Source of the DNA: Dehalococcoidia bacterium | GTDB lineage: Bacteria; Chloroflexota; Dehalococcoidia; GIF9; AB-539-J10 | Assembly (NCBI GenBank): GCA_030602785.1 | Contig: JAUVZB010000001.1 | Coordinates: forward strand, 1 to 63,842 | DNA length: 63,842 nucleotides | Reading direction: 5' to 3' | Part shown: piece after piece, positions 1-63,842 of the stretch | How positions within the stretch are numbered: position 1 is the first letter of the stretch | Layout of the letters: each line of letters begins with the position of its first letter | The notes under the pieces: model-generated | Seen by the model: the letters and a program-made list of their open reading frames with translations, nothing else | Told to the model about the DNA's origin: nothing | Databases searched by the model: none | Position numbers and translations under genes: made by a program

Positions 1-30
1 CATTGGTACGAAGGGAGTAGCTCGGCCATG
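1..30 (-). repeat. 30-bp inverted copy of the 7067-7096 segment
   Basis: The first 30 bases match the reverse complement of positions 7067-7096 at 27 of 30 positions. A second short motif, TTCCGACAGGCTCYTAG, occurs near both copies (124-140 and 7111-7127) but in direct orientation. This looks like a remnant of a mobile element whose segments have been rearranged. The element family is not recognised. Confidence 0.5.
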
Positions 31-120
31 GGGCGCAGGTGAACTGAATGCGCACCCCCGGCCTTCGTGGAGTGGCGCACCAACCCTGCCCTACGCTGTG
101 TAGCCTCACCATCAGTGTGG

Positions 121-150
121 TTATTCCGACAGGCTCCTAGCTGCTATAAT
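121..150 (+). promoter_or_regulatory. putative tRNA-Gly promoter
   Basis: A perfect TATAAT box lies at 145-150, eleven bases before the tRNA body. The -35 region 17-18 bp upstream (TTATTC, 121-126) is a weak match. Because the box is so close, the transcript would start only a few bases before the mature tRNA. Confidence 0.5.
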
Positions 151-161
151 TGCAGGAGCGA

Positions 162-236
162 GCGGGAGTAACTCAGCGGTAGAGTTCCTGCCTTCCAAGC
201 AGGCTGTCGCGGGTTCGAATCCCGTCTCCCGCTCCA
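162..236 (+). tRNA. tRNA-Gly (anticodon TCC)
   Basis: A full cloverleaf can be drawn. The acceptor arms are GCGGGAG (162-168) and CTCCCGC (226-232), the anticodon stem is CCTGC/GCAGG around the loop CTTCCAA (anticodon TCC at 194-196), and the T arm contains GGTTCGAATCC. The discriminator is T at 233, usual for bacterial tRNA-Gly, and CCA is encoded at 234-236. It reads GGA codons. It has its own upstream TATAAT box and a strong hairpin terminator 15 bases downstream, so it is probably a single-gene transcript. Confidence 0.97.
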
Positions 237-250
237 ATTGAGTGTTTGCA

Positions 251-290
251 GAGAGGCGACACCTGAGGGTGCCGCCTCTCTCTGTTTGTC
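251..290 (+). terminator. rho-independent terminator after tRNA-Gly
   Basis: The stem GAGAGGCG/CGCCTCTC, then a one-base mismatch, then CACC/GGTG closes on the loop TGAG (251-280). The T-rich tail TCTGTTTGTC follows. It lies directly downstream of the tRNA. Confidence 0.85.
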
Positions 291-296
291 CGCCCC

Positions 297-1020
297 TCTG
301 GTGGGGGCAGGCCTCCGCGCCTGCCTGGGGGTGGATGTGGTGGTTGCGAATGTAGAGGCACGTTGCAGGTGCCCGGTGGTCCATATGTAGGGGCAGGCCT
401 CTGCGCCTGCCCGCGGCGTGGAGTGTGGATGTCTGCCGTGCAGGTGGGCTTCAACCCCGCGGGCATGGTGGGGGTGTGGTATTTGTAGGGGAGAGGCATG
501 CCTCTCCCGTCGGATCGCCGGCCATCAGGACTGTCCTTCGCTGCCTGCTATGACCGTCTGGGTGGCGGGAAACGCCGCACTTGTAGGGGCGAGGCATGCC
601 TCGCCCGTCGCCGTGACGGCACTCACGGTCGTTCTTTGCCGCGAGTGCGCGTACTCGACGCACGTGAATTCATTGTAGGGGCAGGCCTGCGTGCCTGCCC
701 GTGGAGTGGGGTGTTGGTGTCCGCTGTACGGGTGGGCTTCAACCCCGCGGGCATGGTGGGGGTGTGGTATTTGTAGGGGAGAGGCATGCCTCTCCCGTCG
801 CCAGAACGGCACTCACGGTCGTTCTTTGCCGCGAGTGCGCGTACTCGACGCACGTGAGTTCATTGTAGGGGCAGGCCTCCGTGCCTGCCCGCGGCGTGGA
901 GTGTGGATGTCTGCCGTGCAGGTGGGCTTCAACCCCGTGGGGGTGATGGGGGGTGTGGTATCTGTAGGGGAGAGGCATGCCTCGCCCGTCGCCAGAACGG
1001 CACTCACGGCTGTTCTCTAG
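297..1020. repeat. tandem array of variable-stem palindromes
   Basis: About nine hairpins share the frame TGTAGGGG...CCC with exchangeable stems. Copies start near 297, 351, 387, 485, 581, 676, 771, 864 and 963. Two stem types dominate: GCAGGCCTCNGNGCCTGC and GAGAGGCATGCCTCTC (or its CGAGGC form). They are embedded in a larger unit of about 190 bp, tandemly repeated (581/771/963 and 676/864), which also contains a conserved GTGGGCTTCAACCCC segment and a segment rich in GCG and CG. Open reading frames here are present on both strands and come from the repeats; I regard none as genes. Confidence 0.85.
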
Positions 1021-1078
1021 TGTGGGCGCCGCGTGATTCGCGTTAGCGGAAGATAGGTATGGTGTCGCCCGAACCTTG
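963..1078 (-). repeat. composite palindrome element, copy 1
   Basis: On the minus strand this begins with GTTCGGGCGACACCATACC, continues through a segment containing CAGCCGTGAGTGC, and ends in the GGCGAGGCATGCC hairpin. The same order occurs at 2195-2310 and, diverged, at 1284-1362. The fixed order suggests one element of about 110 bp with a defined end, which the shorter hairpins elsewhere lack. Confidence 0.6.
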
Positions 1079-1098
1079 AAAGGGACCGTTGAACCAGG

Positions 1099-1212
1099 CT
1101 ATTTCCCTTTCTTCTGTTTTGACCATGTGCTCACACCCCAAACGACGCCAATACCAATCAAGAAGACACCCAAACCAGCAAAGAAGATACCTATAGTGCC
1201 CAGCGCTCCCAT
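1099..1212 (-). CDS. 37-residue single-span membrane peptide
   Basis: The start is supported by a strong Shine-Dalgarno sequence (CGGAGGTGAAAAC directly before ATG). The peptide begins MGALGTIGIFFAGLG, carries one hydrophobic helix over about residues 3-27 and ends in the basic tail SKQKKGK, so the C-terminus should stay in the cytoplasm. No function is known and no family is recognised. It stands alone between repeat copies and is not in an obvious operon. Its Gly-rich helix and basic tail resemble small bacterial membrane proteins that are often left unannotated. Confidence 0.6.
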   Translation of the reverse strand: MGALGTIGIFFAGLGVFLIGIGVVWGVSTWSKQKKGK

Positions 1213-1283
1213 GTTTTCACCTCCGAAATCGTTGTCTGTTTGGGCATACTATATCCATACCATAGATGAAATTCAGTCGCCCC

Positions 1284-1362
1284 GGCAGCGCTCACGGCTG
1301 TTTTCTAACCGCGGCGGCGAGACGCAGCGCGGGTGAAGCTACGTACGGTGTTTCCCGAACTC
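1284..1362 (-). repeat. composite palindrome element, diverged copy
   Basis: The minus strand carries GTTCGGGAAACACCGTACG and then CAGCCGTGAGCGCTGCC, matching the element at 963-1078 and 2195-2310 in order and spacing. The terminal hairpin is missing. Confidence 0.45.
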
Positions 1363-1364
1363 CA

Positions 1365-1706
1365 CTAATGCAGATCGAGGTGCTCTCTCAGAGCCTCGCG
1401 CACCTGCTGCTGCAACTGTGGATCTTCAAGATGGCCGACCAGACCCTTGATCCTCTGCTTGGATATGGTCCGTATCTGATGAGCCATGACTACGGAATCC
1501 AGTGGCTGGCCCGCCTTTCCGCGAGGAAGGAAGACCTCAGAGGGATACAGGCTGCGCCTGGTCGAAGTGAGGGGTAGCACGGTCACGTTGGGCATTGCGC
1601 GGTTGAATTCCTCGTTGCTCGCTACCAACACGGGGCGTGTGCCCTTCTGCTCAGCTCCGGCGACTGGGTCCAGATTGGCCTCCATGACAGCCCATTGGTA
1701 GACCAT
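1365..1706 (-). CDS. mazF: MazF/PemK-family toxin (endoribonuclease)
   Basis: This 113-residue protein has the MazF/PemK pattern: an N-terminal strand, the signature around GAEQKGTRPVLVASNEEFN, then PLTS and a C-terminal helix. Family members are sequence-specific mRNA interferases held inactive by a partner antitoxin. The ATG at 1706 overlaps the stop of the upstream antitoxin gene by one base (TGATG), indicating translational coupling. A GTG at 1709 is an alternative start. Length is normal for the family. The antitoxin-toxin order is the usual one. Cleavage specificity cannot be read from the sequence. Confidence 0.9.
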   Translation of the reverse strand: MVYQWAVMEANLDPVAGAEQKGTRPVLVASNEEFNRAMPNVTVLPLTSTRRSLYPSEVFLPRGKAGQPLDSVVMAHQIRTISKQRIKGLVGHLEDPQLQQQVREALREHLDLH

Positions 1707-1981
1707 CACGAGTCCATCCTGCCGGCGGTCTCGCCATCAGCCGTGGCGAAGGCCGTCTCGATATCGGTGATGTCCTTGAGGAGTGCAGGGTCTTTGGCAC
1801 CCTGTTCCCACCGCGCCTGCCGTGTCCTTCTCTCGATATCCTTCAGCTCCCTGACAAGGGCCTGCTCGACGAGGGCGTTCTTGCTTGGAGCCGCACCTGC
1901 GGCCATTGCCTCGTCCAATGCAGCCAGGACGTTACCGGACAGATTGAATGTGGCCTTCTTCGTTCTTGGGCTCATGCTCAT
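1706..1981 (-). CDS. MazE-like antitoxin
   Basis: This 91-residue protein has an N-terminal strand plus helices (KKATFNLSGNVLAALDEAM), as in ribbon-helix-helix DNA-binding antitoxins, followed by a charged C-terminal region (LKDIERRTRQARWEQG) that would bind the toxin. It directly precedes and overlaps the MazF-like gene, so it is inferred to neutralise that toxin and to autoregulate the operon. GGGAG lies just upstream of ATG 1981; ATG 1975 is also possible. No operator palindrome is obvious. Confidence 0.8.
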   Translation of the reverse strand: MSMSPRTKKATFNLSGNVLAALDEAMAAGAAPSKNALVEQALVRELKDIERRTRQARWEQGAKDPALLKDITDIETAFATADGETAGRMDS

Positions 1982-2430
1982 TCAGCTCCCTTGCCTGCAT
2001 GTGTCGCTACTTCTGAGCAGTATGGTAGCAGAGACTTCCCAAATGCGGAAGCGAGAGATGCAACCTCATGGAGCACGCCTCAGAGGCCAATTGGGTATGG
2101 TGTCCCCCGAAGTCGAGTGTGCGCACTCGACGCACCGGAATCCGTTGTAGTGGCAGGCCTCCGTGCCTGCGCATGGAGTGAGGAGGTGTCGAGGGCTGCC
2201 GTAGGAGCGAGGCACGCCTCGCCCGTCGCCCCGGCAGCACTCACGGCTGCTCTCTGCTGTGAGTCGTGTACTTCACCTTAGGCGGAGTTAGGTATGGTGT
2301 CCCCCGAACTCTTGTATGAGTTGACACGAGTGGGGCTGTAGTAGGACGACGCGGATGCCGTAGAAAGCGCGCTGGAATGAAGCCAATGCCTGCGGCGAAA
2401 GTGAGTACCAGGTGCCCGGATTGCGCCAAG
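1982..2430. other. intergenic, repeat-derived, no gene seen
   Basis: This stretch lies between the toxin-antitoxin operon and the reverse transcriptase gene. Apart from the palindrome element at 2090-2310, no reading frame has a ribosome binding site or a recognisable product. It is the downstream flank of the retron. Confidence 0.6.
2090..2310 (-). repeat. composite palindrome element, copy 2
   Basis: The minus strand from 2310 begins GTTCGGGGGACACCATACC and runs through CAGCCGTGAGTGCTGCC to the GGCGAGGCGTGCC hairpin near 2200. A second hairpin (GGCAGGCCTCCGTGCCTGC) lies near 2155. Another TTCGGGGGACACCATACC end lies at about 2094-2111, so two ends flank this copy. Confidence 0.65.
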
Positions 2431-3309
2431 TCACTCCGCAAGCCGTCGGGCGTACTGCTTCATGGTCTCATAGTACTCTGGCTCTACACCGCGGAGGTAG
2501 GCCAAGGTCCCAAGGATTGCCGATGGGTCTTGTCGTGGTCTCTGTAGGGCAATCCAATTGTGTATGGCAGCACGAAGCTCTCGCTTGCGTTTGCGACCGA
2601 CGGTTGCATGCCCCGAGTTGACTCGCAAACCGCCAATCACCATCGCGCGACACGGTGTCATGATCTTCGTCTTGCCGTTATTCAGCCTGAAGCCCGCTTT
2701 CCCCAGAATTGCTCGGGCGTTCTTCTTCAGTGTGGTCAGCTCGTCAAGACTGTTCGATGAGAAGGCGAGATCATCCGAGTATCTTGAATAGGCGATATCC
2801 CTTTGGTCACAATAGTCTGCCAAGATGCTGTCCACCTCCTTGAATACGAGATTTGACAGCGTGGGGGATGTCGGAGCGCCTTGGGGTAGGTGGCCACGGA
2901 AAGTCGTAAGGGCGGTGAGGGTTGATACGACGTGACTATCGCCGGAGCAACCACAAAAGACGTCTCCTACGGCCGCCTCGCCAATCGACGGAAAGAAATC
3001 CTTGATGTCCAACAACAGTACACAAGTGCGACCTAGATGCAGACACGCATGTTGGAGGACGCTCACATGGCGGACGTATCCCTTTGCCCTATCACTCACG
3101 TCCATTCCCTCAAGCAGGTTCCGTAGGATCCACCGCTGGATTGTCTTGAGTTCCGAGTTTGGCGCCTCGATCTCGCGTCGGCCACCACGTCGCTTCGTGA
3201 CATAGTGGCCTCTATACAGCCTATGTCTGTTTCGGGCGATTCGTTGCAGATAGGAGACATTCAGACCAATAGCGTGTGCCAGGTCGCTAATGGATTCGAT
3301 TTCCGGCAT
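2431..3309 (-). CDS. retron reverse transcriptase
   Basis: This 292-residue reverse transcriptase would copy the msd part of the retron RNA into multicopy single-stranded DNA. Visible motifs, in order: RRGGRREIEAP (residues 41-50), HACLH at 87-91 in the place of the retron NAxxH motif, catalytic DIKDFF (Asp101), LPQGAPTSP at 141-149, and the catalytic box YSDD (177-180, retrons usually have YADD). The C-terminal thumb region is short, and there is no maturase or endonuclease domain, so a group II intron is excluded. The length fits retron enzymes. It follows the effector gene, separated by a 171-base gap that holds the predicted msr-msd. A GAGGA sequence precedes ATG 3309. Confidence 0.95.
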   Translation of the reverse strand: MPEIESISDLAHAIGLNVSYLQRIARNRHRLYRGHYVTKRRGGRREIEAPNSELKTIQRWILRNLLEGMDVSDRAKGYVRHVSVLQHACLHLGRTCVLLLDIKDFFPSIGEAAVGDVFCGCSGDSHVVSTLTALTTFRGHLPQGAPTSPTLSNLVFKEVDSILADYCDQRDIAYSRYSDDLAFSSNSLDELTTLKKNARAILGKAGFRLNNGKTKIMTPCRAMVIGGLRVNSGHATVGRKRKRELRAAIHNWIALQRPRQDPSAILGTLAYLRGVEPEYYETMKQYARRLAE

Positions 3310-3325
3310 CGTTCCTCATGTTCTA

Positions 3326-3511
3326 GCGGGAGAGGGATTCGGCTTCTACTCATAGCCGTGATTCACGGGGCGGATACGCTGGCGTAGCCGCCGGGTGAAT
3401 CACGGTGTGGTATAAGGAAGTTGGCATAAACCCGGCGAACCGCCGGGCACTCCGACACCATCGAGCATCTCGCGACGTTGTCATCGTACTAGGAGCCTTT
3501 CCCTCTCCCGC
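3326..3511 (-). ncRNA. predicted retron msr-msd RNA
   Basis: Read on the minus strand, GCGGGAGAGGGA (3511-3500) and TCCCTCTCCCGC (3337-3326) are perfect 12-base complements, the a1 and a2 repeats of a retron. GGCT/AGCC extends the pairing past a small internal loop. Between them lie an msr-type hairpin, CCCGGCG/CGCCGGG (3447-3431), and a long msd-type hairpin (3405-3356) with stem CCGTGATTCAC/GTGAATCACGG, then GGCGG/CCGCC and TACGC/GCGTA. The a1 arm lies within the last codons of the effector gene, so the 5' end overlaps coding sequence. The priming guanosine should lie just after a1 but cannot be fixed by eye. Confidence 0.85.
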
Positions 3512-4365
3512 CCTACGTCGAAGTCCCACTTTCTCTTCAACCGAGGCCCCATAGCCTCGGAACGTAGGCGACATAACGCATTGACCTGGTGCAAGTGCTG
3601 CAGCAGGCCCTGATGGATCTCACGGTATCCGGATGGACTCAGTTCGTACACTGGCTCTTCGCCAGCGTGATGCGAGTCAACATAGGACTGCTCCTTCAGA
3701 ATCTCCAAACTCGGCCCCACGTGGTATCGTTTGATGTTGGAGTTCCATTTGGTCAGCATCTCTGACATCTCTCTTGCCGTGATGGGTTGAAAGAGAGCTA
3801 CGACAAACAGCATGAAGCGCGATAGGTTGAAGATATTGCTGAGGTCACCTTTGGGTGTCCGCTTCTGCATCTTCTTGACGCGAGTGGATACCTTCGTCAC
3901 AATCTTGGTGCGTTCGTGCGTGCGGTAGTACAGCACGTTCTCAGGGCGTTCCTTCGCAATGAGTTTCAACGGTCCGAGAGTTATGAAGCTCTGTTGCTGG
4001 CGGAACTCTTCCTTGTTCAAGACCAGCATCTTAGGTCGGACATCTGACATGGAAGCAAACGCCCCCAGTTCCGCGATAGTCCCATGTCCTTCAATCGGTA
4101 GTACGATGATATCCACGTGGGCTGCCAGCTCTTCTTCAAGACTCAGCAGATCGAACCTTGGTTTCGCCAAAAGTGAGGCATAGACCCACTCGGGAAAGAC
4201 AACATGGACTTTGGGTATAGCCTGCAAAGCCTGAAAGAGTTCCATACGTACTGAATCCATCTCGGAGAGCCTGGAACCGCATAGAAACACATTGACAGTC
4301 GGGTTGGAAGCGTGCTGAAAGACACGAGCGTGAGTTCTTGTCAGAATCTCTGATACGGTAGCCAT
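3481..4365 (-). CDS. type II-A retron effector (NDT-like plus winged helix)
   Basis: This 294-residue protein resembles the effector of E. coli retron Eco1 (Ec86). Residues 24-150 form a nucleoside deoxyribosyltransferase-like fold with VNVFLCGSRL, FPEWVY, LLSLEEELAAHVDIIVLP and TIAELGAF, whose Glu99 matches the catalytic glutamate of that family, then FITLGPLKL. A basic linker (KKMQKRTPKGD) leads to a helical DNA-binding-like domain (about 175-260) and a KRKWDFDVG tail that matches the Eco1 tail. In Eco1 such effectors are held by the RT-msDNA filament and deplete NAD-type or nucleotide substrates on phage infection; that activity is inferred here. The gene is upstream of the RT on the same strand. 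Confidence 0.9.
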   Translation of the reverse strand: MATVSEILTRTHARVFQHASNPTVNVFLCGSRLSEMDSVRMELFQALQAIPKVHVVFPEWVYASLLAKPRFDLLSLEEELAAHVDIIVLPIEGHGTIAELGAFASMSDVRPKMLVLNKEEFRQQQSFITLGPLKLIAKERPENVLYYRTHERTKIVTKVSTRVKKMQKRTPKGDLSNIFNLSRFMLFVVALFQPITAREMSEMLTKWNSNIKRYHVGPSLEILKEQSYVDSHHAGEEPVYELSPSGYREIHQGLLQHLHQVNALCRLRSEAMGPRLKRKWDFDVGRERERLLVR

Positions 4366-4658
4366 TCTTCTTTTGCGAGTCTAACGGCTGGCTAGCGTGG
4401 TGTCAATTGGCTGCAGAGGGGCTGCAGAGGGGATGTGGATGCCTGGCACTCTTGGTTTCGTCGACTATTCAACGGCAATCATCGTAGCGATTCATGGATA
4501 CACCGCGCTCACCATCCTTCGGCTGCGGAGAGCCTCGGTTCTGCTACACCCATTCCGTAGCACGACGCCGCGTTTGACACCCACCCAGCTTCGACACGAT
4601 AATGAGTCTTCGCGGCCTTCCTCGAACGCCCTATCTTGTGGCCGCGCCGGATTCAGCC
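4366..4658. other. intergenic between divergent retron and msrB operon
   Basis: Promoters for both directions should lie here, but no clear -10/-35 pair stands out. A 12-base direct duplication, GGCTGCAGAGGG, occurs near 4410-4434. An in-frame upstream ATG of msrB at 4602 lies in this region and is judged less likely. Confidence 0.4.
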
Positions 4659-5093
4659 ATGCAGGACAACAACATGAAAGACGGGAAGCAGGAACTGCGG
4701 AAGCGGCTCACGCCCGAGCAATACGCCGTGACGCAGGAGAAAGTCACGGAAGCGCCGTTCGCGGGCCGTTACAGCAGACACCGTGAGCGAGGTAGCTACC
4801 GGTGCGTGTGCTGCGGCGCGGAGTTGTTCGACTCTGACACGAAGTTCAATCCCGGCACAGGCTGGCCGACCTTCCACGCGCCGGTACACGAGGACAGCGT
4901 GGACACATTGCCCGACACCAGGCTCGGGGCAGTCCGCACAGAGGTGCAGTGCCGCACGTGCGGAGCGCACCTTGGGCATGTGTTCGAGGACGGCCCGGAC
5001 CCTACTCCCCAGCGCTATTGCATCAACTCCGCCGCGCTCGACTTCCGGCCTGAAGCGCCCGAGCGGCCAGACTCGGACGCCTCAAAGCAATGA
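4659..5093 (+). CDS. msrB: peptide-methionine (R)-S-oxide reductase
   Basis: MsrB reduces methionine-R-sulfoxide residues in proteins, using thioredoxin as electron donor. The 144-residue protein has the zinc site Cys49-X2-Cys52 and a second pair CRTCG, the family signature GTGWPTF, and the catalytic RYCINS near the C-terminus. Start choice is open: ATG 4659, ATG 4674 (with AGGA eight bases before it) and ATG 4602 are in frame, and homology begins only after residue 10. It overlaps the next gene (maf) by four bases, so the two are co-translated. Confidence 0.9.
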   Translation: MQDNNMKDGKQELRKRLTPEQYAVTQEKVTEAPFAGRYSRHRERGSYRCVCCGAELFDSDTKFNPGTGWPTFHAPVHEDSVDTLPDTRLGAVRTEVQCRTCGAHLGHVFEDGPDPTPQRYCINSAALDFRPEAPERPDSDASKQ

Positions 5094-5698
5094 CTAAGCC
5101 AATCGTACTCGCATCTGCGTCGCCCGGGAGGTATGAGGTCCTGCGTCGGACAGGAATCCCCTTCACTGTTGACCCGAGCGACTGCGACGAGTCCCTCGAC
5201 GCGGCGACCCCGGAAGAACACGTGATGACCCTCGCCATGCGGAAAGCGCTTGCCGTAGCCTCTCGCCACCCGGACTCTATCATCATCGGGGCAGACTCTG
5301 TGGTGGAACTGGACGGGGATATCTTGGGAAAGCCCGGGTCCTCTGCCGACGCGCGCCGCATGCTGGGCAGACTGGCGGGCCGCTCGCACCGCTTGCTGAC
5401 AGGGGTAGCTATCGTTGATAGCGGCAGCGGGAAGACGTACCAGGGCATCGAGGCCACACTCGTTCACATCCGCGCGCTCACCGAAGAGCAGCTCGATGAC
5501 TATGTGGCCTCCGGCGAACCTATGGGCAAGGCAGGCTCCTACGAGCTGCAGGGGCTGGGCGCGGCCATCATAGACAGAATTGAGGGCGACTTCGCAAATG
5601 TCGTCGGCCTCCCGATAGCACACCTGGCACGCGCGCTCGAGGGCTTCGGAGTACGCATGCTGGAATCAGACTTGAATGGAGCAGAGACAGATGGCTGA
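5090..5698 (+). CDS. maf: Maf-family nucleotide pyrophosphatase
   Basis: Maf proteins hydrolyse non-canonical or pyrimidine nucleoside triphosphates to the monophosphates. The 202-residue protein has the N-terminal signature LASASPGRYEVL (usually LASxSPRR, so one Arg is replaced by Gly), the motif IIGADSVVELDGDILGKP with the catalytic Asp, and SYELQGLGA near the end. It overlaps msrB by ATGA and the next gene follows closely, making a three-gene unit. The role in this operon is presumably sanitation of damaged nucleotides, which fits the pairing with MsrB. Confidence 0.88.
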   Translation: MTKPIVLASASPGRYEVLRRTGIPFTVDPSDCDESLDAATPEEHVMTLAMRKALAVASRHPDSIIIGADSVVELDGDILGKPGSSADARRMLGRLAGRSHRLLTGVAIVDSGSGKTYQGIEATLVHIRALTEEQLDDYVASGEPMGKAGSYELQGLGAAIIDRIEGDFANVVGLPIAHLARALEGFGVRMLESDLNGAETDG

Positions 5699-6626
5699 CT
5701 TCACTAGACCCAGGATATTCCGACCGCCCAGCGAATCGATGAGCTACTACCTGCCGCTCACAAGCGGCTGCTCCAATAACACCTGCATCTTCTGCTACTA
5801 CTACGGCTCCAGGCTGCAGATGCGCGACGTCGATGAAGTGAAGCAGGAGATAGACGCCCTGCACCTCTTCAAGACGCAGGGGATCGCCGTACCCGGCATG
5901 GACCGGACCGTCTACGTCCTCGCAAGCCAGTGGGATGGGCGCCGGGTCTTCATCCAGGACGGGGACGCCCTCGTCTATCCGTTCCCGAAGCTGATTGAAA
6001 TCCTCGACTACCTGAACGAGCGCTTCCCTGACCTTGAGCGCATAGCCATCTATGCCACCGCCCAAGACATCCTCAGGAGGAGCGTTGATGAGTTGCGGCA
6101 GCTCAAGGACCGCAAGCTCACTATCCTCTACATCGGGCTGGAGAGCGGCGGCGACCAGATACTCAAGGACATCGGCAAGAACACCAACGCCGAGGAGATG
6201 GTCGCGGCTGCCCAGCGCGTTGAGGAAGCGGGACTCACCCTCTCCGTCATGGTCATACTCGGCCTCGGAGGCGTTGAGCGCAGCAACGAGCACGCGCTTG
6301 CCTCTGCAGACGTGCTCTCCAGGATGGACCCGGAGTACGGAGCCGCTCTCACACTCACCGTTGTCCCGGGCACTCCCTTGCATGACATGATAGAGCGCGG
6401 AGACTTCCATCCCGTCTCCCCTTTCCAGTCTCTCAGAGAACTCAGAACTCTCATCGAGCATCTCCGTGTCACTAACTGCTTCTTCAGCTCGATGCATGCC
6501 TCAAACTACCTGACCATTCGAGGGACGCTGCCGAACGACCGTGTGTCGATGCTCGCGAGGCTGGACCAGGTGATACAGAAGGGCGACGCGAGAGCCCTCA
6601 GGCCGGAAGGGTTCCGGGGACTCTAG
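5691..6626 (+). CDS. radical SAM protein of unknown substrate
   Basis: This 311-residue protein has a cluster-binding motif Cys27-X4-Cys32-X2-Cys35 (CSNNTCIFC), the spacing seen in a family of uncharacterised radical SAM proteins that keep SGCSxNxCxFC. ILYIGLESGGDQILKDIGK supplies the SAM-binding strands typical of Elp3/HemN-like enzymes. The substrate is unknown. ATG 5691 is preferred because GGAG lies nine bases upstream (5678-5681); ATG 5676 has no ribosome binding site. Its start overlaps the end of maf, so it is the third gene of the msrB-maf operon. Confidence 0.85.
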   Translation: MADFTRPRIFRPPSESMSYYLPLTSGCSNNTCIFCYYYGSRLQMRDVDEVKQEIDALHLFKTQGIAVPGMDRTVYVLASQWDGRRVFIQDGDALVYPFPKLIEILDYLNERFPDLERIAIYATAQDILRRSVDELRQLKDRKLTILYIGLESGGDQILKDIGKNTNAEEMVAAAQRVEEAGLTLSVMVILGLGGVERSNEHALASADVLSRMDPEYGAALTLTVVPGTPLHDMIERGDFHPVSPFQSLRELRTLIEHLRVTNCFFSSMHASNYLTIRGTLPNDRVSMLARLDQVIQKGDARALRPEGFRGL

Positions 6627-7215
6627 CCCCTGCTGCACGACAGTGGAGGCATCTCTCCCAGCGGCGCGCAGTCGGGCGGCTGCAACGTCTCACCACGTGT
6701 GCGTCGGGGTATTTCAAAGCTACGCTGATGGCCGCCTCCGCGCTGTAGCACAGACCCGCCTTAGCGCCTTACTGTAGTGCTGCCTAAGCACACCATTCCG
6801 TCCGTACGTATGGCGACACGCTTTCTCCTGCTGATAGTCCCAACTGACGAAGTCCATCACAGGGTGGTAGTGGGCGCGAAGTGGTCCTGATGTAGGGACA
6901 GGCCTCTGCGCCTGCCCGTGGTGGGACCGATGGATGCAGATGGAGGTGTCGGTGCAGCCAACCGGCGACGGTGCACAAACCCGTGGCGGGCGGACACAGA
7001 GATTCGCCCCTACACTGGGAGGCTCGACCGTGAATGGTGATAATGAGTGGCGTTTCAGCGGCACGACATGGCCGAGCTGCTGCGTTCGTACCAATGCCAA
7101 GGAGGCTGTTTTTCCGACAGGCTCTTAGTCCGGGGCGACAGGGCCAATCGCATGCTGATAGTATCTGCCAGCACGAGATGGGAGTTGCGCGTGGAACAGA
7201 AGCGAGGTGCGACAG
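6627..7215. other. intergenic with isolated palindromes
   Basis: Two members of the palindrome family occur here: TGTAGGGACAGGCCTCTG with its CCTGCCC partner near 6892-6920, and a GGGCGGACACAGAG hairpin ending in CCCCTACA near 6986-7013. The 7067-7127 remnant follows. No credible coding sequence is seen; frames on both strands are low-complexity repeat readings. Confidence 0.6.
7067..7127 (+). repeat. mobile-element remnant shared with the left window edge
   Basis: Positions 7067-7096 are the inverted 27/30 match of bases 1-30, and TTCCGACAGGCTCTTAG at 7111-7127 matches 124-140 at 16 of 17 positions in direct orientation. No transposase frame is visible around either copy. Confidence 0.45.
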
Positions 7216-8580
7216 ATGGAACGATATGACGTGCTTGTCCTTGGTTCGGGCTGTGGCATGGAGATAGTCGACCAGGCAACGGGGAAAGGACTCAGCGTTG
7301 CGCTAGTTGAGCCGGGTCCGGTCGGGGGAACCTGCCTCAACGTGGGTTGTATTCCGTCCAACATGCTGATTGCCTCCGCCGACTTGATAGTGGAGCAGGA
7401 GAGGGCGGAGAGAATCGGTGTGAAGATGAGGATAGAGGGCGTCGATTTCCCGGCAATCATGAATCGGATGCGCGCCAGCAGGCGTGAGTCCGAGCAACAT
7501 ATGCGAGACGCTGTGCCTGAACTCCCCGGCGTCCGCTTCTACCCAGCACGCGGGGTCTTCGTCCAGCCGAAAGTGGTGAAGGTCGGCGGCGAGCAGATAG
7601 GCGCTGAGCAGGTCTTCATTGCGTGCGGAGGACGGCCGTTCGTGCCACCGATCCCTGGCCTCAATGAAGTCAAGTACCTCACCAGTGACTCCGTTCTTGA
7701 GCTGGAGAAGCAACCGGAGAGCATCATCATTATCGGTGGGGGATACATCGCCGTTGAGTACTGCCATTTCTTCTCGGCCATCGGCACCCGTGTGACAATG
7801 CTCGAGATGGCGGACCGGCTGGTCGGAGGAGAGGAGCCCGAGCTGTCACAGACGCTGCAGGATGAACTCGCGAAGAGGGCACGCGTTGTCACGGGCATGC
7901 GGGTCGAATCCGTGGCCCAGAAGGATGGCCTTGTGGAAGTCACCGCCCGCTCGGCGAACAGCGGCGAGACGGCCGTCTTCGACGGCCAGCGCATCATGGT
8001 AGCCGTGGGCCGACGACCGAACACCGACCTGCTTGAGGTGGGGAAGGGAGGAATCGACACCGACACGCACGGATTCGTACCGGTGGACGAGTACATGCGC
8101 ACCAAGCAGGCGGGCACATACGCGATCGGCGACGTCAACGGCAGGGCCATGTTCAGGCACGTGGCCAACGTGGAGGCAGAGGTTGCCGCCGCCAACGCGT
8201 TCGATAACGCGGAGATTGCGATGGACTACCATGCCGCACCGCATGCCGTGTATTCGTCTCCCCAGATTGCATCAGTCGGCCTGACGGAGGCGCGGGCGAG
8301 AGAGCTGGGGCATGATATCGTCGTCACCAGCACGCCCTACGCGGATACCGCGAAGGGAGAGGCGATCGCCGAGGAGGTCGGGTTCACAAAGGCGATAATC
8401 GAGAAGGAATCGCAGCGGATTCTCGGCTTCCACATCATCGGCCCTCACGCCGCGATACTCATCCAGGAGGTTGTGAGCGCCATGCAGTCAGGCGGACATC
8501 TGGATGAGATTGCCAGGGCAATGCACATACATCCGGCGCTATCGGAGATAGTGCCTTCTTCTTTCTCCAACCCGGGCTAG
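7216..8580 (+). CDS. dihydrolipoyl-dehydrogenase-like flavoprotein (variant 1)
   Basis: This is a class I pyridine nucleotide-disulfide oxidoreductase of 454 residues. The FAD site is VLVLGSGCGM at the N-terminus, the redox-active disulfide is Cys40/Cys45 (GGTCLNVGC), the NAD(P)H site is IIIIGGGYIAVEY, the second FAD motif is TYAIGDVNG, and the C-terminal dimer tail has HIHPALSE with the catalytic His-Glu pair. The residue after CIPS is Asn; most relatives have Lys. No E2 or lipoyl-domain gene is nearby, so the true partner may be thioredoxin or a small thiol. GAGG lies eight bases before ATG 7216. A paralog is at 40556. Confidence 0.88.
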   Translation: MERYDVLVLGSGCGMEIVDQATGKGLSVALVEPGPVGGTCLNVGCIPSNMLIASADLIVEQERAERIGVKMRIEGVDFPAIMNRMRASRRESEQHMRDAVPELPGVRFYPARGVFVQPKVVKVGGEQIGAEQVFIACGGRPFVPPIPGLNEVKYLTSDSVLELEKQPESIIIIGGGYIAVEYCHFFSAIGTRVTMLEMADRLVGGEEPELSQTLQDELAKRARVVTGMRVESVAQKDGLVEVTARSANSGETAVFDGQRIMVAVGRRPNTDLLEVGKGGIDTDTHGFVPVDEYMRTKQAGTYAIGDVNGRAMFRHVANVEAEVAAANAFDNAEIAMDYHAAPHAVYSSPQIASVGLTEARARELGHDIVVTSTPYADTAKGEAIAEEVGFTKAIIEKESQRILGFHIIGPHAAILIQEVVSAMQSGGHLDEIARAMHIHPALSEIVPSSFSNPG

Positions 8581-8634
8581 CTGCCCGCCATCGGGCGCCG
8601 CAGTTGCGATTGCCGCGGAAGCGAGAGTGTCTGT

Positions 8635-9201
8635 CTACAGGCCGCGGCCCACGGTGTAGGCGTCGCCGACAACCTCGCCGAGCCGGGCGTATCTGCGCTT
8701 GGGCGAAGTCAGGTATACGAGAGGGTCGACCTTGGTCACGTCCAAGGCATCGTCGGTAAGGCAGTCCTCCGAGATATGCGTCTGCCTGATATCTGCGACC
8801 ACGAGCGAATGCGCGCCAAGTTCAATGATGTGTTTGACCACGCACTCAAGGTTGACCGGACACTGCTCGATTAGCGGAGCCGTCTCAAGCTCACCGTAGA
8901 AGACCGTGAACCCACAGCGCTCCGCCTTGTCTGTCCTGGAGCCGGACTCGATGCCGCAGAAGTCTACCTCCCGCACCTGCGCGGCCGACGGGATATTGAC
9001 TGAGAACGCGCCGCCGGGTTCGATGCCATCGCGTGTGTGTCGCGAACGACGGATGGTGATAGTCAGCATCGGCGGGTCGGCATCGGCGAGGCTGCTCCAC
9101 GCTGCGGCCATGAAGTTCGGCTTCCCGTCGACCATCGCGCCGATGAGCAGGACGGGCAGGGGATAGAGAGAGACCTGTGGTCCCTTCGTAACCTTGTTCA
9201 C
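8635..9201 (-). CDS. flavin reductase-like (flavoredoxin) protein, copy 1
   Basis: This 188-residue protein has the FMN-binding split-barrel fold of flavin reductase-like proteins: VTKGPQVSLYPLPVLLIGA, then NFMAAAW, PPMLTITIR and FSVNIPSAAQ, with NLECVVKHIIELGAHSLVVADI near the end. Relatives bind FMN and transfer electrons or reduce flavins. It is the last of three tandem paralogs, all on the minus strand. The GTG at 9201 is chosen because the paralogs start at the equivalent GTG behind AAGGAGG; an ATG six bases upstream is too close to that site. Confidence 0.85.
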   Translation of the reverse strand: MNKVTKGPQVSLYPLPVLLIGAMVDGKPNFMAAAWSSLADADPPMLTITIRRSRHTRDGIEPGGAFSVNIPSAAQVREVDFCGIESGSRTDKAERCGFTVFYGELETAPLIEQCPVNLECVVKHIIELGAHSLVVADIRQTHISEDCLTDDALDVTKVDPLVYLTSPKRRYARLGEVVGDAYTVGRGL

Positions 9202-9307
9202 TCTCATACCTCCTTCGATAGGACACGCATAGATTGGACCGAACCCTCGCCCGGGTGGACGCCGTCACAACCTGCCGGCCGGCGCATCCGTTCCCTTCGC
9301 CGGCGGG

Positions 9308-9877
9308 CTACTTGAGGTCCAGCCCTAGGCTGAACGCACCCCCGACAGGTACGCCGGACTGCACATATTTGCGCATGGGGGAAGTTAGATAGATGAGTGG
9401 GTCCACCTTCGCCACATCCAGCGCGCCGTCGGTGAGGCAGTCCTCGGAGATGTGGGTTTGCTTGATGTCTGCGACCACGAGCGAGTGCGTACCGAGTTCA
9501 ATGATGTGTTGTACCACACACTCAAGGTTGACCGGACACTGCTCGATTAGCGGAGCCGTCTCAAGCTCCCCGTAGAAGACCGTGAACCCGCAGCGTTCCA
9601 CCTTGTCCGTCTTGGAGCCGGACTCGATGCCGCAATAGTCGACCTCGCGCGCTTGAGAGACGGAGGGTATATTCACGGAGAACGTGCCGCCGGGTTCGAT
9701 GCCGCTTCGTGTGTGTCGAGAACGGCGGATGGCAACAGACAACATCGGCGGCTCGGCATTGGCGATGCTGCCCCATGCTGCGGTCATGAAGTTCGGCTTG
9801 CCGTCCACCATCGCGCCGATGAGCAGGGCGGGTAGGGGATAGAGCCAGGTCTGTGGTCCTTTCGTTACCTTGTTCAC
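9308..9877 (-). CDS. flavin reductase-like (flavoredoxin) protein, copy 2
   Basis: This 189-residue paralog of the genes on either side has the same split-barrel layout: VTKGPQTWLYPLPALLIGA, NFMTAAWGS, FSVNIPSVSQ, YCGIESGSKTDK and NLECVVQHIIELGTHSLVVADI. It is closest to copy 1, with long identical blocks in protein and DNA, indicating the more recent duplication. The leader between copies (about 100 bp) is also duplicated and diverged, so the repeated unit was gene plus 5' region. Start is GTG behind GAAGGAGG. Confidence 0.88.
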   Translation of the reverse strand: MNKVTKGPQTWLYPLPALLIGAMVDGKPNFMTAAWGSIANAEPPMLSVAIRRSRHTRSGIEPGGTFSVNIPSVSQAREVDYCGIESGSKTDKVERCGFTVFYGELETAPLIEQCPVNLECVVQHIIELGTHSLVVADIKQTHISEDCLTDGALDVAKVDPLIYLTSPMRKYVQSGVPVGGAFSLGLDLK

Positions 9878-9983
9878 TCTTCTACCTCCTTCGGCAAGAC
9901 AGATCCGGGTCGAACTGGACCCGCGCGCGGACGGATGGAGTCAGAACCTGTCGGCCGACGCATCCGTCGCCGTCACCAGCGGG

Positions 9984-10553
9984 CTATTTGAGGTCCAGCC
10001 CCATCTTGAATGCGTCTCCGACGACCTCACCGATGCGCACGTATTTTCGTGCGGGGGCAGTCAGGAAGACAAGAGGGTCCACCTTCATCGGATCCAGAGC
10101 ACCGTCGGTAAGGCAGTCCTCCGAGACATGCGTCTGCTTGATGTCAGCGACCACCAACGAGTGCATTTCAAGGTCAATGATGTGTGCTGCCACACATTCC
10201 AGGTTGACGGGGCACTGCTCGATGAGTGGAGCCGTCTTGAGGTCGCCGTAGAAGACCTTGAATCCGCAACGTCCTATCTTGTCCACCCTGGAGCCGGATT
10301 CGAGGCCGCAGAAGTCAACTTCACGCGCCTGCGCGGCCGAAGGGATATTCACGGAGAAAGTGGCGCCGACTTTGATGGCCCCCCATGTGTATCGGGAGCG
10401 TACGATGCCAACTGACAACATCGGCGGCTTGCCATTGGCGAGACCGCCATATACGGCCGTCATGAAGTTCGGCTTTCCGTCCACCATCGCGCCAATTAGC
10501 AGGGTGGGTAGGGGATAGAACGATGTCTGCGGTCCCTGGGTCACCTTTTTCAC
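9984..10553 (-). CDS. flavin reductase-like (flavoredoxin) protein, copy 3
   Basis: The first gene of the tandem triplet (189 residues) is the most diverged. It keeps VTQGPQTSFYPLPTLLIGA, NFMTAVYGG, FSVNIPSAAQ, FCGLESGSRVDK and NLECVAAHIIDLEMHSLVVADI. Changes cluster in the part that lines the FMN pocket in relatives (AAWGS to AVYGG; RHTRSGIE to RYTWGAIK), suggesting altered substrate or redox partner. Start is GTG. All three genes can be read from one minus-strand transcript that begins upstream of this copy. Confidence 0.85.
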   Translation of the reverse strand: MKKVTQGPQTSFYPLPTLLIGAMVDGKPNFMTAVYGGLANGKPPMLSVGIVRSRYTWGAIKVGATFSVNIPSAAQAREVDFCGLESGSRVDKIGRCGFKVFYGDLKTAPLIEQCPVNLECVAAHIIDLEMHSLVVADIKQTHVSEDCLTDGALDPMKVDPLVFLTAPARKYVRIGEVVGDAFKMGLDLK

Positions 10554-10868
10554 TCTTTTGCCTCCCTCAGTTCAGACACACCCGGGCCGAACGGAACTCA
10601 TGAGCGGCTCGGGCACGGAAGCTAGAGTTTAGCATCCCTGACTGCAACCGTCGTGTTGAGCGCGTTCGGAGGCGACATGCCTGTCGCAGGGTCTTCAAGC
10701 GTCACGAAAAGACCCCGCGCGAAGGTCTCCATGCTATCAGGCCACGGTCCTTGCCGCACACGGGCGAGCCCACGCTACAGCAGTCTCCTTCCCCGGGCAC
10801 GCCGCTTGTGGCACTATAGTCAGCCAGACGGACGCAGCAGCGTCTCACTTCGCGGAGGACGGGTACAG
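10554..10868. other. divergent intergenic region
   Basis: This 315-base region separates the flavoredoxin triplet (minus) from the phosphotriesterase-family gene (plus). An open frame runs through it into the downstream gene but has no ribosome binding site and no homology. Promoters for both units are expected here; none is clear enough to mark. Confidence 0.4.
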
Positions 10869-11927
10869 ATGATGACAAAGGCACAGACAGTGTTGGGGAC
10901 AGTGGATGGAGCAGAACTGGGATTCACGCTACCTCACGAGCACCTGGTCTTCGATGGAAGCGCCATCTTCGCCGAGCCGTCGGCTGCCTCCGACAAGCAC
11001 ATGGCGCACAGTCCGGTCGGCTGGAAGACACTCAGCTGGCTGCGATACCACCCGTACGAAAACCTGGACAACGTTCGCATGCTGGACGAGCAGGAAGCCG
11101 CCTGTGAACTCCTCCTGTACCGCAAGGCGGGAGGGGTCACCCTGGCGGATGTCACCATTCCAGGGATAGGACGTGATCCTTCGGCCCTGGCTCGTCTCTC
11201 ACGCGAGACGGGCGTCAACATTGTAATGGGAACAGGGCTCTACACTGAGCCTTCTCTCACGCAGGAGTACCGCGACATGAGTGTGGACGACATTGTTGCG
11301 TTCTTCGTGCGAGATGTGAGGGAGGGTGTCGGCGATACGGGCATACACGCCGGCATTATCGGGGAGATAGGCTGCAACTGGCCGGCTACGGAGGTGGAAC
11401 TGAGATCGGTACGTGCCGCCGCAATTGCCCAGCAGGAAACCGGCGCATGTATCAGCGTTCATCCGGGCCGCAATCGCGAGGCGCCATTCCACCTGGCTGA
11501 CACCTTGCGCAAGGCCGGGGCCGACCTCACAAAGGTCATCTTCTGCCACACAGATGCACGGCTGCGCGACCCGGTGGACAGGCTTCGCCTGGCTGAGACC
11601 GGTTGCGTGCTTGAGTACGACCTGTGGGGATGGGAGGGGCATTTCCCATCCTACTGGACATCGGACGACTACATGGACATTCCCAACGATACGGATAGAA
11701 TCTACGAGGTGATGGCCCTTGCGGAGAGGGGGCACATCGAACAAATTATCATGTCGCACGACATCTGTGTGCGAAGCCGCCGCGTATGCTGGGGAGGTTG
11801 GGGCTATGCACATATTCCGACGTACGTTGTGCCGATGATGCGGAAGCGGGGACTCAGCGACGCCCAGATACGGCAGATAACCGTCGAGACGCCGCGCAGG
11901 CTGCTCTGCTTCGTTCAGGAGGCCTGA
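10869..11927 (+). CDS. phosphotriesterase-family amidohydrolase
   Basis: This 352-residue metal-dependent hydrolase belongs to the PTE/Php family of the amidohydrolase superfamily (lactonases, phosphotriesterases and related amidases). It shows the first metal motif HEH (His23, His25) in TLPHEHLVFDG, AGGVTLADVT near the bridging residue, metal histidines in ISVHPGR and VIFCHTDA, and Asp in MSHDICVR. The substrate cannot be deduced. GGAGG at 10854-10858 sits ten bases before ATG 10869; ATG 10872 is also possible. A ThDP-dependent enzyme follows after 60 bases, suggesting a shared pathway. Confidence 0.88.
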   Translation: MMTKAQTVLGTVDGAELGFTLPHEHLVFDGSAIFAEPSAASDKHMAHSPVGWKTLSWLRYHPYENLDNVRMLDEQEAACELLLYRKAGGVTLADVTIPGIGRDPSALARLSRETGVNIVMGTGLYTEPSLTQEYRDMSVDDIVAFFVRDVREGVGDTGIHAGIIGEIGCNWPATEVELRSVRAAAIAQQETGACISVHPGRNREAPFHLADTLRKAGADLTKVIFCHTDARLRDPVDRLRLAETGCVLEYDLWGWEGHFPSYWTSDDYMDIPNDTDRIYEVMALAERGHIEQIIMSHDICVRSRRVCWGGWGYAHIPTYVVPMMRKRGLSDAQIRQITVETPRRLLCFVQEA

Positions 11928-11987
11928 GGGCAGTCCGAGAGGCAGAAGCAGGGCGACAGGAAAGGCAACGTAGACAGGAGGACGAGC

Positions 11988-13661
11988 ATGTATCCGTGGG
12001 AAGCGATCGCGCGAATGGTGCAGGCGCAGGGCGTGGAATTCACGTATGGAATAGGAGACAGCCATCTGCAGCTCTTCGCCGCAAGAACGGCGGGGCTGCG
12101 GGCCATCAATGTGCGTTACGAGGGCTCAGCTCCCTTCATGGCGATGGCCTATTCCAGGCTGACGGGCAGACCGGGGGTCTGCAGCGCCAGTACAGGACCC
12201 GGCGTAGCCAACATGGTTCCCGGCGCGCTCGAAGCGCTGTATGCCTGTTCCCCCCTCGTCATGATATGCCCCGCGGTCAGTCAGCAGACGGAAGGAATGG
12301 GGGAGTTTCAGGAGTGCGACCAGATGGGAATGATGAGACCTGTCACGAAATGGTCTGTGCGCGTGCACGATATCAACCGCGTGGGTTGGTACGTCCAGCG
12401 GGCCTTCTCCCTGGCTATGAACGACCAGCCGGGGCCTGTGTTTGTCGAGATACCCAACGACGTGGGAGGTGACATAACACACGGCATCATGGTGGATGTC
12501 GAGACGCCGCGATTCAAGCCCGTCGAGCGTCTCAGGACGGCAGGGGACCCTGACGCTATCGCCAGGGCGGCGGAGCTGCTGCTGGGCGCACAGAGACCTG
12601 TTGCGATTGCAGGCAACGGCGCGATGCTTTCCGACGCCGGAAAGCCGTTCCGCGAGATAGTCGAGGCCCTCGGCATCCCGTTCGCAACGACGCCCGGAGG
12701 GCGCGGCATCCTGTCTGAGAAACATCCTCTTGCGCTGGGACTGGTAGGCATGTACCGGAACACGGTGGCGAAGGAGTATCTCAAGAACGCAGATGTCGTT
12801 CTTGCGGTCGGCAGCCGCAACGAAGCATTCCAGACGCACCGGTGGAAGGACCTGCCCGAGGGAGCTCGACTGATTCAGATAGATATCTCCGCAGCAGAGA
12901 TAGGGCGGAACTGGCAGCCGGAGGTACCCATAGTCGGAGACGGGGCGCTGGTCCTGGGCCAGCTCCTGGAGGCAGTCGGCCCGCGTGGTGGAAGCCACGC
13001 AGGCTTTGAGAGCCTTCCTCGAATCGTGCAGCTTGCCGAAGACAAACGCCGACTGACCGAGGAGGTAGCTGTGGAGTGTATAATGGAGGAGAGACCTGTA
13101 CCCGCCAAACGAATCGTGCATGAGCTCAGTGCCGTATTTGGCGACAGCACGATACTGGTGAACGAGAACGGGTCACAGGACAGCTGGTCATACTTCTTCC
13201 CGTACTATGTAGTCGGGGACAACTCGTCCTGCGTCCCCGTCGCGGAGCAGACCTGTATGGGAATGGGCGTCGTCGGAGCAATCGCAGCGAAGCTGGCGGC
13301 GCCGGAGAAGAATGTAGTCTGCGTAACCGGCGACGGGGCGTTCCAGATGTACATGAAGGAACTCGCTACCGCGGCGCAGTACAAAGCCGGTTGTACCTGG
13401 GTTGTGCTCAACAACTCGGCGTTCGGCTGGCCCAAGCACTACCAGATGGAGACCGTGGGCTGGAACACAACGTCCTTTGACGTGCAGTCGGACTTCGAGG
13501 CAATCGCTCGCGCCAGTGGCTGTCATGGCAGGCGGGTCGAGAGCTCATCCGAGCTGCGGCCGGCACTGCAGGAGGCCCTCGAATTGAACAGGCATGGCGT
13601 CCCCGTGGTCCTTGATGTCCCGACAGGTCTGGACATGTCGCACTTCAAGAGGGCGGAGTAA
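11988..13661 (+). CDS. thiamine diphosphate-dependent enzyme (acetolactate synthase-like)
   Basis: A three-domain ThDP enzyme of 557 residues. The N-terminal pyrimidine-binding domain has RYEGSAPFMA with the conserved glutamate that activates ThDP. The middle domain (about residues 190-330) is of the FAD/DHS type and may bind no cofactor. The C-terminal domain has the ThDP-Mg motif, beginning GDGAFQMYMKE and ending LNNSAFGW. Relatives include acetolactate synthase, benzoylformate decarboxylase and sulfopyruvate or oxalyl-CoA decarboxylases; which reaction applies is unclear. AGGAGG precedes ATG. It is likely co-transcribed with the phosphotriesterase-family gene and the downstream DUF1614 gene. 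Confidence 0.88.
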   Translation: MYPWEAIARMVQAQGVEFTYGIGDSHLQLFAARTAGLRAINVRYEGSAPFMAMAYSRLTGRPGVCSASTGPGVANMVPGALEALYACSPLVMICPAVSQQTEGMGEFQECDQMGMMRPVTKWSVRVHDINRVGWYVQRAFSLAMNDQPGPVFVEIPNDVGGDITHGIMVDVETPRFKPVERLRTAGDPDAIARAAELLLGAQRPVAIAGNGAMLSDAGKPFREIVEALGIPFATTPGGRGILSEKHPLALGLVGMYRNTVAKEYLKNADVVLAVGSRNEAFQTHRWKDLPEGARLIQIDISAAEIGRNWQPEVPIVGDGALVLGQLLEAVGPRGGSHAGFESLPRIVQLAEDKRRLTEEVAVECIMEERPVPAKRIVHELSAVFGDSTILVNENGSQDSWSYFFPYYVVGDNSSCVPVAEQTCMGMGVVGAIAAKLAAPEKNVVCVTGDGAFQMYMKELATAAQYKAGCTWVVLNNSAFGWPKHYQMETVGWNTTSFDVQSDFEAIARASGCHGRRVESSSELRPALQEALELNRHGVPVVLDVPTGLDMSHFKRAE

Positions 13662-13668
13662 CGGCAAG

Positions 13669-14322
13669 ATGATATTCGTACCGTTGGGCTGCCTTGTTGC
13701 CATCCTGCTGTTCCTATCCATCCCGCTGATACTCGGGCTGTTCTTCCTCAATCTTGTGTCGTTCTCGTTTGGCGAACTCGGTCTGTCGCCGTCGGCGGCC
13801 ATCGCAGTGATAGTCCTTATGTTGATAGGCTCGCTGGTCAACATACCGCTCACACGGCGGCGCGTGGTCTACGAGAGACCGAGCGGCATCCGCGGCCTCT
13901 TCTCAGGGCCACAGACCGGGTACTCAGGTGTGGCCATCAACCTGGGGGGAGCAATCATCCCTATCTGCCTCTGTGCCCATCTCGCCACCATCGTGCCTTC
14001 GCTCTGGGAGATCGGAATTGCGACGGCGATCATGGCGGTAGTTGCGAAGGCTATCGCCAGACCCGTCCCGGGGAGGGGAATCGTCCTGCCCATGTTCGTC
14101 CCGCCAATCCTGTCGGCGTTGCTGGCAATTCTTCTTGCCCGTGAGTTCGCCGCACCATGCGCCTACATCGCAGGCACGATGGGCGTATTGATTGGCGCTG
14201 ACCTCCTGAACCTACACAAGATTCGGAGATTCGAGGGCATGGTTTCAATCGGGGGTGCCGGACTGTTTGACGGCATCTTCCTGGTCGGCATCGTTGCCGT
14301 ATTCCTGACCGCGCTGGTGTAG
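13669..14322 (+). CDS. DUF1614-family multi-spanning membrane protein
   Basis: This 217-residue protein has about six or seven hydrophobic helices, starting with a segment rich in Leu and Ile (VAILLFLSIPLILGLFF). Motifs such as IGSLVNIPLT, AINLGGAIIPI and MGVLIGADLLNL agree with the DUF1614 family, whose function is unknown. ATG 13669 lies eight bases after the ThDP gene stop, with GGAG at 13655-13658, so translation is probably coupled. The last 16 codons are repeated in a remnant 6.5 kb downstream. Confidence 0.82.
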   Translation: MIFVPLGCLVAILLFLSIPLILGLFFLNLVSFSFGELGLSPSAAIAVIVLMLIGSLVNIPLTRRRVVYERPSGIRGLFSGPQTGYSGVAINLGGAIIPICLCAHLATIVPSLWEIGIATAIMAVVAKAIARPVPGRGIVLPMFVPPILSALLAILLAREFAAPCAYIAGTMGVLIGADLLNLHKIRRFEGMVSIGGAGLFDGIFLVGIVAVFLTALV

Positions 14323-14502
14323 CGTGGCCTGGCACCCGGGGACAACCCGGTATGCCGTGTGATAGAGGACGCGTCACCATGCAGCACTGGAGAGTCGAGG
14401 ATGCCCGCAGAGCTCGCCTGCCACCCTACGCGCTGTTCATCTCGTAGCGGACGATTTCCTCGAGCCTCTTCCGTGACTTCGCACCGCCGAACTGCCGTGG
14501 GA
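14271..14502. repeat. diverged direct repeat, left copy
   Basis: This segment aligns with 20766-21001 in the same orientation. It covers the 3' end of the DUF1614 gene, a diverged spacer, and the last codons of a nitroreductase gene. The two copies enclose the 1856-residue gene. The coding ends are well conserved and the spacer much less so, meaning the duplication is old. Confidence 0.75.
14426..14502 (-). pseudogene. 3' remnant of a nitroreductase gene
   Basis: The minus strand reads FGGAKSRKRLEEIVRYEMNSA then stop. The intact nitroreductase at 20922-21440 ends SGGAKSRKRLEQIVRYETDSA. Only about 21 codons remain and the rest of the gene is absent, so this is a truncated duplicate created with the flanking direct repeat. 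Confidence 0.8.
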
Positions 14503-14576
14503 AAAAGAGAGAAGTCTCAGATTCAAGACGCTCCTGTTCTGGGAGAGCAGGCTAGGTGCTGACGGCAGGATTCCTG

Positions 14577-17500
14577 CTAAGTCAGTGTGTCCGGCTCGTA
14601 GGTTGAGTTATACCTCGACCCAAGCCACAGACACTGGCTATTTCTTACCATGGCTACAAGAGGGTCAAGAAAGCCCTCCCTGACTATCGTTCGCAGCACT
14701 TCATGCCGGGAGATGAACTCAGCTATTGGTGGACTGCATTGATAGTATAGGGACACGAAATCAGCACCCAGTTTGCTGGGTAGCAGAACTTCATCCCTGA
14801 AGTCTCGCAGAATATCGATCTCCTGGGCTGTGGGTGTGCCATAGGCTGCTGTAGCAATGAAGCAAGCTGATAGAGCGCGGAAGTCCCATGTTGGCCCTTC
14901 GCTCGTTAGTCCATGGTTGTCTCTAGCTATCACCTTCCAGTGATAGTCGGTATTCTCCTGTATGCTTGGTGCATAGGTAGTATCTGATTGAGATTCCGAA
15001 ACCAGCGGCGGGTCTTCCGCCATACCGAAGTAAACGTCGTAGGTCACTGTATCTTCACCATCGGGGTCTCCTCCACTCCATTCGAGAACTACGCTCTCGG
15101 GAGCAACGTATGTGTCATCGCCGGGTGAAGGATTGCTTGGTGTGTTTGGTGGCGCTGTAACGATGGTCTCCTCAAACTCACCATCGGCATTCGAATCGAC
15201 ATTGATTGTGACGGCTTGTCCGCCTTGGGTGAGAGCACTCCAGTCGACCAAGTACTGATGTCTCACGTCCGCAGCGATGGGCACGCGCGTGACCCGTAAG
15301 GGAGTGCTGTCACCATGCTCCACGCACATGACCCCGAGACCATAGTCACCATCGCATGCCCCGACCACTTCGTACTCACTTGGTGGAACGCTTGGTGCAA
15401 AAACGATGACGGTCTCCAGTTCGTCGTCGTACACGGAACCCGGGATTTCCTCCAGCGTGTCACCATCCACAACCCCCGTCATTCGGCCCTCAGTATCGTG
15501 CACTGTGATACCGCCGGGGCTATGCATGCGGACTATATGAACATGCTCGATAAGCGATTCTGGGTCGGCTAGACTGTTGGCAGGGGGAAACTCGAAGTCA
15601 TTCCACACCGGAAGGGTTGAGCAGGCATTCTCCTCCCATTTCAATGTGAACCTATCACGCCATTCACCCACGGCAATAATCATGCCCCCTCGGTGAGAGG
15701 TCTCCTGCAAATAGAGGTTGACAATCACCCTATCTTCGGGCGGCCGGAGCCAGACAACCTCCATCCTTCCTAGGCCAGGCACAGCCACTGTGACAGAACC
15801 CATGTCTCCTAGCGTCTTCTGCTCGCCCAATTGGAGTCCGAGCATCTCTGCGCCTTCTGCAAGTACGTCGAACCACTGCCCAACCAACGTTACCCACTGC
15901 AATCCTGGAACCACTAGCCCAATTCGGATGAGTCCCGCTTGAGTGACTCCCGTCACGAATTCAATGAAGAGTTCATCTTCAAGGGAGAGTGCATTGTCCT
16001 TCACAATATCGGTAGTCACGAGGCGCGGATCCTGCTTGTCGGGGTGGATCTGATTCAAGAGGCGATCTACGGCACTTTGGTCGATTGCATTCTCTTCCCC
16101 CAACAGCCGGAGTCTGGCTTCGTCAATATCAAGTGCCAATCGGATTACTTCATATATGCGTTCCATGTCATCGTCGCTCATGTTCGCTGTGTCTAGTCGG
16201 GGGGTACCGCGAGATGGCATGGTGAACCATCCCCCTTGCAGAGTGGGGAGGGGGAGCACCTTCATTGTTGAGTCGTGGTTGCCGTCATCGTCAGTGACGG
16301 TCATGGTAGCGACATAGTCATATGGAGTCGAGTAGCTGTGGTTCACCTGAATACCCGAACCTGTGCAGCCATCTCCGAAATCCCATTGGTACGATACTAA
16401 CTGTCCATCTGGGTCGTGTGACAGCGCGGCGCTGAAGGCAACCTCTTGCGAAAGGCCTGGGTTGTCTGGAGAATGATCAAATGATGCAACGGGCGAGGGA
16501 ATGACAACAACCACGCTGCCATCCCATCCGGACGAGTCTTCCCAGCCCCACATGGCAGTGTCAAAATCGGCGCTATCATATCGAATGCCGTGCCCATACG
16601 CCGTGCCTGGATCATTACACACTACATAGCCGTCTTCGAAGCCCGTTGCAACAAGCCAGTGTCCGTTCTCCGAGTAATCTCTCTCAATTGGTTGCCAGCT
16701 AGGAGTCTCGGAGTCCTCCCAGTAGTAGCCATTCAGCACTCCCGCAACAGCCACAATAACTGGGTGACCTCTTGCCAGTTCCAGCTCGACCTGGTCTAGG
16801 GTCCAGCCGTTGGCAGCTTGACTATATGGCCATTGTGCATACTCCCGAGCAAGGGTTTCCAGCCTTGTGCGATCCGTGTACCAGCCGTTGTAGTCATTGA
16901 TGGGGTCGCCGAACCTGCTGTTGAGCCATTCATCAATGGCAATAATGCCTTCCACCTCTGGGCTCGTGTTGTCCCAGTACGAGAAGATCATCAGAGACGA
17001 GGCCTGTCCACAGTTCATCGACTCGCTGAACGCCGTCCCTGGCGGATACTGCGTTAAGAATGGGACATCCAAAGCAATAGGTTCGACCCCAACCGACCAA
17101 CTCACGCTGGCCAGCAAGATGTCATCAATGAAGAGATCAGCTGAAAAATCGCCGCCCGCCCCGAAAATATCAGAGTGTCTGAGCGTCCATGTGCCCGTAC
17201 CCGATTCATGTTCAGTCGTGTGTTCTGCCACCCCCTTCTGATTGTGTTCACCGTCATACCAGATTATCTTCTGGACTGAGCCTGCCAAGTTGTCATAGTC
17301 ATAGTTAACACATACCGATTCGGTCCCTGCCGGGAATTCGCTTATCTCGGGGCCACGTACGGTAGCGCTTGTCCATGCCTGGGTGATAGACGGGCGTAGG
17401 TCAAGGCATAACCCCGCAATGTCAGAAGTGATGTTGTTCACGCAATGCCGTCTTGGGTAAGAGTCATCGAACTCAAAGACATCATCACCATCTTCATCGT

Positions 17501-20147
17501 ATCCAACCCTTAGTATGACATCTGGACCGTAGGCCTGAATTGAGAAGGTGCCGCTTGAATCAGTTACAGAGCGCGTCCCCCAGTTTGCATTGGAAAGCTG
17601 GACGACAATGCCCTCAACGGGCACGCTGTCTGCACAAACCGTTCCCGAGAGAGTGTGTCTGGTAAGAGACCCGTGCTCAACATACTCATAGAGGACGCTG
17701 TCTCCGTTGGCCCGATCAAAGACCAGTTCTACTATTCCGACATCTCTAGCCAGTACGAAGTATCCGACGCCCCTCAAGTAGTCGGCTGTGTTCGAAGAAT
17801 CGTCTATGGCTACCCTTATGCAATCACCGAAATAGGCTCCGTTGACTGTGTAGGCCCCGATATGTTCTACGCCGTGCTCCCGATTGCCGATTGTCCAGGC
17901 ATCTCCGGAATCAAAGAAGCGAGGTAAGCTGAAGTTCAGGTAGAAATTCGCCTGGTTTCCGGAGGGGAATCCAGCATACAGTAGAGTCAAGTTCTTCCCG
18001 TCCACGTTGCGTGAGACTTCGCCGCCCAAAGAGGAATTGCGGAAGTAGCCCCCCTCTTCTCCGCTCTTCACGAGTGTGAAGACGAAGTCTATGTCGTGTG
18101 GCTTGCCACTCTCTGCATACTGGGAGGCCGCCCAAACGTTGCAGTCCAGGCTGTTGTAGTCATCCGTAACGTGATACTTGATTCCGTGTCCTTCCGATAT
18201 CTTGAAATAGTCCAGGCTCTCATGACTTGGGGTGAAGTTGCCGTCGCTGTCCAGTTTGGCGGCAAAGGCATCACCATCCCCTGCATGTGCCCGCACCGGA
18301 TTGCCCCAGGTGGCACTGCTGTCTCCACTGATATAGACGTTCCCGTCGCCGTTCACCGCGACTCCATAACCTGATTCATGACTACTGCTGCCGAGAAAGG
18401 TATGCCATGTGAGGTTGCCACTGCTGTCGAGTTTGGCTGCAAAGGCATCTTCATCTCCCGCATATGCCCGCACCGGAGAACCCCAGGCAGCAAGGCTGAG
18501 TCCACTGACATAGACGTTCCCGCTGCCGTCCACCGCGATGGCGCGGCCGTAGTCACCACCACTGCCGCCGAGGAAGGTATTCCAGGTGAGGGTGCCGTCG
18601 GCGCCGAGTTTGGCGGCAAAGGCATCGGCATCTCCCGCATATGCTCGCACCGGAGAACCCCAGGTGGCTTGGCTGTATCCACCCACATAGACGTTTCCGC
18701 AGCCGTCCACCGCGACTCCAAAACCTAATTCATGACTACTGCTGCCGAGAAAGGTATTCCAGGTGAGGTTGCCGCCGCTGTTGAGTTTGACCACAAAGGC
18801 ATCATTACCTCCCGTATATGCCCGCACCGGAGAGCCCCAGGTAGCAAGGCTGCATCCAGTCACATAAACGTTCCCGCTGGCATCGACCGCGATGGCATGA
18901 CCTGATTCAAACCTACTGCTGCCGAGAAAGGTATTCCAGGTGAGGCTGCCGTCGGCGCCGAGTCTGGCGGCAAAGGCATCGGCTTCTCCCGCATAAGCCC
19001 GCACCGGAGAGTCCCAGGTGGCCCAGCTCTCTCCAGTCACATAAACGTTCCCGTCGCCGTCCACCGCGACTCCATAACCTGATTCATGACTACTGCTGCC
19101 GAGAAAGGTATGCCAGGTGAGGTTGCCACTGCTGTCGAGTTTGGCGGCAAAGGCATCTTCATCTCCCGCATAAGCCCGCACCGGAGAGTCCCAGGTGGCC
19201 CAACTCTCTCCTGTCACATAAACGTTCCCGCTGCCGTCCACCGCGATGGCATGGCCACGGTCAAGCCCACTGCCGCCAAGGAAAGTATTCCAGGTGAGAT
19301 TGCCGTCGCTGTCGAGTTTGGCGGCAAAGGCATCGGCATCTCCCGTATATGCCCGCACCGGATTGCCCCAGGTGGCCCAGCTCTCTCCTGTCACATAAAC
19401 GTTCCCGCTGCCGTCTACCGCGATGGCATAGCCGCCGTTACCTCCACTGCCGCCGAGGAAGGTATTCCAGGTCAACGACGGGTCAATAATCACCGGGACA
19501 CCGGGCACATAATCGCCCAGGGAAAACCCTACCTCGCGTTCACCATAGAGGGCGTAGGCGGCTGCTACCGGTCTTCTTTCGCCTTCTATCTCCTGCCAGG
19601 CTACGGGAGCGCTCTCCACCATTGTCCCGTTCTCGTAGGCAACAACGAGATTGCCGTTCTCGTCAATGCTTACGGGACGGTTGTATCCCAGGCGGATGCG
19701 GTCAACGGGGACTCCCACTTCTGTGGCGCTGACGTAGTAGGTGCTCTTCAGGATGACGCCTTCGTTGGCTTCGTAAATCACCGTGACATCATCCCAGATG
19801 TTGTCATACGTTACTCGGCTGAGGGGAGCCGCGCCGTCACCCGCTTCTCCCGAACTACTCTGGTCCGCTTCGGGAGCAACTGCGTTGGCATTGACAAATT
19901 CAGTTTTCAGCATATGGCTGGCTGAAGCCAAAATGACGCCATCTCTGCTGAAGCCGAGCACGTGGCCGACAGAGCTGAACTGGAGAAGATTGTCCCCGTC
20001 AGCTGTTTCACCAGGATTAGAGGTTTCGACCTGTGTTCCGCTGTCCGCTGCGGCGCTATTGCTGACGCCGGTCGTCGCGAGACCTCCCAGCAACAACCCC
20101 ACGATGAGGATACCTCGCACAGCAGTTTGCATCATTCCTCTCTTCAC
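14577..20147 (-). CDS. giant secreted SBBP/C39-peptidase/PKD/CFI-box protein
   Basis: This 1856-residue exported protein starts with a signal peptide (1-35), then a DUF7948-like domain (about 45-222) and seven SBBP beta-propeller repeats of 59 residues (225-637). A peptidase-regulatory-like domain lies near 800-870. A C39-type cysteine peptidase domain follows (about 1020-1200) with MNCGQAS (Cys near 1046), GHWLVATGF and CNDPG. Then come a PKD domain (1215-1300), an Fn3-like domain (1655-1745) and a C-terminal CFI-box (CFIATAAYGTP, about 1760). The CFI-box C-terminus is shared by surface proteins of several phyla and probably directs processing or anchoring. Start GTG 20147 follows GAAGGTGG; ATG 20135 is possible. 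Substrate unknown. Confidence 0.88.
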   Translation of the reverse strand: MKRGMMQTAVRGILIVGLLLGGLATTGVSNSAAADSGTQVETSNPGETADGDNLLQFSSVGHVLGFSRDGVILASASHMLKTEFVNANAVAPEADQSSSGEAGDGAAPLSRVTYDNIWDDVTVIYEANEGVILKSTYYVSATEVGVPVDRIRLGYNRPVSIDENGNLVVAYENGTMVESAPVAWQEIEGERRPVAAAYALYGEREVGFSLGDYVPGVPVIIDPSLTWNTFLGGSGGNGGYAIAVDGSGNVYVTGESWATWGNPVRAYTGDADAFAAKLDSDGNLTWNTFLGGSGLDRGHAIAVDGSGNVYVTGESWATWDSPVRAYAGDEDAFAAKLDSSGNLTWHTFLGSSSHESGYGVAVDGDGNVYVTGESWATWDSPVRAYAGEADAFAARLGADGSLTWNTFLGSSRFESGHAIAVDASGNVYVTGCSLATWGSPVRAYTGGNDAFVVKLNSGGNLTWNTFLGSSSHELGFGVAVDGCGNVYVGGYSQATWGSPVRAYAGDADAFAAKLGADGTLTWNTFLGGSGGDYGRAIAVDGSGNVYVSGLSLAAWGSPVRAYAGDEDAFAAKLDSSGNLTWHTFLGSSSHESGYGVAVNGDGNVYISGDSSATWGNPVRAHAGDGDAFAAKLDSDGNFTPSHESLDYFKISEGHGIKYHVTDDYNSLDCNVWAASQYAESGKPHDIDFVFTLVKSGEEGGYFRNSSLGGEVSRNVDGKNLTLLYAGFPSGNQANFYLNFSLPRFFDSGDAWTIGNREHGVEHIGAYTVNGAYFGDCIRVAIDDSSNTADYLRGVGYFVLARDVGIVELVFDRANGDSVLYEYVEHGSLTRHTLSGTVCADSVPVEGIVVQLSNANWGTRSVTDSSGTFSIQAYGPDVILRVGYDEDGDDVFEFDDSYPRRHCVNNITSDIAGLCLDLRPSITQAWTSATVRGPEISEFPAGTESVCVNYDYDNLAGSVQKIIWYDGEHNQKGVAEHTTEHESGTGTWTLRHSDIFGAGGDFSADLFIDDILLASVSWSVGVEPIALDVPFLTQYPPGTAFSESMNCGQASSLMIFSYWDNTSPEVEGIIAIDEWLNSRFGDPINDYNGWYTDRTRLETLAREYAQWPYSQAANGWTLDQVELELARGHPVIVAVAGVLNGYYWEDSETPSWQPIERDYSENGHWLVATGFEDGYVVCNDPGTAYGHGIRYDSADFDTAMWGWEDSSGWDGSVVVVIPSPVASFDHSPDNPGLSQEVAFSAALSHDPDGQLVSYQWDFGDGCTGSGIQVNHSYSTPYDYVATMTVTDDDGNHDSTMKVLPLPTLQGGWFTMPSRGTPRLDTANMSDDDMERIYEVIRLALDIDEARLRLLGEENAIDQSAVDRLLNQIHPDKQDPRLVTTDIVKDNALSLEDELFIEFVTGVTQAGLIRIGLVVPGLQWVTLVGQWFDVLAEGAEMLGLQLGEQKTLGDMGSVTVAVPGLGRMEVVWLRPPEDRVIVNLYLQETSHRGGMIIAVGEWRDRFTLKWEENACSTLPVWNDFEFPPANSLADPESLIEHVHIVRMHSPGGITVHDTEGRMTGVVDGDTLEEIPGSVYDDELETVIVFAPSVPPSEYEVVGACDGDYGLGVMCVEHGDSTPLRVTRVPIAADVRHQYLVDWSALTQGGQAVTINVDSNADGEFEETIVTAPPNTPSNPSPGDDTYVAPESVVLEWSGGDPDGEDTVTYDVYFGMAEDPPLVSESQSDTTYAPSIQENTDYHWKVIARDNHGLTSEGPTWDFRALSACFIATAAYGTPTAQEIDILRDFRDEVLLPSKLGADFVSLYYQCSPPIAEFISRHEVLRTIVREGFLDPLVAMVRNSQCLWLGSRYNSTYEPDTLT
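18237..19475 (-). repeat. seven 177-bp SBBP coding repeats
   Basis: Each unit encodes 59 residues beginning LTWNTFLG or LTWHTFLG and containing VDGSGNVYVTG, PVRAY and DAFAAKL. Units 3 and 7 share LTWHTFLGSSSHESGYGVAV and their preceding units share AGDEDAFAAKLDSSGN, while other pairs differ, so a block of units was duplicated within the array. Confidence 0.9.
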
Positions 20148-20765
20148 AATCCACCTTCCTCGTGTGCCATGGCTACTACTCCATAGAGCCGCTATCCGGG
20201 CCAGCCTCAGGAAACATCTTCGGGGAGCCAGGCTTCGTTTCGCGACACGGCCTCTCTGTTGTCACTGTTGCTTGTGGTTGTCCGCACCTTTCCTTCTCCT
20301 CTTCCGGCGCAGCATCCGCCTTCCTTCCCTCTACAAACCCTCCGTCCGCTTGTGGTTGGGCACCGGCCCGTCTTTTCTCAGCAGTATGTACAGGGGGCGC
20401 CAAACCACTGCCTCTCCTGCGCCAGTTCACGCAACCCCTTCCGCAACACGCCGCGAGCATAGGAGCCTGCACACTCGGCTGCGTTCATCTTCCGGGGGAG
20501 CCGGGGCTACGAGAATTACATGATGCTCGCACACGACTCATGTTGCTGTCAATACCCCAGATTGGGCCAATGCTCCTGGCACTGAGGGTGGTTTGGTCTC
20601 GGGGTTCAGGCTACAGAATGAGGTAGCGTGGCGTCATGAGGCATACTTATTCGTAGGCGTGGCTGGAGCGAGGCGGAAACAGTAGGTGGAAGCAGACGGG
20701 GTCGGTGTGGGTGGGGCAACAATAGATGTGAGAAGCAATCATCGCTGGATGAGTGCGTCACGCGG
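20148..20765. other. long leader upstream of the giant gene, no gene seen
   Basis: This 618-base region lies upstream (minus sense) of the giant gene. No frame carries a convincing start or product, and no known riboswitch motif was recognised. It contains the promoter of the giant gene by position only. Confidence 0.4.
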
Positions 20766-20817
20766 CGGCATCTTCCTGGTTGGCATCGTTGCCGTATTCC
20801 TGACCGCGCTTGTGTAG
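20764..20817 (+). pseudogene. 3' remnant of the DUF1614 gene
   Basis: The plus strand reads GGIFLVGIVAVFLTALV then stop, identical in its last 15 residues to the end of the intact DUF1614 protein at 13669-14322. The DNA is almost identical over this stretch. Nothing upstream of it resembles the rest of the gene. Confidence 0.85.
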
Positions 20818-21001
20818 CGCGACCGGGAGCTTCAGGACGGCTGCCCCGGGGCGCCGCGCGATGGAAGATGCGTCACGATGCGTGCACACGAGCGTCAAAG
20901 GTGCCCGCAGGGCCTATCACCCTACGCGCTGTCCGTCTCGTAGCGGACGATTTGTTCAAGCCTCTTGCGTGACTTCGCACCACCTGACTTGGCCACGGGA
21001 T
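20766..21001. repeat. diverged direct repeat, right copy
   Basis: This is the partner of 14271-14502. It begins in the DUF1614 remnant and ends within the intact nitroreductase gene, whose 3' end it contains. Together the copies flank about 6.3 kb. Confidence 0.75.
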
Positions 21002-21440
21002 AGCCCATGGGGAGAATCGTCAGCACCATGCACGACTTGTCGACGCCGAGAATCTCGCGGACACGCTCCTGCGAAAACGAGCCTATCCAGCATGTCCCGA
21101 GCCCTTCCTGTACGGCAGCAAGTGTCATGTGGTCGACCGCGATGGTGAGGTCTACTGCGTAGCGAGGCACGCCGCAGGTCATGATGGACGCAGGGTCGGT
21201 GGCCACAGCGCCTATGATAACCGGGGCATCCGCTATCCACGTCTGGTTGTTGGCCGCTTCGGCCAATCGTTTCTTGCGAGCCTCATCCCGCACGACGATG
21301 AATCTCCACTCCTGCCGGTTGCTCGAGGATGGGGCAAGCCTGGCAGCTTCCAGGACCCTCAGGAGGGTTTCCTCGGGTATGGCATCAGTCGTGTAGTCTC
21401 TCACGCTGCATCGGGTTCGAATCGCCTCGTGTACATCCAT
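20922..21440 (-). CDS. nitroreductase-family flavoprotein
   Basis: An FMN-dependent NAD(P)H oxidoreductase of 172 residues. It begins MDVHEAIRTRCSVRDYT, has SSSNRQEWRFIVV (FMN phosphate contacts), LAAVQEGLGTCWIGSF and ILPMGYPVAKSGGAKSRK, all typical of the small single-subunit nitroreductase family, which acts as a dimer. ATG 21440 is chosen over upstream in-frame starts because GGAGG lies just before it and homology starts there. The natural substrate is unknown; relatives reduce nitro compounds, quinones or act in cofactor biosynthesis. It is divergent from the DUF362 gene. Confidence 0.88.
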   Translation of the reverse strand: MDVHEAIRTRCSVRDYTTDAIPEETLLRVLEAARLAPSSSNRQEWRFIVVRDEARKKRLAEAANNQTWIADAPVIIGAVATDPASIMTCGVPRYAVDLTIAVDHMTLAAVQEGLGTCWIGSFSQERVREILGVDKSCMVLTILPMGYPVAKSGGAKSRKRLEQIVRYETDSA

Positions 21441-21678
21441 GGACACCTCCAGAACGACAATGGCCCGATTATACAGCCACGGCTGCTCGCCCGCGAATGC
21501 GAAGACCGAACCGCGTAGCGGATGCGCGGCCGGCGATTTGTGGAATGCGAGCAGGCCACGATAGAATCGGCGGACAGGGCCGGACACGGGCTCTCTTTCT
21601 TGCCGCCGCGATTCGCAGGTTCTCCTCATCCCAAGAGGGCCGGGTGAACTCTGAGGCAAGCCCAACCAGGAGGTAGTC

Positions 21679-22683
21679 ATGCGCGAGGCGTCCGATGAGA
21701 GCACGACCGTCTACTTCACCGAGCAGCAGGGCCGGTTGGCCGATGCAATCAAGCTGAGTGGGGTATCCGGCATGGCGGGACAGATTGTCCCGGTCAAGCT
21801 CCACATGGGAGAGCCTGGAAATCCCTACATCATCCGACCGGAACTCGTGCGCACGGTTGTCTCAGCGCTGCTCGACGCAGGAGCGAAACCGTTCCTGTTC
21901 GACACCGTTGTAGCATACCCGGGCGAGCGCTCTCACAAGGCCGGCTACGAGGAAGTCGCGCGCCGTCACGGATTCCACAGGGAGGCCGTCGGGTGTGACG
22001 TGGTAATAGGTGAGGAGGGAGTGCGAGTCGTTGAATCAGACGTGGCCTTCGAGGTCGCGACGGAACTGCACCGCGCTGAGTACATGGTCGTACTGTCACA
22101 TGTGAAGGGGCACATGCAGGCGGGATTCGGTGGAGCTATCAAGAATCTCGGTATGGGAGGGGTCACCAAGGCCAGCAAACGCAGAATCCACCACATGTCG
22201 GTGCCCGTGAGAGATGCGGACAAATGCACGCTCTGCGGGTTGTGTGGCGAGGTGTGCCCGGACAATGCCATCACCGTTGACTCGGAGTGGCATATCGACA
22301 GGGCCGCCTGCGGAGGCTGCGGCAAGTGCGTCCAGGCCTGCAAAACCGGCGCGATGAGCTTCGAGAGGATGAGCCTCGCCGAGGGCCTTGCCCTCAGCGC
22401 CAAAGCATGTGTGGCCGGGAAGACAGTAGTCATCTACGTAAGCTCCCTGCACAACATCTCCGAGAGCTGTGACTGTGACTCCAGGCCCGGGCCGATAATC
22501 TGCCCTGATATCGGCTACCTGGTGGGCAGGGACATGGCCGCAATAGACGCTGCCGCCCTGGACCTTGTCGATGCCGTGCGGCCGGGCGTCTTCAGGCAGT
22601 ACACGGGCGTGGAGCCGCGCGAACAGGTGTCACACGCCGCCGCGCTGGGAATGACCGACCGCTACACGCTGTGCCGGCTCTAG
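21679..22683 (+). CDS. DUF362 protein with 2x[4Fe-4S] ferredoxin domain
   Basis: This 334-residue protein has a DUF362 domain (about 1-175, KLHMGEPGNPYIIRPELV, LSHVKGHMQAGFGGAIKNLG) followed by a bacterial ferredoxin domain. The two cluster motifs are CTLCGLCGEVCP and CGGCGKCVQACK. A C-terminal part rich in Asp and Cys (SCDCDSRPGPIICPDIGYLVG) completes the DUF362 fold. The family is found in anaerobes and is assumed to be an electron-transfer or iron-sulfur protein; the reaction is unknown. AGGAGG precedes ATG 21679. Confidence 0.88.
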   Translation: MREASDESTTVYFTEQQGRLADAIKLSGVSGMAGQIVPVKLHMGEPGNPYIIRPELVRTVVSALLDAGAKPFLFDTVVAYPGERSHKAGYEEVARRHGFHREAVGCDVVIGEEGVRVVESDVAFEVATELHRAEYMVVLSHVKGHMQAGFGGAIKNLGMGGVTKASKRRIHHMSVPVRDADKCTLCGLCGEVCPDNAITVDSEWHIDRAACGGCGKCVQACKTGAMSFERMSLAEGLALSAKACVAGKTVVIYVSSLHNISESCDCDSRPGPIICPDIGYLVGRDMAAIDAAALDLVDAVRPGVFRQYTGVEPREQVSHAAALGMTDRYTLCRL

Positions 22684-22704
22684 ACTCCTGCGAGCCCTCT
22701 TCGA

Positions 22705-23466
22705 CTACAACAGGGTGGAACCACCATCCACAAGCAGAGTCTGGCCGGTTACGAAGTCGGATGCCTCCGAGGCCAGGAAGACGGCCGCGCCGATACAGTC
22801 AGCGGGAGTTCCCATGCGCCCCATGGGAATCGCGTCAATCATTTTCTGGTGATCCTCAGGGTGCTCCGCAAAGTAGACCGTGTTGAATTCGGTAATGGTC
22901 GGCCCCGGGCCGATGGCATTGACGTTTACCTTGTGCTCTGACCATTCAACGGCCAGAGCCCGGGTCAGATGCGAGACCGCAGCCTTCGACACGCAGTAGG
23001 CCGAACGATTCATCTGGACCACCTGAGATACGTTCGACGATATATTGATAATCTTGCCCTTGCGTCTCTCAATCATGTGGCGGCCCACATTTCTGCAGCA
23101 GAGAAAGGTCCCTTTCAGGTTGTTGTCCATCACCCGGTCCCACTCTTCCTCCGTGATATCCTTAGCAGGCTTTCTGACGATGACCGCGGCGCTGTTGACC
23201 AGGATGTCGATCCGTCCGCGCTTTTCAAGAACGGCTGTCACAAGCTGGTCCACCGACGCCTCGACGCTCACATCCGCCTGGATAGCTTCCGCTGAGAAAC
23301 CCTGCGCCACAATGCGCTGAGCGGCCGCAATCCCTTGCGGGGGGCGCCTGTTCACGATAACCACGTGCGCGCCCGCCGCCGCAAGACCTTCGGCGATTGC
23401 GAATCCTATGCCAGTGGCACCGCCCGTCACGATTGCCGTCTTGCCTGAAAGGTCAAACATGCTCAT
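22705..23466 (-). CDS. short-chain dehydrogenase/reductase
   Basis: A classical SDR of 253 residues: cofactor motif TGGATGIGFAIAEGL, the NSAAV strand motif (normally NNAG), catalytic Ser in INISSNVS, and YCVSKAA holding the catalytic Tyr-X3-Lys. The cofactor motif is followed by NRRPPQG, so NADP(H) is likely. It probably oxidises an alcohol or reduces a ketone; the substrate is unknown. AGGAGG lies five bases before ATG 23466. It is the most downstream gene of a minus-strand row with the Ig-like protein and the ArsR regulator, but a 245-base gap separates it. Confidence 0.9.
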   Translation of the reverse strand: MSMFDLSGKTAIVTGGATGIGFAIAEGLAAAGAHVVIVNRRPPQGIAAAQRIVAQGFSAEAIQADVSVEASVDQLVTAVLEKRGRIDILVNSAAVIVRKPAKDITEEEWDRVMDNNLKGTFLCCRNVGRHMIERRKGKIINISSNVSQVVQMNRSAYCVSKAAVSHLTRALAVEWSEHKVNVNAIGPGPTITEFNTVYFAEHPEDHQKMIDAIPMGRMGTPADCIGAAVFLASEASDFVTGQTLLVDGGSTLL

Positions 23467-23711
23467 CTCATCCTCCTGATTGTTGCTGTCGGCCCCCGCG
23501 TCGGAGCCACGCAGGCCCCGCGGAGACTCATGGGACTGAGCAATATCATAGCAGGGTCAAGTTGCGCTGTGGTTCTGCGTTGAGACGACAGCAGGTTCAG
23601 TCCAACGCCTGAGGATGTTGCGACGATGTGCGGGGGCTCGGTCCTCCGGGAGGCGGCCACGCCGACCTCTCCCGTGCCGGAAGTTGCCCCAGAGCTTGCA
23701 GGATTGCTTCG

Positions 23712-25049
23712 TCAGAAGCACTGCGAGCAAGTAGTCAGGTGGAAGGCGAGAGTCATGCTGGCCTGTTCACCCCTCGAGTTGGTGACCGTCACGGTCACTG
23801 TTTCGTTGCCCACGGCGTGGGGGGCGGACCACGTGATGGTGTCTCCCGAGCCTATGATTTCACCGACAGTGCACTCCCACTCGTACGAAACGCCGGCAGC
23901 ATCTGCGACTTCGCAAGTGATCTCGCAGGACCTTCCGACAAGGAGCGAGTAACCCACCATCGATGCCTCAAGGTACTTGTGTTCCGCTGTCGCGGACATT
24001 CCCACTATCTCAGGGGGAGCCGAGGACCCGGGGCCGGGATTGTCGACGGAATCAGAATCGTGCTCCGCGCCCACCTCGCTCCCACTCACGCGCACTCTGA
24101 GGGTCTTGCTGTCTCGTCCTCCGAGGGCATCCGTCACAGTGACTTCGATGCTGTATCTGCCTGCTTCGCCCGGCGCTGTCCAGGTGGCCTTGGGGCCTTC
24201 TATCGAGAGTTCTCCGTCTGAGCAAGACCATGAGTAGTTCAGGGCAGTCTGGTTCTCTGCCTCTACTTCGCATGTGACGGTGCACTTGTCACCCACATTC
24301 ACATCATCGCGGTTGATGCTGACGTCGACAACGGTCGGACGAGCGGTCGGCTTCTCAGCACTATCGGTCTCCACCTCAGGCGAAGCTAAGGGAGCCGCGG
24401 GTGGCGTCTCGGATTCCTCCACCACCGTGCCCCCCAGCGTCATACGGGAGCCCAGTTCGGCATCGATGCTGCTCAGCATCCTGAGGTACTCGTCGGCTGA
24501 TTCCCACCCTTCCAACATCCCGACTGCCTCAAGCAACATCTGAGCGACGTGCTCTCTAGTTGAGGTCAATCCCTCAAACGCCCACTCCGGCAGCTGACTG
24601 ACAGCCTCCCCGAGAACTACCTGTTGTCCCAGATGGTCATTCTTCAGGCGAGCCAGGAGCAAAGACACATCGCTACCGCGGTCACGGGCTATGAGGATCC
24701 ATCCGACACAGCGCTCGAAATCCTGCTGGAATGTGCCGCCATGATTGACGGCATCCACGTATTCCTGCCGCCGTACCAGCGCGCCGATGGCGGAGGCATC
24801 CTCGTTCGCATAGGTGAGTGACAGCTCCGCCTTATCGGGACCGCCCTCGGTAAGTTCCATCCGCACCTGTCGATACGCTGAGACCGTGGGGTACACAGGC
24901 GAAGAAGGCAACATCAGGCCGGAGACATCGTATTGCCAGCGCTCCGGTTGGGGAACAGTCGCCTCACCCCGGACCACAAGCGGACTGAACACGACGAAAC
25001 TCGCGGCGCACAGGAGGAAGAGTCGCACAACCCAGAGTCCTCCTCTCAT
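23712..25049 (-). CDS. exported protein with two Cys-paired Ig/PKD-like domains
   Basis: This 445-residue protein has a signal peptide (1-29, cut after VVRGEA by inference), an unfamiliar helical domain (about 30-225), a low-complexity linker rich in Pro and Glu, and two Ig/PKD-like domains (about 240-330 and 350-440). Each domain carries a Cys-X3-Cys pair on its second strand (CTVTCEVEA, CEITCEVAD). The protein ends TTCSQCF. The same plan appears in the membrane-anchored protein at 36102-37145. Function unknown; likely surface or cell-envelope binding. The upstream ArsR gene is 77 bases away on the same strand. Confidence 0.75.
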   Translation of the reverse strand: MRGGLWVVRLFLLCAASFVVFSPLVVRGEATVPQPERWQYDVSGLMLPSSPVYPTVSAYRQVRMELTEGGPDKAELSLTYANEDASAIGALVRRQEYVDAVNHGGTFQQDFERCVGWILIARDRGSDVSLLLARLKNDHLGQQVVLGEAVSQLPEWAFEGLTSTREHVAQMLLEAVGMLEGWESADEYLRMLSSIDAELGSRMTLGGTVVEESETPPAAPLASPEVETDSAEKPTARPTVVDVSINRDDVNVGDKCTVTCEVEAENQTALNYSWSCSDGELSIEGPKATWTAPGEAGRYSIEVTVTDALGGRDSKTLRVRVSGSEVGAEHDSDSVDNPGPGSSAPPEIVGMSATAEHKYLEASMVGYSLLVGRSCEITCEVADAAGVSYEWECTVGEIIGSGDTITWSAPHAVGNETVTVTVTNSRGEQASMTLAFHLTTCSQCF

Positions 25050-25126
25050 TGAGCAACTCCCTTCAGCTTCATGTTGTCAATCCTTCACTACACGCGAGAC
25101 CGAAGCACACAGACTATATGAACGAC

Positions 25127-25462
25127 TCACTGAGCGAGGCGTTTAGCCTGACTCAGCCTTGAGACGTCCTTCTGAGCCATTCGGTCGCTCTTCATCATGC
25201 TTCGAAGCGCACTCAACAACTCCTCTGAATGACCATCCAGTCCATCGCTGTCCACCGAATAGAGGACCCACGCACCTTCTCTCCTGAGGTCCAGAAGGCC
25301 CGCGTCGTAGAGGGCGCCGAGATTGCGTGAGGCGCGGGTCTGGGATATCTGCAGCGCCTGCATGACTTCGCTGACCGAGCTTTCCCTGACCATCAGGATG
25401 TTCAGAATCCGAAGCCGCGTCTCTGCCGATATAGCTTTGCACGCCCTGACCAGCTCTCTCAT
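25127..25462 (-). CDS. ArsR-family winged-helix regulator
   Basis: This 111-residue protein has the ArsR HTH: ISAETRLRILNILMV, then SSVSEVMQALQISQTRASRNLGAL as recognition helix region, and GAWVLYSVD as the wing. No ELCVCDL-type metal motif is present, so the inducer is not an ArsR-site metalloid and may be a non-metal signal. It is first in a possible minus-strand operon with the Ig-like exported protein. A 14-base palindrome lies just upstream and may be its operator. No Shine-Dalgarno sequence is evident before ATG 25462. Confidence 0.88.
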   Translation of the reverse strand: MRELVRACKAISAETRLRILNILMVRESSVSEVMQALQISQTRASRNLGALYDAGLLDLRREGAWVLYSVDSDGLDGHSEELLSALRSMMKSDRMAQKDVSRLSQAKRLAQ

Positions 25463-25487
25463 TGAAGGTTGAATATGCTAACATGCA

Positions 25488-25501
25488 GATATGCGCATAT
25501 C
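25488..25501. promoter_or_regulatory. palindromic operator candidate for the ArsR regulator
   Basis: GATATGCGCATATC is a perfect 14-base palindrome located 26-39 bases upstream of the ArsR start. Further ATATGC and GCATAT half sites lie on both sides (AATATGC near 25472 and GGCATATC near 25502). AT-rich palindromes with this centre-symmetric form are common for ArsR regulators, which usually repress their own gene. Confidence 0.5.
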
Positions 25502-25619
25502 GGCATATCCCATGCTATGACTCAAGACTCGCATTTGTCAATACCTTCACGTTGCAATATCGATGGTTTGCGAGCCTGTCCGCAGGTCGAGTCGGTCGCC
25601 GGCAGGACGGAATTGTCGG

Positions 25620-27125
25620 TTTTCCTGTAGGGGCGGACCTCTGCGTCCGCCCGTGAGATGGATGTGGTCAGGGTGCAGTTGCGTGATTTCCGCGTAGGGC
25701 ACGTTACACGTGCCCGTCCGATAGTATGGCGTGGACCGTAGGATGAAATGCCCAGTTTTCCGTAGGGACGGATCTCTGTGTCCACCCACAGGGAGAGGGC
25801 GAAGCGTTGTGATCCCGTGTAGGGGCGCTTCGGGAAGCGCCCGGTGATTGTGTGACGGATAGGGCGGGTATCTTCTGGAGAGCCGACGTAGGTGGTGGCC
25901 GAAAGGCTTCGACGGTAGGATTTTGGCTACAACCGCGGTTTCAGACAACGGCCGGGCCGTTCCCGAACGGCCCCTACATGTCCGCCACACACCGTGTCCC
26001 CCCGGGCAACCGCGGGCTGTTGCCGCGACCTTCATTGACCGCCGGGTCGTTCCCGAACGCCCCCTACATCCGGAACCTCCACCCCGCGCCCACCGGGCAC
26101 GTGCAACGTGCCCCTTGTATCTTGGTGTACAGTCTCCCAACGATGTCGCGGGAGAGGGGAATCAGACGTGCCCCTTAGGCGTTAGAGCCTGTGGTGTAGA
26201 TTCCGATCCCCTCTCCCCGGTGCCAGTCCCAAGGCCGGACGGTATCTTAAGCCTCCCACGTGGAAGAGCTTGCATTGACAAGGTTGGCCTGGGGTGGCCG
26301 CGACATCAGCATCACGGTATCAGAGTAAAGGCTAGCGGAGGTGAAGTCAATGGAACCCACAATTGTGTTAACGGTCTACGATTCTGTCCTCCCCTAAGCG
26401 TTCAGCGAAAATGTCCGCATGCAGGAGAGGCAGGTGACCAGGAGCCCAATCGTAACCGTAGGGGCAACGCATGCGTCGCCCGTCGGGTGGTGAGCCAATC
26501 ATGGTTGTGTTTGCGGACGCTCCCCTGACTGTCGAAGCGCAGGCGCAATGTGCCCTGTACCCGGGAATCAATCGTGATGGCGGCCAACGGTGGCGCGTAT
26601 CAGTGGCGCTACGGGAGAGGCATGCCTCTCCCCTACGAATAGCGCTTCCGCGTCGGCAAATGAGACAGAGGAGGAACAACACGTATCTGTAGGGGCGATG
26701 GCATGCCTCGCCCGTCGGGTGGTGCATCGATCATGGTTGTGGTTACAGACAGGATGAACACGGCGCGTGATGTAGGGACACGTTGCACGTGCCCGGTAGG
26801 TGTGCGGTGGTCCGAATGTAGGGGCAGGCCTCTGCGCCTGCCCGCGGTGGGAGCGAAGGGTGGCTATCTGGGGCGATGCATGCGTCGCCCCGCGGGGTAG
26901 AGTGTCAATCACGACTGTGTTGGCCTATGCTCCGTTGTGTGGCGACGGAGCGACGGGCCAGGCCTGCCTGGCCACTACATACGAAACCACCCCACCACCA
27001 TGTCCCCGCAGGCAAGCGCGGGCTGTTGCCGCGACCTTCATCGGTCGCCGGGTCGTTCCCGAACGCCCCCTACATCCGGAACCACCGTACCACCACGGGC
27101 GGACACGGAGGTCCGCCCCTACATT
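25620..27125. repeat. scattered variable-stem palindromes (about 16)
   Basis: Hairpins with the TGTAGGGG...CCC frame (or its reverse complement) occur near 25627, 25696, 25760, 25818, 25950, 26041, 26095, 26459, 26610, 26691, 26771, 26818, 26870, 26955, 27050 and 27100. The stems come in at least seven types: GCAGGCC..., CGAGGCATGCCTCG, CGGACCTC..., CGCTTCGGGAAGCG, CCGTTCCCGAACGG, CACGTTGCACGTG and CGATGCATGCGTCG. Both orientations are present. Between hairpins the sequence is mostly unrelated. Confidence 0.85.
26377..26421 (+). repeat. 45-bp remnant of a possible IS21-like terminal repeat
   Basis: The segment matches 55084-55128 at 42 of 45 positions and contains GTTCAGCGAAAATGTCCGC, a sequence like the multiple terminal repeats of IS21-type elements. 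No transposase is present. Both copies sit beside palindrome clusters. Confidence 0.4.
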
Positions 27126-27246
27126 AGGACCGCCTCGTGTCCCCGTAGGCAGCTGCGGGTTGCGTGTGCGACATTCCTCGGCTACCACGCGCCTCTTCAC
27201 CCTGGAGAGCAAGGAGGTACACAACTGACGGGTGCCGGGAGACGAG

Positions 27247-27279
27247 AAAAGGGGGCAGGTTCCAGCACCTGCCCCCTTT
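27247..27279 (-). terminator. terminator of the 27301-28773 gene
   Basis: A perfect 13-bp stem (AAAGGGGGCAGGT / ACCTGCCCCCTTT) with the loop TCCAGC. Read on the minus strand the stem is followed by TTTTCTC. It begins 21 bases after the stop codon of the dehydratase-like gene. Confidence 0.85.
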
Positions 27280-27300
27280 GTGTGCTTGAGGATGTGGCTT

Positions 27301-28773
27301 CTACAGCCAGGCGGGTGGCTCGCGGTCGATGTTCATGCTGCTGCCTTCGAAGGGGATGCCGGCCAGCTTCTTGACAATGTCCTTCGAGTGCTCGAGGTTG
27401 TGGTCGCGGTAGATGGCGACCTTCTCGATAACAGGTGAACCGCCACCGTGGAGGTAGTCAATCAGCTTGTGGCCACCCCACGTCGATGCCATCATGTCCT
27501 GGAAGAGGCGGAATGCCCGATGCTGATTCTCAGCAGAGATATCGGGATTCCGCATGATGTACTTCTCCATGTACGGACCGATCTTCTCATCGTAGAAGTC
27601 GCCTTCCGGAGGAAGCGTGGCAGCAAGGCCACCGGCTATCGCGGCAAGGGACTCGAACTCGTGGTAGATAGCGTCACCCGCGAGCATCCGCCCGGCATTG
27701 CAGTAGTTCGTATCGGGGACCTGAGTGCCCGAAGGCGTCTTCTTTGAGTTGACCGCTGCGGCAATGCCTGCTGCGTATATGAGGTCAACGACTTGAATCA
27801 TGTCGGCGAGCTTGTGGCGGACGTGCTGTGCACGCGCGATGCCGTTGTATTCGGCGGCCAGCGCCGTCGCGCCGGTGAATATCTCTGACACGGCGGCCTT
27901 GCAGCCGGTGTAGCTGTGTCGGTGATAGAGCGCAAACAGCAGGGCGAGCTTGCCCGCCATGTCCGTCTCGCCACACAGGAAGACACGCTCCCATGGCACG
28001 AACACGTGGTCGAACACCGTGATGGAGTGACTGATGCCGGTCTTGTTGAAGGGAGCCTCGAGCTTCTTGCGTGGTGGGGGAGAGTATGCAGCGTTGACGA
28101 GCGTTACGCCCTCCCAATCCGACGGCACCGCGAAGGCAACAGCCCAGTCGGGCTCTTCAGCCGTCATGTTCCGGGTGGGAATAGCGACTATCTCGTCAAC
28201 GTACACCGAGCACGAGTTGTGTGCCTTCGCGCCATTGACGATGATGCCGTCCGGTCTCTTCTCGACCACGCGAAGATACAGGTCGGGGTCCGCCTGCTCA
28301 TGGGGGCGCTTCGGCCTGTTGCCCTTGACGTCCGTTTGCGCGCAGTTTAGCGAGAGGTCTTCGCTCTGGACCCTCTTCATGAAGTTGATGAAGTTCTCAT
28401 TGTACTTGGTTCCGTATTTCTGGTCGGCGTCGTACGTGGCGACCGAAAGCGCATTGAGAGAATCGATACCCATGCAGCGCTGTATGCAACCGCCGACCTC
28501 CTGGCAGTACAGCCGGGTCATCTTCTGCTTGCTGAACAGGTCCTCCACGCTCTGGTGGACGTGGGTGAAGCGGTTGATACGCTCACCTGTCAGATGGGAT
28601 GTCGTAACGCCAATACCGTCGAGTTCGGGGTCATAGGCGAGGTCATAGGTCATCGCCATCACATTCATGCCGCCGAGCAGCTTCGGGTCGAACCGGTCCA
28701 CTACCTTGCCGCCCATGTAGACGTTCGGCTTCAGTTTGGCCATACGTTCTCTGTACTGGTCGCTGGTTATCAT
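27301..28773 (-). CDS. 4-hydroxybutyryl-CoA dehydratase / 4-HPA 3-hydroxylase family enzyme (1)
   Basis: A 490-residue member of the family that includes 4-hydroxyphenylacetate 3-hydroxylase and the iron-sulfur/FAD enzyme 4-hydroxybutyryl-CoA dehydratase (AbfD). The four AbfD cluster ligands are present: Cys96-X3-Cys100 (GGCIQRC) and His284-X6-Cys291 (HRHSYTGC). This favours a radical dehydratase over an O2-dependent hydroxylase. Further signatures are NAKAHNSC-like NGAKAHNSC, FDHVFVPWERVF and STWGGHKLIDY. ATG 28773 follows AGGAGG. It has its own terminator and is divergent from the acyl-CoA carboxyltransferase. The CoA substrate is unknown. Confidence 0.88.
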   Translation of the reverse strand: MITSDQYRERMAKLKPNVYMGGKVVDRFDPKLLGGMNVMAMTYDLAYDPELDGIGVTTSHLTGERINRFTHVHQSVEDLFSKQKMTRLYCQEVGGCIQRCMGIDSLNALSVATYDADQKYGTKYNENFINFMKRVQSEDLSLNCAQTDVKGNRPKRPHEQADPDLYLRVVEKRPDGIIVNGAKAHNSCSVYVDEIVAIPTRNMTAEEPDWAVAFAVPSDWEGVTLVNAAYSPPPRKKLEAPFNKTGISHSITVFDHVFVPWERVFLCGETDMAGKLALLFALYHRHSYTGCKAAVSEIFTGATALAAEYNGIARAQHVRHKLADMIQVVDLIYAAGIAAAVNSKKTPSGTQVPDTNYCNAGRMLAGDAIYHEFESLAAIAGGLAATLPPEGDFYDEKIGPYMEKYIMRNPDISAENQHRAFRLFQDMMASTWGGHKLIDYLHGGGSPVIEKVAIYRDHNLEHSKDIVKKLAGIPFEGSSMNIDREPPAWL

Positions 28774-28973
28774 GTCCTGTCCTCCTGGAAGTGAGAAATC
28801 ACGTTGCGGAGATGGATGGGTGGCACTAGCTACGAAAGATAGCATATACGTGGTAGCCTGTAAATCGAACGCAAAGCTGGAATGCCTTGCGTCGGCGCTG
28901 TGGTAGTATTCATGCCGCGCCTGTCGCATTCCCGTGTCATCATTGCCACAGACAGGGGAGGAGGTTCGACGAT

Positions 28974-30539
28974 ATGAGCTGGCAGCCAGAGGTTGAGGAG
29001 CTACAGATCCGCCGACAGATGGCGATGCAGATGGGTGGAGATGAGGGAGTTGCAAGGCAGCATGCGAAGGGGCGCCTCACGGTCCGTGAACGCATCGAGG
29101 CGCTGCTTGACAAGGCGTCGTTCAGAGAAATCGGCACGCTGTTCGGCAAGGCCGAGTACAACGAAGACGGCAGTCTCAAGGACTTCACACACGTCGCAAG
29201 GGTCATTGGAACCGGCCGGATTGATGGCCGGCCTGTAGCTGTCGACGGAGGTGACTTCACCATCAGGGGTGGATGGGGAGACCCAACCAGCTTCGTCGGT
29301 GCGGGGCGCTTCTCAATAGAGCAGATGGCTGTCGATCGACGTCTCCCGTATATCCGCCTGCTCGACTCGGCGGGTGGTAGTGTGGAGAGTATCCGGGCGA
29401 AGGGCCGCACCGTGCTGCTTGGCGGGCCACACCTCTTCGGTCCCTGGCACCGGCTGATGGCACATGTTCCGGTGGTATCCGCCGCGCTCGGCTCGCTAGG
29501 GGGTGAGCCGCCGGTCCGTGTCGCCGCGTCGCACTGGAGCGTGATGACGAAGAGCACAAGCGAACTCTTCGTCGCTGGACCTCCTCTCGTCAAACAGGCT
29601 CTGCATCGCGATATCAAGAAGGAAGAGCTCGGCGACTACAGGGTGCACGCCTGCGAGAGCGGTGTTGTCGACAACGTCGCAGAGGACGAACACGAGGCAT
29701 TTCGTCTGATACGTCAGTTCCTGAGCTACCTGCCACAGAATGTGTGGCAACAGCCACCATGGCGGGAGACGGACGACGACTGCGAGCGCCGGGATGAGGA
29801 GCTCCTGTCGATTATCCCGCGCGGCCGACGTCGCACGTACTCTATTCGCGACCTCATCCAGCACATCGTCGACAAGGATTCGACGTTCGAGATAGCCCCC
29901 TTGTATGCGCGCTCCGTTGTGACGATGCTCGCGCGCCTGGATGGCTACCCGGTAGCACTGATGAGCAACGATTGTCGTGTCCTCGGCGGCGCGCAAACGG
30001 CCGCCGGTTGCGAAAAGATGATGAGATTCATCGACATGGCGGACACGTTTCACCTTCCCGTCATCTACCTGGTGGACTGTCCGGGCTTCATGATTGGACC
30101 TGACTCGGAGCATCAGGGCATCGAGCGCAAGTCCGCCCGCCTTGCATTCGCCATGGCACAGATGACAGTGCCTGGCCAGGTGGTCATTCTGAGGCGGTCC
30201 TTTGGAGTTGCCGGCGCCCTCCATGGCTCAGTGTCTCCACTGAATCTCCGCTACGCCTGGCCCTCCGGCGACTGGGGTTCGCTGCCAATCGAGGGTGGAG
30301 TTATGGCCGCGTACAGGAGAGAGATCCAGGCTGCCGAGAACCCTGAGGAGAAGCGGCTGGAACTGGAGCAGGGCTTCGAGCCGTACCTCTCACCCTTCCG
30401 CACCGCAGAAGCGTTCGATGTTGAGGAGATAATCGACCCGAGAGAGACGCGTTCCATCTTGTGCGAGTTTGTGAGAGGCGCACAGGAACTGACGCGGACC
30501 CAGCTTGGCCCGAAGTGGCGGCTCGGGGTCAGGCCGTGA
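28974..30539 (+). CDS. acyl-CoA carboxylase carboxyltransferase (beta) subunit
   Basis: This 521-residue protein is a biotin-dependent carboxyltransferase of the PccB/MmdA type, moving CO2 between carboxybiotin and an acyl-CoA. The N-terminal half has KGRLTVRERIEALLD, VDGGDFTIRGG and IRLLDSAGGSVE; the C-terminal half has VALMSNDCRVLGGAQTA, YLVDCPGFMIGP and SFGVAGALHG, the oxyanion regions. No biotin carboxylase or biotin carrier gene is in the window, so its partners must be elsewhere, or it may act in a decarboxylase complex. GGGGAGGAGG precedes ATG 28974. The glycyl radical enzyme follows 83 bases later. Confidence 0.88.
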   Translation: MSWQPEVEELQIRRQMAMQMGGDEGVARQHAKGRLTVRERIEALLDKASFREIGTLFGKAEYNEDGSLKDFTHVARVIGTGRIDGRPVAVDGGDFTIRGGWGDPTSFVGAGRFSIEQMAVDRRLPYIRLLDSAGGSVESIRAKGRTVLLGGPHLFGPWHRLMAHVPVVSAALGSLGGEPPVRVAASHWSVMTKSTSELFVAGPPLVKQALHRDIKKEELGDYRVHACESGVVDNVAEDEHEAFRLIRQFLSYLPQNVWQQPPWRETDDDCERRDEELLSIIPRGRRRTYSIRDLIQHIVDKDSTFEIAPLYARSVVTMLARLDGYPVALMSNDCRVLGGAQTAAGCEKMMRFIDMADTFHLPVIYLVDCPGFMIGPDSEHQGIERKSARLAFAMAQMTVPGQVVILRRSFGVAGALHGSVSPLNLRYAWPSGDWGSLPIEGGVMAAYRREIQAAENPEEKRLELEQGFEPYLSPFRTAEAFDVEEIIDPRETRSILCEFVRGAQELTRTQLGPKWRLGVRP

Positions 30540-30622
30540 TACATTTCGCTGAAGAGAACTCGCAGTGAGGCCCGCCTCAAGCTAGTGCCCGGCCTCACCG
30601 CTGAGACCAGGAGTGACGACCC

Positions 30623-33001
30623 ATGAATGAACGTGTCAGTCGGCTCCGCGAGCGGATGGTAGGGCGGAAACCGTCAGTTGACATAAACCGCGCCCGTATT
30701 GTGACGGCAACACATCGTCAGCATCCTGGCGAACCTCTCGTGTCGGTCTGGGGCAAGACGATGTATCGCCTGCTCACGGAATTGCCCGTCGATATCGCGC
30801 CCGGCGAACTCATCGTGGGGAGTCCTACTCTCAAGCCGCGAGGAGCGCAGCTGTATCCCGAAGTACAGGCGGGTTGGCTGGATGCTGAATTGGACACAGT
30901 GGCGACTCGCGCGTGGGACCCACTCGATATTTCGGACGAGGACAAGGACGAGCTGCGTCGGGACATCCTGCCGTTCTGGCAGGGGAGAACGATTGCTGAA
31001 CGACTGTTTGCGCAGTGCCCCGAGGACTCGGCGAATCTCATCTACCTCGAACCCGGGGTGTGGCCAACGCGCTCGACAGGTCTTATCGACAACTACTCAC
31101 TCATCCAGAAGGGCATCGGGACTGTCGTGCCGAACTACCGGAGAGTCCTGGAGTGCGGCATCAAGGGCATCCTCAAGCAGATTGACGAGCATGCTGCAGC
31201 GCTGGATATGACCGACACCGACAACGTCCCGAAGGCGCTCTTCTACGAGACGGCCCGCATGTCCCTGCAGTGTCTCGTCGAGTTGGCAGGCCGCTACGCG
31301 GCACTCGCCCTTGAGAGGGCCCATGCCGAGACCGATGAGACCAGGCGCGCGGAACTGATGCGCATCCATGAGGTGTGCTCGCATGTGCCGTACAACCCGC
31401 CGCGCAACTTCTACGAAGCGGTACAGGCATTCTGGTTCACCCATCTCGCCGTGCGCATCGAGTTGAGTGGACACTCGCTCTCGCCCGGCCGGTTCGACCA
31501 GTACATGATTCCCTATCTGACAACCGAGCAGGACAGGGAAGAGGCACTCGAGCTGATTGAGAGTCTCTTCATCAAGTTCTCCGAGACGATGCTCTTCGTC
31601 AACGCCGACACTTCGAAGTTCTACACCGGCGTGCCTCAATGGCAGAACTTCAACCTGGGCGGCAGGACTGTCGACGGGCGAGACGCCACGAATGAACTGT
31701 CGTACATCTGCATTGACGCGATGATCGACGTTCGCATCGTGCAGCCTGACATCTCAGTACGTATCCATCCTGACTCGCCGGAAGCGTTCGTGTTGAAGGC
31801 GTGCGAGCTTTCACGGCTCGGTACAGGGCATCCGAAATTCTACAATGAGGACCTCATCTCCTACTCGATGGCGTGCAAAGGACTGAGCGTCAACGAGTCT
31901 CGCGACTTCGCCATCATGGGCTGTGTCGAGCCCCGGGTCCAGGGGAAAGAAGGCACTCACCTCACAGGCGGGTTTATTAATCTGCCGGCAGCGCTGGAAC
32001 TCGCACTGAACGACGGCGTGTGGCGACGCACCGGAAAACAGGTCGGCCTGCCCACGGGAGACGCGCGACAGTTCACGAGCTTCGAGCAGGTTGTTGAGGC
32101 CTACAAGTCGCAACTGGGTCACATGATTCGGCACATGTTCGTGGTCAACGCGATTGCCGAGACCGCGTATAGTGAGTTGCTGTGTTCTCCGTTTCTTTCG
32201 TCACTTACAGAGGGCTGCATCAAGTCCGGCCGACCGCTGCAGAAGGGCGGCGCTGTCTACAACTTCGGGCCTGCAGTGAATAATATCGGCATCGCCGACA
32301 CGGGTGATTCCCTGGCCGCTATCAAGAAGCTGGTCTTCGATGAGCAGCGCCTCACCATGAGTCAACTTCTGACGGCCATCGAGAATGACTTTGAGGGGCA
32401 TGAGGACGTGAGGACCATGCTGCTGCACGATGGTCCGAAATATGGAAACGACGATGACTACGTTGATGACATCACGAGGGCTGCGGCGCACGTTTCGAAC
32501 GATGAGGTGATGAAGTACTACAACATATTCGGCGGTCAGGCACAGTCCGGCAATGTTGGTGTCAACTCCCATATGTCGTTCGGCTCGGTTGTCGGTGCAC
32601 TGCCGAGCGGTCGCAAGGCGAGTCTGCCGCTTGCTGACAACTCATCTCCAGCGCAGGGTAACGACCGTCTTGGACCGACCGCGCTCGCGCGCTCAGTGGG
32701 GAAGCTCGACCTTGCGCCGTTCCGCAACGGCACACTTCTCAACCTCAGGCTCAGTCCGCAGTCGGTTGAGGGTCCAGACGGTCTGCGCAAGATGGCATCG
32801 TTCGTGCGGGGTCTGTGCGACGTCGGGTGCTGGCACGCGCAATTCAATCTCGTGGACACGTGCACGCTTCGTGATGCGCAGGAGAATCCCGAGGAGTACG
32901 CGGACCTCCTGGTTCGGGTGGCGGGCTACAGTGCGTATTTCACGCAGTTGCATATTGACGTGCAGGAAGAGATCATCCGCCGCACGGAGCACGGCCTCTA
33001 G
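30623..33001 (+). CDS. glycyl radical enzyme (GCVEP dehydratase/lyase type)
   Basis: A 792-residue enzyme of the pyruvate formate-lyase superfamily. The thiyl residue is Cys434 in MGCVEP, with the adjacent Glu436 acting as base in dehydratases and C-N or C-S lyases such as glycerol dehydratase, choline TMA-lyase and hydroxyproline dehydratase. The radical glycine is Gly768 in RVAGYSAYF. PFL itself has two adjacent cysteines, absent here. The substrate specificity could not be assigned from memory of the known pockets. Its activase follows with no gap (TAG then ATG). The protein is oxygen-sensitive, consistent with an anaerobe. Confidence 0.93.
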   Translation: MNERVSRLRERMVGRKPSVDINRARIVTATHRQHPGEPLVSVWGKTMYRLLTELPVDIAPGELIVGSPTLKPRGAQLYPEVQAGWLDAELDTVATRAWDPLDISDEDKDELRRDILPFWQGRTIAERLFAQCPEDSANLIYLEPGVWPTRSTGLIDNYSLIQKGIGTVVPNYRRVLECGIKGILKQIDEHAAALDMTDTDNVPKALFYETARMSLQCLVELAGRYAALALERAHAETDETRRAELMRIHEVCSHVPYNPPRNFYEAVQAFWFTHLAVRIELSGHSLSPGRFDQYMIPYLTTEQDREEALELIESLFIKFSETMLFVNADTSKFYTGVPQWQNFNLGGRTVDGRDATNELSYICIDAMIDVRIVQPDISVRIHPDSPEAFVLKACELSRLGTGHPKFYNEDLISYSMACKGLSVNESRDFAIMGCVEPRVQGKEGTHLTGGFINLPAALELALNDGVWRRTGKQVGLPTGDARQFTSFEQVVEAYKSQLGHMIRHMFVVNAIAETAYSELLCSPFLSSLTEGCIKSGRPLQKGGAVYNFGPAVNNIGIADTGDSLAAIKKLVFDEQRLTMSQLLTAIENDFEGHEDVRTMLLHDGPKYGNDDDYVDDITRAAAHVSNDEVMKYYNIFGGQAQSGNVGVNSHMSFGSVVGALPSGRKASLPLADNSSPAQGNDRLGPTALARSVGKLDLAPFRNGTLLNLRLSPQSVEGPDGLRKMASFVRGLCDVGCWHAQFNLVDTCTLRDAQENPEEYADLLVRVAGYSAYFTQLHIDVQEEIIRRTEHGL

Positions 33002-33913
33002 ATGGCTGGTGGGGCAATCTTCGACATCCAGAGGTTCTCCCTCCAGGATGGACCGGGACTGCGTACACTTGTCTTTCTGAAGGGCTGTCCGCTACGTTGC
33101 GTCTGGTGCTCCAATCCGGAGTCACAGCGACATGAGCCGCAACTGCTCTATGATGGAGACCGCTGCACGCTGTGTCTGAACTGCGTGCCGGCATGTCCAT
33201 CCGGCGCTCTCACCACGGCGGGAGAGGGCTCTCTCTCGTATGACCTCACCCTATGCACGAAGTGTGGCGCCTGTGTCGCCGCATGTCCCAACGCTGCCCG
33301 CAGCATCAGCGGTAGGCAGATGTCCGTCGAAGAGGTTCTGGCGGCAGTGTTGCGCGACGCCCCGTTCTATAGAAGGTCCGGAGGGGGCGTCACGCTCGGA
33401 GGAGGAGAGCCGACGTATCAGCCCGACTTCGCGGAGGCCCTGCTGCGGGCTTTCAAAGAGCATGGCATGGATACTGCCATCGAGACATGCGGTCACGCTG
33501 ACACCCGTACCTTCCTGTCAGTGGCCAAGGCTGCCGATCATGTCTTCTTCGATGTGAAACAGCTGGACCGCGCGCGACACGTCGAGCTTACTGGAGTGCC
33601 CAACGAACTGATATTGGACAATCTGCGTGCGCTGATGCACATACACCCCGATGTGACGGTACGCTACCCTCTGGTCCCGGGCTGTAACGACAGTGGAGAC
33701 GACCTGCGCTCATTCGCGCAGTACCTGCTGAGGTTGCCGCGCATGCCGCTGGTGGAATTCGTGCCGTACCATCGCTTCGGAGAGCACAAGTATCGGCTGC
33801 TGGGCAGGGACTACGGACTTGCGGGCACACCGCCGTGCGAGGAGCAGGAGGCCGACAGCGCGTGCACCCTCCTGCGCCGGCTCGGGCTGGAGTGTTCGGC
33901 TCTGTCGCACTAG
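33002..33913 (+). CDS. glycyl radical enzyme activating protein
   Basis: A 303-residue radical SAM activase that abstracts a hydrogen from Gly768 of the upstream enzyme. It has Cys29-X3-Cys33-X2-Cys36 in GCPLRCVWCSNPE, followed by an inserted ferredoxin domain with CTLCLNCVPACP and CTKCGACVAACP, the layout of the class with two auxiliary clusters. GGGVTLGGGEPTYQP is the SAM-binding segment. ATG directly follows the stop of the enzyme gene, so both are translated from one mRNA in a fixed ratio. Confidence 0.95.
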   Translation: MAGGAIFDIQRFSLQDGPGLRTLVFLKGCPLRCVWCSNPESQRHEPQLLYDGDRCTLCLNCVPACPSGALTTAGEGSLSYDLTLCTKCGACVAACPNAARSISGRQMSVEEVLAAVLRDAPFYRRSGGGVTLGGGEPTYQPDFAEALLRAFKEHGMDTAIETCGHADTRTFLSVAKAADHVFFDVKQLDRARHVELTGVPNELILDNLRALMHIHPDVTVRYPLVPGCNDSGDDLRSFAQYLLRLPRMPLVEFVPYHRFGEHKYRLLGRDYGLAGTPPCEEQEADSACTLLRRLGLECSALSH

Positions 33914-34071
33914 TAGGCCACGTGCGAGGGAGTCGCCCCTCTTCGAGCCAGAGTGACCAGTGGTGTTGCCGTCTCCCGATGGTGCGCAGATAGCAGAGGA
34001 CACATGCCATCCACCGGCCGCACTCCGACGGGGTTGCGATACGGCGCTATCGCACCGGCCCCGGCGCAATG

Positions 34072-34821
34072 CTAGCCCAACGACCTGTCATCGAGACCCA
34101 CACCCTTCGATATGACCTTGCGCCACGCGGCCTTGATACCTGCACCGTCGGTGGCCGCAAGCAGCAGGGCGGAGTGCTCCTCTTCCTCTTCGGAGAATGC
34201 GTCTATGTGCTCGCACACATCCGCGAGCCTGTTGGCAGGAAACTTGCACGCGCCGTTCTCGTCGATGTGAACGATGTCACCCGGGGCTACATCCATGCCC
34301 GCAACACTCACCGGCACGTTGAAGGCTCGAAGCGCCAGGCTTCCGTGCCCGGAAGTCACGCCGCGGGCGACGTGCTGAATGCCCAGCTCGCGCATTTCAT
34401 CCACGTCTCGTACCGGGCTATTCGTGATGAGGCCAACAGCGCCACAGGCCTTGTAGAGAGCACCGGACTGCCCGCCGAATATGCCGGCCCGGCACAGGAC
34501 CTCCGGAGGGAATTGCGCCTCGCAAACGACGATACTCGGCTTCCTCGCGGCCAGGAGGAAGTCCACGAAATCGAGGTACGAGGCAGCCGGCTGGTCCGGG
34601 TCGACGAGACCGAACACAACTGTCACGGCGAATCCGATGGCCGGCCCGAGCTCCGGGAAGAGGCACGAGACCGAATCGTCGGCATACCACCTGCCATACC
34701 ACGGGTCATACAGTCCGAGGCAATGTGGGTGCTGCGGGTACGAGGCGACGACGTTTCCCACGCTGGGGGAATTGAAAGTCCGGAGCTTCTCGAGCATCTC
34801 CAGTTCTGAGAGTTCTGCCAT
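34072..34821 (-). CDS. RraA-like/HMG-CHA aldolase family protein
   Basis: This 249-residue protein belongs to the RraA fold, which includes the regulator of RNase E, and aldolases that cleave 4-hydroxy-4-methyl-2-oxoglutarate and 4-carboxy-4-hydroxy-2-oxoadipate. Core motifs are GGQSGALYKACGAVGLITNSPVRD in two parts (Arg-Asp is the usual catalytic pair), DIVHIDENGACKFP and a divalent-metal site. In a catabolic neighbourhood an aldolase or decarboxylase is more likely than an RNase regulator. ATG 34821 has AGGAGGTGA upstream. It is convergent with the glycyl radical activase. Confidence 0.78.
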   Translation of the reverse strand: MAELSELEMLEKLRTFNSPSVGNVVASYPQHPHCLGLYDPWYGRWYADDSVSCLFPELGPAIGFAVTVVFGLVDPDQPAASYLDFVDFLLAARKPSIVVCEAQFPPEVLCRAGIFGGQSGALYKACGAVGLITNSPVRDVDEMRELGIQHVARGVTSGHGSLALRAFNVPVSVAGMDVAPGDIVHIDENGACKFPANRLADVCEHIDAFSEEEEEHSALLLAATDGAGIKAAWRKVISKGVGLDDRSLG

Positions 34822-35127
34822 TGCTGTAGCTCACCTCCTGACGGGCGCTGACGCCGGATACGGCACCATTATATACGGCTGCTGATTTGTCGTACACGGG
34901 CAGCGCGTACTACAATCGGCTGTCGTGCCCGGTGATATGCGTAGGGCAGGCAGTCGCTCGTCGGATGAATCGCGCGCTGAGAAGCCGGCCGGTATCCACG
35001 AAGTTCCGGCATTTGGCGCGTCCGCCATGAAGTGTCGACGCATGGAGTCTCGCCGGGCAGACGCGAGAGGACGGCGCCGGTAGTCATCGCGATGGTGTCG
35101 GCCACTGCGAACTGAGAGGAGTCCACT
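34822..35127. other. intergenic between divergent RraA-like and MBL genes
   Basis: A 306-base region that must hold both promoters. No clear hairpin, palindrome-family member or reading frame with a ribosome binding site was found. Confidence 0.4.
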
Positions 35128-36105
35128 TTGATTGAGGAGTTGTTGCCCGGTGTCTTCAAGTTGGAGGTGCCTCTACCTCACAGCCCGCTGAAGGCGACCA
35201 ACTGCTACCTTGTGAGCGATGGCGAAAGGCCACTTGTCATAGACACCGCGTTCAACCGGCGGGAGTGCAAGGAAGCCCTTGTGGGCATGCTTGCGGAACT
35301 GGGCAACTCGCCGGATTCAGTCGACTACTTCATCACCCACCTTCATGCAGACCATCTTGGGCTTGCATCATCTCTGGCGAGGAACGGCACTACCGTGTAC
35401 TTCAATGAGCCGGACATGCCGCTTGCACGGCCGGCTGACAGCTACTGGCAGGAGATGGGCCGCGTGTATGAGTCGCACGGTATGCTGCCACGCGATTTGA
35501 AGGTGGCCATGGAGAAGCATCCCGGCCGTATCTATGGCCCTGAACGTGACTTCCCGTACACGGTTGTCCACGATGGCGACGCACTCAGGAAGGGCGAGTA
35601 CGCTCTTCGGTGCGTCCATACGCCGGGCCATACTCCGGGTCACATGTGTCTGCTCTTAGAGGGAGCCAACGTGCTCTTCTGCGGCGACCACATTCTTGGA
35701 GATATCACGCCCAACATCACGATGTGGCTCGGGATGCCGGACTCGCTGGGGCGCTACCTGGAGAGTCTGAATGCTACCGCTCAACTTAATCTCGTGCGCG
35801 CGCTTCCCGGACACCGCTCGATGATTGACGACTGTGCCGCACGAATCGAGGAACTGAAGCAGCATCACGCGCAACGCCTTGAAGAGGTTGTTGCCGCCCT
35901 GAAGGATGGGGAGAAGGACGCGGCGACCGTCACGCCGCTCATTGGCTGGGACCTCAGGTACGAACACTGGGATGATGTGCACCCCATCCAGAAACTCTTT
36001 GCAACCGGGGAGGCGATTGCGCACCTTCAGCACCTGGAGGCGTGCCAGATCGTGAGCAGCCGCACGGACGCAGGCAGAGTACTCTACGCGCTCAGTGCCT
36101 CCTAG
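35128..36105 (+). CDS. metallo-beta-lactamase-fold hydrolase
   Basis: This 325-residue MBL-fold protein has the metal motif His71-X-His73-X-Asp75-His76 (THLHADHLGL), a downstream histidine in CVHTPGHTPGH, an Asp in FCGDHI and a C-terminal extension of about 100 residues with helical character (KQHHAQRLEEVVAALK). It is close to glyoxalase II-like and thioesterase-like MBL proteins; hydrolysis of a CoA or glutathione thioester is possible but unproved. The TTG start is supported by AGAGGAG six bases upstream. Its last four bases overlap the convergent Ig-like gene. Confidence 0.88.
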   Translation: MIEELLPGVFKLEVPLPHSPLKATNCYLVSDGERPLVIDTAFNRRECKEALVGMLAELGNSPDSVDYFITHLHADHLGLASSLARNGTTVYFNEPDMPLARPADSYWQEMGRVYESHGMLPRDLKVAMEKHPGRIYGPERDFPYTVVHDGDALRKGEYALRCVHTPGHTPGHMCLLLEGANVLFCGDHILGDITPNITMWLGMPDSLGRYLESLNATAQLNLVRALPGHRSMIDDCAARIEELKQHHAQRLEEVVAALKDGEKDAATVTPLIGWDLRYEHWDDVHPIQKLFATGEAIAHLQHLEACQIVSSRTDAGRVLYALSAS

Positions 36106-37145
36106 AAGGCACAACCACACTTTTCGACGTATATGAGCACGCTTCCGCTGGCCTTGTTGCCGTGGGCGTCCGAGACTTCCACGACAATCGTAGCGGAGAT
36201 TCTAGTGTCGGGCGCCTCCCATGTGGCGGCGGCTCCATCTGCTTTGAGTATCCCCTGGTCAACGCTCCATTCATAGGTGAACGGGCCGTCGCCCTCCTCC
36301 ACGACGCACTCAATCGTGCATGAGCGGCCGCGGAAAATGGCCCACGCGTCCCCCTTTCTCTTGAGCATGTCGGTGTTGTTGGCAGTCACGAGAAACTCGC
36401 CAAGATGCGGAGGCTCAGCGAAGGTGACATTGATGGGCATGGCGTGTCTGTTCTCGCCACCGTATGTGTCCCGTGCCCAGACGGTAATCCAATACGACTC
36501 GGCAGCTTCAGGCGCCACCCAGATAACGGCGTTGCCTTCGCCAAGGAACTCACCGCCGGTGGCGGTCCACTCATAGGAGATCTTGTCGCCATCATCGTCT
36601 TCGGCGACGCACGAGATGTAACAGCTTGACTCAGGAACGACCCAATCCACGTAGGAAGTCATCGAGAGTATCTCGGGGGCGTAGTTTGTCTTGACACGCA
36701 GCGACGTCGAGAAATCCGCTGTGCCACCGCGCCCATCGTCCACGGTCACCGACAGCCGGTATAGACCCTCGGAGTCAGGAGCGCCCCACTCAATGCTGGC
36801 GCCCTCACCGTAAACGTCTCCCTGATCGGAGGACCATGTGTACGTCAGGGGGTCGTCGTCCTCGTCGATGGCTTCGCACTCCACGACGCACAAGTCAAAA
36901 GGGGTGATACGGTCAGTGGCCGGAGTGAGGCCGACAATCACCGGAACGTGATTGGGAGCAGGGGTTTCCTCTTCCTCAACGGGCGCCGGGTCAGCCACAG
37001 CGGAGTCGACGGTGAGACGCCCTCCATTCATCAGAAGGATGGCTGCCACTACACCCACGCACACCAGCGCGACGACAAGGACGGCTTTCTTCTGTGAACC
37101 TTTCTGTGGCTTCGGCTTGTTTTGTGTACCCGGCGAGTAAGCCAA
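36102..37145 (-). CDS. membrane-anchored protein with three Cys-paired Ig/PKD-like domains
   Basis: This 347-residue protein has a short basic cytoplasmic tail, one transmembrane helix (about residues 20-40, KKAVLVVALVCVGVVAAILL), an acidic linker (EEEETPAP) and three Ig/PKD-like domains (about 65-150, 155-240, 245-345). Each has a Cys-X3-Cys pair (CVVECEA, CYISCVA, CTIECVV). It ends KCGCAF. The architecture parallels the protein at 23712-25049. TTG 37145 with GGAGGG seven bases upstream is preferred; GTG 37160 includes that site. Function unknown. Confidence 0.75.
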   Translation of the reverse strand: MAYSPGTQNKPKPQKGSQKKAVLVVALVCVGVVAAILLMNGGRLTVDSAVADPAPVEEEETPAPNHVPVIVGLTPATDRITPFDLCVVECEAIDEDDDPLTYTWSSDQGDVYGEGASIEWGAPDSEGLYRLSVTVDDGRGGTADFSTSLRVKTNYAPEILSMTSYVDWVVPESSCYISCVAEDDDGDKISYEWTATGGEFLGEGNAVIWVAPEAAESYWITVWARDTYGGENRHAMPINVTFAEPPHLGEFLVTANNTDMLKRKGDAWAIFRGRSCTIECVVEEGDGPFTYEWSVDQGILKADGAAATWEAPDTRISATIVVEVSDAHGNKASGSVLIYVEKCGCAF

Positions 37146-37323
37146 CGTACTGCCCTCCACGTAACGGTGCTATTCTGGCGAAGTTTAGCACCATGGCATT
37201 GGTCGCGCGAACGACGCCCGCCGGGGCGCAATACGATGCCAATGACCACGCGAAATGTCTGCGCGTGGGCGTATCAGCGTCCCGCCCGCCAGGCGGGCGA
37301 GACGCCGGACGTCCTGCAGGAAT

Positions 37324-38085
37324 TCAGCCCATGGCTACCTTGTTCGTGAGGATACCGATGCCGTCGATTTCAATCTCAATGACATCGCCGACCTTCACGG
37401 GGCAATGGCCGCCCTTGGGCGTCCCTGTGTAAACCACGTCACCGGGCAGCAGAGGAGTGAACTGCGATATGTGGCTGATAATCCTCGCGGTGTTGAATAT
37501 TTGCCTGCTGGTGTTGCTGTCCTGCTTTGTCTCACCGCTGACCCTGCCCTGGATTCGTAGCGCGTTGGGAGCCACGTCGGTGACCAGCACCGGCCCGAGC
37601 GCTGCCGACTTGTAGTAGCCCTTGGCCCTGGTGAGACGACCGTCAAGCTTATACAGGTCGAACAGAGTCATGTCATTGCCGCAGGTGAAGCCGAGCACGT
37701 AGTCGAGTGCCTCGGACTCGCTGACTCTCCACGCCCTGCGCTTCATCACCGCGCACAACTCTGCCTCATAGCAAACGTTATTCGAGATTGGCAGTGCGTA
37801 GACATCTTCCCCCGGGTTCACAAGAGAGGAAGGCGGTTTGAAGAACAGGGCAGGCTCCGTGGGCGTCTCAACTTGAAGCTGGTCGATTGTGTCCGTGTAG
37901 TTGAGGCCGCAGCAGATGATTGTCGCCGGCTGCGCCGGCGCCAACAACGTCGCTTCACTCAGCGCGCAAAGCCGCTCACCTCGAGTGAAGTCCCCGTAGA
38001 GGTCTCCTTCCAACGAGAACACAGAGTCCGCCTCCACAATGCCCCATTTGGAGTTCCCTTTCCAGTCAATCCTTACAAGTCTCAT
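37324..38085 (-). CDS. fumarylacetoacetate hydrolase-family enzyme
   Basis: This 253-residue protein has the FAH fold found in hydrolases, isomerases and decarboxylases acting on ring-cleavage products (for example HpaG or oxaloacetate decarboxylase). Metal and substrate motifs are present: IICCGLNYTDT, YEAELCAVMKRR (the metal-binding glutamates), GFTCGNDMT and the C-terminal VYTGTPKGG. It fits a role in degradation of an aromatic or dicarboxylic intermediate, matching its neighbours. GGAG precedes ATG 38085. It is divergent from the second dehydratase-like gene. A GC-rich palindrome at 37281-37297 may end its transcript. Confidence 0.88.
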   Translation of the reverse strand: MRLVRIDWKGNSKWGIVEADSVFSLEGDLYGDFTRGERLCALSEATLLAPAQPATIICCGLNYTDTIDQLQVETPTEPALFFKPPSSLVNPGEDVYALPISNNVCYEAELCAVMKRRAWRVSESEALDYVLGFTCGNDMTLFDLYKLDGRLTRAKGYYKSAALGPVLVTDVAPNALRIQGRVSGETKQDSNTSRQIFNTARIISHISQFTPLLPGDVVYTGTPKGGHCPVKVGDVIEIEIDGIGILTNKVAMG

Positions 38086-38334
38086 TCTTCTCCTTTCTCT
38101 CTGTTTCTGTAGACAGGGACCGGAACTAGCTGTTTCCGTCCCGATGGGCTCCACACGGTCCTCTCTGGAAGACCGGGAACACTACCTCGGCACCTGCTGA
38201 CGCGGGCATCCGGGGCGAAAGTTACTGAATGCACGGGGTATAATGGTACATCACACGACGCTATCCCGGCTCCTGTGCCCTGCCTTGCCAGCCGTAATGC
38301 GACAGCAGCCGCCGGAACAGCCGGAGGAGGAACA

Positions 38335-39828
38335 ATGCCACTGATGACTCCAGAGCAATTTGAAGAAAGCCTCAAACTGTTGAAGCCCCGTGTCTTCATG
38401 AACGGCAAGCGAGTCGAGAACATCCTTGATAACCCCAACACCAGGACAGTGGTCGAGGCGAACAAGGCGAGCTACGAATGGGCGCAAGATCCCGCCAGTC
38501 GGGACATCATGACAGCCTATTCGCCCCTCATCAACGACACGGTCAATCGTTACACATACGTGAGCAGGAGCGTGGACGACCTCATTCGGAAGGCCGAGGC
38601 AGGCACCTTCACGTCCGAGAATCTCGGCACCTGCATCTACCGCTGCGTTGGCTATGACTGTTTCCACTCTCTGTGGAGTACCACCTGGGAGATGGACAGG
38701 GATATCGGAACCTCGTATCACCCGCGCTTTCTCGAGTATCTCAAGATGGTGCAGACTCGAGACCTGTCCGTCGCCGGCGCACTGACCGAGCCACGCGGGC
38801 CGCGCAATAAGCGAGCCCAGAACTGGCCCGATCCGTATCTGTCAGTCAAGGTCGTCGAGAAGAACGACAAGGGGATAGTCGTGAAGGGCGCTAAGATAAA
38901 CATCAGCGGAGGTTTCGCCAGTCACGAGATAGTGGTGCTGCCACAGTCGGCGCACTCGGCAGCCGAAGCCGACTACGCAGTTGCGTTCGCCACGCCGCCG
39001 GATGCGCCCGGGATTACGTTCGTGTGTCAGTACACCCCTTTCTCCGCCGAACGGGATCTTGCGGACGATATCGAGGAGCTAGGCAACCCGCTCTATGGCC
39101 AGAGAGAGACATCCATGATTATCTTTGACAACGTCTTCGTGCCGTGGGAAAGGGTATTCCACTGCGGCGAATATGCATACTCGGGCGAGTTCGTGACCCG
39201 CTTCGCGAGAACCCACCGCATGACATGTGGTGGAACATGCAAGGTGGGCTTCATGAACCAGATAATCGGCAGCGCGAAGTTGATTCAGGAGTACAAGGGC
39301 CTGCAGAACGTGCCGCACATCAACGAGGAACTCGCCGAGATGGTCGCGTTGCGAGAGACCTGTCGCTCCTGTGGACTGGCGGCAGCCTACAAGGGGTCCG
39401 AGGAACCGAAGGGCTCGGGCGTGTTCCTCCCGGATGAGCTCATGGGCAACGTGTCCAAGCTGAATGTGTGCAACGCATTCTGGCGCGTAATGGCACTTGC
39501 GGGGGACATAGGCGGCGGCCTCATCGTCACACTGCCGTCTCTCAAGGAACTGGACAATCCTGAGACGAAAGCCTATGTGGAAGAGTTCTATAGTTTCGGA
39601 GGAGATGAACCAGCCGAGAACGTGATGAAGGTACACAAGCACCTGCAGAACTGGACGGCCGGGCTTCACGGCGTCGGCACGTGGCATGGAGCGGGCCCGG
39701 TGCAGGCCCAGAAAATCATGTTGCAGCGCGTCATCAACTACGATCGCGAGAAGGAGATAGTGAAGAAGACGCTGCGACTGAAGCCGAAGGCGCCCGCCGC
39801 TGATTCAGGTGAAGAGACCAAGGGATAG
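38335..39828 (+). CDS. 4-hydroxybutyryl-CoA dehydratase / 4-HPA 3-hydroxylase family enzyme (2)
   Basis: A 497-residue paralog of the gene at 27301-28773, only moderately similar. The cluster ligands are conserved as Cys100-X3-Cys104 (GTCIYRC), and His294 with Cys302 (HRMTCGGTC); the spacing is one residue longer than in AbfD, and an extra Cys298 lies between. FDNVFVPWERVF and GAKINISGGF mark the flavin domain. GGAGGAGG precedes ATG 38335. It heads a three-gene run with the DnaJ-C/thioredoxin fusion and a Lpd-like flavoprotein, suggesting an oxygen-sensitive enzyme with a dedicated thiol system. Confidence 0.88.
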   Translation: MPLMTPEQFEESLKLLKPRVFMNGKRVENILDNPNTRTVVEANKASYEWAQDPASRDIMTAYSPLINDTVNRYTYVSRSVDDLIRKAEAGTFTSENLGTCIYRCVGYDCFHSLWSTTWEMDRDIGTSYHPRFLEYLKMVQTRDLSVAGALTEPRGPRNKRAQNWPDPYLSVKVVEKNDKGIVVKGAKINISGGFASHEIVVLPQSAHSAAEADYAVAFATPPDAPGITFVCQYTPFSAERDLADDIEELGNPLYGQRETSMIIFDNVFVPWERVFHCGEYAYSGEFVTRFARTHRMTCGGTCKVGFMNQIIGSAKLIQEYKGLQNVPHINEELAEMVALRETCRSCGLAAAYKGSEEPKGSGVFLPDELMGNVSKLNVCNAFWRVMALAGDIGGGLIVTLPSLKELDNPETKAYVEEFYSFGGDEPAENVMKVHKHLQNWTAGLHGVGTWHGAGPVQAQKIMLQRVINYDREKEIVKKTLRLKPKAPAADSGEETKG

Positions 39829-39902
39829 AGGAGTGGGATGACTGGACGCGATGGCAGGAATCCCGAGTTGTTGATTGCAGGCCCTTGTGGAGCCCCGGCG
39901 CG

Positions 39903-40481
39903 ATGAGCGCCGCGGCAGAAGGGGACGGCCAAGTGACCGGACCAGTCACGTATGAGCTGACGTTATCGCATGCGGAGGCGCAGACGGGTGTCACAAGGGT
40001 GCTCCCGCGCAATGGCAAGCGGCTTCAGGTCAATGTGCCGTCGGGCACGCAGAGCGGCCAGACGGTGCTGCTTCGAAATGCGCTGAAAATCACTGACGAT
40101 ATCGAGGGAGACATTCTTATCCGCGTGCGAATTGAAGCGCGTCAGGGCCAGGCTGGCGTCCAGGTGGTCAGTGATGCCACGTTCGAGGCGGAAGTGCTCA
40201 AGTCGCCTCTGCCCGTGCTTGTGGACTTCTGGGCTCCGTGGTGCGGCCCTTGTCGAGCCCTCGCACTCGTGACCGAGCGACTCGCAGGCGAGTATGCCGG
40301 TCGGGTGGTGTTCTGCAAGCTGAATGTCGACGAGAATCCCCTGGCGTCACGCAAATACCAGGTCATGAGCATACCGACCGTGTTGCTCTTCAACCAGGGA
40401 CGTATCGCCGACATGAGCGTTGGAGCGGTTTCTGAGCGGGACCTGAAATCGCGCATAGAGACGCTGCTGGATCGCCTTTAA
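39903..40481 (+). CDS. DnaJ C-terminal-domain/thioredoxin fusion
   Basis: This 192-residue protein joins two parts. Residues 15-80 resemble the C-terminal substrate-binding beta-sandwich of DnaJ (YELTLSHAEAQTGV, GKRLQVNVPSGTQSGQTVLL, GDILIRVRI) with no J domain. Residues 92-192 are a full thioredoxin with the active site Trp-Cys114-Gly-Pro-Cys117 and the cis-Pro loop MSIPTVLLF. GGAG precedes ATG 39903; an in-frame TTG at 39885 is less likely. It lies between the iron-sulfur dehydratase-like enzyme and a disulfide reductase. A role in delivering electrons or in repairing the neighbour enzyme is inference. Confidence 0.88.
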   Translation: MSAAAEGDGQVTGPVTYELTLSHAEAQTGVTRVLPRNGKRLQVNVPSGTQSGQTVLLRNALKITDDIEGDILIRVRIEARQGQAGVQVVSDATFEAEVLKSPLPVLVDFWAPWCGPCRALALVTERLAGEYAGRVVFCKLNVDENPLASRKYQVMSIPTVLLFNQGRIADMSVGAVSERDLKSRIETLLDRL

Positions 40482-40555
40482 CTGTGACGTGATGTCCCGA
40501 CATGCTGGAGAGACAGGCTGGGAGTGTGTCCTGACCGGAGATCGAGGTGGATGTG

Positions 40556-41926
40556 ATGCCCGGGAAGTATGACGCAGTTGTGGTAGGCTCGGGCTCGGGC
40601 ATGTTCGTGGTCTATGAGGCTGTCTTTCGCGGGCTGTCGGTCGCACTTGTCGACAAGGGACCATTGGGGGGTACCTGTCCCAACCTCGGGTGTATCCCGT
40701 CCAAGATGCTCATGTTTCCGGCAGACAGGATCGTTGAGATACAGGAAGCGCGGAAGCTGGGAGTTGAAGCTGACATAAGAACCATCGATTTCCCTTTCAT
40801 CATGCAGCGCATGCGCCATAGCGTGGAGGAAGCGCAGCGGCAGATGGGCGAGGCGATTTCCGAGCTTCGAGGCCTGTCGTTCCGTGAAGGAGAGGGCCAC
40901 TTTGTCGGCGAGTACGAGATGGAAGTGGGCGGGGACCGCATCCGGGGAGACCGGTTCTTCATTGCGACGGGGTCACGGCCGTACGCACCTCCCATACCCG
41001 GGTTGGACTCCACCGAGTACCTGACGACGGAGACGCTGCTTCAACTCAACAGCGTGCCACGCAGCATGGCAATCATCGGTGGGGGCTACATCGGCGTCGA
41101 ATACGCACACTTCTTCGCAGCGATGGGCACATCGGTCGCGCTCCTCGAGTCAACCGAACGCCTGGTGCCCGGAGAAGAGCCGGAACTCGCAGCCCTTCTG
41201 AAGAACGCCCTCAGCAAGCGCATGCAGGTGCTGACTAATGTGGACATTGAAGAGGTCGCGAAGGAAGAGCGTGACGTCAGGCTGCTCGTGAAAGAGAAAT
41301 GCTCGGGTGGGCGCTTCGCCGTGATGGCGGACACCGTCATGGTGGCGACGGGCAGGCGGTCCAACGCCGACCTCCTCGAAGTGGAGAAGACCGGCGTCGG
41401 CATAGACGAGAGAGGCTTCGTGAAGGTGAATGGCAGCATGGAAACCAGCATGCCCGGGATATACGCAGTCGGTGACGCCAACGGACGCTACATGTTCCGC
41501 CACATTGCCAACCTGGAAGCCTCGCTCGCAGCAAGAAACGCATTCACCGGACAGAACGAGACGATGGACTACAGCGCCGCGCCGCATGCAGTGTATTCCT
41601 ATCCACAGATAGCTGCCGTGGGGCTCACCGCAGCGGAGGCTGCCCGGGAACACAACGTCCTCATCGGCAGGGCCCGATATGCGGATAGCGCCACGGGCGA
41701 AGCGATGATGGAGACAGACGGCTTCGCAAAGGCCATTGTGGATCGCGACACACATGCAATACTGGACTTCCATGTTATCGGGCCACATGCTCCCTCGCTG
41801 GTCCAGGAGGTCACCAACGCCATGGCATCCGGCGGCCACGCGGACGAGATCGCGAAAGGCGTGCACATACACCCTGCGCTGCCCGAGCTTGTCCAGGCGG
41901 CATTCCGCAACCTGTCAGCTGAATAG
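40556..41926 (+). CDS. dihydrolipoyl-dehydrogenase-like flavoprotein (variant 2)
   Basis: This 456-residue disulfide oxidoreductase is a paralog of the gene at 7216. It has VVVGSGSGMF for FAD, the disulfide pair Cys41/Cys46 (GGTCPNLGC) followed by the usual Ser-Lys, IIGGGYIGVEY for NAD(P)H, AVGDANG for FAD and HIHPALPE at the C-terminus. Lipoyl proteins are not encoded nearby, whereas a thioredoxin fusion ends 74 bases upstream; it may be that protein's reductase. GAGG lies eight bases before ATG 40556; GTG 40547 is in frame but overlaps the site. Confidence 0.88.
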   Translation: MPGKYDAVVVGSGSGMFVVYEAVFRGLSVALVDKGPLGGTCPNLGCIPSKMLMFPADRIVEIQEARKLGVEADIRTIDFPFIMQRMRHSVEEAQRQMGEAISELRGLSFREGEGHFVGEYEMEVGGDRIRGDRFFIATGSRPYAPPIPGLDSTEYLTTETLLQLNSVPRSMAIIGGGYIGVEYAHFFAAMGTSVALLESTERLVPGEEPELAALLKNALSKRMQVLTNVDIEEVAKEERDVRLLVKEKCSGGRFAVMADTVMVATGRRSNADLLEVEKTGVGIDERGFVKVNGSMETSMPGIYAVGDANGRYMFRHIANLEASLAARNAFTGQNETMDYSAAPHAVYSYPQIAAVGLTAAEAAREHNVLIGRARYADSATGEAMMETDGFAKAIVDRDTHAILDFHVIGPHAPSLVQEVTNAMASGGHADEIAKGVHIHPALPELVQAAFRNLSAE

Positions 41927-42015
41927 CGTACCTCGAGGACGTGCCAACTCACTGAACCGTGGATGGAGAGGGTTTCCGAGGGTAGCAGGAGGCGCAGCCG
42001 ACAGATAACCGGGGG

Positions 42016-43209
42016 CTACAGGCGCGCTACCACACGCTGGATGCGGTCAAGTGCCTCGCGTATGTTCTCGACAGTAGTTGAGAAACAGAGGCGAAGATAT
42101 CCTTCGCCTTCGGGACCGAATGCACTGCCGGGCAAGGTGGCAACGCCGCCCTCCGCCAGGAGAACCGTCGAAAGCTCGGCTGAGGAAAGCCCGAGTCGGC
42201 GAATATTGGGGAAGGCATAGAAGGCGCCAAGGGGCACACGACAGCTCATGCCGGGAATCGCGTTCAAGCCCTGCACCATGATATCGCGTTTCCCTCTGAG
42301 TGTGCGCATCATCTCCTGGCTGTCGCTCTGAGGTCCCATCAGCGCTTGGAGTCCGGCGACCTGGACGAAGTGGGGAGTGCAGGAGATGCTGTTGTTGAGG
42401 AGTCGAACAACGGATTCGGTGAGCCACTCGGGCATGACGGCGTATCCCAGGCGCCAGCCGGTCATCGCGTAGGTCTTGGAGAAGCCTGTTACCAGTACGG
42501 TTCTGTCGCTCATCTCGGGGACAGCCATGATGCTGGCAGGGGGCTCTTCGTAGTACATGTGGTCGTAGATCTCGTCCGAAAGGACAAGCAGGTCCTTTTC
42601 GCGGGCTAGCCGGGCGATTTTCTGCACATCCTGCACGGTGAGCACGCCACCGGTGGGATTGTGTGGAGAGTTGAGGACAATGAGCCTGGTGCGCGACGTT
42701 ATCCGCGCACGCAGTTCGTCAAGGTTGAACCTGAAGTCAAGCTCTTCTCGAAGGGGAACGGGCACCGCCACGGCGCCGGCGAAGCCAATGGCTGACTGAA
42801 AGACGGGGAACAGGGGGGCAGGATAGATGACCTCGTCGCCCTCCTCCAACAGCGCCAGGAGGGCGAAGAAGATCAGGAGCTTGGCTCCCGGACCTACGAC
42901 GATGCGCTCCGGCGACACCTCGAGGCCGCGCCCCTTGAGCACTTCGCGCGCAATCTCCTCGCGCAGCGACAGTATCCCCTGGGAATTGCAGTATCTCGTG
43001 AGGCCGTCGGCTATGGCCTGCCGTCCCGCGTCCCGGATGCTGACGGGTGTGTCGAAGCAAGGCTCCCCTATCTCGAGGTGGATGACATCGACACCACGAG
43101 CCTCGAGGGCCTGGGCACGCGCAAGCACAACGAACGCGGAATCAGCAGATAGTCCGCCCATCTTGCTGGAGACTCTAGCGTACGCCGAAGGCTTTCTTGT
43201 GGTTTGCAT
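42016..43209 (-). CDS. class I/II aminotransferase (aspartate-type)
   Basis: This 397-residue PLP enzyme has EIGEPCFDTP near the N-terminus, NSPHNPTGG, SDEIYDHM, and the PLP lysine in GFSKTYAMTGWRLGY. The C-terminal arginine for the substrate carboxylate is in GYLRLCFST. It belongs to the fold-type I aspartate/aromatic group; the amino donor is likely glutamate or aspartate. Start ATG 43209 gives a normal family length, although no Shine-Dalgarno sequence is visible; the longer frame upstream lacks homology. It is divergent from the C45 hydrolase. Confidence 0.9.
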   Translation of the reverse strand: MQTTRKPSAYARVSSKMGGLSADSAFVVLARAQALEARGVDVIHLEIGEPCFDTPVSIRDAGRQAIADGLTRYCNSQGILSLREEIAREVLKGRGLEVSPERIVVGPGAKLLIFFALLALLEEGDEVIYPAPLFPVFQSAIGFAGAVAVPVPLREELDFRFNLDELRARITSRTRLIVLNSPHNPTGGVLTVQDVQKIARLAREKDLLVLSDEIYDHMYYEEPPASIMAVPEMSDRTVLVTGFSKTYAMTGWRLGYAVMPEWLTESVVRLLNNSISCTPHFVQVAGLQALMGPQSDSQEMMRTLRGKRDIMVQGLNAIPGMSCRVPLGAFYAFPNIRRLGLSSAELSTVLLAEGGVATLPGSAFGPEGEGYLRLCFSTTVENIREALDRIQRVVARL

Positions 43210-43432
43210 GGTGTCGAACTTGTGGTCGGACAACGAACGAGACTGCAGAAGGTCGAACGTCACGACAGAAGTCGATTGTAACAGGAAGCGAACACCGACA
43301 GCAATCGTGTGCTGCAACAGGGCGTTTACTGGCCGACGAGGGTCGCAGACTGTACAATGGCGAAGGCTCAGAGAGCCTGACCCGCAGTGGCCACGCAATG
43401 GGTAAACGCGCGAGTCAATGGAGGAAGAGACG

Positions 43433-44521
43433 ATGACCGTACCGGTTTTGAATCTCAAGGGCAGTCCGCGTGAGATTGGACGGCAACACGGAGAGCAGGT
43501 TCGAGAGCTCGTCCACGACAATCTGCGTTTCTACATGAACCTGTGGCAACACATGGGTGGAGTTGGCAGGGAGAAGATACTCACGGATGTGGAGGCATTC
43601 GTTCCGTTCGTAGAGCGGTACGACAGCGACCTGGTGGAAGAGATGCGCGGCATCGCTGAGGGCGCCCAGCTCGAGTTCCGCGAAGTGGCGGCCTTGAATG
43701 CGCGCACCGAGCTGACGTTCTCGTGCCTCCCCAACACACTCAGGGATTCCTCGGGCGGTGGCTGCACTTCCTTCGGCCTTCTGCCCGAAGTGACCGAGAA
43801 CGGCCATCTCATCCTGGGACAGAACTGGGATTGGCGGGCAGAGGCTTTGCACACGTGCGTAGTTCTGCGGATTGAGCAGGAGAATAAGCCTTCTATCGTT
43901 ATGCATGCCGAGGCGGGCACCGTTGGTCACAGGGGAATAAACTCGTCAGGACTCGGCGTCTGCATCAACTACATAAGGACGGAGAGCGACGGATTCCACC
44001 CCGGACTACCGTTTCTCATCAAACTCCGGGGCATTCTCAACTCCACGCGGATGTCGGACGTCCTCAGGATGCTCATGACCTACGTCGGCCCGAACAGCAT
44101 GAACATGGTCATCGGTCAGCAGGGTGGCGAGATTGTGGACGTTGAGAACCTCCCGAACGACCTCCTGTTCGTCTATCCGCAGGATGGCATTCTGACCCAC
44201 GCCAACCACTTCGAGTCGCCTATGCTCCGGGTGCGCGACACGGGCAAGAGCACGCTGCCGGATACCATCTTTCGTAGCCGACGCTTGCGGCGACTTCTCA
44301 GTGCGCGGAGCGGTCGACTCAACGTGGAGACCATCAGGGAGGCGTTGACGGACCACTTCAGCTATCCTGATAGTATCTGCAGGCATCCGGACGAGCGCTC
44401 ACCCAAGGTAGACCAGTGGCAGACGCTCTCGTCTATTATCCTTGACCTGACCGACCTCACGCTGCGTTACACTGATGGCCCTCCGTGCGCCGGTCCCTAC
44501 CACGTGGCGCGCTTGCCTTAG
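43433..44521 (+). CDS. C45-family Ntn-hydrolase (penicillin acyltransferase-like)
   Basis: This 362-residue protein resembles acyl-CoA:6-aminopenicillanate acyltransferase. Residues 1-110 form the propeptide-like part (LKGSPREIGRQHGEQVREL). Autocleavage would occur before Cys111 in GGGCTSFG, making Cys111 the N-terminal nucleophile. QNWDWR and HAEAGTVGHRGINSSGLGV are typical of the family. It probably hydrolyses an amide bond in a small acylated amine or peptide. GGAGG lies eight bases before ATG 43433. The large ASKHA reductase gene follows in the same direction after 188 bases. Confidence 0.85.
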   Translation: MTVPVLNLKGSPREIGRQHGEQVRELVHDNLRFYMNLWQHMGGVGREKILTDVEAFVPFVERYDSDLVEEMRGIAEGAQLEFREVAALNARTELTFSCLPNTLRDSSGGGCTSFGLLPEVTENGHLILGQNWDWRAEALHTCVVLRIEQENKPSIVMHAEAGTVGHRGINSSGLGVCINYIRTESDGFHPGLPFLIKLRGILNSTRMSDVLRMLMTYVGPNSMNMVIGQQGGEIVDVENLPNDLLFVYPQDGILTHANHFESPMLRVRDTGKSTLPDTIFRSRRLRRLLSARSGRLNVETIREALTDHFSYPDSICRHPDERSPKVDQWQTLSSIILDLTDLTLRYTDGPPCAGPYHVARLP

Positions 44522-44709
44522 CAGGCGACCTATCATGGCATGCCCGGGTCAGAAGGCGGCGCCGGTCCATCACGATGGTGCGTGGAGCCACCCCGTGCAT
44601 TGGCGCGGGTGCTCCCGATTGGCGCCGCGGGAGACGGGTGAAAGACACCGTTGTCGGGCTGCCGCCCTGCGCTGACGCGAGCACTGTGCTACAATCCTCG
44701 TTCGGGCAC

Positions 44710-47700
44710 ATGGCATACTATCTTGGTGTTGACGTCGGCTCGGTAAGCGTCAAGCTTTGTCTGATTGATCACGACGGAGCGACCCTGCGCCAGGACACGG
44801 AGAAGGTCAGCACTGGCCCACGCTCCGCTGTCAGCGCGCTCATCGCCCGTCTGATAGACGGTGTCCCTGCAGAGGACATCGTGGCTGCGGGCTTCTCCGG
44901 CTCCGGCAGCTCCGCAATCCCTCCAGAGTTGGGGTGGATCAACTACAGCAGCTCTCTCGCCATCGCCTCAGGCGTTCTCCACTCACACCCGGACGCACGG
45001 ACCATCGTGCAGATCGGCGGGCAGTCGTCCCTCATTATCGAGCTGGAGGACGGCCTCAGGAGACCCTGGAAGGTCGAGTCAAATCCCCTGTGCGCTGCGG
45101 GCACCGGTCGATTCCTTGAGCAGCAGGCATATCGACTGGGAATAAGCATGGACGACTTCGCGACGCTCGCGCTCAACTGCAAGGGCACTGCTCCGCGGAT
45201 TGCGGCACGCTGCAGCGTGTTTGCCAAGACGGATCTCATCCACCTGCAGCAGAAGGGCGTCACTGTCGAGCCGATGCTGTTTGCCCTCTGCGAGAGCGTT
45301 GCGCGCATGGTTGGCTCGTTCAAGAAGGGACCCTTTGCCACGCCTATCTACATCGTAGGTGGCGTTGCTGCCAATGCGGCCATCGTGAAGGCGCTGGAGC
45401 AGGTGTTCTCGACACGCAACGGGAGCGAGACCACCGCTATTGTTCCGGAAAACTTCCTCCACATGCAGGCGCTGGGTTCAGCGCTCCTGAGTATAGGGAA
45501 GCGCTCCAACAGCATCCTGCTCGATGCCCAGGACGCCAGCCAACAGTATTACCAGATGCCGAGACTGGAGCTGGTGGAGGAGAGTTCCTCCGGCGGCCAG
45601 CCGATTGTGACGAAACCGTGTACCGGCTACCTCGGTATCGACATCGGGTCTACCAGCACAAAGGCAGTGATTGTGGACGAGAGAGGTCGCGTTCTTGCGA
45701 AGCACTACCTCATGACTGCTGGTCGTCCGGTGGCCGGCGTGAAAGAGGTTTTCAGGAATTTGCTGGAGAAGGGAACCGGGCTGGTCGAGGTTGGGGCCGT
45801 CGGCATCACGGGGTCGGGCCGGTACCTCGTGGGCAGCCTGGTAGGGGCAGACCTCATCAAGAACGAGATCACGGCACAGACCCGCGCTGCACTTGAGCTG
45901 GCGCCTGATGCCGACATCATTGAAATAGGCGGACAGGACTCCAAGCTGGTAATCAAACGCAACGGCATCGTTGTCGATTACCAGATGAACAAAGCATGCG
46001 CGGCCGGCACGGGTAGCTTCATCGACGAACTCTCAGAGATGCTAGGTGTCTCCGTCACTGACGGGCAATTCGCCCGGCTCGCCTTTGACGCTCCCTTCAC
46101 GATAGACCTTGGCACAAGGTGCGCGTCCTTCATGGCGCAGGCTGTAGCTCGCGCGCAGCAGGAAGGCATGCCACTCGAAGTCATTACATCAAGCCTTGCT
46201 CTCGGCATCGCCAAGAATTACCTCTCGAAGGTGGTGGAGAATCGGCGGCTTGGCCCTCGCGTCATCCTGACGGGGGCGGTTTTCTACAACCAGGCCGTCG
46301 TCTCAGCATTTCAGCGGGAACTACCGGGCAAGCAACTCATTGTCCCGGAGCACAAGGAAATCAGCGGGGCCATCGGTGCTGCGCTCCTTGCCAAAGAGGA
46401 CATGGATGGTGGCAAGTCGAAGTTCAAGGGGTTCCAGAACGTCATTGACTTGAGCGTGGACCTCTCGACATTTACCTGCAAGGGCTGCGACAACAACTGC
46501 ACCATCACACGGATGCAACTTCCGGACGACAAGCCCACGTTCTTCGGCAGCCGCTGCGACCGATATGACGCCGCAGCGGGCCACGCGCGGCAGGTTACTG
46601 CGTTTGATGGTCGCGAAGAGCTGCTGTTCGCGGGCGCGGCCGGCGTTGGTGGCTCCGGGCCTACGGTGGGAATACCGCGGGCATTGCTGGTGTACGACTT
46701 TGCGCCCCTCCTCATAGGATTCGTCAATGGGCTGGGAGCCCGCCCTGTGCTTACGAGCAAGTCCACGGGAGACATCATCGCGAAGTCTATTGAACTTGCC
46801 TACACGGATGGATGCTTCCCGGTCAAGCTGCTTCACGGCCACGCAGCCCAACTGGACGAGACGGATTACGTGCTCTATCCCTCGGCCATACGCCTGGGGC
46901 TCAAGGACGGAGAAGAAAACCAGAGATATGCCTGTCCGTTGGTGCAGGCTTCGCCCTACATCATCAAGCAGACAGTCGGTCTTGGCGACAGACTGCTTAT
47001 CCCGACGCTGGATTTCAGCCGTGGCAACCAGGACGTCATCGCCAACCTCGCCGGCGTTGCCGTGCAGATGGGCTACAGCAGGGAGCAGGGAGACGAGGCT
47101 GCGAAAGCGGGACTGCGGGCCATGCAGGAATTCAGCACGCGCCAGGCTGAGGCCGGCAGAAAAGTACTCGATGAACTCCGTGGGGGCGACAAGCTCGGTG
47201 TCGTGCTCTTCGCGCGGTCGTACATGTCCCAGGACTCAGGGGCTAATCTTGGCATAGCGGAGAAGCTCGCGCAGCTCGGTGTTGTTCCCATTCCTCTCGA
47301 CTACCTGCCGCTTGACGAAGTCGACCCGAAGCAGTACCAGGACCGCCCGTACTGGCACTACGAGAGCAAGTACATCTCTGCGGCCAAGCTGGTGGCCGAA
47401 GCGCCCCGGCTCTACGGCCTTTCCCTGACCAATTTCGGATGTGGTCCAAACTCGTTCATCTTGCGGATGGTCCAGGACATCATGGGCGGAAAACCGCTCG
47501 GGCAGCTCGAGATAGACGAGCACGCGGCCGAGGCAGGTCTGGTCACCCGGCTCGAGGCCTTTGTTGACACGATTGTCGGGCACTCGAAGTCCGAGCAGAG
47601 ACCGGGTGTGAACCCGGAGGACATCCGCAGAGCAGTTCCGACATTGACGAAGTCCGAGCGGACTCTTCTCATCCCGTACATGGCCCCACACGCCGAGGTC

Positions 47701-48885
47701 ATCGGCGCCGCGATGAAGGGCTACGGCATCAACGTAACAGTCCTGCCGGAGCCTGACTCACGCGTCCTGCACTACGCAGACAAGGTCACTACAGGTGTGG
47801 AATGTCTGCCATTCAGGGTCACTCTTGGCGGTTTCCTGCAGTACCACTATGAGAACGGCCACGAGCCTGTCATGGCGCAGGCGTTCATGGCCGGCGCCTA
47901 TGGCCCGTGCAGGCTGGGACACTACGCAGGCGAGCAGTTGCGCATCTTCAAGGACCTCGGCATTGATATGCCCATTTCCACCAGCGTCTCAAACAACGGA
48001 TACAGGGATATGGAGATAGGGTCCACGTTGGACCGCTTGTCCTTCATGCGACTCGCGTGGAACGGCTGCGTCGCGATTGACTGCCTCCAGAAACTACTCT
48101 GGAGGACGCGCCCGTACGAGAAGGAGCCCGGCAGTGCCGACAGGTTGTTCTCCAGCTACGTGAGCGCCATCAATCAGAGAATCGAGGCACGTCTTTCGCT
48201 CAATGGCTTGCTGCGCCAGGCGACGGGCGAATTCAAGGACATCATCGACCCATCATTGCCTCGGAGGCCTCTGGTGGGCATCAACGGCGAGATATTTCTC
48301 CGCTCCAACGCGTTCTCCAACGCGGACCTTGTGAGACGTTGCGAGGATGCCGGGCTCGAGGTCATCGTCTCGCCGATGGCGGAGTGGATGAAATACATAG
48401 CCCTCAGGAACGTTGAGGACGCCATCCGCGATCGCGACCTCAGGCAACTCGTTATGAACTACGCGCTGGAGAAGGTCCAAGAACAACTGGAGCGCTCCGT
48501 GGAGAAGCAGTGTGCCGGCTTCATCGAGGCCGATCCTCCGACCAGGCACATATTGCACTACTCGCGCCTCTGGCTTTCTTCGAAGTGCGGCAGCGAGGCG
48601 GTTCTGAGCATCGGCAGCGGAGTCGAATGGATGGAGAACCCGCATTTCGCCGGGGTCATCTCCGTCATGCCCCATGGCTGTATGCCGGGAGGCATCGTCG
48701 CAGCCATGTCTGATAAGTTCACCACCATGTACCAGAAGCCATGGATTAACCTCACGTACGATGGCATCATGGAGTCTATCAACCTCACGAAGCTGCAGAA
48801 CTTCGCCGAGATTATCCGCTTCTCCAGCCAGGGAGGCGGAACGCTGCGGGAAGACAAGCTTGGCAGCCGCACCGCTGTCTCGTGA
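44710..48885 (+). CDS. double-ATPase ASKHA acyl-CoA reductase-type fusion (BadF/HgdC-DUF2229-HgdB)
   Basis: A 1391-residue iron-sulfur protein. It has two BcrAD/BadFG/HgdC ATPase modules (about 1-295 and 306-570), starting YLGVDVGSVSVK and YLGIDIGSTSTK and each with cluster cysteines: NPLCAAGTG (Cys128) with AARCSVF, and NKACAAGTG (Cys430) with GTRCASF. A Cys-rich segment (CKGCDNNCTITR) then leads to a DUF2229 domain (about 655-870) and an HgdB-like C-terminal part (about 980-1391, GPCRLGHY). Such fusions couple ATP hydrolysis to low-potential electron transfer; their acceptor is unknown. No separate dehydratase genes are nearby. The ribosome binding site is weak. Confidence 0.88.
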   Translation: MAYYLGVDVGSVSVKLCLIDHDGATLRQDTEKVSTGPRSAVSALIARLIDGVPAEDIVAAGFSGSGSSAIPPELGWINYSSSLAIASGVLHSHPDARTIVQIGGQSSLIIELEDGLRRPWKVESNPLCAAGTGRFLEQQAYRLGISMDDFATLALNCKGTAPRIAARCSVFAKTDLIHLQQKGVTVEPMLFALCESVARMVGSFKKGPFATPIYIVGGVAANAAIVKALEQVFSTRNGSETTAIVPENFLHMQALGSALLSIGKRSNSILLDAQDASQQYYQMPRLELVEESSSGGQPIVTKPCTGYLGIDIGSTSTKAVIVDERGRVLAKHYLMTAGRPVAGVKEVFRNLLEKGTGLVEVGAVGITGSGRYLVGSLVGADLIKNEITAQTRAALELAPDADIIEIGGQDSKLVIKRNGIVVDYQMNKACAAGTGSFIDELSEMLGVSVTDGQFARLAFDAPFTIDLGTRCASFMAQAVARAQQEGMPLEVITSSLALGIAKNYLSKVVENRRLGPRVILTGAVFYNQAVVSAFQRELPGKQLIVPEHKEISGAIGAALLAKEDMDGGKSKFKGFQNVIDLSVDLSTFTCKGCDNNCTITRMQLPDDKPTFFGSRCDRYDAAAGHARQVTAFDGREELLFAGAAGVGGSGPTVGIPRALLVYDFAPLLIGFVNGLGARPVLTSKSTGDIIAKSIELAYTDGCFPVKLLHGHAAQLDETDYVLYPSAIRLGLKDGEENQRYACPLVQASPYIIKQTVGLGDRLLIPTLDFSRGNQDVIANLAGVAVQMGYSREQGDEAAKAGLRAMQEFSTRQAEAGRKVLDELRGGDKLGVVLFARSYMSQDSGANLGIAEKLAQLGVVPIPLDYLPLDEVDPKQYQDRPYWHYESKYISAAKLVAEAPRLYGLSLTNFGCGPNSFILRMVQDIMGGKPLGQLEIDEHAAEAGLVTRLEAFVDTIVGHSKSEQRPGVNPEDIRRAVPTLTKSERTLLIPYMAPHAEVIGAAMKGYGINVTVLPEPDSRVLHYADKVTTGVECLPFRVTLGGFLQYHYENGHEPVMAQAFMAGAYGPCRLGHYAGEQLRIFKDLGIDMPISTSVSNNGYRDMEIGSTLDRLSFMRLAWNGCVAIDCLQKLLWRTRPYEKEPGSADRLFSSYVSAINQRIEARLSLNGLLRQATGEFKDIIDPSLPRRPLVGINGEIFLRSNAFSNADLVRRCEDAGLEVIVSPMAEWMKYIALRNVEDAIRDRDLRQLVMNYALEKVQEQLERSVEKQCAGFIEADPPTRHILHYSRLWLSSKCGSEAVLSIGSGVEWMENPHFAGVISVMPHGCMPGGIVAAMSDKFTTMYQKPWINLTYDGIMESINLTKLQNFAEIIRFSSQGGGTLREDKLGSRTAVS

Positions 48886-48955
48886 AATGCAATCTGATAT
48901 GCTGCCGGCGTAGCGCTCCTCGTAGAGTTGGTATCGGGCAGACGGGAGTCTGTTT

Positions 48956-50131
48956 ATGCGGGCTGAGATCATCTGTGTCGGTAGTGAGCTCCTGCTGGGT
49001 GACATAACAAACACCAACACGCGCTACCTCGCCCTGCGCCTCTCGGAGCTGGGTATCGACCTTCACTACAGCACAACGGTCGGGGACAACCGGGCACGGC
49101 TTGTCGACTGCCTGGGCCGTGCCATGGGGCGGTCGGACATCGTGTTGACGACAGGTGGCCTTGGCCCTACGGACGACGACATCACGCGGGAGGCCATTGC
49201 AGACCTGTTTGGCGAGTCGGCCACCGTCGACGAGGCGCTCGCACGCGCGCTACGCGAGTTCTTTGCCCTGCGCGGAATCGCGATGACGTCCAACAACCTG
49301 AAACAGGCTTCACTCATCCCGTCAGCACGAGCCATCACCAATACACGAGGGACGGCGCCGGGTTGGTGGGTCACAAGAGAAGGGCGGAGCGTTATCGCGA
49401 TGCCCGGACCTCCTGGTGAGATGCAGCACATGTGGGAGAATGAAATAGAGCCCCGGCTGCAGCAAAGCGACTCCGTAATCCGTTCCCGCACCCTCAAGCT
49501 GTTCAACATCTCGGAATCGTTGGTGGACAGTCTCCTCAAACCGGTAACGCCGTCCAGTAATCCGACCGTGGCGGTGTATGCGAAGCAGGACGGGATATAC
49601 GTCCGAATTACGGCCAAGGCGGCCAATGACGTCGACGCACTCCGGGCTATCGAGCCCGTCGAGCGCGACGTGCGCCAAGCCGTGGGCGAATTCATCTGGG
49701 GCTCGGATAACGACACCCAGGAATCGGTTGTCGCAGCGCTGCTGACATTGAGAGGAACCACATTGGCCATTAGGGAAACCGTCACTGCGGGACATCTCAC
49801 TTCATTGCTGGCGGCCGCACCGGGTAGCGAAGCATACTTGCGGGGAGCGCTCATCATGCCGCACCCGGACGGCGATTCAGGGAATAGAGAGAAGTGCGTT
49901 GCGATGGCGCGCCGCGTGCTGGAGCAGTTCGGTGCTGACATAGGGCTCGCGGTACAGGGTTGTGCTGTCGATGGAACTGACGAGCCCATGAGTGAAATCG
50001 TGGTGGCGGTCGTCGAGCCCTCGAAGGACCGCGTGGTGACCGGTGTCTACCGTTCAAGGCCCCACAGGGTTCGGACGCTCGGGGCCTATTATGGCCTCCA
50101 CGAGCTGCGCAGAGCGCTGTCCTCGGACTAG
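48956..50131 (+). CDS. cinA: CinA-like protein with degenerate deamidase domain
   Basis: This 391-residue protein has the N-terminal MoCF-like pyrophosphatase domain (ICVGSELLLGDITNTN, LTTGGLGPTDDD, VIAMPGPPGEM) intact, which acts on NAD-related nucleotides in relatives. The C-terminal PncC (NMN amidohydrolase) domain is present, but the ESCTGG box reads ETVTAG, replacing the catalytic Ser with Thr and losing one Gly. The following GaVaYsN-like region reads ALIMPHPDGD. The second activity may be lost. There is a 70-base gap from the upstream reductase gene. Confidence 0.88.
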   Translation: MRAEIICVGSELLLGDITNTNTRYLALRLSELGIDLHYSTTVGDNRARLVDCLGRAMGRSDIVLTTGGLGPTDDDITREAIADLFGESATVDEALARALREFFALRGIAMTSNNLKQASLIPSARAITNTRGTAPGWWVTREGRSVIAMPGPPGEMQHMWENEIEPRLQQSDSVIRSRTLKLFNISESLVDSLLKPVTPSSNPTVAVYAKQDGIYVRITAKAANDVDALRAIEPVERDVRQAVGEFIWGSDNDTQESVVAALLTLRGTTLAIRETVTAGHLTSLLAAAPGSEAYLRGALIMPHPDGDSGNREKCVAMARRVLEQFGADIGLAVQGCAVDGTDEPMSEIVVAVVEPSKDRVVTGVYRSRPHRVRTLGAYYGLHELRRALSSD

Positions 50132-50228
50132 CCGCGACGCCGTGCCACCACTGGCTGTCAGCGCGTCGCAACTGAGTCAGTCAGGCGATGAGTTGTCTGC
50201 GGTCGGCAGGTGACATAACATACCCACT

Positions 50229-50277
50229 GCGCGAGAAGAGGCGCTGGTCAGCATCGTGTTGCGTGCCTCTTCAGCGC
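50229..50277 (+). other. 12-bp stem hairpin before tRNA-Met
   Basis: GCGC and GAAGAGGC pair with GCCTCTTC and GCGC (bulge GA/A) around a 22-base loop. It has no T-run, so it is not a classical terminator of cinA. Its 3' arm overlaps the proposed tRNA promoter. Confidence 0.5.
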
Positions 50278-50288
50278 AGGTGTATCAT
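50259..50288 (+). promoter_or_regulatory. putative tRNA-Met promoter
   Basis: TTGCGT (50259-50264) and TATCAT (50283-50288) are separated by 18 bases, and the tRNA begins 44 bases after the second box. The match to sigma-70 consensus is fair. Confidence 0.35.
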
Positions 50289-50331
50289 TAGCTGCCGAAT
50301 GACCCGGATTTTCTCGGTCCGGGGTGCACGC

Positions 50332-50403
50332 GGGCCAGTAGCTCAGCGGCAGAGCGACCGGCTCATAACCGGTTGGTCGTAGGTTCGAACCCTGCCTGGC
50401 CCA
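50332..50403 (+). tRNA. tRNA with anticodon CAT (Met, elongator type)
   Basis: Acceptor arms GGGCCAG (50332-50338) and CTGGCCC (50396-50402), anticodon stem ACCGG/CCGGT, loop CTCATAA with CAT at 50364-50366, and a T arm containing GGTTCGAACC. The discriminator is A at 50403 and CCA is not encoded. The G1-C72 pair and the anticodon stem differ from initiator tRNA, so it is elongator Met or the Ile-AUA tRNA with modified C34; these cannot be told apart by sequence alone. Confidence 0.95.
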
Positions 50404-50436
50404 CTTCACACTCACCGTTGCAGGATATAGCCACGC

Positions 50437-51399
50437 TCACGCCCGCGCACGCGGGTGGTATCTCTTGTGCGTCTCCTCGGCGTACCTGTCGGACGCATGC
50501 ACGTAGCGCGTGGTTGTATGAAGCGACTCGTGGCCGAGCAGTATCTGCAGCGCGGCGGGATTGGCGCCTTCCTCAGCCAGATACGTCGCAAAGCCGTGAC
50601 GCAGAGAATGCGCCGATGTCGGAACGTTTATCCTCAGCCTCTCCCGGTAGTTCTTGATGCGCTCCTGCAAGTAGTTGGTTGAAATGCGGCGCCTTGGATC
50701 ATTGACGTTGCGGCCGGCATAGGGGATGAACAGCGCAGCCGCGGAGTCCAGGCGCGTCTGGAGGTAGTGCTCAAGATGAGACGAGGCGCGCTGGGTCAGG
50801 TACACAAAGCGCTGTTTCCTGCCCTTACCAGTGATGAAGACGCGGCCCGTGCCGTCTATCTGGCTGCGCTTGAGGTTGCACAGCTCCGATATGCGCATGC
50901 CGGTGGCCAGCAGCATTTCCAGCATCGCCCGGTTTCTAAGGGCAATCCTGGGGTCCGACTCGAATTGACTCGGAGACTCGACAAGGGCAGTAAGCGCATC
51001 GAGTTCCGCGACCTGTGAGTGCTTCCTGGTTGCCTTGGTGAGTTTCACGGCCTCGGGTGACAGGGGACAGTCGAAGTCCATGTCGATAAGGTATTTGAGG
51101 TAAGACCGGACGGCCGAGAGCATGCGGTTCACGGAGCGGGCATCCAGCCTGGCGATTTTCGCGTGCTCCCGCGATGCTGTCTCGCGGTCGACAGAAGCAA
51201 GATATGCCTTGTAGTAGGTGACGTCGCGCTTGCTCAGGCGAGCAAAATCCATGTTGCTTTCAAGCAGGAAGTTCTGGAACACATGGAGGTCGCGTTCATA
51301 GTTGTAGACCGTGCGCGCGGAGTAGTTGTTGGCCTGGAGATGCAGCAGGAAATCATCCAGATGGGGGAGTGTCGGAGCGTACATCTGTCTGGCGGTCAT
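50437..51399 (-). CDS. XerC/XerD-type tyrosine recombinase
   Basis: This 320-residue integrase has an N-terminal SAM-like core-binding domain (1-125; LPHLDDFLLHLQANNYSARTV) and a catalytic domain with Arg in ATGMRISEL, Lys in ITGKGRKQR, HSLRHGFATYL (His-X2-Arg), LGHESLHTTTRY and Tyr in RYVHASDRY-like TTRYVHAS. The catalytic residues are all present. It may be the chromosomal Xer enzyme or an integrase. It is convergent with tRNA-Met, whose 3' end lies 33 bases from its stop codon, the classic arrangement for tRNA-targeting integrases. No second copy of the tRNA end was found in the window. Confidence 0.9.
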   Translation of the reverse strand: MTARQMYAPTLPHLDDFLLHLQANNYSARTVYNYERDLHVFQNFLLESNMDFARLSKRDVTYYKAYLASVDRETASREHAKIARLDARSVNRMLSAVRSYLKYLIDMDFDCPLSPEAVKLTKATRKHSQVAELDALTALVESPSQFESDPRIALRNRAMLEMLLATGMRISELCNLKRSQIDGTGRVFITGKGRKQRFVYLTQRASSHLEHYLQTRLDSAAALFIPYAGRNVNDPRRRISTNYLQERIKNYRERLRINVPTSAHSLRHGFATYLAEEGANPAALQILLGHESLHTTTRYVHASDRYAEETHKRYHPRARA

Positions 51400-51899
51400 A
51401 TCGGGACTGAGTATAAGGGATATTATACGCAGTTGTCAAGAGGAAGCAGGCACGGTGCAATTTTCACCGATGTTCTCTTCCACCATGGTCCCTGGAGGCT
51501 TGTGGTTCAGGGTCATGCGCCGGTGACTTTCTGCAGCGCTGGTGGACAGACAACAACCCGTGCCCTCCTGCAGCTGACTCTGGGAAGTTGCGCGTTGTTC
51601 CAGCGCGCCCGGCCCGCTCCGTCTGCTCCGGCGTCTCAGACCATGCCGCGAGGCACGTCGCCGCACTCATCCGTCAGGGCCAGCCCCGACGTCCCTATAA
51701 CAACCCGGGATGGCGCCCGCCGCAACAACCTATCCCTTCAGGCGACCTCCTCGTTGTCCGAGGCCATGGCGCGCAGGCGGATCTGCGGCTGGCCAGACTT
51801 GTGCCGGAGCCGCGGTCAATGACCATCAGGCCGGCGTCAAGCGGATCTTGTCCGCCAGCGGCCCGGATGCCGAAAAACTCATGCACGAAGGAGGCCGAT
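51400..51899. other. unassigned GC-rich region downstream of the recombinase promoter
   Basis: No frame has a convincing start plus product. A 32-codon open stretch just before 51910 (HQAGVKRILSASGPDAEKLM then stop) reads like the end of a real protein and could be a degraded gene, but no upstream part was identified. Confidence 0.4.
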
Positions 51900-51983
51900 G
51901 TGACCAATGAGTCATGTAAGGCCTGTTTCGGGCTGTTTTCGGGCGTTTTCGGGGCATGCACGTTTGAAGACACCTGCTGCTGA
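51900..51983 (+). CDS. 27-residue Cys-rich peptide (candidate)
   Basis: GTG 51900 lies five to six bases after a strong GAAGGAGG site. The peptide has five cysteines (ESCKACFG, GACTFEDTCC) in 27 residues. It overlaps the end of an upstream open frame, which suggests translational coupling. A degenerate copy of the start region (GGAGTCGACATGACC then a stop four codons on) lies near 52236-52252. No modification enzyme, transporter or immunity gene is adjacent, so calling it a bacteriocin or RiPP precursor is speculation. The Cys spacing might instead bind metal. Confidence 0.35.
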   Translation: MTNESCKACFGLFSGVFGACTFEDTCC

Positions 51984-52376
51984 CCGGGATTGGGCCCCGG
52001 GCGCGTGCCCTGGACGCACGACGGTGGTCCAAGCGTGACGCGGACAATGTCCGGCCCAGACCGTGCCGCCTCATCACGGCGGGTCGAACCACGCCGCCGA
52101 CCGTCCTCCAAGGCCGGCCAGTGAACCGCATCGACGCGTGGCCTTCGCGGAGGTCACGCCAGTCGGCGGGCGTCCGGCGCGGCCAGGGGACCGGTGGACC
52201 GCAGGGCTCGGCGAGAAATGCGTCAAGAACGGAGTCGACATGACCGTTTAGTCATGGAGGAGCGGTCGCGCGCCATTTATTGCGCCGCAAGCACCTGAGG
52301 TCCGGACTCCGTCTGCGGCGCTGCGGGCAAGCAGCGGCGGCCGCGAGCATTGCATTCGCGGAACCGGCGTAGACCG
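51984..52376. other. unassigned GC-rich region
   Basis: No gene or hairpin with a T-run was found. It includes the degenerate GGAGTCGACATGACC segment near 52236. Confidence 0.35.
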
Positions 52377-52535
52377 CTAGTTGTGTTCTTTGCTGTCTTT
52401 CGCGGCCCGCTTCGTCCGCTGCTCTATCTCGTTCGCCCTGGCAAGCAGATAGAGCATGGCGCCAAGACATACCAGGAAGATTCCCACGCCGATAGGCCCT
52501 GTCCAGTACAGTACGAGGAAAAGAGTGTTTTCCAT
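52377..52535 (-). CDS. 52-residue single-span membrane protein
   Basis: The peptide begins MENTLFLVLYWTGPIGVG and continues IFLVCLGAMLYLLA, giving one or two closely packed hydrophobic segments (about residues 4-32). A charged C-terminal helix follows (NEIEQRTKRAAKDSKEHN). This amphipathic layout, Leu-rich helix and no low-complexity repeats favour a real protein, although the ribosome binding site is weak. No family is recognised. Confidence 0.5.
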   Translation of the reverse strand: MENTLFLVLYWTGPIGVGIFLVCLGAMLYLLARANEIEQRTKRAAKDSKEHN

Positions 52536-53062
52536 CTGTCAGCCGTCCCGTTCGGACGTAGTTCGCCAGCGGCACAGTTCACAATCGGCACTGAGTCTCC
52601 TGCCCAGGCACGTTTCGGCATGCGCATGGTCGACAGCACATGATGGTTCTTGGATGTGGGCCGGAATTGCCTGGCGCCAGTTCCGTGTGTTTCGCGGTCC
52701 GCCTGACAGCCTTCGCGCCCTGATGTGCCGGCATGTCCTGCACACATCGTCGGAGTATCCGCCACCGGTCTCACTTCCGCATCCCCTCAATTGCGCGGAT
52801 TCTACACCAGCGGCATCATTCCAGCAGGCCAATATCAGCCCGGATGAGGGGTAACCCTTGATGCTGCAGGAGCTTCATGACTGGAGCTCCCTGCCACGAC
52901 GAAGCAGGAGTCTTATGTCGACTCCCCGCCCCCGACACTTCCGGCGATTGGGCTTCTCGACGCAGGGCCGAGGCATGGTGACGTTCCTCTTCTTGTCTTC
53001 GCGCTATAGCCAATACTGACGTTCTGGGTTAGAATTCGTACACACACAGGAGGTGGCGACAC
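52536..53062. other. intergenic, nothing recognised
   Basis: A 527-base region with several overlapping open frames on both strands, none with a ribosome binding site or a recognisable product. It should contain promoters for the 52-residue gene (minus) and the 62-residue gene (plus). TTAGAAT near 53029-53035 could be the -10 box of the latter. Confidence 0.35.
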
Positions 53063-53251
53063 ATGGGTGCGGAGGAAGTAAGAGCCTACCGGTCAGAGCG
53101 CAAGCGCTTCATGGTGGCGTGGCAGCGGAGGGGAGACCGCAACACGTACAATCGCCTCCTGTCGAGGTGGTCAAAGGTCAAGGACGCCTGGGATGCCATG
53201 GCGCCGGACGAACAGAAGCGGGAACCGGACCTGCCCCGTGAGCCGATGTAG
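53063..53251 (+). CDS. 62-residue charged hypothetical protein
   Basis: A strong AGGAGG lies eight bases before ATG 53063. The protein (MGAEEVRAYRSERKRFMVAW...) is basic and helical, with no membrane segment or cysteine, and ends DLPREPM. Composition suggests a small nucleic-acid-binding or structural helical protein; no family is recognised. It is a stand-alone gene followed by 170 bases before the next gene. Confidence 0.55.
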   Translation: MGAEEVRAYRSERKRFMVAWQRRGDRNTYNRLLSRWSKVKDAWDAMAPDEQKREPDLPREPM

Positions 53252-53421
53252 CAACTCCACGACTCTTCACTGGTACGCCGATTCGTTCTCCTGCAGCTTC
53301 ACTCGTTAGCGACTTCATTTCTGCACGCTCGTTTACAGGTTGTGGGTGCTTCCCATGAGTGTGCCTACGATGTAAACTGAATAAACAGTAGACACTGTGC
53401 GCTAGTGAGGGAGGTGTCTTG

Positions 53422-53751
53422 ATGGGCAGTTGGAATCGGTTGAGCGGGTGTGTCCATTTTCCCAAGGTGATGCTGGTTGCAACGGAGCCAAACCAGTGTT
53501 TGGGTGAGGACGGATACACCTATGAGTTGTGCTTCATGGATCCGTTGAAAGGTCGGTCGACTCAGGACCGGGAGAAAGCGACGGCGCTATTGAATTCAAA
53601 GGTCGAAGGTAGAGAGTTGTGGCTCCACTCGCGTCCGGTTCCAGCCAGTACTCTCGGCCCCATGATGGTGGTCGATGCGAGCTGGAGTGCCTACGCCAAG
53701 GAGCTTCTCTCACAGACTTTACCCGATGAGGTCAAGCGGCTGTTTGAGTAG
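53422..53751 (+). CDS. 109-residue hypothetical protein, paralog of the gene at 54082
   Basis: The sequence has a strand-rich fold: YTYELCFMDPLKGRSTQDREKATALL, GRELWLHSRPVP and MMVVDASWSAYAKELL. The pattern of a strand, a helix rich in Ala and Leu, then a strand with Leu-Trp-Leu-His matches the second small protein here and is reminiscent of SNase-like OB folds, but the catalytic Arg-Glu-Arg set is not seen. GGAGG stands eight to nine bases before ATG 53422. Function unknown. Confidence 0.6.
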   Translation: MGSWNRLSGCVHFPKVMLVATEPNQCLGEDGYTYELCFMDPLKGRSTQDREKATALLNSKVEGRELWLHSRPVPASTLGPMMVVDASWSAYAKELLSQTLPDEVKRLFE

Positions 53752-54081
53752 CTCTGAGCCAGATCGCTGATGATGAATTACTGGGCGCGCTTGACTGTTT
53801 GCAGAATCGGGTCTAGGCTGAGAATGTAAACGGCTCCTCGGCTCTTGTACGTGGCTGGCGGGGTGTGCGGGAGATTAGACTCAGTCGCCACAGCGTCCGG
53901 CCCATAATGATTCCCTCTGGACCAAGTAGCCTCCACTCATCGCCAGCCAGAGTCCAATGTCAATCTTTCTTGGCCCGCCCTGCCTTGGGCATAGCTTGAA
54001 AGGTATCCCTCCCACACCATATTTGCTCGCCCCCCGTAGGTGCGGGTACAATCAGTCGTTCGCAGCGATCAGGAGGCCAAC
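53752..54081. other. intergenic, nothing recognised
   Basis: This 330-base region separates the two related small genes. It shows no palindrome-family hairpin and no supported frame. Confidence 0.35.
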
Positions 54082-54405
54082 TTGGAAACCAGGAAGCTCA
54101 CAGTCGAGGAAATCGTCAGCCCCAGCACATTCAGGGGAGATGATGGTCAGACGTACGTCTTGCGCGGAGTTCCCGATACTGAGGAGGAGCACCCGCGTTT
54201 CGCGCAGGCCAAAGCCTTAGTAGAGAGTTGGCTTCTGAACACTGAGCTGAGCGTAGACGCGGATACGGTGCATGAGTTGCCGGACGAACCCGCACTCATG
54301 GTCGATGCCTACAACCTGTCTCGAGTGCTGCTGAACACGCCCATCGCGGCACGAGTCGGCGGCATCTTCGTCGGATACCCCATGACAGGCGCCAAACCAG
54401 CCTGA
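54082..54405 (+). CDS. 107-residue hypothetical protein, paralog of the gene at 53422
   Basis: TTG 54082 follows AGGAGG by five bases, better than any ATG. Reading METRKLTVEEIVSPSTFRG first, it then has GQTYVLRGVPDTEEEHPRFAQAKALV, LLNTELSV and ALMVDAYNLSRVLLNTP, aligning with YTYELCFMDP, ATALL, ELWLH and MVVDASWSAYAKELL of the neighbour. Both proteins probably share a fold and an ancestor. It is acidic and soluble. Function unknown. Confidence 0.6.
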   Translation: METRKLTVEEIVSPSTFRGDDGQTYVLRGVPDTEEEHPRFAQAKALVESWLLNTELSVDADTVHELPDEPALMVDAYNLSRVLLNTPIAARVGGIFVGYPMTGAKPA

Positions 54406-54429
54406 CGGGCAAGGCCGACGAGGACCGAG

Positions 54430-54669
54430 CTAGGTCTTGCCTCTCAAGCGTATGTTGCTCGTGATGTTGACCTCGAAGGTCTGCGAGCAGTTGGGGCAGG
54501 TGATCTCCAGCGAGAGCGGTTTCTCCATGACGCGATGTACCAGCGATGTCACGATCGAGTCAAGATTGTCGAGCCGGTCATCCAGCATCTTGACGCGTCG
54601 GCCAATCTGCTCGACGTCTACCTGGCTCTGACTGGCAGTACTCGGACCTCGCTCACGCTTGGCGGCCAA
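54430..54669 (-). CDS. 79-residue protein with zinc-finger-like end
   Basis: A helical region (VDVEQIGRRVKMLDDRLDNLDSIVTSL) looks like a coiled coil; the C-terminus has ITCPNCSQTFEVNITSN, a single Cys-X2-Cys knuckle that could bind zinc as a dimer. TTG start at 54669 with GAGAGGGG upstream. It follows the 106-residue gene by one base and is presumably co-expressed. No family is recognised. Confidence 0.6.
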   Translation of the reverse strand: MAAKRERGPSTASQSQVDVEQIGRRVKMLDDRLDNLDSIVTSLVHRVMEKPLSLEITCPNCSQTFEVNITSNIRLRGKT

Positions 54670-54670
54670 G

Positions 54671-54991
54671 TCAGAGACCCCTCTCGACGACGCCGAGGGA
54701 CTCGAGTTCAGACTTGTCCTGATCTATGAGGGTCTCCACCTGCTCGGATACGGTCTTCTCAAGGTATTTCCGGAAGGATTCCCGCGCGGCTGGAGAAGAG
54801 CGAACGGCCTTCTTCACCTGGTCCCACTCGTCATTGATTATCTGACTTATCTGCTCCGGTGTGATGGGCTCATTGCCTTCAACCATGGTCTCCACACTCT
54901 CAAGGACGCGGGACACCATCGTCCGCTTCAGTCTGTCGAAAGAGAAGACCTCCTCCCAGGAATAGGGCGTCTCGCGCTTTCTCTCTACCAT
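54671..54991 (-). CDS. 106-residue acidic helical hypothetical protein
   Basis: Sequence starts MVERKRETPYSWEEVFSFDRL and is almost entirely helical, with ITPEQISQIINDEWDQVKKAV and SEQVETLIDQDKSELESLG. No motif is recognised. GGAGGTCACTGGCA precedes ATG 54991. It is the first gene of a two-gene unit with the zinc-finger-like protein at 54430, and the partner might bind it. Confidence 0.6.
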   Translation of the reverse strand: MVERKRETPYSWEEVFSFDRLKRTMVSRVLESVETMVEGNEPITPEQISQIINDEWDQVKKAVRSSPAARESFRKYLEKTVSEQVETLIDQDKSELESLGVVERGL

Positions 54992-55083
54992 TGCCAGTGA
55001 CCTCCAGTCTGCTCCAGCTTGTCCCCTATGATAGGTACCGACATACTGCGTGTCAAGGCAGCGTAGCTGGTCTACAGATGCTG

Positions 55084-55128
55084 TACGATTCTGTCCGCCC
55101 CTAACTGTTCAGCGAAAATGTCCGCATG
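55084..55128 (+). repeat. second copy of the 45-bp IS-end-like remnant
   Basis: It matches 26377-26421 at 42 of 45 positions, including GTTCAGCGAAAATGTCCGC. The flanks also share short blocks such as GAGCCCAATC, so the copied segment was longer and has decayed. Confidence 0.4.
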
Positions 55129-55231
55129 GAGGAGATGCTGACATTGAACATGAAGGGGTGGAAGAGGCCGATGGCCACGAGCCCAATCATTGCAGAGCAC
55201 GTTGCATCTGCTCGGGGATTAGGGGTGTAGT

Positions 55232-55566
55232 CCGTTGTAGGGGCGCTTCGGGAAGCGCCCGGTGATTGTGGCAGGACGTGGTTGTAGCCATCGAGCGGGA
55301 CGAGAATAGCGTGGGGGTGATGCGGGTGACCGTGGTCACGAACGGGGGCCGGGTCGTTCCCGAACGACCCCTACATCGTGAACCACCACCATGTCCCCAC
55401 GGGCAACCGTGTGCTGTTGCCGTGACCTTTATTGGTCACCGGGCCGTTCGCGAACTGCCCCTACATCCGAAACCACCCCACCACACCACGCGGGCGGACA
55501 CGGAGGTCCGCCCCTACCTCACGAACCATCACCATGGCCCAAGGGCACGTGCAACGTGCCCTACGC
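55232..55566. repeat. scattered variable-stem palindromes
   Basis: Five copies lie near 55237 (stem CGCTTCGGGAAGCG), 55347 (GTCGTTCCCGAACGAC), 55440 (CCGTTCGCGAACTG), 55493 (GGCGGACACGGAGGTCCGCC) and 55540 (GCACGTGCAACGTGC). The first is in the plus GTAGGGG orientation and the next ones end in CCCCTAC. The same stem types occur in the 25.6-27.1 kb field. Confidence 0.85.
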
Positions 55567-55746
55567 CACGAACGGCGGTCTTGACCACACCACCACCGGG
55601 CAAAGGTGACAGGACCGCTGGACCTCCCAAGAGGACATTTTCGCTGGGCGCCAACAGGCGCCGTGTACAGCGTGGCGGGACCCATTGAATGGCAAATCCT
55701 CTGGTGGTACATTATGGCGAACCGGCGAAGTCGAAGGAGGCAGAAA

Positions 55747-56001
55747 ATGCAAGAGGTGGAAGTCGGTAAGGTGACGGATTTCTTCGCCAAGCCCGTCGTT
55801 GCGGGCGTTGAGGCCACCGGAATGCTGAAGTCCGGCGACTTGATACGCATCAAGGGGGCCACCACTGACCTTGAATTCGTCCTCGCGTCGATGCAGATTG
55901 AGCACGTCGTCGTCTCTGAGGCGAAGAACGGAGACCTCATCGGCATCAAGGTGCCGGACAGGGTCAGGTGCGGAGACCACGTCTACACGGTCATCGAATA
56001 G
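55747..56001 (+). CDS. EF-Tu domain-2-like protein
   Basis: This 84-residue protein is a single beta-barrel like domain 2 of translation GTPases: [33 protein letters not shown], and a C-terminal [16 protein letters not shown]. Short stand-alone forms occur in many anaerobes, often with peptidase U32, and are annotated as translation elongation factor-like; their function is unknown. AGGAGG lies six bases before ATG 55747. Its last 11 bases overlap the 3' end of the convergent ribH. Confidence 0.8.
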
Positions 56002-56458
56002 CGCGCAACAGGTTCGCCATCTCAATGGCGCCGAGCGAAGCCGCAAAGCCGCGGTTGCCTTCTTTGGCGCCTGCCCGCTGGATGGCCTGCTCAAGCGTAT
56101 CCGCTGTGATGATTCCCTGCACGACCGGCAGTCCGAAGTCGAGTGAGACCTTCGCGATGCCCTTGTTCACCTCGGAAGCCACGTAATCGAAATGCGGCGT
56201 GCCGCCACGTATCACTGCTCCCAGACAGATGACCGCGTCATACTGGGCCTTCTCGGCAAGCAGCTTGGCGACAAGAGGAATCTCAAGGCAGCCGGGGCAC
56301 CATGCCACATCCACCCCGTCATCCGGCACTCCGTGACGCTTGAGCCCGTCCCTCGCACCGTCAAGCAGCCTGAGCGTTATCAGCTCGTTGAACCTTGCAA
56401 CGACTATCGCGAAGCGCAGTCCTTCGCCCGTGAGCATTCCCTCAAACGACCTGGCCAT
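55991..56458 (-). CDS. ribH: 6,7-dimethyl-8-ribityllumazine synthase
   Basis: RibH condenses 5-amino-6-ribitylaminouracil with 3,4-dihydroxy-2-butanone-4-phosphate. The 155-residue protein has [32 protein letters not shown] (with the phosphate and catalytic His region) and [18 protein letters not shown] 56458 has GGAGGAG in front. It is the last gene of the operon ribD-ribE-ribBA-ribH; its start overlaps ribBA by 17 bases. Subunits are expected to form the usual capsid or pentamer. Confidence 0.97.
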
Positions 56459-57665
56459 TCTTCTCCTCCTCGATGCCAAGCTGGTGGCCCAGCTTGTCCT
56501 GCTTGGTCTTCAGATACCTCGCATTGTGGGGGTTCGCAGGGATTATCACGGCCACGGTCTCTACTATCTCGATGCCATAACTCTCGAGTCCGATGACCTT
56601 GCGCGCGTTGTTCGTGAGCAGACGGATCTTGTGCAGTCCGAGGTCCGCAAGTATCTGCGCCCCTACCCCGTAATCGCGCAGGTCCGCAGGGAACCCGAGC
56701 GCCAGGTTCGCCTCCACAGTGTCCATGCCCTGGTCCTGCAGTTCGTAGGCTCGCATCTTATTGTGCAGACCGATGCCCCTACCCTCCTGCCGCATGTACA
56801 GGAGTACCCCCCGCCCCTCTTCGTTAATCCTCTCCATCGCTAGACTGACCTGCTCGCCGCAGTCACAACGACGGCTCCCGAACACGTCTCCGGTGAGACA
56901 CTCACTGTGAACGCGAACAAGCACGGGGTTGCCGTTCACGACGTCTCCTTTCACCAGCGCGACGTGCTCATTAGTATCCACGCTGCTGCGGTACGCGATG
57001 GCGAGGAATTCGCCGTATCTTGTCGGCAGCTTCGCCTCTGCCACGCGAGTGACGAGCGACTCGTGGCGGCAGCGATACGCGATGAGGTCCCTGATAGTGA
57101 CTATGTTGAGTCCGTGCCGCTGCGATATCTCTTCAAGCTGCGGCAATCGCGCCATCGTGCCGTCGTCGTTCATAATCTCGCAGATGACGCCTGCGGGTTG
57201 AAGTCCCGCCAGCCTCGCGATGTCGACAATCGCCTCGGTGTGCCCGGCGCGGGCCAGCACGCCCCCTTCCCTGGCGCGTATCGGAAAGACGTGGCCCGGC
57301 CTTGCCAGGTCACCCGGCTTGCTGTCCGGTGCAAGGGCGGTCGCTATGGTTGTCGCCCTGTCCTCCGCGGATATGCCGGTGGATACGCCCTTCTTGGCCT
57401 CGATGGACACGGTGAATGCCGTACAGTTCTTGGACGTGTTGTCCTGCACCATGAGGGGGACCGCCAGTTGGTCAAGCCGCTCCCCGCTCATCGGGAGGCA
57501 GATAAGGCCGCGGCCTTCCTTCGCCATGAAGTTGATGGCATCCGGGCAGACCTTCTCAGCCGCTATGGCCAGGTCACCTTCGTTCTCCCGGTTCTCGTCG
57601 TCCACAATGACAACAAACCGGCCTTGCCTGATATCTTCTATTGCGTCTTCAATACGTGCCAGCAT
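56442..57665 (-). CDS. ribBA: bifunctional DHBP synthase/GTP cyclohydrolase II
   Basis: This 407-residue fusion makes both early precursors of riboflavin. The N-terminal RibB half (1-205) has [29 protein letters not shown] and RAGHTEA. The C-terminal RibA half (206-407) has [21 protein letters not shown] with the zinc cysteines, [10 protein letters not shown] and the RCDCGEQ segment. Start ATG 57665 is 15 bases after ribE. This protein supplies substrates for RibD and RibH. No FMN riboswitch was seen ahead of the operon. Confidence 0.97.
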
Positions 57666-57680
57666 GCTTCCAGTACTACC

Positions 57681-58310
57681 TCACATGAATCCATGTTCTT
57701 GCAGAAGTTCCCAGGTCAAGCCCTGGCTCCGCCCCTGTCCTTGCTGAAGACGCTCGATGTAACGCGCGAGCACGTCTACCTCTAGATTCACGATATGCCC
57801 CGAACGCGATTCTCCCAGCGTCGTCTGCTCACAAGTATACGGCACAAGGGACACCGCGAACGAACTGTCCTCGATCCTGGTCACCGTGAGGCTGACACCG
57901 TCCACAGCGACCGAGCCCTTCATCGCCACGTAGCGGATGATGTCGGCCGGCGTCTCGATGGTCATGATGGTGGCTGCTTCCTCGGAGACCGTCGACACCA
58001 CACGTCCGACGCCGTCGACATGCCCCAGCACGAAGTGCCCGCCGAGCCGCGTGCCTGGAGTAACGGCGCGCTCGAGGTTCACTCGGTCGCCGGGAGTCAG
58101 AGACCCGAGCCTGGTGCGGCGCAGCGTCTCGGGCATGACGTCTGCTGTGAAAGAGGCGGAATCCACCCGGATAACGGTCAGGCACGCACCACTCACCGAG
58201 ATGCTGTCGCTGACCTTGGTGTCCTTGAGGACCGTATCCGCTCCAACCGTGATGCTGCGGGCGCCGACCTCGTGGACTGTGCCGAGTTCCTCGATTATTC
58301 CGCTGAACAT
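57681..58310 (-). CDS. ribE: riboflavin synthase alpha subunit
   Basis: This 209-residue protein begins MFSGIIEELG, the diagnostic N-terminus. Two lumazine-binding repeats are visible: VSDSISVSGACLTV with RLGGHFVLGHVDGVG, and GSVAVDGVSLTV. It makes riboflavin by dismutation of two lumazines as a trimer. Its start overlaps the end of ribD by 16 bases, so the pair is translationally coupled. Confidence 0.97.
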   Translation of the reverse strand: MFSGIIEELGTVHEVGARSITVGADTVLKDTKVSDSISVSGACLTVIRVDSASFTADVMPETLRRTRLGSLTPGDRVNLERAVTPGTRLGGHFVLGHVDGVGRVVSTVSEEAATIMTIETPADIIRYVAMKGSVAVDGVSLTVTRIEDSSFAVSLVPYTCEQTTLGESRSGHIVNLEVDVLARYIERLQQGQGRSQGLTWELLQEHGFM

Positions 58311-59425
58311 GGGCTGGGAGACGCCGTCCTTACGTAGCCGCTGACGAGCACATTGTCCGCGAAGTTCTTCACCTCAACGCGGTCCAGAGAAAGCGCTTCC
58401 TGGACGGTCAGAGCACCGTCTCCGCCTACGGCGGTCCGCCCCTCGCTGCCTCCGATAATCATCGGGGCGATGAACGTCAGCACCTTGTCAACGAGCCGAT
58501 GGTCGAACGCATATCCCAGGAGTTCGCTGCCGCCTTCAAGAAGAACCGTGGTGATTCCTCGCTCTCCGACGGCCCGCAAGAGTGCCTCAAGGTCAACAAG
58601 GCCGTTGCTGCCGGGCAACCCCAGCACTTCGACATCAAGGGCTTCCAGTTCGGCTCTCTTCTCTGCATCGAAGGGCTCCATGCATGCCACCAATGTGCGG
58701 CCGGGCTCAGTGAACACCCGGGAGTTGATGGGCGAGCGGCCCGCCCCATCTGCAATGATGCGAAGAGGCTGCCTGGCCGTGCAACCGCTACGGCCGCCGC
58801 AACCCCGTGCCGTCAGCCGCGGGTCGTCCGTGATAAGCGTATTCACTCCAATCATGATGGCGTCCACCGTGTGGCGCACCCCGTGCACGAAGCACCTGGC
58901 CTGCTCATTGCTTATCCACTGTGAGTGGCCACTGCGAGTGGCAATCTTTCCATCCAGGCTCATCGCGAACTTCGCAGTCACAAACGGTAGCCCCGTCGAA
59001 ATGTGCTTGAGGTAGGCTTCGTTGATATCACGCGCGTCAGCCTCGCGAGCGCCCACGTATGTCTTCATGCCGGCCTCGTTCAACTCGGCGATTCCGGCGC
59101 CGCACACCAGGGGATTCGGGTCAACGAGGGCGATGTGGACATCGGCCACCCCTGCCTCGATGATGGCACGGGTACACGGTGGAGTTCTGCCGAAGTGACA
59201 ACAGGGCTCGAGAGTCACGTACAGCGCAGAGCCGCGTGCGCTTTCCCCCGCCTGTTTCAGCGCCATCAGCTCGGCGTGATGACCACCGACAGGCTGCGTA
59301 TACCCCATGCCAACCACCTTCCCATCCTTCACCACCACCGCCCCGACTGCGGGATTGGGACTGGAATACCCGCTGGCGAGCCTCGCCAGAGACAGTGCGC
59401 ACTCCATGTGGTCGGGAGAAGCCAT
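58295..59425 (-). CDS. ribD: bifunctional pyrimidine deaminase/reductase
   Basis: This 376-residue enzyme deaminates and then reduces the pyrimidine intermediate of riboflavin biosynthesis. The N-terminal deaminase has GGHHAELMALKQAG (zinc His-Ala-Glu) and EPCCHFGRTPPCTRAI. The reductase half has AKFAMSLDGKIA, SQWISNEQAR and LLEGGSELLG. It is the first gene of the rib operon. Upstream, no RFN (FMN) riboswitch could be recognised. Confidence 0.96.
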   Translation of the reverse strand: MASPDHMECALSLARLASGYSSPNPAVGAVVVKDGKVVGMGYTQPVGGHHAELMALKQAGESARGSALYVTLEPCCHFGRTPPCTRAIIEAGVADVHIALVDPNPLVCGAGIAELNEAGMKTYVGAREADARDINEAYLKHISTGLPFVTAKFAMSLDGKIATRSGHSQWISNEQARCFVHGVRHTVDAIMIGVNTLITDDPRLTARGCGGRSGCTARQPLRIIADGAGRSPINSRVFTEPGRTLVACMEPFDAEKRAELEALDVEVLGLPGSNGLVDLEALLRAVGERGITTVLLEGGSELLGYAFDHRLVDKVLTFIAPMIIGGSEGRTAVGGDGALTVQEALSLDRVEVKNFADNVLVSGYVRTASPSPCSAE

Positions 59426-59553
59426 CGCTGTAATAGTGCTCCTATCGAGAGCGCTTCAGGGCGCACTCACGGGCCAACTATCAGGAAGTCAAGGAAAGAT
59501 ATATCGCACGTTTGTCAAAGTCAAACCGCCTCATACCTGAGACGCGCTCAGGG

Positions 59554-59597
59554 GCCCCATCTTCTGGGGGCTTCTCGAACCCGCCCCATGTTGGGGC
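59554..59597 (-). terminator. two GC hairpins after the thiamine-binding gene
   Basis: GCCCCAACATGGGGC (59597-59583) and GCCCC/GGGGC (59571-59554) fold just downstream of the thiamine-binding protein stop in minus sense. No T-run follows, so a terminator role is tentative. Confidence 0.3.
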
Positions 59598-59605
59598 ACT
59601 GGCAT

Positions 59606-59908
59606 TCAGCCCGCCAGCTTGGAACGCACCGAGCTGAGTTTGCCCTCCATGGTCAATGCCTTGTCACGCCGTTCGTCGATCTTCACGAGCGTGAGCACTC
59701 TCTCGACACGGTCGTCGAACGCACAGTTGTGCACCTCTCGTATCACATCCAGGATGCTATCCAACTCACCTTCCAGGATGGTGCCCATAGGTGTAAGCTG
59801 GAATCGAACGCCCTCGTGCTTCTCTATGACCTTGATGGCCCTGACCACGTAGTCACTCACCGACGGACCGACACCCGAGGGCACAACCGTGATCTCTGCT
59901 ATTGCCAT
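59606..59908 (-). CDS. MTH1187/YkoF-type thiamine-binding protein
   Basis: The 100-residue protein has the DUF77 pattern: AIAEITVVPSGVGPSVSDYV, GVRFQLTPMGTILEGELDSIL and VLTLVKIDERRD. Relatives form dimers that bind thiamine or a hydroxymethylpyrimidine-like ligand. GGAGGAG precedes ATG 59908. It lies 29 bases downstream of the ribbon-helix-helix gene on the same strand. The real ligand here is unproved. Confidence 0.9.
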   Translation of the reverse strand: MAIAEITVVPSGVGPSVSDYVVRAIKVIEKHEGVRFQLTPMGTILEGELDSILDVIREVHNCAFDDRVERVLTLVKIDERRDKALTMEGKLSSVRSKLAG

Positions 59909-59937
59909 ACTGCTCCTCCGCGGCGTGGGTCTGACCG

Positions 59938-60153
59938 CTACTGGCTGCCGACTCCCCTGTATTTGTTGAGCGTGTCAATCATGGTCTGGCAGTCCTGACC
60001 TTTCGAGGCGCGTCCGGACTCGATCCAGAGAGTCGAGGCTTCGATGACGATGTCCCGAACCGTGCGACCCTGCTCGACAGCAGCAATCTTGACGGACTTG
60101 ACCAGCTGCTCGCTGCCGAGATCCACCGTAATCCTGGTGCTCTTCTGCGTCAC
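59938..60153 (-). CDS. ribbon-helix-helix (CopG-like) small protein
   Basis: The 71-residue protein begins with a strand (STRITVDLGSEQLVKSVKIAA) and has the helix-turn RTVRDIVIEASTLWI, typical of CopG/MetJ-like regulators. GTG 60153 with GGAGG five bases upstream is preferred over ATG 60165. No toxin partner lies beside it; it sits between the frameshifted deacetylase gene and the thiamine-binding gene, possibly in one transcription unit. Confidence 0.7.
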   Translation of the reverse strand: MTQKSTRITVDLGSEQLVKSVKIAAVEQGRTVRDIVIEASTLWIESGRASKGQDCQTMIDTLNKYRGVGSQ

Positions 60154-60217
60154 AGTATCCTCCATCGCGGCATGGCAGTCGGGTCTGCCCGACTGCTCCA
60201 GCTTTCGGCAGTCCCCA

Positions 60218-61293
60218 CTACCTGAAGCATTTCCAGTAGTCCTTCAGATAGCCCCGTAGCTGTTGGACGACCTTCTCGGTCTCGTCTACAGTCGCATCGA
60301 CAAGGAAACGGTGTGGTATGGGCACCGGTTCCTCCACGTCTACGCCGAAGCGGGCAAGTCCGGAGACCAGTGCAAGCCACGCCGAAGGCAGCACCTCCAT
60401 GTTGTAGCCTGAGCCGATTATGTCAATTCCGCGGCAGCCGCAATCCTCAATCTCACGGGCAACCCTAGATTCGTCAGGCCGTCAGCGAAGTGCGGATCAG
60501 AGCCTCCGTTGCGGATAATCACCTGCGGCTTGAACTCCCGGGTGATCGGCTCAACAATCTGCTCGAAGGCGATGCGGTAGGAATCGAGGCCGGCATATAC
60601 CGGCAGCGGGACGTTGACGGTGAACCCGCGGCCTGCGCCCTCTCCGATGTCGTTTGCGAAGCCAACTCCGGGGTACAGCGTCGTCGGGTCCTGGTGCAGG
60701 TCAACGAACAGCACCCGCGGGTCGGTGTAGAAGTACTCACACGTCCCATTCCCCTGGTGAGCATCCGTGTCCAGAACCAGTACGCGTTCCACCCCGCATT
60801 TCTCGAGGAGGTACTTCGCCGCGAAGGCGTTGTCGTTGTAGATACAGAAGCCCTCTCCGTAGTCAGGCTTGGCGTGATGGAGATTGCCGCCGATGCTGAT
60901 GACGAACTCCTCGCCTCCGTGCATCACCAGTTCCGCCGCCGCCTTCAGCTGTCCTATGACCATCCGCGCGGCTTCCTCCAGCTTCCCTGGCTTCCCGCGG
61001 GGCAGGTTATCCAACGAGTGGTACATCGGGAAGTCCATGCTGCCGGAGAATGTCTCACCCAGGTTGGCCGCACGGAAGTAGTCGCGGCTGAAGTCGATGT
61101 AGTCCCTGCCGCATATGAGTAGCAGGTCTTCCTCGGTACAGGTTTCGGACGCCACAAACTTGTAGCTGCCGTCCTCAGGCACGTGGGCTCTCAGGAACTG
61201 CGGAAAAATCTCGTAGCGATCGCCACGGAAGGGATGGCCGAGTCCGAAGTCGTATTCTCTCAACTCCTCCCGGTACAGGATGCTGACTGTCAT
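60218..61293 (-). pseudogene. histone deacetylase-family (AcuC-like) gene with frameshift
   Basis: Residues 1-278 read as an HDAC-family deacetylase: GLGHPFRGDRYEIFP, SIGGNLHHAKPDYGEGF, VLVLDTDAHQGNGTCEYF, FVDLHQDP. Near 60459-60463 the frame is lost. The homologous C-terminus continues in the next frame (REIEDCGCRGIDIIGSGYN, MEVLPSAWLAL) and ends at 60218, giving about 358 residues in total, a normal family length. One missing base (TTGGCC to TTGCC) would explain it. It is either an assembly error or a recent inactivation. The gene start (GAGGAGG before ATG 61293) overlaps the M20 gene end by four bases. Confidence 0.8.
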
Positions 61294-62477
61294 GCTGCCT
61301 CCTCTTGCGTGCGGGTAAGGAAGCGCACAAGCACTTCCACAAGCTGCTCCATGTCGCGCTCAACGACATATTCGTCAATCCCGTGTATGTGGCTCTCCGG
61401 TCGAATGACCCCGAGCCCGAATACCTTGCCTCCCCACAGCCGGGTTGCTACAGCGGGCAAATCGCCGGAAATCATCTCCCCGTAGAGTCCGCTCGAGCCC
61501 GTCACGTCGCGGAGGACACGCGCCAAAACACCCGCCTCAGGGTCGTCACACGGGGGTACGGGTGGGATAACGAACTCCCTCTGGATGCTCCATTCGACTG
61601 TTGGCACGTTGCGAAGCGCCTGGAGTATCTCTGCACGTGCGTCGTCAACGGTCTCACTCGGAAGCAGGCGCCTGTCCACCACGAACACGCACGAATCCGG
61701 CAGGACGTTTCGCGCCAGCCCTCCCTCGACGCGATTCACGTTCAGACGTGGCTCCATCACATCAAGTCCTGTGTCAGGATGGGTCCTCAACTCAGAACGC
61801 CTCTGAACCACTGTCTGCTGCAGTGACAATAGCGCGCCAATCAGGCGGCCGGCGTCCTCGACCGCGTTCCTCCCGAGATGCGCCAGCCCGGAATGCACGG
61901 ACTCGCCGCGTACGGCCACATCGAGTTGCAGCAGCCCCAGGTTTGCGATAGACACGTAGCCGAAGCCCGCATCCATGCTGAGCACATGCGGCCGGGGGCC
62001 AGGGTCCAGAGTGGGCGTCAGATACTCAAGCTGAGAGGACTGATTGGTCTCCTCGTCCATGGTGACAAGAACCGACAGGTCGTATGCGAGAGGGGTGTCC
62101 CGCACTCTCCATAGTGCTTCCAGCAGAGCAGCCACGGCGCCTTTCATGTCCGCCGCCCCCCGTCCGAATAGGCGCCCGTCGGCTCGTCGTGACTTGAAGG
62201 CGTCCCATCCTTGCGCAGGGACAACGTCAATGTGGGTATAGATGAGCAGTCGGTCTTTGCCCTGCTGGCGGCGGTGGCAGACAAGGGCCATTCGGCCATC
62301 GCGCCCATCAGCAGCCTCTGAAGGAATCTCAACCCGAACCGGCTCCAGCCCCGCGGAGCCGAATCGCGGCGCCAGCAAAGCCATAGCCTCACGGCAGCCT
62401 TTCCCATCGGCCCCGCTGGTGTCTATCTCGATGAGCCGGGAAAGAACCTGTATGTAGTCCACGTCTAGCGACGTCAT
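61290..62477 (-). CDS. M20-family metallopeptidase/deacylase
   Basis: This 395-residue amidohydrolase has the M20 dizinc pattern: YTHIDVVPAQGWDAF (His-X-Asp), GRGAADMKGAVAALL with the bridging Asp, MDEETNQSSQLEYL with the catalytic Glu pair, a dimerisation domain (about 185-300), and a C-terminal histidine in ESHIHGIDEY. Substrates may be N-acyl amino acids or di- and tripeptides. Two starts are possible, ATG 62477 (normal length) and ATG 62528; neither has a strong ribosome binding site. It lies upstream of the deacetylase gene and overlaps it by ATGA. Confidence 0.88.
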   Translation of the reverse strand: MTSLDVDYIQVLSRLIEIDTSGADGKGCREAMALLAPRFGSAGLEPVRVEIPSEAADGRDGRMALVCHRRQQGKDRLLIYTHIDVVPAQGWDAFKSRRADGRLFGRGAADMKGAVAALLEALWRVRDTPLAYDLSVLVTMDEETNQSSQLEYLTPTLDPGPRPHVLSMDAGFGYVSIANLGLLQLDVAVRGESVHSGLAHLGRNAVEDAGRLIGALLSLQQTVVQRRSELRTHPDTGLDVMEPRLNVNRVEGGLARNVLPDSCVFVVDRRLLPSETVDDARAEILQALRNVPTVEWSIQREFVIPPVPPCDDPEAGVLARVLRDVTGSSGLYGEMISGDLPAVATRLWGGKVFGLGVIRPESHIHGIDEYVVERDMEQLVEVLVRFLTRTQEEAA

Positions 62478-62561
62478 TGTAGCCGATTCAGACCCGAAAG
62501 CCCATCCGGGGCCAGGTGCGTTCTGCACAGACGATTGATGCGGCCCGTCCTGCTGTGCCGG

Positions 62562-63665
62562 TCACACAGCGCCGGTAGCATCCGGGCGGCCGAGCGCACT
62601 CGCAACGCGCTCGAGCAGCGTGGGAATTCCCACGCGTGTTACGGCTGAGACCAACACGAAGTCAGATCGCGTCAGATTCAGTCGCTCACCGGCAGAACTC
62701 AGGTCAGTATCCGAAACACCCTGTTCGACCAGATCGACTTTGTTGAGTGCTGTGACTACGGGCTTGTCCTGCAGTCCCATGTCCGAGAGGATGGACTCGA
62801 CAGTGCCGTGTTGTTTGGCCGCGTCGGCGTGGGTTATGTCGACTACGTGCAGTAACAGGTCGGCCTCGTGAAGCTCCTCGAGCGTGGTCCGGAAGGCAGC
62901 GATGATGGAGGGAGGGAGCTTGTGGATGAATCCGACGGTGTCCGTCATCAGGAGGTTCGTTCCATCGGGCAGGCGAATCCTGCGTGTGACCGGGTCGAGG
63001 GTCGAAAAGAGCTTGTCCTCGACCTCGACTTCCGCATTGCTGATTGCATTGAAGAGAGTGCTCTTGCCGGCGTTCGTGTAGCCGACGAGGGCAACGAGAG
63101 CCACGCCTCCCTTGCGCCTGCGACTCCTGTAGACATCTCTGTGGCGGCGCACAGTCTCCAGGTCTGCCTCGAGCCGTCCTATGTGTTGCCTGATGAGCCG
63201 GCGGTCAGTTTCGAGCTGCGATTCGCCCGGTCCCCGTGTCCCTATGCCGCCGCCCAGGCGCTCAAGATGCTCCCATCGCCCGATGAGTCGGGGGAGAAGG
63301 TAGCGATGCTGCGCAAGCTCCACCTGAAGCTTGCCCTCGCGGGTACTGGCCTGCTTGGCGAAGATGTCGAGGATGAGCGCGGTCCGGTCGATAACTCGCG
63401 TCCCGACCTTCTCTTCAAGGGCGCGCTGTTGGCGGGGTGACAGTTCGTCATCACATATCAGCAGGTTGAAGTCCAGAGAAGCTTGTAGAGCGACAATCTC
63501 GTCCAACTTGCCACGCCCAACGTAGTGTGTCCCTGACGGCCTGGTCATGCGCTGTGATTCAACACCAACCACCTCGGCGCCGGCCGTCTTCGCCAGGCGG
63601 CCAAGCTCTGCCAGCGAATCGGCGCTCACCCACTCATCTCTCGAGCGCTGGGGCTGCACGGCCAC
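62562..63665 (-). CDS. hflX: GTPase HflX
   Basis: HflX binds the 50S ribosome and splits stalled or hibernating ribosomes. The protein has the family-specific N-terminal region (GRGKLDEIVALQ, VIDRTALILDIFAKQA), the glycine-rich linker GGIGTRGPGESQLETDRR, and GTPase motifs VGYTNAGKSTLF (G1), DTVGFIHKLP (G3) and TALNKVDL (G4). The listed start is GTG 63665, but the conserved RALLVAV strand continues upstream in frame, so translation probably starts within 63666-63712, right after the preceding gene's stop, at a non-standard codon. Confidence 0.9.
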   Translation of the reverse strand: MAVQPQRSRDEWVSADSLAELGRLAKTAGAEVVGVESQRMTRPSGTHYVGRGKLDEIVALQASLDFNLLICDDELSPRQQRALEEKVGTRVIDRTALILDIFAKQASTREGKLQVELAQHRYLLPRLIGRWEHLERLGGGIGTRGPGESQLETDRRLIRQHIGRLEADLETVRRHRDVYRSRRRKGGVALVALVGYTNAGKSTLFNAISNAEVEVEDKLFSTLDPVTRRIRLPDGTNLLMTDTVGFIHKLPPSIIAAFRTTLEELHEADLLLHVVDITHADAAKQHGTVESILSDMGLQDKPVVTALNKVDLVEQGVSDTDLSSAGERLNLTRSDFVLVSAVTRVGIPTLLERVASALGRPDATGAV

Positions 63666-63712
63666 GAGCAGAGCCCGCTCGGGCTCTGAGCCGGTAGAGT
63701 ACAGTTGCCCCT

Positions 63713-63842
63713 TTATTGAGCACCTCTGCGCCAGCCGGCGAGGCGTTTGATGCCTTCCTCAAGTCGGTCATCCGCCAGGGTGATGGAGAAACGTATGTAG
63801 TTCTCGCCCCGTGCTCCATAGCCAATACCGGGAGTGACCGCT
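63713..63842 (-). CDS. class I/II aminotransferase, 3' end only
   Basis: The last 42 codons of a gene entering from the right. The reading is PGIGYGARGENYIRFSITLA followed by DDRLEEGIKRLAGWRRGAQ and stop. The PGxGYG...GENYIRFS segment is the C-terminal substrate-arginine region of fold-type I aminotransferases such as LL-diaminopimelate aminotransferase. The rest lies outside the window, so the exact enzyme is uncertain. HflX follows at once. Confidence 0.8.
   Translation of the reverse strand, partial: AVTPGIGYGARGENYIRFSITLADDRLEEGIKRLAGWRRGAQ

Follow-up and report, generated by a model that had tools for sequence, protein, structure and literature searches.

In Neisseria, minimal mobile elements place differing gene cassettes between conserved neighbours. 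The cassettes are swapped by homologous recombination, by means of a double crossover within the genes on either side, and the exchange is not known to involve duplicated junctions like those at the locus described here. The elements are named in, among others, PMC3082526. In Dehalococcoides, ssrA-specific genomic islands lie between duplicate copies of a gene's 3' end, with several islands in tandem per site (PMC3146451), and region B of wine yeast has moved as an extrachromosomal circle, of which circular permutation between insertion sites is taken as the signature (PMC3053389). The present locus lies in a stretch of 63,842 nt (hereafter the window; GCA_030602785.1, contig JAUVZB010000001.1, forward strand, positions 1-63,842) from Dehalococcoidia bacterium G000, the assembly of which comprises 2.57 Mb in 141 contigs. 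It was compared with six congeners (G001-G006; seven genomes in all), and G006 is a metagenome-assembled genome (MAG) of a sister species (DUF1614 contig, Dehalococcoidia MAG CSMAG_1233) with 95% identity to G000 in DUF1614 DNA. All inferences are drawn from fragmented metagenome assemblies, one of which provides the third repeat copy discussed below.

A direct repeat (R) brackets a gene of 1856 codons (W) in the window (Table 1). The original observation of a repeat of about 230 bp is borne out by a direct-repeat search and alignment, which give about 226 bp per copy, about 80% identity between the two copies and 6269 bp between them. Three sub-blocks (14271-14332/20766-20827, 92%; 14384-14413/20884-20913, 77%; 14416-14493/20912-20989, 86%) are in register at a spacing of 6495-6500 and together align as a single repeat. 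When R-right was searched against the whole G000 assembly, R-left was matched at E = 2e-46, placing the repeat far beyond chance, and no further full copy besides R-left was found. R is a real, old and non-random feature. Searches among plasmids and phages yielded no match to R, Rfam gave none for R or the leader of W, and R-like flanking repeats were absent around other giant-gene loci (G004 C58, C37, C73 and C48; G000 C78, C117 and C141).

Each copy of R spans two gene ends, and the intergenic DNA of R-right is the counterpart of that in R-left. By tblastn, the nitroreductase tail in the insert-side DNA is found at 14488-14429 (85% over 20 aa, E 8e-7) and the DUF1614 tail at 20767-20814 (16/16 identical, E 3e-5); the latter has the 16 codons first noted, and the nitroreductase tail, put at 21 codons, consists of 20 plus the stop. 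Outside the tails, the insert has no detectable sequence of either gene, and shuffle tests were not significant. One candidate, nitroreductase homology reaching past R-left, was plausible by eye and failed the shuffle tests.

Table 1. Features of the repeat-bracketed locus (window coordinates).
Feature	Position	Strand	Content or basis
DUF1614 gene, intact, left neighbour	13669..14322	+	Pfam PF07758, E 5e-46; orthologs adjoin nitroreductase in 4 congeners
R-left	14271..14496		final ~50 bp of DUF1614, then ~105 bp of intergenic DNA and the nitroreductase remnant
Nitroreductase remnant, 20 codons + stop	14426..14488	-	tblastn
3' flank of W	14497..14576	-	common to second locus of sister species; alignment with G006 C171
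Giant gene W, 1856 aa	14577..20147	-	DUF7948, SBBP beta-propeller repeats, PKD, CFI-box-CTERM
Leader, ~415 bp	20148..20562	-	homologous to giantA leader at second locus; starts at GGGTATTGACAG
'u', 200 bp	20563..20765		same sequence after R at second locus, before giantB
R-right	20766..20993		DUF1614 remnant, then intergenic DNA and the end of the intact nitroreductase gene
DUF1614 remnant, 16 codons + stop	20767..20817	+	tblastn
Nitroreductase gene, intact, right neighbour	20922..21467	-	Pfam PF00881, E 6e-30; orthologs in congeners

The segment between the copies holds the giant open reading frame (ORF) and about 0.6 kb of upstream DNA as its sole content. The C-terminal domain of W scores 89.6 bits against NF041770 (CFI-box-CTERM; cut-off 40), a term, 'CFI-box', that was not found in the literature searched, and its domains together with a signal-peptide-like N-terminus suggest that the protein is surface-exposed. 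Six tandem units of 177 bp (18231-19415; 77-86% identical) encode its SBBP beta-propeller repeats. The leader is 76% identical to its counterparts in G000 C78 and G006 C33; it is kept upstream of paralogous giant genes, with TTGACA as its first bases, and may be a long 5' UTR that acts in regulation. The adjoining 'u' matches G006 C171 3839-4033 (71%, E 2e-20, about 195 bp) and is absent from the five other congeners. Elsewhere in the window (25923-26528) and in other intergenic DNA (L041 at about 3300, L039 at about 14800), translated strings like GLRFCPPLSVQRKCPHAG recur, which suggests a dispersed family of short repeats.

An element moved by a site-specific recombinase would hold an integrase or transposase, and the giant ORF stands alone: the ORF list and domain and family searches revealed no recombinase, transposase, integrase or phage gene in the insert. 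A transposon would have left a short duplication of fixed length and terminal inverted repeats; here the repeat is about 226 bp long, the insertion at the second locus lacks a long duplication and the repeat search reported no inverted pair at the insert ends. The relatives expected of a phage or plasmid insertion were not found either for R, among plasmids and phages, or for the C-terminus of W, among viral contigs.

The site occupied by W in the window (locus 1) is empty in four congeners. DUF1614 orthologs are present in five of the six, and in G001, G003, G004 and G005 the DUF1614 and nitroreductase genes are convergent and adjacent, with roughly 17-67 bp between their stop codons and neither giant gene nor repeat at the junction. 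The single junction with adjoining gene ends, foreseen for relatives without the giant gene, is therefore found in these four, and the view that the two genes were once convergent neighbours is upheld. In G004 the run amidohydrolase, TPP enzyme, DUF1614, nitroreductase, 4Fe-4S/DUF362-like protein, SDR, PKD protein is colinear with the window except for the giant gene. On G002 C95 (L047 2-1261), DUF1614 is missing and the TPP enzyme and nitroreductase genes are themselves convergent and adjacent.

In the sister species, locus 1 has turned over again, because DUF1614 there directly abuts the 3' end of a different giant gene without a left R. DNA related to this other C-terminus occurs in giants of G004 and G006, and none was found in G000. 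Contig C150 of G006 (L038 1-1154) shows a W-like giant beside DUF1614 with another C-terminus and with neither CFI-box nor R, a C-terminal swap at locus 1. This qualifies the refuting condition first set for the proposed history, a relative with both genes and the giant gene but no repeat: the left R is lacking in G006, and the nitroreductase region of G006 is unassembled, so that locus 1 is only partly comparable between G006 and G000.

Full copies of R occur in only three places in the seven genomes, two of them in the window. The third lies on G006 C171 (3612-3846), between the 3' end of one giant gene (giantA) and the upstream region of another (giantB). On its nitroreductase side it runs into the type of 3' flank that adjoins the left copy in the window, and on its DUF1614 side into 'u', the sequence beyond the right copy, so that its flanks are element-type on both sides. 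The three flank combinations are each as predicted: nitroreductase and 'u', and 3' flank and DUF1614, in the window, and 3' flank and 'u' in G006. The same sequence with element flanks on both sides, as expected of a donor or circle junction, is therefore present, in one assembly; the G000 counterpart of this single MAG contig would fall in an assembly gap.

At this second locus (locus 2), the G006 genes after giantB encode a CFI-box protein, a PKD protein, a universal stress protein (USP) and an iron-containing alcohol dehydrogenase (ADH). G000 C117 starts inside giantB and carries the same downstream genes, and G000 C78 carries an old-yellow-enzyme-like (OYE) gene followed by giantA, within which the contig ends; these ends are consistent with G000 having the G006 order, in which case the gap between C78 and C117 would hold the R region. 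On G006 C33 (L042 1897-2856), an ORF that by eye resembles an ISL3-type transposase lies between the oxidoreductase and giantA, and is absent in G000. In G001, G002, G004 and G005 the OYE oxidoreductase lies close to the (PKD)-USP-ADH genes without giants, and the PKD gene is already present in G004. Because OYE and ADH lie close together without giants in congeners, locus 2 is an insertion too. A target duplication was sought there and not found; the G004 OYE-PKD spacer splits between both flanks.

On the minus strand, locus 1 runs nitroreductase, R, 'u', leader, W, 3' flank, R, DUF1614, and locus 2 runs leader, giantA, 3' flank, R, 'u', giantB. At both, R is followed by 'u', and the order of parts in the locus-1 insert is that of the locus-2 block, circularly permuted. 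The homology between the leaders of W and giantA begins at the same GGGTATTGACAG in both, a boundary that could reflect promoter conservation rather than a breakpoint. Together with the empty site, the permuted order is as expected from a circle integrating by one crossover in R, and R-left and R-right flank the insert as direct repeats of the same shared sequence, as in a Campbell-type integrant. Our preferred reading, to which we give about an even chance of being correct, is that R is a duplicated gene junction made by such an event. A circle carrying leader, giant gene, 3' flank, R and 'u' would have used its R to recombine with the corresponding nitroreductase-DUF1614 junction of the chromosome, so that one R was left on each side. 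The crossover, presumably RecA-dependent, was probably ordinary homologous recombination, because the insert encodes no recombinase. The circle may have moved in either direction, from locus 2 to 1 or from 1 to 2, and the paralogs may later have exchanged 3' ends by gene conversion.

The sequences suggest when this took place. The leaders of giantA are 84.5% identical between the G000 and G006 orthologs, and because the R copies (80-83%) and the W and giantA leaders (76%) fall below this value, the duplications predate the G000-G006 split by a modest margin. R is a duplicate of the nitroreductase-DUF1614 junction, as first proposed, and older than that split. W and G006 giantA agree at their 3' ends to about 98% across about 280 bp and are 75-85% identical outside this stretch, a sign of later gene conversion or recombination between the two loci.

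Several observations count against integration of a circle. Junction capture by locus 2, or opening of the circle between 'u' and the leader, needs an extra non-homologous step, and R is absent from the DUF1614 side in G006. In the G006 copy of R, the nitroreductase-proximal half is closer to R-right and the DUF1614-proximal half to R-left (a post hoc split, with an indicative p of about 0.001-0.02). The allele switch that this suggests is the reverse of the one predicted had the R of the circle diverged beforehand, and would fit only if all copies were still nearly alike when the circle integrated and the halves lying off the intact genes diverged afterwards.

The possibility that a giant block was ligated in one step into a widely staggered break at the junction, with fill-in of overhangs giving a target duplication of about 226 bp, is doubtful, although insert and repeat share their edges, without DUF1614 or nitroreductase sequence beyond, and the identity of R as locus-1 sequence is accounted for without a prior capture step. 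A later crossover between the R copies would then have freed a circle that seeded locus 2, so that a circle and a non-homologous insertion are still required. Moreover, the insert has no transposase or integrase, and the insertion at locus 2, which arose in the same stem lineage, left no long duplication, the G004 spacer being split between its flanks. The third R and the permuted order favour a recombination product, from a circle and single crossover, over the long target duplication that had been offered beside it and that is less economical. More doubtful again is tandem amplification, in which unequal crossing-over between R copies built an array of R, 'u', giant and 3' flank at the junction, a piece moved to locus 2 and the array shrank to one unit. 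The giantA-R-giantB arrangement does resemble an internal array joint, and the different giant 3' end at locus 1 of G006 looks as if several genes once stood there; however, the leader and N-terminus of giantB are both unlike those of W and giantA, none of the genomes has an array at locus 1 and the first duplication of R is left unexplained.

Tandem duplication of a larger nitroreductase-DUF1614 segment, the middle of which was later replaced by the giant, would leave the same gene-end remnants in the window. It is disfavoured and very unlikely, as residual gene sequence is absent beyond the repeat on both sides, and R with 'u' at locus 2 is not predicted. Least probable of all is an artefact of misjoined metagenome reads. 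The assemblies are fragmented, with 141 contigs in G000 and contigs that end in giant genes, but the R copies differ at 20% of positions, above the coding divergence of the sister species (DUF1614 DNA, 95% identical), and the flanks agree across two assemblies.

If a circle did integrate by one crossover, it would show a way for a 5.6-kb surface-protein gene to spread between loci without a recombinase of its own, and a testable route for the multiplication and diversification of large, repeat-rich genes. The unoccupied site, the two hybrid junctions and the element-type junction, all kept within one uncultured genus, make an unusually complete fossil of gene movement. It is unlikely, though conceivable, that the giant surface-protein genes of the genus form a recombinase-free cassette system with the duplicated junction as attachment site. 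In such a system, homologous recombination would release circles of one giant each and return them to the chromosome at several loci, and the surface repertoire would be reshuffled.

The mechanism is of a known kind. What is unusual is that it works through a gene junction and without an integrase, and that the set of junctions has been preserved. As in Campbell-type integration of circular DNA, there is an empty target, two hybrid junctions each with the full shared sequence, and elsewhere a circle-type junction with permuted order. Unlike that model, the present case is a natural and old one from an uncultured lineage, its shared sequence is the junction of two chromosomal genes, and no replicon or recombinase was seen. 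The differing cassettes between conserved neighbours recall the minimal mobile elements of Neisseria. The insert and the ssrA-specific islands of Dehalococcoides belong to the same class, but those islands have a 20-bp repeat and a serine recombinase module, whereas here about 226 bp over two gene ends are repeated without a recombinase (PMC3146451). Circular permutation between sites is read as the mark of a circular intermediate here as in yeast region B, whose insertions are, in contrast, considered non-homologous, the breakpoints showing little if any similarity (PMC3053389). The outcome is similar for the CDI megacircle of Burkholderia thailandensis (PMC6350997), in which a circle with one repeat integrates beside an existing repeat and recreates the bracketed segment, and the translocatable units of IS26, which enter beside an existing repeat and re-form the segment in the same way; in both, the repeats are insertion sequences with an active transposase, whereas R is not an insertion sequence.
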